Shown here: one piece after another, positions 1-34,228 of the stretch
How the letters are laid out: each line of letters starts with the position of its first letter
Position numbering within the stretch: position 1 is the stretch's first letter
From: Sandaracinaceae bacterium
GTDB lineage: Bacteria > Myxococcota_A > Polyangia > Polyangiales > Sandaracinaceae
Reading direction: 5' to 3'
Length of the DNA: 34,228 bases
NCBI GenBank assembly: GCA_019637095.1
Contig: JAHBWG010000091.1
Location: forward strand, 1-34,228
Notes under the pieces: generated by a model
Told to the model about the DNA's origin: nothing
What the model saw: the letters and a program-made list of their open reading frames with translations, nothing else
Database searches by the model: none
Made by a program: the position numbers and the translations under genes

Positions 1-2
1 CG

Positions 3-371
3 CTCGAGGCGGGCGAGCTCGCGGAGGCGGCCCGCGGGGCGGACGACGCCGAGCGCTGGGCCGCGCGCGCCCGCGTCGAGCCGTGGGGCCTCGTGGCGAG
101 CGCGCTGCGGTGCGCGCTCGCGACCCGTGGTCCGAGCGACAGAGACCCGCTCGGTGCGCTGAACGGCGCGATCGAGCGGCTCGGGGAGCTCGGAGGGGGG
201 GAGCCGGCGGCGCTCGCGCTCGAGCTCGCCGCCCACGCGCACGGCGTCCTGGGCGATCCGGTCGCCGCGGTCCGCGCGCTCGAGCGCGCCGCCGCGCACG
301 CGGATCGTGCCGGCGACGCGAGCTACGCGCGACGACTGCGCGCGCGCGCCGAAGCGCGGAGCGCTCCTTGA
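3..371 (+). CDS. C-terminal part of an unknown Ala/Arg-rich helical protein (5' end outside window)
   Basis: The reading frame is open from the window edge to a TGA at 369-371, so only the last 122 residues are visible. It is almost entirely helix-forming (Ala, Arg, Glu, Leu), with repeated amphipathic segments such as ALELAAHAHGVLGDPVAAV. This looks like TPR-type helical repeats at the end of a larger protein. An internal GTG near 93 could be read as a start, but the frame is open and similar in composition upstream of it, so a truncated view of a longer gene is more likely. No catalytic motif is visible and no function is assigned. The next gene's -35 box overlaps this stop codon. Confidence 0.55.
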   Translation, partial: LEAGELAEAARGADDAERWAARARVEPWGLVASALRCALATRGPSDRDPLGALNGAIERLGELGGGEPAALALELAAHAHGVLGDPVAAVRALERAAAHADRAGDASYARRLRARAEARSAP

Positions 372-396
372 CTGATCCGGTGGCCCACCATAGGCT
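368..396 (+). promoter_or_regulatory. Sigma70-like promoter for the S1-domain gene, with a palindrome in the spacer
   Basis: TTGACT at 368-373 and TAGGCT at 391-396 are separated by exactly 17 bases. Transcription would start near 403, about 35 bases before the ATG at 438. The spacer carries a perfect 11-base inverted repeat, GGTGGCCCACC, at 379-389, directly before the -10 box. It could be an operator. Activity is inferred from sequence only. Confidence 0.55.
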
Positions 397-437
397 CCCG
401 CCCCCTTCGCCGCCGGGCTCCCGGCGCATCGTGTCTC

Positions 438-2618
438 ATGTCTGACCAAGCCGATCGCGAGCCTCTCGAGGCTACTCCTCCGGCCGGTGATCCGCCGGTC
501 GACGAAGCGGCTCCGGCCGACGCCTCCGAGGCGTCTGCTGCGAGCCACGATGTGACCGCCACCGAGGCGCGCGCGCAGGGCGACGACGCCGCGGGCGACG
601 ACGCCGAAGGCGACGACGCCGCGGGCGACGACGCCGCGGGCGACGACGCCGCGGGCGACGACGCCGCCGGTGCCGAGGAGGGGACGCGCAAGCGCCGCCG
701 CCGCCGCCGCAAGCGCCGCAAGGGTGGCGAGGGCGAGGGCGACGAGGCGGCCGAGGGCGTCGCCGCCGACGCCGACGTCGGCGAGCGCGCCGAGAAGACC
801 GAGCGGGGCGAGAAGGCGGACAAGCGCCCGCCGCCGCTCCCGTTCCATCGGTTCTTCGACTCGAGCCTGCGGCGCCACCTCTTCGCGGTCGGCGAGGCCA
901 TCGCCGGCGTCGTGACGCGCGTGGACGACGACGTCGCGGTCATCGACGTGTTCGGCAAGGCGACCGCGTTCGCGCGCCGGCACGAGCCGCGCGAGATCCC
1001 GGTGGTCGAGATCCCGCTCGACGACAGCTCGGCGGGCACCGTCGAGTCGCCCTCCGTCGAGGGCGACTCCCCCGAGGCGGCTGGGCTCGCGGGCGAGGTC
1101 GCGAGCGACACGGTCGCGCACGAAGCGAGCGGGACCGACGCCTCCTCGGTCGAGGCGCCGAGCGCGCTCGACGGGGCCGACGTGCCGGCCGAGGCCGCGC
1201 CCGAGGACGCCGACGCCAGCGAGGGCGAGGCGAGCGGGCACGCGGACGACGGCGGGACGGACGAGGCGCCCGCCGCGCCGGACGAGCCGATGCCCGTCAT
1301 CCACTACGTCGCGCGCCCCGAGGGCGTCGAGCCCATCGCGGAGGGCTCCGTGTTCCGCGGCCGCATCGCGGCCGTCGCGGAGAGCGGACACCTCGCGATC
1401 GTCAACGAGGTCGTCGACCGCAAGGCGACGCGTCGCTGGCTCGCGCGGGTGCGAGACGAGCGCGACCGGGTCCACGGTCTCGTGTTCGGCTTCAACCGCG
1501 GCGGCTTCGACGTGCTCGTCGCGGGCGTGCGCGCCTTCTGCCCCGTGAACGGGATGAGCCTCGACTCCGTCGAGGATCCGGCGATCGCGCTCGGCCACTG
1601 GTACGAGTTCCACGTCCAGACCGTGCGCAGCGGCAGCCAGGGCCTCGTGGTCAGCCGCCGCTCCATCCTCGAGCGCGAAGCGCGCAAGAACGCGCGCGTC
1701 TTCCTCAAGAGCCTGACGCCCGGCACGCGCGTGGTCGGCAAGGTCACGTCGGTGCGCGACTTCGGCATCTTCGTCGACATCGGCCACGGCGCCGAGGGCC
1801 TCGTCCACCAGAGCGAGATCAGCTTCGACCGCGCCGCGCGGCCGGCCGACGTGGCCAAGCCGGGTGACGAGATCGAGGTGCAGGTCCTCGAGGTCAAGGG
1901 CGCGGACCGCAAGAAGAAGGAGCGGTTCGATCGCGTCTCGCTCTCGATCAAGGCGCTGCTGCCGGATCCCTTCGATCAGCACGGCGACGCGCTCGCCGAA
2001 GGCATCCCGCGCAAGGGGGTGGTCGTGCGGACCGCGGAGTTCGGCGCGTTCGTCCAGCTCGCGCCGGGGATCGACGGGCTCCTGCACATCACCGAGCTCG
2101 GCAAGGATCTGAAGCACGCGAGCGAGGCGGTCTCGGAGGGTGACGAGCTCCACGTCGTCATCGAGCGCATCGACAAGAAGACGCGCCGCATCAGCCTCTC
2201 GAGGCTCACCGCCGGCGAGATCGAGGCGTACGAGAAGGGCGAGCTCGAGCCCGCCTCCCGCGCGCCCAGGCTCAAGCAGGGCGCGGACCTGAAGGTGGTC
2301 GTCACCCAGGTCGGCGCGGCGGGGCTCCACGTGCGCATCGACAACGTGATCGGCAAGCGCGGTCGCGGCTTCATCCCCAACAGCGAGATGGGCACGCCGC
2401 GCGGCACCGATCACCGCAGGAAGTGGCCGCCGGGCACCGAGATCGACGTCAAGGTGATCGGCACCGACCGCGACGGCGGGCTCCGCTGCAGCCGCAAGCG
2501 CTTCCTCCAGGACGAGGAGCGCCGGGCGGTGAAGGAGTACCGCAAGGAGGCCTCCAAGCAGGGGCTGGGCACCTTCGGAGACATCCTGCGCAGCAAGCTC
2601 GGCATCGACCAGAGCTGA
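438..2618 (+). CDS. Multi-S1-domain RNA-binding protein (ribosomal protein S1-like)
   Basis: A 726-residue protein with S1/OB-fold RNA-binding units. A first S1-like half (about residues 155-195) is separated by a roughly 100-residue acidic, low-complexity linker from a second unit (about 300-410) containing the S1-type motif FNRGGFDVLVAGVRAF. Two canonical S1 domains follow (about 428-505, with VRDFGIFVDIGHGAEGLVHQ, and about 522-590, with AEFGAFVQLAPGIDGLLHI), then a divergent one (about 611-700). The N-terminus is unusual: six GDDAA-type pentapeptides (residues 48-77) followed by a run of Arg/Lys near residues 85-97. The S1 arrangement points to binding mRNA or structured RNA, perhaps as an auxiliary S1 or a regulator. 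It is not clearly the essential ribosomal rpsA. The gene has its own promoter and stands alone before a tRNA gene. Confidence 0.85.
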   Translation: MSDQADREPLEATPPAGDPPVDEAAPADASEASAASHDVTATEARAQGDDAAGDDAEGDDAAGDDAAGDDAAGDDAAGAEEGTRKRRRRRRKRRKGGEGEGDEAAEGVAADADVGERAEKTERGEKADKRPPPLPFHRFFDSSLRRHLFAVGEAIAGVVTRVDDDVAVIDVFGKATAFARRHEPREIPVVEIPLDDSSAGTVESPSVEGDSPEAAGLAGEVASDTVAHEASGTDASSVEAPSALDGADVPAEAAPEDADASEGEASGHADDGGTDEAPAAPDEPMPVIHYVARPEGVEPIAEGSVFRGRIAAVAESGHLAIVNEVVDRKATRRWLARVRDERDRVHGLVFGFNRGGFDVLVAGVRAFCPVNGMSLDSVEDPAIALGHWYEFHVQTVRSGSQGLVVSRRSILEREARKNARVFLKSLTPGTRVVGKVTSVRDFGIFVDIGHGAEGLVHQSEISFDRAARPADVAKPGDEIEVQVLEVKGADRKKKERFDRVSLSIKALLPDPFDQHGDALAEGIPRKGVVVRTAEFGAFVQLAPGIDGLLHITELGKDLKHASEAVSEGDELHVVIERIDKKTRRISLSRLTAGEIEAYEKGELEPASRAPRLKQGADLKVVVTQVGAAGLHVRIDNVIGKRGRGFIPNSEMGTPRGTDHRRKWPPGTEIDVKVIGTDRDGGLRCSRKRFLQDEERRAVKEYRKEASKQGLGTFGDILRSKLGIDQS
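579..668 (+). repeat. Six tandem 15-base units encoding GDDAA/GDDAE
   Basis: The unit ggcgacgacgccgcg is repeated six times in frame with minor changes (one unit has gaa for gcg, the last ends in gcc). It encodes an acidic run inside the S1-domain protein, directly before a basic Arg/Lys-rich patch. Because units are 15 bases, copy-number change by slippage would keep the frame. Confidence 0.9.
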
Positions 2619-2643
2619 GCGACCGAGTGTGGGCGGCGTGCTC

Positions 2644-2672
2644 TTGCGCGTCGCCGGGCCGCTTGCTAGAAG
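2644..2672 (+). promoter_or_regulatory. Candidate promoter for tRNA-Val
   Basis: TTGCGC at 2644-2649 and TAGAAG at 2667-2672 are 17 bases apart. The predicted transcription start near 2679 is about five bases before the mature tRNA 5' end, a sensible distance for a tRNA leader. The -35 match is weak (three of six), but spacing and position agree with the other promoters in the window. Confidence 0.4.
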
Positions 2673-2683
2673 CGGTCTCCTTC

Positions 2684-2756
2684 GGGCGATTAACTCAGAG
2701 GCTAGAGTGCCACCTTCACACGGTGGAAGTCACTGGTTCGACTCCAGTATCGCCCA
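2684..2756 (+). tRNA. tRNA-Val, anticodon CAC
   Basis: A complete cloverleaf can be folded by eye. The acceptor stem GGGCGAT (2684-2690) pairs perfectly with ATCGCCC (2749-2755), with A2756 as discriminator. The D stem is actc/gagt, the anticodon stem ccacc/ggtgg with loop ttcacac, and the T arm actgg-ttcgact-ccagt. The anticodon is CAC at 2717-2719 and decodes GTG, a frequent Val codon in this GC-rich DNA. CCA is not encoded, since cactcc follows, so it must be added after transcription. Confidence 0.97.
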
Positions 2757-2832
2757 CTCCTCGAGCCCGCCTGCGCCAACCGTCGCGTCTCGGCGCGGCG
2801 CGGCGCGCACCTCCGGAGCTCGCTGAGGCGCC

Positions 2833-4011
2833 GTGGACGCCCTCGAGCCCGCGCGCCTCGGCCCGATCGGCCTGCGCAACCGCGTCCTCAAGGCGGCGAC
2901 CTTCGAGGGGATGAGCCCGGGGGGCGTCGCGTCGCCCGCGCTCGTCGGCTTGCACGAGCGGCTCGCGAAGGGCGGCGTCGGCCTGACCACCGTCGCGTAC
3001 TGCGCGGTCGACCCGAGCGGGCGGACGTTCCCGGATCAGCTCCAGCTCGCCGGCTCGGAGCCGACGCTCCGCGAGCTCACCGCGCGCGTCCACGACGCCG
3101 GCGGCGCGGCGTCGCTCCAGCTCGCGCACGCCGGGTTCTTCAGCAAGCTGCGCGGCCCCGACGGCCGCGGCCCGCGGGGGCCGTCCTGGGCGCTCAACGC
3201 GTACGGCGCGTCCGCCGGGCTCCCGATCACGCGGCCGATGACGGAGGGCGACGTCGCCCGCGTGATCGACGCGTTCGGCGCGGCGGCCGAGCAGGCCGTC
3301 GCGCTCGGGTTCGACGCGGTCGAGGTCCACCTCGGGCACGGGTACCTCTTGAGCCAGTTCCTCTCGCCGGCGACCAACCGGCGCCGCGATCGCTGGGGCG
3401 GCTCGCTCGAGCGCCGGCTCGCGCTCCCGCTCGCGGTGCTCGCGCGGGTGCGCGCCGCGGTCGGCGCCGAGCGCGCGGTGATCGCCAAGACGAACCTCGA
3501 CGACGGCTTCCCCGATGGGCTCGGGATCGACGACGCGATCCGAATCGCCCAGGCGATCGACGCGCGCGGCGACGTCGATCTCCTGGTCCCGAGCGGGGGC
3601 TTCACGAGCCGCACGCCGTTCTTCCTCTTGCGCGGCGGGCTGCCGCTCGCGCGGATGGCGGACGCGCAGCCGGACGCGCTAGCGCGGATCGGCATGCGCG
3701 TGCTCGGGCGCGCGATCGTGCGCGCGTACCCGTTCGAGGAGAGCTTCTTCCTCCCGCTCGCGCGCCGGCTCCGCGCGTCGGTGCAGATGCCGGTCGCGCT
3801 CCTCGGCGGCCTCGTCTCGCGCGAAGGCCTCGCCGAGGCGCGGCGCGAGGGCTTCGACTTCGTGGTCCTCGGGCGCGCGCTGATCGCCGACCCGGAGCTC
3901 GTGGCGCGGATGGCGCGCGGGGAGCTCGAGCGGACGCGGTGCGACGCGTGCAACGAGTGCGTCGTCGAGATGGATCGCGGCGGGGTGCGCTGCGTGCTCG
4001 ACGACGCGTGA
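2833..4011 (+). CDS. NADH:flavin oxidoreductase, Old Yellow Enzyme family
   Basis: A 392-residue FMN-dependent TIM-barrel protein of the Old Yellow Enzyme / 2,4-dienoyl-CoA reductase N-domain type, expected to reduce activated C=C bonds with NAD(P)H. Family motifs in order: an N-terminal LGPIGLRNRVLKA strand, SLQLAHAGFFSKL (the HxG region), the substrate/FMN segment FDAVEVHLGHGYLLSQFLSP followed by TNRRRDRWGGSLERR, and near the C-terminus the phosphate-binding region ending VVLGRALIADPELV. It lacks the C-terminal FAD and NAD domains of full 2,4-dienoyl-CoA reductase, but ends with a four-Cys cluster, C-x2-C-x2-C-x10-C, that may bind an Fe-S cluster. The start is GTG 2833, directly before the conserved N-terminal strand. 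Substrate unknown. Confidence 0.85.
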   Translation: MDALEPARLGPIGLRNRVLKAATFEGMSPGGVASPALVGLHERLAKGGVGLTTVAYCAVDPSGRTFPDQLQLAGSEPTLRELTARVHDAGGAASLQLAHAGFFSKLRGPDGRGPRGPSWALNAYGASAGLPITRPMTEGDVARVIDAFGAAAEQAVALGFDAVEVHLGHGYLLSQFLSPATNRRRDRWGGSLERRLALPLAVLARVRAAVGAERAVIAKTNLDDGFPDGLGIDDAIRIAQAIDARGDVDLLVPSGGFTSRTPFFLLRGGLPLARMADAQPDALARIGMRVLGRAIVRAYPFEESFFLPLARRLRASVQMPVALLGGLVSREGLAEARREGFDFVVLGRALIADPELVARMARGELERTRCDACNECVVEMDRGGVRCVLDDA

Positions 4012-4016
4012 ACGAG

Positions 4017-4604
4017 TCAGGGGGCGCGTGCGCCGGCCGCGCTCGGGGGCGGGTGGAGGTCGAGCACCACCTCGAGGCGGCCGCCGCCGCCCTCGATCAC
4101 GACCTCGCCGAGCGCGCGATCGAAGCGCAGGATCGGATCGCCCCCGGAGGCCCAGTCGTCGGTCGGGTCGGTGCAGCGGGTGCGCGCCTCGTCGGCGCAG
4201 TCCAGGCACCCGCGGCTCGGGCCCCCGTAGATCGCGTGCCCCGCGCACACGATCACGAGGTTCGCGTCGTAGTCCCCGCAGATCGAGCTCCACGTGAGCG
4301 TGCAGCGGTCGCCCGCGGTGAGCGGCGCCCCGCGCGCGCTCCGCACCACTCCGTAGTGCTGCTCGTCGGGCGGCGGGTCGAAGTAGAAGGAGCCGACGAG
4401 CGCGCCCGTGGCGACGAGGGCGCCCAGGATCCAGAGGGCATAGGCGCCGCTGCCGATCGCGGCCCGAGCCTGGGCGTCGAGCGCTCGTTCGGCTCGATCG
4501 AGCGCCTGCTGCGCGAGGTCGCGCTCCTCGCGCGCGCGGCTCACCTCGCGGCGGAGCAGATCGGCGCGGGCGAGGAGCGCCGCGCGCTGTTGCCGGAAGG
4601 CCAC
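4017..4604 (-). CDS. Single-pass membrane protein with N-terminal coiled coil and Cys-rich outer domain
   Basis: A 195-residue protein that I cannot assign to a named family. Residues 1-48 form a charged heptad-type coiled coil, followed by one membrane segment (about 52-72, YALWILGALVATGALVGSFY). The remaining domain has several Cys residues and probably lies outside the cytoplasmic membrane. It starts with GTG one base after the stop of the upstream minus-strand gene, so the two are co-transcribed. The downstream domain aligns with that neighbour: both have a CTxT strand and a VIVC-G or VVVSCGG strand followed by an aromatic-Gly step. They look like tandem duplicates. The 3' end lies six bases from the end of the convergent flavin oxidoreductase. 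Confidence 0.7.
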   Translation of the reverse strand: MAFRQQRAALLARADLLRREVSRAREERDLAQQALDRAERALDAQARAAIGSGAYALWILGALVATGALVGSFYFDPPPDEQHYGVVRSARGAPLTAGDRCTLTWSSICGDYDANLVIVCAGHAIYGGPSRGCLDCADEARTRCTDPTDDWASGGDPILRFDRALGEVVIEGGGGRLEVVLDLHPPPSAAGARAP

Positions 4605-4605
4605 C

Positions 4606-5235
4606 TCAGTCGGCCTCCGGCGCGAGCGCGATCTCGATGCGCCACGCGGGCGCGCTCGACGTCAGCGTCGCGGTGCGGCGCGCGGGCTCGAGCGAGAGGC
4701 GAGGGTAGGAGGGCGTGCCCGGCTCGGACACGGCGCGCTCGAGCGAGCCCGCCGCGCTCGTGCACGTCGTCGCGAGCGTCGGGGTCGGGTGCCGCGGCTG
4801 CGCCCCGACGCCGAGCCCGAGGGCCACGTCGGTCGCGGCGCCGAAGAGGTCGCGGCCGCCGCACGAGACGACGACGCGGCAGTTGGAGTCGGTGTAGCGG
4901 GGCGTGACCGTAACCGTGCACGCGTCGCCGACGTCGGCGGGCGCGGGCCCCTCGACGGCGCGCACGGTCCCGGCGTAGGCGGCGTCCGGCCCGGCGCGCG
5001 CGACCGCGTAGGCCCCGACCGCGGCGCAGCCGAGCGCGACGGTGGCGAACGCCATCAGCGCGCCGCGCACGCGCCGCCGCCGCTCGTAGCGCGCGACGAG
5101 CGCGGGCTGCTGCTCGGGCACCTTCTCCAGCGCCTCGCGCAGCGCGCTCGTCTGCTCGACGAGCGCGGCGTGCTCCGCCTCGAGCGCGGCGATCCGCGCC
5201 GCCAGCTCGTCGAGAGGCTCCTGCGTGCCGCGCAC
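4606..5235 (-). CDS. Single-pass membrane protein, paralogue of the adjacent gene
   Basis: About 209 residues from GTG 5235. An N-terminal coiled coil (LDELAARIAALEAEHAAL onward, to about residue 45) precedes a basic stretch, one membrane helix (about residues 58-76, ALMAFATVALGCAAVGAYAV) and an extracytoplasmic beta-rich domain with four Cys residues. Layout and several motifs match the 4017-4604 protein, so they are probable duplicates that have diverged strongly. The frame stays open for hundreds of bases upstream, but that region is occupied by genes on the other strand. The chosen GTG lies after the probable promoter and directly before the coiled coil. Function unknown. The gene is divergent from the lipoprotein gene at 5323. 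Confidence 0.6.
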   Translation of the reverse strand: MRGTQEPLDELAARIAALEAEHAALVEQTSALREALEKVPEQQPALVARYERRRRVRGALMAFATVALGCAAVGAYAVARAGPDAAYAGTVRAVEGPAPADVGDACTVTVTPRYTDSNCRVVVSCGGRDLFGAATDVALGLGVGAQPRHPTPTLATTCTSAAGSLERAVSEPGTPSYPRLSLEPARRTATLTSSAPAWRIEIALAPEAD

Positions 5236-5241
5236 GCGGTC

Positions 5242-5271
5242 ACCGTAGCCGAGACCGGACCTCCGCGTCGA
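5242..5271 (-). promoter_or_regulatory. Candidate promoter for the paralogous membrane-protein pair
   Basis: Read on the minus strand, TCGACG (5266-5271) and TACGGT (5242-5247) are 18 bases apart. The -10 box ends six bases before the GTG at 5235, so the transcript would have almost no leader. Confidence 0.35.
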
Positions 5272-5309
5272 CGCGCGCGCGTCGGGTCGCCCTCGGGGCG
5301 GGGCGCGCG

Positions 5310-5315
5310 CATACT
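5310..5315 (+). promoter_or_regulatory. -10-like box immediately before the 5323 gene
   Basis: CATACT ends seven bases before the GTG start at 5323, which would place transcription start at or next to the start codon. No good -35 box is visible. This belongs to the group of close -10 boxes described in the findings. Confidence 0.3.
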
Positions 5316-5322
5316 CGCGCGC

Positions 5323-5811
5323 GTGAGCGACCGTCGATCCCACGCGGCCCTCGTCCTGCGGCTCGCAGCGATCGCGATCTGCGCGAACGCGTGCGGCGGG
5401 CCCTCGCCCGCGGGCCCCGCCACGAGCCGGGGCTCGGTGGCGGTCACCGAGGTGAGCAGCGGCTGTCAGAGCGCGCTGTCGGTGGGCGTGGTGCAGGTCC
5501 GCGCGGGCTGCCAGATCGACGAGCGCGTGAGCGGACAGACGGCGATGCTCCAGCACGCGTGCGGCGACGGGCTGGCGAGCGTGGCGTTCGCCGACGCGGT
5601 GTTCGAGGGGACGGTCCGCGCGCGCGAGCTCGACGTCGCCACCGAGACGGTGTTCGAGTTCAGCGACGGCTGCACGTGGCGCACGAAGCAGCGCATCCAC
5701 GGCTCGCTCGCCACCGGGGCGCTCGCGTACCGCTACGAGGAGCAGCCGGACCCGGGGCAGCGCGGCTGCGCGGTCGGCTGCGTCGCCGATGCCCAGGTGA
5801 CGGTCCGCTGA
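5323..5811 (+). CDS. Putative lipoprotein of unknown function
   Basis: A 162-residue protein. The N-terminus has two Arg residues, a hydrophobic stretch (about residues 8-20) and a possible lipobox ending at CANAC, so a lipid-modified secreted protein is likely. The mature part contains several Cys residues and mainly beta-type sequence, with no motif I recognise. The start GTG 5323 is chosen because it gives the signal peptide and follows a -10-like box; the frame is open further upstream, but only antisense to the minus-strand gene. It lies 25 bases before the kelch lipoprotein gene on the same strand and may be co-expressed with it. Confidence 0.6.
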   Translation: MSDRRSHAALVLRLAAIAICANACGGPSPAGPATSRGSVAVTEVSSGCQSALSVGVVQVRAGCQIDERVSGQTAMLQHACGDGLASVAFADAVFEGTVRARELDVATETVFEFSDGCTWRTKQRIHGSLATGALAYRYEEQPDPGQRGCAVGCVADAQVTVR

Positions 5812-5823
5812 CCGCGCGTGTGG

Positions 5824-5829
5824 TAGCTT
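5824..5829 (+). promoter_or_regulatory. -10-like box before the kelch lipoprotein gene
   Basis: TAGCTT ends seven bases before GTG 5837. No convincing -35 box is present. If used, the transcript would be leaderless or nearly so. Confidence 0.3.
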
Positions 5830-5836
5830 GTCGAGC

Positions 5837-7792
5837 GTGAACGGGAACTCCGTGTCGCGCGGTCTCGTCCTGCTCGGCTGCCTCCTCGCCCTCGCCGCGT
5901 GCGAGAGCGAGCGCACCTCGACGGTCACGTTCACCGTCGCGGCGCCCGCGGAGTCGGCCGACTGCAACGTGGCGAACACCATCGCCAACCCGTGCCTCAC
6001 GGTGCAGGTGTTCGACTCCGCGACCGGGGCGCAGCTCCCGGTGGTCGACGTCGCCGACTCCGAGCGCAAGACCAGCTTCAAGCTCCAGTTCGAGGGCAAC
6101 CTCGGGCCGCGCTTCGACGTCGCGATCGAGCCCGGGCGGCGGGTCGACGTGCGCGTGGTCGTCTACGAGACGGACGGCGCGGCGCGGTACGGGGCGTTCG
6201 TGGAGCGGGTCGACCCGGCGAGCGGTCCGGTGAGCATCCGGCTCTACCCGTTTCAGCGCTGGGCGTGCCCCGGCAACCGGCCCGGCGTGCGGCGCGCGCT
6301 CCACGGCGCGGCGCGCGTCGGCGAGGATCAGGTCCTCGTCTTCGGTGGCGTGCAGGGCATCGATCTCGACGCGCTGTCGCTGCGCGATCCCGAGGCGCTC
6401 GGCGGCCCGACGCTCGTCGACACGGTGGAGGTGTACGACGCGCGCAGCCACGCGTTCCGGAACGTCGACGTCGTCGACGCGAGCGGGAACGCCGCACGCT
6501 TCCGCCGCGTGCTCTTCCACTCGCTCGTGGCGGAGCGAGCGGGCGATCCGCCGGGGGTGACGCGCGTGCGCGTGCTCGGCGGCTACACGATCGACGGCCC
6601 CGCCCTGCACTTCGACAACCTCGGGACCCGCGGTCCGCGCGGCGCGCCGTTCGTGCCGGCGCGCGGCGCCCAGCCCGGGTTGCCCGTCGACCTCGTGTAC
6701 GACCCGAGCGGCCCCTCCGTGAGGGTCGAGGAGGCGCCGTTCAGCGTGACGACGGCGCGCGGCGGGCCCATCCACGTCGCCGACTTCTTCGGCACGGCCG
6801 GGGCCACGGATCCGGCCCTCGTGGTGCTGAGCCTCGCGCCCGACGCGGGCCGGTTCGCGCCGACGCCGAGCGTCTTCTCGTACACGCGCGAGGGCGACGC
6901 CACGGACAACATGCGGGTGCTCCAGAACGTGCGGATCGGGCCGGCGCTGCTCACCGTCCGCGACGGCTTCCTCGTGTGGGGCGGCAACGTCGGCGCACAG
7001 AACGGCCGCGCGAGCGCGGGCGAGCTCTTCCCCGCCCGCGACCGGCCGTCGACCCTCGTCGCCTCGCCCGGCGCGATCCCGGCGCCGACCTCGTTCCACA
7101 CCTCGACGCGCACCGGCGAGGACCAGTTCCTCGTCGCCGGCGGGTTCCTGCTGACGCCGGATCTCGGCGACGAGGGCCGCCTCACGATCTTCAACGAGCA
7201 GCCGCCGCAGCCCATCTACTACCTCGAGGTCGGGATGGGCGGGGTGCTCGGCGCGCGCATCGTCGAGGCGCCCGGCTACCGGCCGACCATCTACCACACG
7301 GCGACCTCCATCCCCGAGCTCGGCGTGCTCCTGGCGGGCGGCGCCGGCGTCGAGCCCCCGGACGCGCTGGTCGGCGCGGGCAACCGCCTCGCGCCGCTGG
7401 GGCAGGCGGCGCTCGTCCGCGGCGCTCGCTACACGCCGCTCCCCGCGATGGGCTTCGAGCGCTGGGGCCACACGACGACCGTGCTCAGCGGCCACCGCGT
7501 GCTCGTCGTCGGCGGGTTCGGCCGTGACGTGCTCGGCACCAACCCGAGCGCGATGCGCGCGCTCGCCGAGGCCGAGGTCCTCTACTGGGACGAGGCGCCG
7601 CGCGACCTCTTCCCCGGCGAGTGTCAGATGCACGTCGACATGCCGCTCGACGGCGCCGTCGAGCGCGACGACGCCGGGCTGCCGCCGCTCTCGACGGGGA
7701 CGCCGATGGACGCGGGCCTCGAGCAGGACGCGGGCCTCGAGGACGACGCGGGCCTCGAGGACGACGCGGGCCTCGAAGACGACGCGGGTTGA
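5837..7792 (+). CDS. Kelch-like beta-propeller lipoprotein
   Basis: About 651 residues. The signal sequence ends in a good lipobox (LLALAAC), so the protein should be secreted and lipid-anchored. An N-terminal beta domain (about residues 25-140) is followed by a propeller-type region with kelch-like blades: strands such as VLVFGGV, VLLAGGAG and VLVVGGFG, spaced 50-100 residues apart and preceded by H-x-x motifs (SFHTST, IYHTAT, WGHTTT). Kelch propellers usually bind proteins or carbohydrate; the ligand here is unknown. The C-terminus is a run of DAGLED repeats ending at the stop. GTG 5837 is chosen over TTG 5828 because a -10-like box lies just upstream. Alternative start: GTG 5852. Confidence 0.75.
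   Translation: MNGNSVSRGLVLLGCLLALAACESERTSTVTFTVAAPAESADCNVANTIANPCLTVQVFDSATGAQLPVVDVADSERKTSFKLQFEGNLGPRFDVAIEPGRRVDVRVVVYETDGAARYGAFVERVDPASGPVSIRLYPFQRWACPGNRPGVRRALHGAARVGEDQVLVFGGVQGIDLDALSLRDPEALGGPTLVDTVEVYDARSHAFRNVDVVDASGNAARFRRVLFHSLVAERAGDPPGVTRVRVLGGYTIDGPALHFDNLGTRGPRGAPFVPARGAQPGLPVDLVYDPSGPSVRVEEAPFSVTTARGGPIHVADFFGTAGATDPALVVLSLAPDAGRFAPTPSVFSYTREGDATDNMRVLQNVRIGPALLTVRDGFLVWGGNVGAQNGRASAGELFPARDRPSTLVASPGAIPAPTSFHTSTRTGEDQFLVAGGFLLTPDLGDEGRLTIFNEQPPQPIYYLEVGMGGVLGARIVEAPGYRPTIYHTATSIPELGVLLAGGAGVEPPDALVGAGNRLAPLGQAALVRGARYTPLPAMGFERWGHTTTVLSGHRVLVVGGFGRDVLGTNPSAMRALAEAEVLYWDEAPRDLFPGECQMHVDMPLDGAVERDDAGLPPLSTGTPMDAGLEQDAGLEDDAGLEDDAGLEDDAG
7709..7789 (+). repeat. 18-base tandem repeat encoding DAGLED
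   Basis: Four and a half copies of gacgcgggcctcgaggac (first copy ends cag, fourth has gaagac) run to the stop codon of the kelch lipoprotein gene. They give a Asp/Glu-rich C-terminal tail. Confidence 0.9.
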
Positions 7793-7827
7793 GCTCGTCG
7801 AGGGCGGGGCCGGTGTGAGCGGGCCGG

Positions 7828-7856
7828 TTGACGCTCCATTTCTCGGGTGCCAGAAA
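7828..7856 (+). promoter_or_regulatory. Candidate promoter for the thiolase gene
   Basis: TTGACG (7828-7833) and CAGAAA (7851-7856) are 17 bases apart. The -35 box is good, the -10 box poor (three of six). The -10 box ends seven bases before ATG 7864, so the message would be leaderless. Confidence 0.35.
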
Positions 7857-7863
7857 CCGCGGC

Positions 7864-9048
7864 ATGATCGACCGCGACAGCGTCTACATCGTCTCCGCCG
7901 CCCGCACGCCGATCGGCGCGTTCCAGGGTGCCCTCGCGCCCGTCTCGGCGCCGCGCCTCGGCGCGGCGGCCATCGAGGCGGCGATCGCCCGCTCGGGGCT
8001 CGTCGCGGCCGACGTCGGCGAGACGTACATGGGCAACGTGCTGACCGCGGGCGTCGGCCAGGCGCCCGCGCGCCAGGCGGCGCGCTACGCGGGCATCCCG
8101 GACTCGGTCCCCGCGACGACCGTCGGGAAGGTCTGCGGCTCGGGCCTGCAGGCCGTGATCCTCGGCGCCAAGGCGATCAAGCTCGGCGACGCGAGCGTCG
8201 TCGTCGCCGGCGGGATGGAGTCGATGAGCAACGCGCCCTACCTGCTGCCGAACGCGCGGAGCGGCTACCGCATGGGTCACGGCGCGGTGCAGGACTCGAT
8301 GATCGTCGATGGCCTGTGGGATCCGTACGACGACCAGCACATGGGGATGTGCGGCGAGCTGTGCGCGCGCGAGCGCGGCTTCACGCGCGAGGCGCAGGAC
8401 GCCTTCGCGATCGAGTCCTACCGCCGCGCGAACGCCGCGCAGGAGGCGGGGCTCTTCGCGAAGGAGATCGTGCCGGTCACGATCCGCGGCAAGGCGGGCG
8501 ACGTGGTCGTCTCGGCGGACGAGGAGCCGTCGCGCGCGCGCCCCGACAAGATGGCGTCGCTGCGCCCCGCGTTCTCGAAGGAGGGCACGATCACCGCGGC
8601 CAACGCGTCGAAGATCGACGACGGCGCGTCGGCGCTCGTGCTCGCGCGCGGCGCGGTCGTGCAAGAGCGAGGGCTCACCCCGCTCGCGCGGATCGTCGGC
8701 TACGGCGGCCACGCCCGCGAGCCGGTGTGGTTCACGACCGCGCCGATCGGCGCCATCGAGGCCGCGCTCGCCAAGACGGGCCTGCGCGCCGACCAGATCG
8801 ACCTTTGGGAGATCAACGAGGCGTTCTCCGTCGTGACCATGGTCGCGATGAAGGACCTCTCCATCCCGCACCAGAACGTCAACGTCCACGGCGGCGCGGT
8901 GGCCCTCGGGCACCCGATCGGCGCCTCCGGCGCGCGGATCCTCACGACGCTCGTCCACGCGATGCACGCGCGCGGCGCAGCCCGCGGGCTCGCGACCCTG
9001 TGCATCGGTGGCGGCGAGGCGGTCGCCGTGATCGTCGAGCGCACCTGA
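7864..9048 (+). CDS. Acetyl-CoA acetyltransferase (thiolase)
   Basis: A 394-residue thiolase, the usual family length. It joins two acetyl-CoA to acetoacetyl-CoA or cleaves 3-ketoacyl-CoA. The nucleophile Cys91 lies in KVCGSGLQAV, the general-base His350 in VALGHPIGASGAR, and the second active-site Cys380 in TLCIGGGEAV. The mid-region GGMESMSNAPYLLP is also typical. ATG 7864 matches the usual N-terminus (DSVYIVSAARTPIGAF); a TTG 36 bases upstream would only add residues that overlap the promoter. With the dehydrogenase at 11786 and hydratase at 12646 it completes a short-chain beta-oxidation or 3-hydroxybutyryl-CoA route. The biosynthetic (phaA/atoB) and degradative forms cannot be told apart here. 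Confidence 0.93.
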   Translation: MIDRDSVYIVSAARTPIGAFQGALAPVSAPRLGAAAIEAAIARSGLVAADVGETYMGNVLTAGVGQAPARQAARYAGIPDSVPATTVGKVCGSGLQAVILGAKAIKLGDASVVVAGGMESMSNAPYLLPNARSGYRMGHGAVQDSMIVDGLWDPYDDQHMGMCGELCARERGFTREAQDAFAIESYRRANAAQEAGLFAKEIVPVTIRGKAGDVVVSADEEPSRARPDKMASLRPAFSKEGTITAANASKIDDGASALVLARGAVVQERGLTPLARIVGYGGHAREPVWFTTAPIGAIEAALAKTGLRADQIDLWEINEAFSVVTMVAMKDLSIPHQNVNVHGGAVALGHPIGASGARILTTLVHAMHARGAARGLATLCIGGGEAVAVIVERT

Positions 9049-9060
9049 CGCGAGCTGCGA

Positions 9061-9066
9061 TAGGCT
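9061..9066 (+). promoter_or_regulatory. -10-like box before the PEP-synthase-like gene
   Basis: TAGGCT ends seven bases before ATG 9074 and is identical to the -10 box of the S1-domain gene. No clear -35 box is seen. A leaderless transcript is possible; alternatively the gene is read through from the thiolase, 25 bases upstream. Confidence 0.3.
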
Positions 9067-9073
9067 CGCGAAG

Positions 9074-10921
9074 ATGGCGACCGAGGGGGCGACGGCGACG
9101 CGAGCGCGACCGATCGGGGCGCGTCCGCTCGACCGTCTCGGCGCGGGCGACGTGGAGAGCCTCGGGGACGAGGCCCGCGACCTCGCCGCGCTCGCCGCGG
9201 CGGGTGTCCCGCTCGCGCGCGGGTGGGTGATCGGCCTCGACGTCGACGCGCCCGACGCCGCGGCCTTCCTCGCGGAGCGGCTGCGCGAGCCGATCGACGC
9301 GCGGGCGAACGGGCCCAGCGGCCTCAAGCTCCGCTCGTGGGTGCGGCGCTCGGCCCACGCGCCGCGCGAGGGCCCGCGGTTCCCGGCGACCGAGGACGTG
9401 CTCGAGTCGACGGCGCTGACGGAGCGCCTCGAGGCGCTCCTGGCGGAGGCGCGCGCGTCGCGCGCGGGCCCCGGCGTCCTGCGGCTGCGCGCGATCCACG
9501 CGGACGTCGGGCCGGCCGGCGCGGCCACGAGCATCGACGTCGCGGACGGCGACCCCTCGAAGGTCTCGGTGTGGCTGCCGGGGGAGCGCCCCTACCGCTT
9601 CGATCGCAAGACGATGCGCGTGCTCGAGGACGGCGGCGGCGGCCTCTCGCTGCGCACGCTCGAGCGGGTCGCCGATCTCGCGGACCGCGCGCACCTCGCG
9701 CTCGGTCGGCCGGTGGAGGTGGACTGGGTCCTCGCGGGAGGCCGGCCGGTGATCTGCCGCGTGCGCCCCGTCCAGCGCGCGTGGCGCTTCACGGACGCGG
9801 GCTGGCGCGTCGTGGAGCTGCTGTGGCACGACGAGGGCCCGATCGCGCCGCTCTCCGTCGACGGGCTCGACAAGGCCTTGCGCGAAGAGGACGACCCGGT
9901 CGACGAGCCGCGCGTGCTCCGCCTCTTCGCGCGCGCGTATCGCCGCGTCGAGCCCGGGCGCGGGCGGCACGGCGAGCGGCGGCAGTCGTTCGCGCAAGCG
10001 ACCGCGCGGGTCGCGCGCGTCGTCGCCGACGTCACCGCGCCGATCGGCGCGGCGCGCGCGTATGCGCGCACCCTCGACGATCGGCTGCGCGCGTTCGATC
10101 GCGACGACCTCCCGCGCATGGACGAGGCGCAGCTCGCGCGCGCGCTGCGCGAGCGGCAGCACGTCGTGGTCGAGGCGTACGAGCTGCTCGACCGCGGCCG
10201 GCAGGCGACGGCGGCGGTGCTCGGCGCGCTCGAGGCCGCGCTCGGCGCGGTGCCGCGCGACTGCGTGGAGGGCCTCGCCGCGATCCGGCGCACGCGCGCG
10301 CGCCGCCGGCTCGACGAGCGCCTCGCCCGCGCGCTCGAGGAGATCGGTGACCTCCCGCTCGAGGTCGACCCGGTGCCCGCCGGACAGCGGCGGTTCTTCG
10401 CCGACCTCCGGCGCGAGCTGCGGGACCAGCGGCCGCTCGGCCTCGACGTCCGCCCGCTCGCCTACGGCGCCAGCGATCGCGCGCTCGTGGAGGGAATGCG
10501 CGCCGTCCACGACGGGCGCGCCGAGCGCGCGGAGCGCGAGCAGCGGGGCGCGATCCGCCGGCTCATGGCCACCGCCCGCGCGCGGCCGCTCGGGCGCGGG
10601 CGCGCCGCGCTCGCGGGCACCCTGACGCTCGTGATCGAGCGGCTCGCGGTGGCCAAAGGCGAGGTCGCCGAGGGCCTCGCGGCCGCGAACCTCCGGCTGC
10701 GCGACGCGGCGATCGAGGTCGGCCGCCGGCTCGTCGAGCGCGGCATCCTCGACGACGAGGACGACGCCCTCTACCTCTACGTCGCCGAGATCCAGGACGC
10801 GCTCTCCGGCGAGCCCGGCGCGTACACCGCGCGCGTGCGGCTGCGCCGCGAGGAGGACGCGCGGTGGCGCTCGTTCGAGCCGCCCACGCGCCTGCCGCCC
10901 CGACGCGGGGCCGATGAATGA
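9074..10921 (+). CDS. Degenerate PEP synthase / pyruvate phosphate dikinase-like protein without the phosphohistidine domain
   Basis: 615 residues. The N-terminus resembles the start of PPDK/PEP-synthase nucleotide-binding domains (DLAALAAAGVPLARGWVIG, about residues 38-56). Around residues 200-235 is the segment that closes that ATP-grasp domain (HLALGRPVEVDWVLAGGRPV, then CRVRPVQ). The C-terminal region (about 545-612) resembles the linker that in PEP-utilising enzymes precedes the swivelling His domain (IEVGRRLVERGILDDEDDALYLY, then RWRSFEPPTRLPP). The protein ends exactly there: no His domain is present here or in the next 120 bases. The expected central ATP-grasp motif (VRSSA.GED type) is only weakly visible. 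It is probably a non-catalytic relative or part of a two-protein system. Function unknown. Confidence 0.6.
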   Translation: MATEGATATRARPIGARPLDRLGAGDVESLGDEARDLAALAAAGVPLARGWVIGLDVDAPDAAAFLAERLREPIDARANGPSGLKLRSWVRRSAHAPREGPRFPATEDVLESTALTERLEALLAEARASRAGPGVLRLRAIHADVGPAGAATSIDVADGDPSKVSVWLPGERPYRFDRKTMRVLEDGGGGLSLRTLERVADLADRAHLALGRPVEVDWVLAGGRPVICRVRPVQRAWRFTDAGWRVVELLWHDEGPIAPLSVDGLDKALREEDDPVDEPRVLRLFARAYRRVEPGRGRHGERRQSFAQATARVARVVADVTAPIGAARAYARTLDDRLRAFDRDDLPRMDEAQLARALRERQHVVVEAYELLDRGRQATAAVLGALEAALGAVPRDCVEGLAAIRRTRARRRLDERLARALEEIGDLPLEVDPVPAGQRRFFADLRRELRDQRPLGLDVRPLAYGASDRALVEGMRAVHDGRAERAEREQRGAIRRLMATARARPLGRGRAALAGTLTLVIERLAVAKGEVAEGLAAANLRLRDAAIEVGRRLVERGILDDEDDALYLYVAEIQDALSGEPGAYTARVRLRREEDARWRSFEPPTRLPPRRGADE

Positions 10922-10972
10922 CGGCGGCGGGGGCCGCGTCCACCCCGCCAGGGGAGGCCGCGAACCCTCACC

Positions 10973-10990
10973 GCGTAGAGCGCGTAGAGT
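10973..10990 (+). promoter_or_regulatory. Tandem TAGAG boxes upstream of the 11040 lipoprotein gene
   Basis: GCGTAGAG occurs twice with a nine-base period (10973-10980 and 10982-10989), giving two -10-like hexamers, TAGAGC and TAGAGT. No -35 box is evident. This lies in the 118-base gap 10922-11039, in which I see nothing else. Confidence 0.25.
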
Positions 10991-11039
10991 GACGACGCGC
11001 AGGACCTTCGCTCCCTGATCCCACGGACGAGACGAACCC

Positions 11040-11711
11040 ATGAACTCACGAATCGCTCTCTCGCTCGGCTGTGCGCTCCTCGGGGCGGCTTGCTCGAGCA
11101 CCCACTACGTGTCCATCCGTCACCCCCTGCACGTCGGACAGGTGGACCCGAACGAGGTCCCCTTCCACGCGCGGCGCATCGAGCGCGAGCGCGGGCTCGC
11201 CGACGGCGCCCTCGTCGACTCCGCGACGCTCACCGAGGTCACGCCCGAGCGCATCTGCATGCGGACCAGCCTCTGGTCGATCGACGAGGTCGACGGTGGC
11301 CGGGGCCTCTACGAGAACTACCGGATCACGCTCCGCAACGACCAGGACAACCTCGAGAACACCGACGCGCAGGTCGCGCCCGAGCAGCCGACGACGACGC
11401 CCATGCAGGGGCACATCGCGCAGACCATCCCGGCGGGCGTGCAGCGCGTCTGCGCGCAGTACCGCAACGGCGTCTGCGTCGCGTGGCGCGACCAGCAGCT
11501 CTACCGGACCATCTACGTCCCCCACGTCTGGAACGTGACCAACAACCCCGCGCAGATCTGCTTCCCGAACGGCGGGTTCGTGACGCCGTCGACCACCCGC
11601 GTCGGGCTCTCCGTCGACCAGACGGGCCCCGGCGAGATGGTGTTCGAGTGGCAGTTCGAGTCCGCGGTGCAGGGCGGCCCGCCGCCGGCGCAGCAACAGC
11701 AGCAGCAGTAG
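11040..11711 (+). CDS. Putative lipoprotein, unknown family, Gln-rich C-terminus
   Basis: 223 residues. A short signal sequence (SRIALSLGCALLGAAC) ends in a lipobox with Cys at about residue 18. The mature protein is mixed alpha/beta with two Cys near the middle (RVCAQYRNGVCVAW), and ends in a run of seven Gln residues encoded by cag/caa repeats. I do not recognise the family. The start ATG is the only one that gives a signal peptide. The gene sits between the PEP-like gene and the beta-oxidation pair; no functional link is visible. Confidence 0.7.
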   Translation: MNSRIALSLGCALLGAACSSTHYVSIRHPLHVGQVDPNEVPFHARRIERERGLADGALVDSATLTEVTPERICMRTSLWSIDEVDGGRGLYENYRITLRNDQDNLENTDAQVAPEQPTTTPMQGHIAQTIPAGVQRVCAQYRNGVCVAWRDQQLYRTIYVPHVWNVTNNPAQICFPNGGFVTPSTTRVGLSVDQTGPGEMVFEWQFESAVQGGPPPAQQQQQQ

Positions 11712-11729
11712 CCCGCGCGACCGGCGTGG

Positions 11730-11758
11730 TTGTCACCCGCCGCGTCATTTGGTAGGCC
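11730..11758 (+). promoter_or_regulatory. Sigma70-like promoter for the dehydrogenase-hydratase operon
   Basis: TTGTCA (11730-11735, five of six) and TAGGCC (11753-11758) are exactly 17 bases apart. Predicted start near 11765, giving a leader of about 20 bases. Confidence 0.5.
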
Positions 11759-11759
11759 G

Positions 11760-11779
11760 CCGTTCGCTGTGAACGGAGG
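11760..11779 (+). promoter_or_regulatory. Hairpin overlapping the ribosome binding site of the dehydrogenase gene
   Basis: CCGTTC (11760-11765) and GAACGG (11771-11776) form a six-base stem with loop gctgt. The stem's 3' arm overlaps the strong Shine-Dalgarno GGAGG (11775-11779) of the gene starting at 11786. It could modulate translation, but if transcription starts near 11765 the 5' arm would be absent from the RNA, so a DNA-level operator is an alternative. Confidence 0.3.
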
Positions 11780-11785
11780 CGAGAG

Positions 11786-12646
11786 ATGAGCATCGAGGTG
11801 ATCGGCGTCGTCGGCGCGGGGCAGATGGGCCGCGGGATCGCGCAGGTGGCGGCGGAGGCGGGGCTGACCGCGCACCTGCTCGACGTGGACATGGCCACGG
11901 CGGAGAACGGGGTCGAGCAGGTCGCGCGCACGCTGAGCCGCCGGGTGGAGAAGGGCGAGCTGTCCGCGGACGCGCGCACCGCGATCCTCTCGCGCGTCCG
12001 ACCGACGGGCGACTACGCCTCGTTCGCGGACGCGCAGATGGTGATCGAGGCGGCGACCGAGCGCTTCGAGCTCAAGGCCGAGCTCTTCCGGCGCATGGAC
12101 GAGGCGGCCCCCGAGGGCGCGATCCTCGCGAGCAACACGTCGTCGATCTCCATCACCAAGCTCGCGGCGTGCACCACGCGCCCGGAGCTCGTGGTCGGGA
12201 TGCACTTCATGAACCCGGTGCCGGTCATGAAGCTGGTCGAGCTCATCCGCGCGCTGCAGACGTCGGAGGCGACGTTCGCGGCGACGCGCGCGCTCGCCGA
12301 GCGGCTCGGCAAGACGGTGATCACGAGCCTCGATCGCCCGGGCTTCATCGTGAACCGGATGCTGATCCCGTTCATCAACGAGGCTTGCTTCGTGCTCGAG
12401 GAGGGGATCGGGACGCCCGAGGAGATCGACGCGGGCGCCAAGCTCGGCCTGAACCACCCGCTCGGGCCGCTCGCCCTCGCGGACCTGATCGGCCTCGACA
12501 CCTGCCTCGCGATCGCCGAGGTCCTCCACTCGCAGCTCGGTGACGACAAGTACCGGCCGGCCCCGATCCTGCGCAACTACGTCGCGGCGGGTTGGCTCGG
12601 CCGCAAGACGCGGCGCGGGTTCCACGACTACTCGGAGCGTCGCTGA
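11786..12646 (+). CDS. hbd: 3-hydroxybutyryl-CoA dehydrogenase (3-hydroxyacyl-CoA dehydrogenase family)
   Basis: A 286-residue single-domain dehydrogenase, the normal length for Hbd/FadB2-type enzymes. It interconverts acetoacetyl-CoA and 3-hydroxybutyryl-CoA with NAD(P). The N-terminal Rossmann motif is IGVVGAGQMGRGIAQVAAEAG. Also present are ATERFELKAELF, the active-site SNTSSISITKL, catalytic His140 in HFMNPVPVMKLVEL, and DRPGFIVNRMLIPFINEA at the start of the C-terminal helical domain. A strong Shine-Dalgarno (GGAGG, 11775-11779) fixes the ATG. The stop overlaps the start of the downstream hydratase (TGATG), so the two are translationally coupled. Confidence 0.93.
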   Translation: MSIEVIGVVGAGQMGRGIAQVAAEAGLTAHLLDVDMATAENGVEQVARTLSRRVEKGELSADARTAILSRVRPTGDYASFADAQMVIEAATERFELKAELFRRMDEAAPEGAILASNTSSISITKLAACTTRPELVVGMHFMNPVPVMKLVELIRALQTSEATFAATRALAERLGKTVITSLDRPGFIVNRMLIPFINEACFVLEEGIGTPEEIDAGAKLGLNHPLGPLALADLIGLDTCLAIAEVLHSQLGDDKYRPAPILRNYVAAGWLGRKTRRGFHDYSERR

Positions 12647-13425
12647 TGAGCGCGCTCGTCACGCTCGCGCGCGACGGCGCCGTCGCGACGCTCACGGTGA
12701 ACCGGCCCGAGAAGCTCAACGCGCTCGATCGCGAGGTGCTCGCGGCGCTCGGCGCGCGCGTCGCGGAGCTCGCGGCGGACCCGTCGATCGCTTGCGCGAT
12801 CCTCACGGGCGCGGGCGAGAAGGCGTTCGTCGCGGGCGCGGACATCGGCGAGATGCAGGCGCTCGACGTCGCGGGGGCGCGCGCGTTCGCGCAGGCCGGG
12901 CACGCGACGCTCGCCGCGCTCGAGGCGCTCCCGATCCCGGTCATCGCGGCGGTCAACGGCTTCGCCCTCGGCGGGGGCTGCGAGCTCGCGCTCGCGTGCG
13001 ACTTCATCCACGCCTCCGAGCGCGCCCGCTTCGGGCAGCCCGAGGTCAAGCTCGGCGTCATCCCGGGCTTCGGCGGGACGCAGCGCCTCGCGCGCCGCGT
13101 CGGGATCGCGCGGGCGAGGGAGCTCGTGTACTCGGGCGCCATGATCGGCGCCGAGGAGGCGCTGCGCATCGGGCTCGTCAACGCGGTGCACCCCGCGGCG
13201 GAGCTCGCGCGCGCGGTCGCCGAGCTCGCGCGCACCATCGCGTCGATGGGGCCGCGCGCGGTCGCGAAGGCCAAGGAGGTCCTGCGCGAGGGCGAGGGGC
13301 TGCGGCTCGCGGACGCGAACGCGCTCGAGGTCGAGGGCTTCGCGGCGTGCTTCGCGACGGCCGATCAGAAGGAGGGCATGAGCGCCTTCCTCGAGAAGCG
13401 CGCGGCGCGGTTCACCGGAGCCTGA
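12646..13425 (+). CDS. Enoyl-CoA hydratase / crotonase family
   Basis: A 259-residue crotonase, the usual length. It hydrates trans-2-enoyl-CoA to 3-hydroxyacyl-CoA and would supply or consume the substrate of the preceding dehydrogenase. The oxyanion-hole motif is AFVAGADIGEM. The two catalytic glutamates are visible: Glu113 in GGGCELALACD and Glu133 in FGQPEVKLGVIPGFGGTQ, with the 20-residue spacing seen in active hydratases. ATG 12646 overlaps the upstream TGA. The 3' end overlaps by 14 bases the end of the convergent membrane-protein gene. Confidence 0.93.
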   Translation: MSALVTLARDGAVATLTVNRPEKLNALDREVLAALGARVAELAADPSIACAILTGAGEKAFVAGADIGEMQALDVAGARAFAQAGHATLAALEALPIPVIAAVNGFALGGGCELALACDFIHASERARFGQPEVKLGVIPGFGGTQRLARRVGIARARELVYSGAMIGAEEALRIGLVNAVHPAAELARAVAELARTIASMGPRAVAKAKEVLREGEGLRLADANALEVEGFAACFATADQKEGMSAFLEKRAARFTGA

Positions 13426-14347
13426 GCGGGCGCGGTGCGCCGAGCTCGTCGAGCCCGCCGCACTCGGTGAGGAGCGCCGGCGGGAGGCGATAGCCGCCCA
13501 GCACGAGCGGCGCGGGCAGCGAGTCGTCGGCGAACGCGGCGCGCGCGCGCGCCTCGATCGCACGGTCGAACGTGGCCCGCGCCGCCGCGCATTCGCCGCG
13601 GGCGGCGAGGATCTCCGCCTCGAGCTCGAGGGCCGGGCCCTCGGGGCCGCCCATCCGCACGCTCTCGATCGCGCGCGCGCGCGCCCGCCCGAGCTCGCCG
13701 CGGGAGCGCGCCGCCCAGCCGCTCGCGAGCATCGCCGTCGCGTCCCAGGGATCGATGCGCAGCCGCCAGGTCGCCTCGCCGTGGTACGGCGCGTCGTCCG
13801 GCGCGATCGCGGTCAGCGCCGCCGGGGCCGTGACGAGCGCGAGGAGGAACAGCGCCGCCGCGCCGCCGAGGAGGGCGCCGAGCGGGTGCCCCGTGCGGGG
13901 CGCGGCGGCGGGGCGCCGGTAGGCGTAGAGCCCGCACGCGAAGAGCGCGCAGGCGCCTCCCAGGACGGTCGCGGAAGCACCGAGCGCGCGTACGAGGAGC
14001 GCGCCGGCGAGGGCGGCCGCGAAGGCGCCGGCGAGCCCGCGCGGGTCGGCGGGACCGGCCGCCCGTAGATCGGCGATCCCGGCGACCGCCGCGCAGAGGG
14101 CCGCCGCGGCCAGGCTCGCGACCCCGCCCGGCGCCTCGGCGAGCGCGGGCCCGAGCGCGGTGCCGCCGATCGCGAACGCCAGCGCGAGCACCGCCGCGCG
14201 CACCGGCGGGCGCGCGCGGGCCAGCGTGCCGGGATCGCCCGCGATGCGCGCGAGCGCGGCGTCGGTGAGGAAGGGCAGCGCGACCGCGAGCGCGAGCGAG
14301 CCGAGCGGGCGCACCGCGTAGGCCTCCTCGATCGACCAGGCTTCCAT
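13412..14347 (-). CDS. Multi-spanning membrane protein with a C-terminal TPR-like tail
   Basis: About 311 residues from ATG 14347 (MEAWSIEEAY). Residues 15-195 hold about six or seven Ala/Leu/Val-rich membrane segments. A soluble segment of about 110 residues follows, with helix-turn-helix repeats (LASGWAARSRGELGRARARA; LELEAEILAARGECAAARAT) like TPR units, and then a short tail with one Cys. No family recognised. The frame extends 35 codons further upstream, but that would overlap the divergent ridA gene, so the internal ATG is preferred. The 30-base gap to ridA must hold both promoters. Confidence 0.65.
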   Translation of the reverse strand: MEAWSIEEAYAVRPLGSLALAVALPFLTDAALARIAGDPGTLARARPPVRAAVLALAFAIGGTALGPALAEAPGGVASLAAAALCAAVAGIADLRAAGPADPRGLAGAFAAALAGALLVRALGASATVLGGACALFACGLYAYRRPAAAPRTGHPLGALLGGAAALFLLALVTAPAALTAIAPDDAPYHGEATWRLRIDPWDATAMLASGWAARSRGELGRARARAIESVRMGGPEGPALELEAEILAARGECAAARATFDRAIEARARAAFADDSLPAPLVLGGYRLPPALLTECGGLDELGAPRPLRLR

Positions 14348-14364
14348 GACGCCGGCGGCTCTGA

Positions 14365-14370
14365 TAGCAC
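14365..14370 (+). promoter_or_regulatory. -10-like box before ridA
   Basis: TAGCAC ends seven bases before ATG 14378. Overlapping it on the other strand is TATCAG (14361-14366), which could serve the divergent membrane-protein gene. No strong -35 box on either side. Confidence 0.25.
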
Positions 14371-14377
14371 GCGGGCG

Positions 14378-14767
14378 ATGGGAGACCGCCACGCCATCCA
14401 CTCCGACGCCGCGCCGCGCGCGATCGGGCCGTACTCGCAGGCCGTTCGCCACGGGGGGCTCGTGTTCCTCTCGGGACAGATCGCGCTCGATCCGGCGACG
14501 GGCGAGCTCGTCCCGGGCGACGCCGCCGCGCAGACCGAGCGCGTGATGCAGAACCTCGCCGCCGTGCTCGAGGCCGCGGGCAGCTCGATGGCGCGCGTGC
14601 TCAAGGTGAGCATCTTCCTCGCCGACCTGGGCGAGTTCGCGCGCGTCAACGAGGTTTACGCGCGATGGTTCGACGGAGTCGCGCCGCCGGCGCGCGAGAC
14701 CGTGGAGGTCTCGCGGCTCCCGCGCGACGTCGCCGTGGAGATCTCGATGATCGCCGCGGCGGATTGA
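14378..14767 (+). CDS. ridA: RidA family 2-iminobutanoate/2-iminopropanoate deaminase
   Basis: 129 residues, the normal length of this trimeric family (RidA/YjgF). Its role is to hydrolyse reactive enamine/imine intermediates released by PLP enzymes. Motifs: AIGPYSQAVRHGGLVFLSGQIALDP near the N-terminus, AAGSSMARVLKVSIFLAD in the middle, and near the C-terminus PPARETVEVSRLPRDVAVEI, with Arg106 at the position of the carboxylate-binding Arg of active RidA proteins. It ends nine bases from the convergent purA. Confidence 0.92.
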   Translation: MGDRHAIHSDAAPRAIGPYSQAVRHGGLVFLSGQIALDPATGELVPGDAAAQTERVMQNLAAVLEAAGSSMARVLKVSIFLADLGEFARVNEVYARWFDGVAPPARETVEVSRLPRDVAVEISMIAAAD

Positions 14768-14776
14768 GCTCGGGGG

Positions 14777-16051
14777 TCAGGCCCACGGATCGGACAGGAC
14801 GATGGTCGCGTCGCGGTCCGCGCCGACCCCGAGGATCGAGACCGGGATCTCGAGCGCCTCCTCGATGCGCGCCACGTACGCGCGCGCCGCGGGCGGGAGG
14901 TCGCCGAGCGAGCGCGCGCCCGAGACGTCCTCGGTCCAGCCGGGGACGCGCTCGTAGATCGGGGTCACGCGCTCGAGCCCGCGCGCCGGCGGGGTGTCGC
15001 GGCGCGCTCCGTCGAGCTCGTAGGCCACGCACACCTCGAGCGTCTCGCGGCCGCTGAGCACGTCGAGCTTGGTGAGCGCGAGCGAGCTCAGCCCGTTGAC
15101 CCGCACCGCGTGGCGCAGGACGGGGAGGTCGAGCCAGCCGCAGCGGCGCGGCCGGCCGGTGGTCGCGCCGTACTCGCCGCCGGCGCGGCGCAGCGCCTCG
15201 CCCTCGTCGCCGTGGAGCTCGGTGGGGAGGGGGCCCTCGCCGACGCGCGTCGTGTAGGCCTTGGCGATCCCCACGACGTGATCGATCGCGGTCGGGCCCA
15301 GGCCGCTCCCCGTGCACGCGCCGCCCGCGGTGACGGACGAGCTCGTGACGTACGGGAAGGTGCCGTGATCGATGTCGAGCATCGTGCCCTGCGCGCCCTC
15401 GAGCACGATGCGGTGCCCGGCGCGATGCGCCGCGTAGACGGCCTCGGTGACGTCGCCGATCCACGGCACGATCGCCTCGCCGAGCGCGAGGTACTCGTCG
15501 GCGACGGCCGCCGCGTCGGGGAGCTCGGCGCCCGCCGCCTCGACGAACGGCCGCCACGCCTCGAGGTTCGCCGCGAGCTTCTCGCGGAGCTCCGCCGGGT
15601 GCGCGAGATCGATCGCGCGCAGGCCGCGGCGCGCCGCGCGGTCCTGGTAGCACGGCCCGATGCCGCGCTTGGTCGTGCCGATCGCGCCCGGCCCGGCCTC
15701 GCGCAGGCCATCGACGAGGAAGTGCTGCGGCAGCACGAGGTGCGCGTTCTCCGAGACCACCATCCGGCCCGCGGGGAGCAGACCGCGCGCGCGCAGGACC
15801 TCGAGCTCGCGCACGAGCACCTTCGGATCGATCACCATCCCCGGCCCGAGCAGGCACCGCGGCCGAGGGTGCAGCGCGGCCGAGGGGACCAGGTGGAACA
15901 CGACCTTCTCGCCGCCGACGACGAGCGTGTGCCCCGCGTTGGCGCCGCCTCCGAAGCGCACGACCAGGTCGGCGTCGGCGGTGAGCAGGTCGACCACCTT
16001 GCCCTTGCCCTCGTCCCCCCACTGCGCCCCGACGACGACTAGCGCGCTCAT
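14777..16051 (-). CDS. purA: Adenylosuccinate synthetase
   Basis: 424 residues, full length. It converts IMP, aspartate and GTP to adenylosuccinate in AMP synthesis. The N-terminal signature GAQWGDEGKGKVVDLL carries catalytic Asp13, and FGGGANAGHTLV carries the second catalytic His. TTKRGIGPCYQDRAAR, the GTP-site region VLEGAQGTMLDIDHGTFPYVTSS and the C-terminal LTKLDVLSG are also conserved. A good ribosome site (AAGGAAGG on the minus strand, 16061-16068) precedes the ATG by nine bases. It lies 24 bases downstream of hisZ, a neighbour pair also known in other proteobacteria. Confidence 0.97.
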   Translation of the reverse strand: MSALVVVGAQWGDEGKGKVVDLLTADADLVVRFGGGANAGHTLVVGGEKVVFHLVPSAALHPRPRCLLGPGMVIDPKVLVRELEVLRARGLLPAGRMVVSENAHLVLPQHFLVDGLREAGPGAIGTTKRGIGPCYQDRAARRGLRAIDLAHPAELREKLAANLEAWRPFVEAAGAELPDAAAVADEYLALGEAIVPWIGDVTEAVYAAHRAGHRIVLEGAQGTMLDIDHGTFPYVTSSSVTAGGACTGSGLGPTAIDHVVGIAKAYTTRVGEGPLPTELHGDEGEALRRAGGEYGATTGRPRRCGWLDLPVLRHAVRVNGLSSLALTKLDVLSGRETLEVCVAYELDGARRDTPPARGLERVTPIYERVPGWTEDVSGARSLGDLPPAARAYVARIEEALEIPVSILGVGADRDATIVLSDPWA

Positions 16052-16075
16052 GCCGATGTCCCTTCCTTCACGTCC

Positions 16076-17320
16076 TCAGGATCGCGCCCACGCGCCCGCC
16101 CGCGAGAGATCTCGGTCGAGCCGCGCGCGCGCGCCGTCCGACAGGCGATGAACCTCCGCGCCGCTCGCGTCGCACACGACCGCGGCGTCGTAGCCCCAGG
16201 AGCGGGCGTAGTCGAGCGCCGCGCCGGCGGCGCGCACCGGGACCACCGCGGCGACGAGCCCCGCCGCGCGGAGCCGCGCCGCGAGCGCCTCGCGCGCCTC
16301 GCCGCGCCCGCCGGCGACCACGAAGCGCGCCTCGCGCGCCGGCGTCACCGGCCTGCCGGCCGCGTGGAGCGCCCACTCGAGGTTGGCGAGGTCGATGCCG
16401 AACCCCGTCGCCGGCGCGGGCGCGCCGAAGCGCTCCATCAAGCCGTCGTATCGGCCGCCGCTGCCGACGGGCTCGCCGGGGCCCTCGGCCAGCAGCGTGA
16501 AGCTCACCCCGGTGTAGTAGGTCATGCCGCGGATCTCGCCGAGGTCGACGACGAGCGGCAGGCCGTCGAGGCGGGCGACGACGCGCGCCAGCTCGGCGAG
16601 GGCGGGCGCGTCGCCCCAGACCTTGCGGGCGCGCGGCAGCACCTCGCGCGGCTCGCCGTAGAGCGACGCCGCCTCGACGAGCGCGGCACGGATCGCCGCG
16701 TCCTCGCCGGCGAGCGCGCTCTTCAGCGTGGCGGTGTCCTTGAGCAGCAGCGCCGCCTCCACGTCGGGCCGCGCGGCGTCGCGCACCCGCGTGAGCGCGT
16801 CGCGCGCCAGCGAGACCAGGCCGAGCTCGATGCGGTACTCGGCGAGGCCGACCTCGGCGAGCGCCGCGGCGGCGAGCCGGATCACCTCGGCGTCCGCCTC
16901 GACGTGCGCGAGCCCGATGCACTCGACGCCCGCCTGCGCGAGGACCCGCTGCCGCCGGGCGCGGCCGCGGCGCTGGCGCACGACGGAGGCCGCGTAGGCG
17001 AGCCGGTGCGGCGGCGGGCGGTCGCCGAGGCGCGTCGCGACGATCCGCGCGATCTGCGGCGTGATGTCCGGCCGCAAGAGCGCGACCTCGCCCGTGCTCG
17101 GGTCGACGAAGCGCAAGAGATCGCGGCGATCGAGGGCGTCGAGGCCGCGCTCGATCACCTCGGCGTGCTCGAACGGCGGCGTCGTGACGCGCTGGTATCC
17201 CCAGCGCGCGAAGCAGCGCACGAGCTGCGAGCCGAGCCACGCGCGGGCGTCGGCCTCGGGCGGCAGCAGGTCGCGCATGCCGGCCGGAGGAGCCAGCGGG
17301 ATGGAGGTCGGCTCGGTCAC
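16076..17320 (-). CDS. hisZ: ATP phosphoribosyltransferase regulatory subunit
   Basis: About 414 residues from GTG 17320. The protein resembles a histidyl-tRNA synthetase catalytic core: GMRDLLPPEA at the start, TPPFEHAEVIERGL, LLRPDITPQIARIVATR (motif 2 region), and MTYYTGVSFTLL followed by SGGRYDGLMERFG (motif 3 region). The C-terminus is short and unlike the HisRS anticodon-binding domain. With purA next door this favours HisZ, which pairs with the short form of HisG to make the first enzyme of histidine synthesis. No hisG is in the window. A divergent HisRS is the alternative. The GTG follows a good promoter; the longer open frame upstream runs antisense into other genes and is not believed. 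Confidence 0.85.
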   Translation of the reverse strand: MTEPTSIPLAPPAGMRDLLPPEADARAWLGSQLVRCFARWGYQRVTTPPFEHAEVIERGLDALDRRDLLRFVDPSTGEVALLRPDITPQIARIVATRLGDRPPPHRLAYAASVVRQRRGRARRQRVLAQAGVECIGLAHVEADAEVIRLAAAALAEVGLAEYRIELGLVSLARDALTRVRDAARPDVEAALLLKDTATLKSALAGEDAAIRAALVEAASLYGEPREVLPRARKVWGDAPALAELARVVARLDGLPLVVDLGEIRGMTYYTGVSFTLLAEGPGEPVGSGGRYDGLMERFGAPAPATGFGIDLANLEWALHAAGRPVTPAREARFVVAGGRGEAREALAARLRAAGLVAAVVPVRAAGAALDYARSWGYDAAVVCDASGAEVHRLSDGARARLDRDLSRAGAWARS

Positions 17321-17330
17321 GCCGCGCGGA

Positions 17331-17359
17331 GCCGTATCGGGCCGCCCCCGCCGCGTCAA
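17331..17359 (-). promoter_or_regulatory. Sigma70-like promoter for hisZ-purA
   Basis: On the minus strand, TTGACG (17354-17359) and TACGGC (17331-17336) are exactly 17 bases apart. The -35 box overlaps the stop codon of the upstream kinase gene. The -10 box ends ten bases before GTG 17320. Confidence 0.5.
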
Positions 17360-19257
17360 GCGAAGCGGACCAGGTCGAGCGCGAGCGCGAGGCGGATCGC
17401 GCGCGCGGGGCGGTGCGGATCGCCCGCGGAGGCGAGGCGCGCGGCGATCTCCTCGACCGGCTCGGCGCGGCGGATCGCGTAGAGCACCTCGTCCGGCAGC
17501 CCGTCCGGCGCGGGCGTCGCGGTGCGCGCGAGGCGCGCCCCGGGTCGATCGGCCCACGGCGCGGCCTCGAGGCCGCCGGCGAGGCGTCGCTCGATCCCGT
17601 CGCCGACGACCCGCCACGGGTCCAGCCCGAGCGGGAAGAAGCGATCCGCCGGGCGCGCGTCCGGCGAGAAGTGCGCCTCTCCGTCCTGCCAGGTGAAGAG
17701 CTCGAGCAGCTTCTCGCGGACCTGCGCGGCGATGTGCTGGAAGAGCTCGACCGGCGCGACGAGCCCGAGCGCGGCGAGGGTGTCGCCCAGGCGCCCGTCG
17801 AAGCGCGGGAGCACGGCGAGCGCCATGTCGAGCTCGCCGCGGGCGAGGACGCCGCGGGAGACCAGGAACTCGCCGAGCAGCTCCGTCGCGACGTTCGAGC
17901 TGACGAACTCGGGCGCCCCCGCGATCAGGTAGACGTCCTTGCGGACGGCGCCGCGGCGGCAGATCCACGCGCCGTCGGCGCGCGCGGCGATGCGCCGCGC
18001 GAAGGCGTCGACGAACGCGGCGCCCATCGGCACACGATCCGAGCCGCCGCTGCGCGCGTCTCGCGGCATGTGGCCGGCGAGCTCGCCGATCTCGCGCAGC
18101 GGGCGCGCCGGACCGATCCCGAGGCGGACGCGATCCTCGGGCCGCACGCGGCCGGTGGTGACGGCCTCGACGAGCTGCGCGAAGGTGAGCGGGCCGATCG
18201 TCGCGCCGTTCGCGCGGACGATCGCGTAGTCGTCGAGCGGCGGCTCCATCGTGATGACCTCGCTCGTCGCGGGCAGATCGCCCGCCTCGCGCGCGAGCCC
18301 GGCGGCGCGCTCGACGATGCGGCCGAGCTCCTCGCGCAGCGCGGCGGGCGGGCCCTCGACGAACGGATCGAGCGCGCGCCGAAGCGCCGCCGCCGACTCG
18401 AACCGCTGCCCGGGATCGCGCGCGAGACCGCGGGCGAGCGCGTCGAGGAGCGCGCCGGGCACCTCCGGGGCGTGCGCGAGGAGGCGATCCAGGCGCGCCT
18501 CGCGGACCGCGAGCAGGATCGCGAGCTCGCTGGTGCGCTCGAAGAGCGGGCGGCCCATCACCAGCTCCGCCGCGACCACGGACGCGGCGAACACGTCGGC
18601 GCGCCGATCCGCGGCGTCACCGCGCACCTGCTCCGGCGCGAGGTAGCCGAGCTTGCCCCGCGTCCGCCCGGCGGCCGCCGCTTGCGGGAACGTCTCGCGC
18701 AAGCGCGCCTCCGCGATGCCGAAGTCGGCGAGCTTCACGTCGCCGTGGATCGACGCGAGGACGTTCGAGGGCGAGACGTCGCCGTGGACGATGCCGAGCG
18801 GGGCGCCGTCCGCGTCGCTCGCCTCGTGCACCGCGTGCAGCCCCGCGAGGAGCTCGCGCGCCACGAACACGGCGAGGCCGAGGCGGAGGCGGTGTCCGCT
18901 CGATGACAACGTCTCTTGCAGATGCGCGAGGTCCGTGCCGGGCACGTGCTCGAGCACGAGGTAGGGCGTCTCGTCGGCCTCGCCCGTCGAGAGCAGGCGC
19001 ACGACGTTCGGGTGCGCGACCACGGCGCCCAGGCGCGCCTCCTCCTCGAACATACGCGCGGCGTTCGGCTCGGCCGCGATGTGCGGGAGCATGCGCTTGA
19101 TGACGACCGCGCGCGGCTCGCCGGCGGCGCGCGGCTCGAGGGCGAGGAACACCTCCGCCATCCCGCCGACCGCCACGCGCTCCCGCAGGGTGTACGGGCC
19201 GAACGGCGTGTCGCGCGGCGGCGGCTCGGGGGGCGCGGGCGGGCGGCTGGGGCGCAC
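17356..19257 (-). CDS. Serine/threonine protein kinase with GYF_2-like and DUF4388-like domains
   Basis: 633 residues. The kinase domain spans about residues 20-290: a Gly-rich loop VAVGGMAEVF, Lys54 in VIKRM, Glu73 in the helix C, HGD at 158-160 in IVHGDVSPSN, DFG at 178-180, and APE at 207-209. The catalytic loop reads HGD instead of HRD. Next comes a segment resembling GYF_2 domains (about 335-385, with GATIGPLTFAQLVEAV), then a region of DUF4388/PATAN type (about 410-530, with the FLVSRGVLARGELDMAL and GRLGDTLAALGLV pattern). Such domains are common in myxobacterial signalling proteins. No membrane segment is seen. It starts with GTG 19257, 52 bases from the divergent methyltransferase gene. 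The target is unknown. Confidence 0.88.
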   Translation of the reverse strand: MRPSRPPAPPEPPPRDTPFGPYTLRERVAVGGMAEVFLALEPRAAGEPRAVVIKRMLPHIAAEPNAARMFEEEARLGAVVAHPNVVRLLSTGEADETPYLVLEHVPGTDLAHLQETLSSSGHRLRLGLAVFVARELLAGLHAVHEASDADGAPLGIVHGDVSPSNVLASIHGDVKLADFGIAEARLRETFPQAAAAGRTRGKLGYLAPEQVRGDAADRRADVFAASVVAAELVMGRPLFERTSELAILLAVREARLDRLLAHAPEVPGALLDALARGLARDPGQRFESAAALRRALDPFVEGPPAALREELGRIVERAAGLAREAGDLPATSEVITMEPPLDDYAIVRANGATIGPLTFAQLVEAVTTGRVRPEDRVRLGIGPARPLREIGELAGHMPRDARSGGSDRVPMGAAFVDAFARRIAARADGAWICRRGAVRKDVYLIAGAPEFVSSNVATELLGEFLVSRGVLARGELDMALAVLPRFDGRLGDTLAALGLVAPVELFQHIAAQVREKLLELFTWQDGEAHFSPDARPADRFFPLGLDPWRVVGDGIERRLAGGLEAAPWADRPGARLARTATPAPDGLPDEVLYAIRRAEPVEEIAARLASAGDPHRPARAIRLALALDLVRFA

Positions 19258-19263
19258 GCCTAG

Positions 19264-19269
19264 AGGATA
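19264..19269 (-). promoter_or_regulatory. -10-like box before the kinase gene
   Basis: On the minus strand TATCCT ends six bases before GTG 19257. No good -35 box is seen. One of the close -10 boxes discussed in the findings. Confidence 0.3.
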
Positions 19270-19295
19270 CGCGAACCGCGTTCTCGGATCGCTGC

Positions 19296-19301
19296 TAGGC
19301 T
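19296..19301 (+). promoter_or_regulatory. -10-like box before the O-methyltransferase gene
   Basis: TAGGCT ends eight bases before ATG 19310 and is identical to the -10 boxes at 391 and 9061. No clear -35 box. Confidence 0.3.
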
Positions 19302-19309
19302 CCGTCGCG

Positions 19310-19969
19310 ATGGCGGACTCCGACTCGCGCGCGGGGCTGCGGTACGCGACGCCCGAGATCGTGCGCTTCGTCGACGGGCTGCACGCGCGGCACGACGCCG
19401 CGCTCTCGGCGGCGTTCGGCGCGCCCGCCGCTCGCGGCTTCCCCGCGATCCAGCTCGCGCCGTCCGAGGGCCGGCTCCTCGAGCTGCTCGCCTCGCTGAT
19501 CCAGGCACGCCGCGTCGTCGAGATCGGGACGCTGACGGGCTACTCGGCGATCCGGCTCGCGCGCGGGCTCGCGCCGGGCGGCCTGCTCTGGACGATCGAG
19601 CACGAGCCGGCCCACGCCGCCGAGGCGCGCGCGCGGATCGCCGAGGCGGGGCTCGCGGACCGCGTCGAGGTGGTCGAGGGGGACGCGCTCGCCGCGTTGC
19701 CGACGCTCGCGGAGCTCGGCCCGTTCGACCTGGTGTTCCTCGACGCGGACAAGGGGCGCTACGACGCGTACGGCCGCTGGGCGCACGCCAACCTGCGCGA
19801 GGGCGGCGTCCTCGTCGCCGACAACGTCTACTTCTTCGGCCGGCTGCTCGACGACGATCCCGACGCCGCCGCGATGCGGCGCTTCCACGAGGAGGCGCGC
19901 GATCGGTTCGAGACCGCCTGCGTGGCCACCCCGGACGGCCTCCTGCTCGGCGTGAAGCGCCAGGGTTGA
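19310..19969 (+). CDS. SAM-dependent O-methyltransferase (family 3, CCoAOMT-like)
   Basis: 219 residues, the normal length for bacterial catechol / caffeoyl-CoA-type O-methyltransferases. SAM-binding motif I is VVEIGTLTGYSAIRLARGL, followed by the acidic strand end in WTIEHEP. The metal-binding residues are expected in FLDADKGRYDAY and in VLVADNVYFFG. These enzymes methylate catechol-like hydroxyls with a divalent metal; the substrate here is unknown. ATG 19310 is preferred because it lies just after a -10-like box and clear of the divergent kinase start; the frame is open upstream only antisense to the kinase. Confidence 0.9.
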   Translation: MADSDSRAGLRYATPEIVRFVDGLHARHDAALSAAFGAPAARGFPAIQLAPSEGRLLELLASLIQARRVVEIGTLTGYSAIRLARGLAPGGLLWTIEHEPAHAAEARARIAEAGLADRVEVVEGDALAALPTLAELGPFDLVFLDADKGRYDAYGRWAHANLREGGVLVADNVYFFGRLLDDDPDAAAMRRFHEEARDRFETACVATPDGLLLGVKRQG

Positions 19970-19988
19970 TCCTCCGCAACGCGGGCGC

Positions 19989-20017
19989 TTGACGCGGGCC
20001 CGCCGGGACCCTACCGC
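19989..20017 (+). promoter_or_regulatory. Candidate promoter in the 19970-20112 gap, with spacer palindrome
   Basis: TTGACG (19989-19994) and TACCGC (20012-20017) are 17 bases apart. A perfect ten-base palindrome, GCGGGCCCGC, fills 19994-20003 in the spacer. The predicted start near 20024 would give the 20113 gene a leader of about 90 bases. A nearer -10-like box, TATCAC (20098-20103), nine bases before the ATG, is an alternative. Confidence 0.35.
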
Positions 20018-20112
20018 CCCCCTCGGCTGCCGCCTCGGGCGCAGCCCCCTGGACGTTCCGATGCACGATGCACTGCGCGCGGAGCCTTTCGATTCGCTAT
20101 CACTCGCCGGCA

Positions 20113-20556
20113 ATGCGTGCGCTCGGCTCGACGCTGACGGTCTCGTTGACCCTGGCCCTGGCGCTGGGGTGCGGGCCCTCGGCGCCAGACCCGATCCTCG
20201 GGGTGCGCCTCGGGATGACGCCGGCGCAGGTCCGCGATCGCTTCGGGACCGCGGCGGGCGGCACGTTTCGCGGCGAGGCGCAGGGCGAGGACTTCGCCCT
20301 CGTGTGGGCGCCTCCCGAGGCGTCGCGATCGCCGGTCCGGGCCGCGCGCCACGAGTTCCACGTCGGGCAGCTCGTCGCGATGCGGCTCACGCTGGACCCC
20401 GCTGCGCCCGCGGCGCAGGGCCCGCCGGTGGAGCTCACGGAGCTCTCCGTGCTGACGCGGGAGCGCGTGGGCTCGGACGTCGCGCTGACTTGGCTCGCCC
20501 GGGCTTGCCCGACCCACGCCGAAGAAGTAAGGCGCCGCATCCAAGAGCACCGATGA
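20113..20556 (+). CDS. Small putative lipoprotein
   Basis: 147 residues from ATG 20113. The signal sequence (RALGSTLTVSLTLALALGC) ends in a lipobox, with Cys at about residue 20. Directly after it, ILGVRLGMTPAQVRDRFG resembles the LGM-T-x-x-x-V-x-x-x-x-G segment found in several small periplasmic lipoproteins of the SmpA/OmlA sort, but the rest is not recognised. An upstream ATG at 20068 in the same frame would put 15 polar residues before the signal peptide, so it is less likely. It ends 87 bases before actA and may be unrelated to respiration. Confidence 0.65.
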   Translation: MRALGSTLTVSLTLALALGCGPSAPDPILGVRLGMTPAQVRDRFGTAAGGTFRGEAQGEDFALVWAPPEASRSPVRAARHEFHVGQLVAMRLTLDPAAPAAQGPPVELTELSVLTRERVGSDVALTWLARACPTHAEEVRRRIQEHR

Positions 20557-20572
20557 ACCTCCGCGATCGAGC

Positions 20573-20601
20573 TTGTCCCTCGGGACCCTTGCTCGTATAA
20601 C
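20573..20601 (+). promoter_or_regulatory. Promoter of the alternative complex III / caa3 oxidase operon with inverted repeat
   Basis: TTGTCC (20573-20578) and TATAAC (20596-20601, five of six) are exactly 17 bases apart. The AT-rich -10 box stands out in this DNA. Start predicted near 20608, giving a leader of about 36 bases before actA. A perfect inverted repeat, GTCCCTCGGGAC (20575-20586), overlaps the -35 box and the spacer, where a repressor would block RNA polymerase. The regulator is unknown. Confidence 0.6.
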
Positions 20602-20643
20602 CGCGCCGCCCCGGGCCTCGCCCCGACCCCCAACGAGCGAGAC

Positions 20644-21291
20644 ATGCAGATATTTCCCAAGTCGCTCAACTTCCTGCCGCTCGTCACCGCGCTCGGCGTG
20701 GCGGTCGGTGGAGGGATCGCGACGTTCGTCGTGGTCTACTACTTCTCGCCGCGCTTCCTGTACGTCGGCTACGAGCCCGAGCAGCCGGTCGCCTACAGCC
20801 ACCGCCTGCACGCGGGCCAGCTCGGGATCGACTGCCGCTACTGCCACGCGAACGTCGAGCGCTCCTTCGAGGCGATGGTCCCCCCGACGCAGACGTGCAT
20901 GGGCTGCCACGCGGTCGTGCGCACCGACTCCGCCCGCCTCGCGCCGGTGCGCGAGAGCTGGGAGAGCGGCATGCCCGTCTCGTGGATCCGCGTGCACAAC
21001 GTGCCCGACCACGTGTTCTTCGATCACAGCGTGCACCTCTCCGCCGGCGTGGGCTGCGTCACGTGCCACGGGCGCGTGGATCGGATGGAGGTCGTCTCGA
21101 TCGCCGAGCCGCTCTCGATGGGCTGGTGCTTGGACTGCCACCGCGATCCCGAGCCGCACCTGCGGCCGGTGAGCCGCGTGACGGATATGACTTGGACGCG
21201 TGAGCAAGCGACCGACGCGGAGCGCGCCGAGATGGCGGCGCTCCTCGCGCGGGCCACGCCTCCGGAGAACTGCTCGGGGTGTCACCGATGA
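20644..21291 (+). CDS. actA: Alternative complex III subunit ActA, pentaheme cytochrome c
   Basis: 215 residues. One N-terminal membrane helix (about residues 10-33) anchors a periplasmic domain with five CxxCH heme c sites: CRYCH at 64, CMGCH at 85, CVTCH at 138, CLDCH at 162 and CSGCH at 210. Five hemes are what known ActA proteins carry. In the family, ActA forms the heme wire that, with ActE, carries electrons from ActB towards the terminal oxidase. It is the first gene of the operon; its stop overlaps the start of actB (ATGA). Confidence 0.95.
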   Translation: MQIFPKSLNFLPLVTALGVAVGGGIATFVVVYYFSPRFLYVGYEPEQPVAYSHRLHAGQLGIDCRYCHANVERSFEAMVPPTQTCMGCHAVVRTDSARLAPVRESWESGMPVSWIRVHNVPDHVFFDHSVHLSAGVGCVTCHGRVDRMEVVSIAEPLSMGWCLDCHRDPEPHLRPVSRVTDMTWTREQATDAERAEMAALLARATPPENCSGCHR

Positions 21292-24200
21292 GCAATCCCA
21301 ACGACGAACGCCCGACGATCTGGCGCAGCCTGGCCGAGAAGGTCGACCCGCGGCGCCGCGACCGCCTCGCCGCGGAGGAGACCGGCATCCAGGTCGGCTC
21401 GCTCCTGCCGGAGAAGTCCCTCGTCGACCGCCGCACGTTCCTCTCGATCGCCGGCGCGAGCGCGGCGACGGTCGGGCTGAGCGGCTGTCTGCGGCGGCCC
21501 GAGGAGCAGATCCTCCCGTACACGGTGCAGCCGGAGTACTCGCAGCCGGGCATCCCGCTGCACTTCGCGACCTCGACGAACCACCGGGGGGAGGGCATCG
21601 GGCTGCTCGTGGAGAGCCACGAGGGCCGGCCCACCAAGATCGAGGGCAACCCGTCGCACGCGATGACGGGGGGCAAGACCGACGCGCACTTGCAGGCGCG
21701 CATCCTCGACCTCTACGACGACGAGCGCGCCAGTGATCCGCGCCGCGGCGAGGACGCGGCGACCTGGGCCGAGTTCTACGCGTGGTGGCGCGAGAAGGCC
21801 GCCTCGCTCGGGACCGGCGCGGGCCTGCGCGTGCTGATGCCGCCGACGCCGTCGCCGACGATGGATCGCGTCCGGCGCGCGTTCGCCGAGCGCTTCCCCG
21901 CCGCGCGCGTCCACACGTGGTCGGCGATCCCCGAGGAGTCGGCGCGCCGCGGCACCGCGGTCGCCTTCAACTCGCCGCGCGTACCCGTGTACGACCTCGG
22001 CGGCGACGCGCGCAACGGCCCGCGCGCGAGGGTGATCGCCTCGTTCGACTGCGACTTCCTCGCGGGCGAGCGCGGCTTCCTCCACCACGCGCGCGGCTTC
22101 GCGCGCGGGCGCGACATCCGTGCGCCCGAGCAGCCGATGAACCGGCTCTACGCGCTCGAGGGCACGCTCTCGGTGACCGGCATGAACGCCGATCACCGGC
22201 TGCGCCTCGCGCCCTCGCAGATCGATCGGACCCTGCGCGGCCTCGCGGCGAAGCTCGCGACGCTGCCGGGCGTGGCGATGCCGCCCGCCGTCGGCCGCGC
22301 GGTCGAGGGCGCCTTCGAGGGGCTGCCCGAGGCGCACCGGACCTGGATCGAGAGGATGGCGCGGGACCTCGCGTCGAACACGACGCGCAGCCTCGTCTGC
22401 GTCGGCTGGCGTCAGCCGTTCCACGTCCACGCGCTCGCCGCGGCGATCAACGTCGCGCTCGGCAACTCCGGCGCCACGGTGCACTACTACCCGGAGCCCG
22501 ACTCCGCCGAGCGTCAGGGCCTCGCCGAGCTCGTCGAGGCGATGCGCGGCGGGCTCGACACGCTGGTGATCCTCGGCGGCAACCCCGTCTACGACGCGCC
22601 CGGCGACCTCGACTTCGCGGCCGCCCTCGGCAGCGTCCAGAACAGCGTGCACCTCTCCATGCGCGCGGACGAGACGTCGAGCGCGTGCAGCTGGCACCTG
22701 CCGATGGCGCACGAGCTCGAGAGCTGGGGTGACTACTACGCCATCGACGGCACGTACTCGCTGCAGCAGCCGCTGATCGCGCCGTTGCGCCGCGGCGTCG
22801 CGGCGCAAGAGCTGTTCGCGTTCATCGCGGGCATCCGCGCCTTCCGCGGGTACAACCTCGTGCGCAACACGCTGCGCGAGCGGGTCGGTGAGGTCGGCTT
22901 CGAGCGCCGCTGGCGGCGCAGCCTGCACGCGGGCGTCGTGGATCTGCCGCTCCAGCGGCCGCGCCCGCCCGCCCTGCAGGACTCCGAGGTCGCGACCGCG
23001 CTCGGCACGAACGAGCCGGCGGCGCCGGGTGGCTGGGAGGCGGTCTTCATCCCGTCCTATCAGACCTGGGATGGCTCCGAGGCCCACAACCCGTGGCTCC
23101 TCGAACTGCCCGATCCGGTGACCAAGGTGGTGTGGGGCAACGCGGCGTACATCAGCCCCCACAGCGCGACCGAGCTCGGGCTCCTGAACGACGGCGACTT
23201 CTCTCGGCACGAGTACGAGGGGAGCTTCCCGTCCGGCTGGATGCTCGACATCACCACGGGCGCGGGCACGGTCTCGATCCCGGCGATCGTCGTCCCCGGC
23301 CACGCGGACGAGGTGGTGACCCTGCCGCTCGGCTTCGGCCGGACGGCGGCGGGCCGGCACGGGACCGGGGTCGGCGTGAACGTCCGCGCCGTGCGCGCGA
23401 GCGACTCGCTCGGGTTCGCGACGGGCGCGCAGGTGCGGCCAGGCACCGGGCGCGAGCTGGTCGTCCAGACCCAGGACCACCACTCGATGACGACGATCAC
23501 CGGCGATCGCCCGCTCGCGATCGACGCGACCTACGCGCAGTACCAGGCCACGCCGGACTTCGCGCAGTGGCGCGAGCCGTCGCCGTCGTTGAGCCCGCTC
23601 TGGACGCAGGAGGACTACAACGCGCCGCGGCAACCGGCGCAGGGTGGCCGGACCTACCAGCCGTTCCCCACGCCGCGCAGCGCGCGCCCCGACGCGCCGC
23701 CTCGCTACAAGTGGGGGATGGTCCTCGACCTGACGACCTGCACCGGGTGCAGCGCGTGCATCATCGCGTGCCAGGCGGAGAACAACATCTCCGTCGTCGG
23801 CAAGCGGCAGGTGGCGCTCGGCCGCGAGATGCACTGGATGCGGCTCGACCGCTACTTCGTCGGCGACGACATCAACGAGCCGCGCGTCGCGCTGCAGCCG
23901 GTCGGCTGCCAGCACTGCGAAGAGGCTCCGTGCGAGAACGTCTGCCCCGTCGCGGCGACGGCGCACTCGCCGGAGGGGCTCAACGACATGGCGTACAACC
24001 GGTGCATCGGCACCCGGTACTGCCAGAACAACTGCCCGTACAAGGTCCGCCGCTTCAACTTCCTCGACTGGCACGGGCACATCCCCGAGATCCAGCGGAT
24101 GGTGTTCAACCCGAACGTCTCCATCCGGATCCGCGGCGTGATGGAGAAGTGCTCGTACTGCGTGCAGCGCATCCAGGCGGCGCGCATCGCCGCCCGTCGC

Positions 24201-24473
24201 GAGACGACGGTCGAGGTCGGCGACGACCCGGACAGCGGGCGACTGCGCGGGCGCATCAACGAGCGCCGCATCCGGCCCGACGAGATCCAGTCGGCCTGCT
24301 CGCAGGCCTGCCCGAGCAACGCGATCTACTTCGGTGACTTCAACGACACCGAGTCGGAGGTCCACCGCATGTCGCGGCTGGATCGGCGCTACTCGCTCAT
24401 CGCGTCGGTGGGTACGCAGCCGCGGACGGTCTACCTCGGAAAGATCCGCAACCCGAACCCGGAGATGGTCTGA
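21288..24473 (+). CDS. actB: Alternative complex III subunit ActB, molybdopterin-oxidoreductase-like fused to Fe-S ferredoxin domain
   Basis: 1061 residues. A twin-Arg signal is visible at residues 46-67 ([22 protein letters not shown]), preceded by an unusually long N-region; Cys67 may be a lipidation site. Residues about 70-760 resemble molybdopterin oxidoreductases, which in this family bind no molybdenum cofactor. The C-terminal third (about 800-1030) is a NrfC/DmsB-type ferredoxin with Cys clusters [11 protein letters not shown] (from 818), [24 protein letters not shown] and CSYC plus CSQAC. In characterised complexes these hold three [4Fe-4S] and one [3Fe-4S] cluster, which pass quinol electrons to the hemes. 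The start is ATG 21288, overlapping actA; the stop overlaps actC by one base. Confidence 0.95.
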
Positions 24474-25912
24474 TGGGGTATAAGAAGCCCATCGAGCAGC
24501 TCGACGAGCGGCACCTGGTGTCGGAGGGGACGACCTTCGCCCAGGTGACGGAGATCGTCTCTCGAGTCACCGAGCAGAAGGCCCCGCGCCTGTGGTGGAT
24601 CCTCTTCGGGATCAGCACCTCGGTGACCGGGGTCCTCGGGCTCACCATCGGCTACCTGCTGTGGACCGGCATCGGCGTGTGGGGCAACAACAGCCCGGTC
24701 GCCTGGGCCTGGGACATCACGAACTTCGTGTGGTGGATCGGCATCGGCCACGCGGGGACGCTGATCTCCGCGGTCCTCTACCTGTTCCGGCAGTACTGGC
24801 GCACCGCGATCAACCGCTTCTCCGAGGCGATGACGATCTTCGCGGTCATCTGCGCCTTGATGTTCCCGACGATCCACGCGGGCCGGCCGTGGTTCCTGTA
24901 CTTCTCGCTGCCGATCCCGAACCAGATGAACATGTGGCCCAACTTCAAGAGCCCGCTGCTCTGGGACGTGTTCGCGGTCAGCACCTACTTCACCGTCTCG
25001 CTGCTCTTCTGGTACGTCGGCCTCGTCCCGGACTTCGCGACGCTCCGCGATCGCGCGAAGAACAAGTTCCGCAAGTGGATCTACGGGTTCGTCGCGCTCG
25101 GCTGGCGCGGTAGCAACCGGCACTGGAGCAACTACGAGCGCGCGTACCTCATCCTCGCGGCGCTGAGCACCCCGCTCGTGCTCTCCGTGCACTCGGTCGT
25201 CTCGTTCGACTTCGCGACGTCGGTCGAGCCCGGGTGGCACACCACCATCTTCCCGCCGTACTTCGTCGCCGGCGCCGTCTTCAGCGGCTTCGCGATGGTC
25301 ATGACCCTCCTGATCATCGCGCGCACCGTGTACGGCCTCCACGACCTCGTGCGCATCCGGCACCTCGAGCTGATGAACAAGATCATGCTCACGACGGGGA
25401 GCCTCGTCGGGTACGCGTACGCGATGGAGTTCTTCATCGCGTGGTACTCCGGCAACCCGTACGAGCGGTTCGTGTTCATCAACCGCGCGATGGGCGACTA
25501 CTGGTGGGCGTACTGGTCGATGATCACGTGCAACGTGATCAGCCCGCAGCTCTTCTGGTTCAAGAAGCTGCGGACGAACATCCCCGTGATGTTCATCGTC
25601 TCGATCGTCATCAACGTAGGCATGTGGTTCGAGCGCTTCGTCATCATCGTGACGTCGCTGCACCACGACTACCTGCCGAGCGCGTGGGGCAACTTCAGCC
25701 CGACGATCTTCGACATCCTCACCTACGTCGGCTCGCTCGGCCTCTTCTTCACCGCGTTCCTCTTGTTCCTGCGGTGGCTGCCGATGATCGCCATCGCCGA
25801 GGTCAAGATGGTCATGCCGCAGGCGGACCCGCACCTCGGCCACGGCGACGAGGAGCACGGCGAAGACCACCACGACGACGCGACCGCCGTTCCGGCGATG
25901 GCGGAGGAGTGA
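24473..25912 (+). CDS. actC: Alternative complex III subunit ActC, NrfD-like quinol-binding membrane protein
   Basis: 479 residues, about ten membrane helices. The NrfD-type features include a polar helix near the start ([26 protein letters not shown]), and [26 protein letters not shown] in the second half. ActC is one of two NrfD-type subunits of the complex; the family model places quinol oxidation here, next to the ActB Fe-S clusters. The cytoplasmic C-terminus (about residues 450-479) is rich in His, Asp and Glu ([16 protein letters not shown]). ATG 24473 overlaps the actB stop, so translation is coupled. Confidence 0.95.
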
Positions 25913-25917
25913 CCGCG

Positions 25918-26499
25918 ATGGCTTCCGAATCGCAGAAGAAGGGCGCGCAGAGCCCCGAGACCCGCCCGCTCCTGTTCCTGGCGGAGTACGAGACGGCCGG
26001 CGACGTCTTCCACGCCGCCGAGCACGTGCGCGACGCCGGCTACGAGAAGTGGGACGTCCACACCCCGTTCCCGGTGCACGGGATGGACAAGGCGATGGGC
26101 CTCAAGGACTCCAAGGTCGCCTGGATCGTGCTCGTGATGGGCCTGACGGGCTGCACCACCGCGTTCCTGATGATGTGGTGGATGAACGGCCACGACTACC
26201 CGCTGGTCATCGGCGGCAAGCCCGGCTTCTCGCTCCCGTCGATGATCCCGGTGATGTTCGAGCTGACCGTCCTGCTCTCCGCGTTCGGCGCGGTGTTCGG
26301 GATGCTCGGCATCAACCAGCTGCCCAAGCACTGGCACCCGGTGTTCTTCTCGGATCGCTTCGAGCGCTGCTCGGACGACCGCTTCTTCATCTCGATCGAG
26401 GCGGCCGACCCGAAGTTCGACCTCGAAGAGACCAAGGCGCTGCTCGAGGGCACCCACCCCTCGCACGTCGAGCTCATCTCGGAGGAGGTGGAGCAATGA
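25918..26499 (+). CDS. actD: Alternative complex III subunit ActD (DUF3341)
   Basis: 193 residues. Two membrane helices (about 70-92 and 110-132) follow a short cytoplasmic domain whose LLAEYETAGDVFHAAEHVRDAGY-like start and W-DVHTPFPVHGMDKAMGL segment are the DUF3341 signature. ActD is a structural membrane subunit without cofactors. ATG 25918 has a Shine-Dalgarno GGAGG (25903-25907) inside the end of actC. The stop overlaps the actE start (ATGA). Confidence 0.93.
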   Translation: MASESQKKGAQSPETRPLLFLAEYETAGDVFHAAEHVRDAGYEKWDVHTPFPVHGMDKAMGLKDSKVAWIVLVMGLTGCTTAFLMMWWMNGHDYPLVIGGKPGFSLPSMIPVMFELTVLLSAFGAVFGMLGINQLPKHWHPVFFSDRFERCSDDRFFISIEAADPKFDLEETKALLEGTHPSHVELISEEVEQ

Positions 26500-27080
26500 G
26501 GCGCGCGTTGACCGCGGCGGCCCTCGCGCTCTCGCTCGCCGCCTGCCAGGGGCAGACGTCGACGGAGCCCCCGATCGTGCCGGTCCGCCAGATGCACGAG
26601 CAGCCGCGCTACGACGCGCAGGAGCCGGGCGGCTACTTCCCGGATGGTCGCGCGATGCGGCCGCACGTCGAGCACACCGTCGCGCGCGAGATGGAGGTCG
26701 ATCTCACCATCGACACCGGCCTCGAGGGCCAGGCGCGCTACGTCGACACGATCCCGCCGGACGTCATCGACGGCTTCCGAGGGATGCCCGCGCTGCTCGC
26801 GCGCGGCGAGGACCGGTACGGCATCTACTGCGTGCCGTGCCACGGCGCGCTCGGTGACGGGGCGGGCATGGTGCCGGAGGTGTCCGGTGTCGGCACGATC
26901 CGCCCGCCGACCTTCCACGACGACCGCGTGCGCCGCATGCCCGACGGGCAGGTGTACGCGACCATCCGAAACGGCCTGCGCAACATGCCGGCGTATCGAC
27001 ACAACGTCCCCGTGCGGGACCGCTGGGCGATCGTCGGCTACGTGCGCGCGCTCCAGCTCAGCCAGATGGACGGACGATGA
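26496..27080 (+). CDS. actE: Alternative complex III subunit ActE, monoheme cytochrome c lipoprotein
   Basis: 194 residues. The signal sequence (RRALTAAALALSLAAC) ends in a lipobox with Cys17, so the protein is lipid-anchored on the periplasmic side, as found for ActE in other complexes. One heme c site is at 112-116 (CVPCH), and the axial Met is probably Met164 in LRNMPAY. In the family ActE lies at the exit of the electron path. A very strong Shine-Dalgarno, GGAGGAGG (26481-26488), sits seven bases before the ATG. Start and stop overlap the flanking genes. Confidence 0.95.
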   Translation: MRRALTAAALALSLAACQGQTSTEPPIVPVRQMHEQPRYDAQEPGGYFPDGRAMRPHVEHTVAREMEVDLTIDTGLEGQARYVDTIPPDVIDGFRGMPALLARGEDRYGIYCVPCHGALGDGAGMVPEVSGVGTIRPPTFHDDRVRRMPDGQVYATIRNGLRNMPAYRHNVPVRDRWAIVGYVRALQLSQMDGR

Positions 27081-28498
27081 GCAAGCCGGCGAAGAAAGAG
27101 GGCAAGGCCCCCACCTACCGGATCCCCGCGGACTCGCCGTGGGCCAGCGCCTGGAAACTGGCGGCGGGCCTCGGCGCGGTCGGCGTCGCCGCCTCCGTGG
27201 CGGGGATGTTCATCGACGCGCATCGGTTCGCGTTCAGCTGGCTGTTCGCGTTCATGTTCTTCCTCGCGCTCGGGCTCGGCGGGCTCTTCTTCACCCTCGG
27301 CCAGCACCTCACCGGCGCGGGCTGGGGCGTGCCGCTGCGCCGCACCGCCGAGATGTTGATGAGCGGCCTGCCGGTGTTCCTGGTGCTGTCGGCGCCGATC
27401 TTCATCCACATGCACGAGCTCTACCCGTGGCTCGAGCACCACGGCGCGGAGCACGGCGCGGACCACGGTGGCGGGCACGACGAGGGCCACGGCGGCGCGC
27501 ACGGTGGGCACGACGAGCACGGCCTGCTCGGGATCGCGGCGAGCGCCGCGCGCGCGGACGAGCTCCCGCGCGACCCGTGGGATCAGCGCCCGCACGAGCG
27601 CGCGCCCGAGACGCGCACGCACACGCCCGAGCACGCGATGCACGCGGAGATCATGAGCACGAAGGGGTGGTACCTGAACCAGGGCTTCTTCTTCATCCGC
27701 GCCGGGATCTACTTCATCGCCTGGATCCTCCTCGCGTACTTCTTCTTCACGTGGTCGACGCGCCAGGACAAGGAGAAGGGGCTCGCGCTCACCAAGCGCA
27801 TGGAGACGGCGGCGCCGTTCGCGACGTTCGTCTTCGGCTTCTCGCTCACGTTCGCCGCGTTCGACTGGATGATGGCGCTCGAGCCGTCGTGGTACTCCAC
27901 GATCTACGGCGTCATCTACTTCGCGATCGCAGCGATCATCGCGCACGCCACGATCATCCTCTTGACGCTCGGCATGTCGCGCGCGGGGATCTTCGGCGAC
28001 GCGATCAGCGTCGAGCACTTCCACGACATCGGCAAGCTGCTCCACGGCTTCGTGATCTTCTGGGCGTACGTCAGCGTCTCGCAGTTCCTCCTGATCTGGT
28101 ACGCGGGCATCCCGGAGGAGGCGACCTACTACCACCTGCGCTGGTGGGGCGGCGGGAGCTGGATGAACGTCAGCGTCATCCTCGTCGTCGCGGGCTTCGT
28201 GATCCCGTTCTTCCTCCTGATGTCGCGCAACTTCAAGCGGAACCTCCCGTGGCTCGGCTTCGCCGCGGCGTGGATCCTCGTGATGCAGGTGGTGCAGCTC
28301 TACTGGCTCGTCATGCCCTACGCGGAGCAGACCGGGCTGGTCGAGACGCAGCTGCGGCTGCACTGGCTCGACTTCGCGGCCTTCGTGGGCGTCGGCGGGG
28401 TCTACATGGCGGTCGTGCTCTGGAACATGACGCGCTTCCCCCTCGTGCCGGTCGGCGACCCGCGGCTCTCGCGCGGTCTCCATCACGAGGTCGTGTAG
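27077..28498 (+). CDS. actF: Alternative complex III subunit ActF, second NrfD-like membrane protein
   Basis: 473 residues and about ten membrane helices; the ActC paralogue in the complex. Recognisable family segments are FSWLFAFMFFLALGLGGLFF near the start, GWYLNQGFFFIRAGIYFIAW, and FAAFDWMMALEPSWYSTIYG in the second half. ActC and ActF are proposed to form proton paths; ActF is not thought to bind quinol in the same way. An extramembrane loop (residues 121-149) has nine His in 28 residues and is followed by a polar stretch up to about 190. ATG 27077 overlaps the actE stop. Confidence 0.94.
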   Translation: MSKPAKKEGKAPTYRIPADSPWASAWKLAAGLGAVGVAASVAGMFIDAHRFAFSWLFAFMFFLALGLGGLFFTLGQHLTGAGWGVPLRRTAEMLMSGLPVFLVLSAPIFIHMHELYPWLEHHGAEHGADHGGGHDEGHGGAHGGHDEHGLLGIAASAARADELPRDPWDQRPHERAPETRTHTPEHAMHAEIMSTKGWYLNQGFFFIRAGIYFIAWILLAYFFFTWSTRQDKEKGLALTKRMETAAPFATFVFGFSLTFAAFDWMMALEPSWYSTIYGVIYFAIAAIIAHATIILLTLGMSRAGIFGDAISVEHFHDIGKLLHGFVIFWAYVSVSQFLLIWYAGIPEEATYYHLRWWGGGSWMNVSVILVVAGFVIPFFLLMSRNFKRNLPWLGFAAAWILVMQVVQLYWLVMPYAEQTGLVETQLRLHWLDFAAFVGVGGVYMAVVLWNMTRFPLVPVGDPRLSRGLHHEVV

Positions 28499-28507
28499 GA
28501 GGGATCG

Positions 28508-28978
28508 ATGGCAGCCAAGTGGGACAACACGCCGCCCCAGAACCTCGTCATCCTGGCCTGCGCGGTCGGCTCGGCGCTGCTCTTGTTCGTGCTGAAGTTC
28601 GGCTTCGACGCGTACTACGACGGGATGCGCGCGCGGACCGTCGGCGAGCAGCAGACGCGCTACGACGACCTCGCGCCGCTCCGTGAGCGCGAGGCCGGGT
28701 GGCAGGGCCAGCTCGAGCGGGGCAACCGCATGCCGCTGCGCGCGGCCATGAGCCAGCTCGGCGCGCAGGGCAGGGCGGCGGACCCGGCGATCAGCCCGGA
28801 GCGCCCCGCGCAGATGAACACCGGCCCGCTCGAGGGCTGGACGCAGCTCCCGCAGGAGGTCCCGCAGCCCGAGCCGGTGCGCGCGGAGCCGACCGGCGCC
28901 CGCGGCCTCTCCCCCGAGGCGCTGCAGCAACTGCAAGAGGCCTTGCGCCAGCTCGTCCCCTCCGGAGGCGCCGAGTAG
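28508..28978 (+). CDS. Small single-pass membrane protein in the actG position
   Basis: 156 residues. A perfect Shine-Dalgarno AGGAGG (28497-28502) overlaps the actF stop and lies five bases before ATG 28508, so this is a real gene. One membrane helix (about residues 12-31, NLVILACAVGSALLLFVLKFG) is followed by a charged and Pro/Gln-rich tail (EQQTRYDDLAPLRERE; PQEVPQPEPVRAEP) and a short helix at the end (LSPEALQQLQEALRQL). I cannot match it to a named family. Position between actF and the oxidase genes suggests an accessory subunit of the complex (a seventh subunit, ActG, is known in some complexes) or an assembly factor. Confidence 0.7.
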   Translation: MAAKWDNTPPQNLVILACAVGSALLLFVLKFGFDAYYDGMRARTVGEQQTRYDDLAPLREREAGWQGQLERGNRMPLRAAMSQLGAQGRAADPAISPERPAQMNTGPLEGWTQLPQEVPQPEPVRAEPTGARGLSPEALQQLQEALRQLVPSGGAE

Positions 28979-28983
28979 CGCTC

Positions 28984-29895
28984 ATGCGCGCGCTCCTCGC
29001 CACCGTCGGTCCCGCGCTCGTCGCCCTGCTCGCCACGGCGCCCGCGCGCCCGTGCGCCGCGCACGACGCGCCCGCGTTGGTCCCGCCCGGGCTCGACGCG
29101 GTGACCGTGGAGGAGCGCCTCGGCGAGCGCGTCCCCGCCGACCTCGCGTTCCGCGACCACACCGGCCGGCGCGTGCTCCTGTCCGAGGTGCTGCCCGGCG
29201 ATCGCCCCGTGCTCTTGAACCTCGTCTACCACGACTGCACGACGTTCTGCTCCCTCGTCCTGGACGGCGTCGCCGCCTCGCTCAACCAGCAGGGCTGGAC
29301 CGCGGGCGTCGAGTTCGACGTCGTGACGGTGAGCATCGATCCGCGCGACACGCCCGAGGTCGCGGCGCGCGCCCGGGCGCGGACCCTCGCCCACTACGCG
29401 CGGGACGCGGCCCGCGAGGGCTGGCACTTCCTCGTCGCGGAGCGCTCGCTCGACGAGCGGGAGAACCTCCTCGCCTACGGCATCTACCCCGAGGCGCAGC
29501 GGCTCGCGGCGGCCGTGGGCTTCGGCTACGAGTGGATGCCGCGCACGGGGCAGTACGCGCACCCGGGCGTCATCATGCTGCTGACGCCGGACGGCCGCGT
29601 CGCGCGCTACCTCTACGGCCTCGAGTACCGGGCGCAGGACGTGCGCCTGGGCCTGCTCGAGGCCAGCGAGGGTCGAAGCGTCTCGACCCTCGAGCACGTG
29701 CTCCTCTACTGCTACGCGTACAACGCGAACGCGCAGGGCTACACGCTCGTCGCGTGGAACGTGATGCGCGCGGGCGGGGGGGTGACCGCGCTCGCCCTGT
29801 TCGCGTTCTTGGGATTCCTCTTCTGGCGGGACAAGAAGCGCCAGGAGGCAGTACCGGCCTCTCCCGGGGGGCCCCTCGTCAGGATTGATCGATGA
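28984..29895 (+). CDS. SCO1/SenC-type copper chaperone for cytochrome oxidase
   Basis: 303 residues. A signal peptide (about 1-26) is followed by a thioredoxin-fold domain with the SCO copper ligands Cys85 and Cys89 (DCTTFCSLV, a CxxxC motif) and His193 in GQYAHPGVIML. The segment FDVVTVSIDPRDTPEVA is also typical. A C-terminal membrane helix (about 262-282) and a basic cytoplasmic tail anchor it. SCO proteins load or reduce the CuA site of subunit II. Its stop overlaps the start of coxB (ATGA), the very protein it would mature. ATG 28984 is chosen for the signal peptide. Confidence 0.9.
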   Translation: MRALLATVGPALVALLATAPARPCAAHDAPALVPPGLDAVTVEERLGERVPADLAFRDHTGRRVLLSEVLPGDRPVLLNLVYHDCTTFCSLVLDGVAASLNQQGWTAGVEFDVVTVSIDPRDTPEVAARARARTLAHYARDAAREGWHFLVAERSLDERENLLAYGIYPEAQRLAAAVGFGYEWMPRTGQYAHPGVIMLLTPDGRVARYLYGLEYRAQDVRLGLLEASEGRSVSTLEHVLLYCYAYNANAQGYTLVAWNVMRAGGGVTALALFAFLGFLFWRDKKRQEAVPASPGGPLVRIDR

Positions 29896-30977
29896 ACGAC
29901 CAGACCGGTTACGACGCGACGATCCAGTTGCCGGAGGGCGCATCCACGTTGGCACCGCACGTGGACTCGCTCTACTACGACATCTACTGGATCAGCGTCG
30001 CCTTCTTCGTGGCGATCGTGGGCTGCATGGTGTGGTTCGCGTACCGCTTCCGGCGCAAGAAGGGCGTGAAGTCCAAGCCGCCGGGGCACCACACCGCCCT
30101 CGAGCTCTTCTGGACCTTCTCGCCGCTGCTCCTGCTCGGCTACATGTTCCACCAGGGCTTCGACGGCTTCATGCGCATGTCGATCGCCCCGGAGAACGCG
30201 CTCAACATCCGCGCGGAGGCGCGGCAGTGGAGCTGGACGTTCATCCACCCGAGCGGCCGCACCGAGGGTGAGATGACGGTGCCGATCCACCGGCCGGTGC
30301 GCGTCATCATGAGCTCGCACCCGCGCGGCGCGAGCAGCCCCGCGGTGCTCCACTCGTTCTTCGTGCCGGCGCTGCGGGTCAAGCGCGACATCGTGCCGGG
30401 GATGTACACCTCGCTCTGGTTCGAGGCGACGCGCCTCGGGACCTACGACATCTACTGCGCCGAGTACTGCGGCCTCGACCCCATCCGGGGCGAGCTCACC
30501 GACGCGCAGCTCCACGCCAACGGGCGCCCGCTCCCGTCCTCCGGCCACTCGGGGATGCTCAGCCGCCTCCACGTCGTGAGCGCCGAGGAGTGGGTGGAGT
30601 TCGATCGGGTCGGGATCCCGGCGCGCTTCAACGGCGACCACGTCGCCTGGGGCGAGGAGATCTTCGGCCAGCACTGCACCGCCTGCCACGTGATCGAGGC
30701 CGGCCAGCCGGCGACCGTGGGCCCGAACCTCGCCAACGTCGTCGGCTACGACCAGCCGCTCGCGGGCGGCGGCAGCCACATGGCGGATCTCGACTACATG
30801 CGCGAGTCGATCCGCGAGCCGGGCGCGGCCATCGTGGCGGGCTTCGAGAGCGCGGCCATGCCGTCGTTCTCTTCGCTCCCCGAGGCCAACATCGACGCGC
30901 TCATCCAGTACCTCGCCTCGCGCAGCGACCGCGGCGCCGAGGTGATCGCTCAGCTCGAGGCCTCGCGACAGGAGTAG
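29892..30977 (+). CDS. coxB: Cytochrome c oxidase subunit II with fused cytochrome c domain (caa3 type)
   Basis: 361 residues. Two membrane helices (about 32-52 and 72-92) precede the CuA cupredoxin domain and a C-terminal cytochrome c domain with CTACH at 262-266 and a probable Met ligand in AAMPSF. CuA ligands: His154 ([11 protein letters not shown]), Cys189 and Cys193 (CAEYC), His219 and Met222 (GHSGM). The usual spacing from second Cys to His is four; here it is 26, an insertion of about 22 residues. The heme c domain would accept electrons from alternative complex III and pass them to CuA. ATG 29892 overlaps the SCO stop. Confidence 0.93.
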
Positions 30978-30981
30978 CGCC

Positions 30982-32763
<1,782 letters not shown>

Positions 32764-32766
32764 CCC

Positions 32767-33468
32767 ATGGCCAGCTCGCACGATCCGTCCCGCGCCAAGT
32801 GGGGCTCGTGGCTCCAGCACCACTTCGAGGAGCCCGTCCAGCAGTTCGAGGCGGCCAAGCTCGGGATGTGGCTCTTCCTCGCGCAGGAGGTGCTCTTCTT
32901 CTCGGGCCTCTTCGTCGCCTACGGCGTGTACCGCGTCGCGTACCCCGAGGCGTTCGCGGCGGGCTCCGCGCAGCTCGACTGGAAGATCGGGTTCTTCAAC
33001 ACCTGCGTCCTGCTGTTCAGCAGCTTCACCGCCGCGATGGCGGTGCGCGCGGCGCAGCTCGGGCGGCGGCAGGAGACGTCGATCCACCTCGCGATCACGA
33101 TCGTCTGCGCCTTCGTCTTCCTCGGCGTGAAGTACGTCGAGTACAGCGCGAAGTTCGAGCACGGGCTCCTGCCCGGGAACCACTTCGCGCCGGACATGGC
33201 CCACGTCCACCCCTGGCTCGAGGGGGCGGCGGCGGTGACGGAGCTCCCGGTCAAGACGCACGTCTTCTTCGGGATCTACTTCTGCCTCACCGGCCTGCAC
33301 GGCATTCACGTCGCCATCGGCATCGGGGTGCTCGCGTGGGTGCTCATCCGCAACGTGCGTGGCGAGTTCTCCAAGGACTACTGGACGCCCGTGGACCTGG
33401 TCGCCCTCTACTGGCACTTGGTCGACCTCGTCTGGATCTACCTCTTCCCGCTCCTCTACCTCATCTAG
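32767..33468 (+). CDS. coxC: Cytochrome c oxidase subunit III
   Basis: 233 residues with about five membrane helices, typical of the shorter subunit III. Motifs: KLGMWLFLAQEVLFFSGLF (first helix, with the conserved Glu), FFGIYFCLTGLHGIHVAIG (the HG.HV signature) and the last helix YWHLVDLVWIYLFPLLYLI. Subunit III has no redox centre and stabilises proton uptake by subunit I. GGAGGAG directly before the stop of coxA acts as ribosome site. Confidence 0.95.
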   Translation: MASSHDPSRAKWGSWLQHHFEEPVQQFEAAKLGMWLFLAQEVLFFSGLFVAYGVYRVAYPEAFAAGSAQLDWKIGFFNTCVLLFSSFTAAMAVRAAQLGRRQETSIHLAITIVCAFVFLGVKYVEYSAKFEHGLLPGNHFAPDMAHVHPWLEGAAAVTELPVKTHVFFGIYFCLTGLHGIHVAIGIGVLAWVLIRNVRGEFSKDYWTPVDLVALYWHLVDLVWIYLFPLLYLI

Positions 33469-33493
33469 GGCAGCACCACCTCATCAGGGCACC

Positions 33494-34228
33494 ATGGCCG
33501 AACCCCAGCACGATCCCTCCGACGACGGCGGCGTCCACGTCCACGTCCACTCGTGGAAGCTGTACGCGGCGATCCTCGTCGCGCTCCTGGTCTTGACGGC
33601 GATCACCGTGACCTCGTCGCGGGTGGACGTCGACGCGCTCGTCGCGTTCGGCCGGCCCGTCGAGGGCATCGGCCCGTGGAACCTCGGCATCGCCGTGGTG
33701 ATCGCGACGATCAAGGCGGGGCTCGTCGTCACCTTCTTCATGCACCTCAAGGACGATCACCGCTTCAACGCGCTGGTCTTCCTCGGCTCGCTGCTGTTCG
33801 TCGGGGTGTTCATCGCGTACACGATGAACGACACGTTCTACCGGGGTCGCGTCGGCGACGCGTTCAACGGGGTCGCCGTGGACCCGATCACCGGCGAGCG
33901 CGCGCCCGGCGGGATCACGGGCCGGCTCCCGGGCCAGGCGCTCGAGCGTGGGCTCGTCGACCCGACGGCGGCCGCGTCCGCAGCGGCGCCGGCGCCGGCG
34001 GCGCCCGCTGCCGTGACGACGGATGAGCCAGGCGGCGAGGAGGTCGAGGACATCGTGCGCCACATCCTCGGCGCCGAAGAGGACGACGGGCTCGCGGCGG
34101 ACGCGGAGGCCCTCGACGCGGACGACGGCGACGCCGACTTCATCGAAGGCATCCTCGGCGACGACACGGCGGACGAGGAGCCGGCGCCAGAAGAGGCGGC
34201 CGCGCCGGAAGAGGCGGCGCCCGCGCCG
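33494..34228 (+). CDS. coxD: Cytochrome c oxidase subunit IV (CoxD/CtaF), extended; 3' end outside window
   Basis: 245 codons are visible and the frame is open at the window end. Residues 1-120 form the usual small subunit IV: a HVHVHSW N-terminus, three membrane helices (about 23-40, 58-78, 90-110) and the family signature VVTFFMHLKDD. After it comes a long tail not usual in this family: an Ala/Pro linker and a strongly acidic region in which a short helix motif appears twice (DIVRHILGAEEDDG at about 186 and DFIEGILGDDTADEE at about 215). The tail may be disordered and may bind a partner through these helices; this is inference. Subunit IV stabilises the oxidase. ATG 33494 is the first start after coxC and precedes the conserved N-terminus. 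Confidence 0.85.
   Translation, partial: MAEPQHDPSDDGGVHVHVHSWKLYAAILVALLVLTAITVTSSRVDVDALVAFGRPVEGIGPWNLGIAVVIATIKAGLVVTFFMHLKDDHRFNALVFLGSLLFVGVFIAYTMNDTFYRGRVGDAFNGVAVDPITGERAPGGITGRLPGQALERGLVDPTAAASAAAPAPAAPAAVTTDEPGGEEVEDIVRHILGAEEDDGLAADAEALDADDGDADFIEGILGDDTADEEPAPEEAAAPEEAAPAP

Follow-up and report, generated by a model that had tools for sequence, protein, structure and literature searches.

Subunit II of the caa3 oxidase of Thermus thermophilus (subunit II/IIc, PDB 2YEV chain B) consists of two transmembrane helices, a CuA cupredoxin domain and a fused cytochrome c domain, and the spacing from the Cys ligands to the His and Met ligands of its CuA site is short. In Rhodothermus marinus, a caa3 oxidase forms a supercomplex with alternative complex III (ACIII), the genes of which are frequently located 5' of the oxidase genes; a 20 Å map places the ActE subunit beside subunit IIc of the oxidase, a position compatible with direct electron transfer (PMC5928083). 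The accessible text of that report, with which the present locus is compared by description rather than by CoxB sequence, mentions no change in the CuA loop.

Teaching and protein engineering generally treat the CuA loop as a short turn of constant length, and studies relating loop length to redox behavior have relied on artificial chimeras. Ligand-loop length has been varied in the CuA scaffold of T. thermophilus ba3 oxidase, which has the same fold as the CuA domain of CoxB; these laboratory constructs carry mononuclear (type 1) copper sites with a replaced ligand loop, in one case 15 residues long, and longer loops raised solvent exposure and reorganization energy (PMC7480511). A search of the open-access literature, which leaves most subscription papers outside and does not prove absence, found no description of CuA loops that are naturally lengthened, nor of an extended CuA loop in myxobacteria; the original prediction had likewise known of no such loop. 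Here, a natural case is described from a 34,228-nucleotide stretch of DNA of a Sandaracinaceae bacterium (JAHBWG010000091.1, positions 1–34,228), referred to below as the window.

The oxidase operon and its CoxB protein

The window genes given with coordinates below are located on the forward strand. The ACIII genes (20557..28978) encode multiheme ActA, iron-sulfur protein ActB, NrfD-like ActC, ActD, monoheme cytochrome c ActE, a membrane protein at the ActF position and a small ORF, in an order kept in relatives. They were identified with Pfam, except for the last two genes, which have no Pfam match, ActF being named by its position. The gene of a SCO1/SenC-like copper chaperone (28972..29895, start codon approximate; Pfam SCO1-SenC), the position of which is also kept in relatives, lies directly 5' of coxB (29892..30977). 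It is followed by coxA and coxC, encoding subunits I and III (30982..33468; Pfam COX1 and COX3), and a COX4_pro gene (Pfam). CoxA contains a YSHPAVY motif, which we take to denote an A2-type oxidase. The position of the act genes directly upstream of the cox genes identifies an ACIII-linked oxidase, and the Pfam assignments bear out the operon type originally proposed.

CoxB comprises 361 amino acids. Above the Pfam cut-off it contains the periplasmic COX2 domain (PF00116, aligned up to residue 195), COX2_TM (PF02790), corresponding to two transmembrane helices, and a Cytochrom_C domain at residues 252–343 with the heme motif CTACH (CxxCH). The combination of COX2 transmembrane and periplasmic domains with a C-terminal cytochrome c defines a caa3-type subunit II (IIc). 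The best PDB sequence match is 2yev_B (E 4e-29), with the same domain order and CuA ligands.

The first half of the CuA ligand motif, C189-A-E191-Y-C193-G194 (30456..30473), and the second half, H219-S-G-M222 (30546..30557), are separated by an extended loop formed by residues 195–218 (30474..30545). Residues C189 (codon 30456–30458), C193, G194, H219 (30546–30548) and M222 (30555–30557) are invariant in the CoxB alignment, as is H154 (30351..30353) in the motif LHSFFVP, which, from established knowledge of the subunit II family, we take to be the CuA ligand outside the loop. The full ligand set, H154, C189, E191 (carbonyl), C193, H219 and M222, is therefore present. Between G194 and H219 there are 24 residues, against the usual two, which makes 22 residues more than in the canonical form, as a comparison with 69 other CoxB sequences showed. 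H219 and M222 follow C193 by 26 and 29 residues instead of the canonical 4 and 7; expressed in terms of the canonical pattern C-x3-C-x3-H-x2-M, 25 residues rather than three lie between C193 and H219. Since 57 of 70 related proteins deviate in the same way, this spacing was treated as typical of CuA subunit II and not as defining it, and, judged by its domains and ligands, the assignment of the window CoxB to the CuA subunit II family holds in spite of the spacing. The HMMER match to 2YEV is interrupted exactly at the 22 extra residues and then continues from where it left off in 2YEV: residues 196 and 218 of CoxB both align to residue 204 of 2YEV.

The inserted stretch L195–S217 (30474–30542) keeps the reading frame, and every third codon position in it is G or C; it is hydrophilic, with one His (H208). 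Its codon adaptation (0.78) is close to that of the remaining CoxB (0.84), while the other two frames reach 0.43 and 0.34; such native codon usage indicates a coding segment without a frameshift scar. In its reading of the gene, the original prediction was accurate: the 26- and 29-residue distances, the retention of all CuA ligands, the intact frame and the polar character of a segment with a His are all borne out. A second small expansion of about 7–9 residues, SHPRGASSP (30318..30344), is located directly before H154 and is shared with a relative that has a canonical ligand loop (L033). Two loops of the CuA domain in the window are thus expanded. Internal duplication of a 10-residue segment as the origin of the insert was rejected, as the insert resembles the DNA preceding H154 only weakly, no better than shuffled codons do.

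Structure models were computed with AlphaFold2 from alignments of six sequences, built from the window and related loci only and hence shallow. The periplasmic domain was modeled as a cupredoxin fold (pLDDT 71.9, residues 193–220 below 50), while the full-length model was poor (pLDDT 66.5, residues 192–221 below 50). Comparison of the domain model with subunit II structures (Foldseek, VIA-align) gave a Z score of 12.3 for 4w9z, with 110 residues aligned at 2.5 Å, about 11 for the bovine and Paracoccus oxidases and 9.8 for 2yev_B. The strands leading into C189 and out of M222 were modeled with confidence, which indicates that the cupredoxin domain holds the loop at both ends. The suggestion that the segment forms a loop or small lobe over the CuA site is geometrically plausible, but its shape gains no support from models in which pLDDT falls below 50 in this region.

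Distribution and history of the extended loop

Seventy distinct CoxB sequences were gathered, mainly from genomes of the order to which the window belongs. Extra residues occur at the same point, between C-G and H-x2-M, in 57 of them and range in number from 7 to 28, whereas 13 sequences are canonical. The insertion that the original prediction advised looking for in related myxobacteria is therefore found there, and the loop is not peculiar to the window protein, being longer still in some relatives. The extra lengths (with numbers of sequences) are 7 (3), 8 (13), 9 (1), 11 (2), 12 (8), 15 (11), 16 (7), 17 (1), 19 (2), 22 (the window), 23 (5), 27 (1) and 28 (2). They cluster, together with the canonical form, at 0, 7–8, 11–12, 15–16, 19, 22–23 and 27–28, that is, in steps of about four residues, for which growth of a hairpin or common descent may be responsible. 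Every extended CoxB keeps H-x2-M and all the normal loop ligands. Loop sequences show little similarity between families, and no motif is common across them; an extra His occurs in some other long loops and is absent from most extended ones. Unlike the engineered chimeras, the loops of Polyangiales represent a natural motif in which all ligands are kept and up to 28 residues are gained between them. With homologous sites that share their ligands and differ greatly in loop length, the effect of loop length on redox behavior could be tested in evolved proteins.

Pattern scans with non-overlapping sets revealed an extended CoxB loop in 51 of 183 genomes of the order, presumably Polyangiales, in which NCBI places the Sandaracinaceae, the family of the close relatives L033 and L034. 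The loops have 7–12 extra residues in 24 genomes (gap 13–43), are longer in 19, including the window (gap 44–74), and have 23–28 extra residues in eight (gap 75–105). In the last scan the pattern was looser and its matches mostly due to chance, so that only genomes with genuine GAR-TAY CoxB matches were counted (G032, G037, G045, G052, G268, G310, G311, and G312). In an even sample of the phylum (188 genomes), all matches with gaps of 13–43 and 44–74 fell inside the order, and none of the 156 genomes outside it matched; the count applies to loops adjoining C-x-E-Y-C-G, the form required by most scans, in which the second Cys must follow a Tyr, and outside the order to loops of up to 22 extra residues. 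Among 199 genomes of Acidobacteriota, the pattern occurred in 24; the listing comprised 28 sites, of which 20 were checked, and none of these encodes CoxB at the match, so that the matches are read as chance. The scans thus covered the order, an even sample of its phylum and Acidobacteriota.

The main phylogenetic tree was built from 65 CoxB sequences after removal of the extra residues. Five changes between canonical and extended forms are needed on this tree, five are forced by supported branches, and bootstrap trees give five across the 5–95% range; exact loop length requires 18 changes. The window CoxB groups with the canonical L004 (support 100/99) and next with the canonical L044 (99/94). 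For its lineage, loss followed by regain and retention combined with two losses are equally short histories. An earlier tree, rooted on paralogs, placed the window clade at the base, suggesting a gain, which the better 65-sequence tree did not uphold. The window loop begins with Gly-Leu-Asp, while all other extended loops begin with Gly-Ala or Gly-Gly, a difference in sequence that leans weakly toward a separate gain. Overall, extension and resizing of the loop have occurred several times in Polyangiales, as probably has its loss.

Among members of one genus, both the length and the sequence of the loop are conserved. For same-genus pairs of the same loop length, pS was 0.43, pN 0.15 and pN/pS 0.34, corresponding to dN/dS of ~0.26; the flanks gave 0.32 and 0.38, values that are upper bounds, as three pairs are misaligned upstream by another insertion. 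The loops of the relatives are thus under purifying selection, a conclusion that applies to them and not directly to the window loop, which has no close homolog.

The order ActA–F, SCO, CoxB, CoxA, CoxC is conserved around coxB in relatives at any loop length. Canonical loops occur in operons of the same layout in L061 and L062 (family f1), L048 and L058 (f7), and L053, L054 and L056 (f12), indicating that an oxidase can be coupled to complex III without an extended loop. Linkage to complex III as the cause of the loop was rejected on these grounds, and the tie between the two drawn by the original prediction is not supported as such.

Possible roles of the lengthened loop

It seems somewhat probable that the CuA subunit II encoded in the window is an ordinary dinuclear one, belonging to a caa3-type oxidase coupled to complex III, and that its lengthened ligand turn tunes fit and exposure for the electron donor of its lineage. 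On the best reading of the data, the site is a working CuA site with the ligand loop bulging beside the electron-entry surface; CuA assembly, the location of the loop and a part for it in docking or in tuning redox properties are what we infer. In such a protein, the turn leading from the second Cys to the His and Met ligands would be lengthened while the two halves of the ligand set stay on neighboring cupredoxin strands, and the 22 extra residues would protrude as a flexible loop where electrons enter. CuA would receive electrons from tethered or supercomplex-bound hemes, those of the fused cytochrome c domain and ActE, and not only from a free small cytochrome. With donors held in this way, the entry surface could vary, and extension, resizing or loss of the loop would match the surroundings of CuA, in fit and in exposure to solvent, to the donor of each lineage. 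Since longer loops raise exposure and reorganization energy in the chimeras, long natural loops might carry a cost unless packed against a partner, as would be expected of a docking element; this is an argument and not a result. An analogy is provided by PsaC of photosystem I, in which an extended loop between metal-ligand motifs may help to dock a partner protein (PMC6616624), PsaC being, unlike CoxB, an iron-sulfur protein of an unrelated family. No co-adaptation between the loop and the linker to the heme domain was seen in the subset of CoxB sequences compared, the Spearman coefficient of their lengths being 0.10.

More tentatively, Polyangiales as a whole may represent a natural CuA series with 0–28 extra residues, in which the loop would serve as a lineage-specific docking or redox-tuning element, paired in some families with a Cys-rich insert before the first CuA cysteine. 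Such a series would mark the electron-entry surface of these oxidases as unusually variable, which bears on the passage of electrons from ACIII.

Rather unlikely, in our estimation, is that the loop marks a tolerated indel hotspot, a solvent-facing turn free to change in length, the extra residues of which have no role beyond folding away. The span of lengths from 0 to 28 with little similarity between families, the roughly 18 length changes on the tree, the coexistence of canonical and extended forms in one operon layout and the low confidence with which the loop is modeled would all agree with such a turn. However, conservation within genera and a dN/dS of ~0.26, not near 1, argue against free drift, and a neutral hotspot should also appear more widely than is observed, given that the patterns picked up no such loop in the 156 genomes sampled from the rest of the phylum.

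The CuA ligand loop flanks the Cys pair that a copper chaperone must reach, and the SCO1/SenC gene directly upstream of coxB in the window and its relatives could point to the loop as a recognition handle for an SCO1-like chaperone during CuA assembly. This role is improbable, because the same SCO gene adjoins coxB with canonical loops too and the loops have no motif common across families. Still less credence is due to changed chemistry, for example a single-copper or otherwise altered site with H208 replacing a normal ligand: H208 does lie in the inserted segment and has counterparts in some other long loops, but most extended loops lack an extra His, the normal ligands including H-x2-M are retained in every extended form, and the downstream oxidase genes are intact. 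Finally, an assembly, sequencing or frameshift artefact, for which it could be said that the nearest relatives L004 and L033 (64–65% identical overall to the window CoxB) lack the insertion, is rejected for the phenomenon as a whole by in-frame native codon usage with no stop codon and by insertions at the same position in many independent genomes.

Other subunit II genes and inserts

A second subunit II gene is present in the genome of the window (L002, G000:C143:172547-173113); its CuA loop is canonical (CAEMCGIGHGLM), and it lacks a fused cytochrome c. At five other loci (L040, L046, L049, L055, and L060), coxB stands alone, the several kb around it being free of coxA, coxC and act genes; it encodes a complete CuA motif, an extended loop and a cytochrome c domain.

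CoxB proteins of families f4 and f2 carry a second insert directly before the first CuA cysteine. It is rich in Cys, with four or eight of these residues (for example, ECEVDADCPEAHQCGRNGTC), and is likely to be a disulfide-bonded mini-domain beside the CuA site. This insert was found at L034:7480-7590 and at L035, L036, L040, L043, L045, L051, L052, L055, L060, L104, and L151. Several genera of family f1 have a Cys-free insert of about 17–18 residues at the same place.
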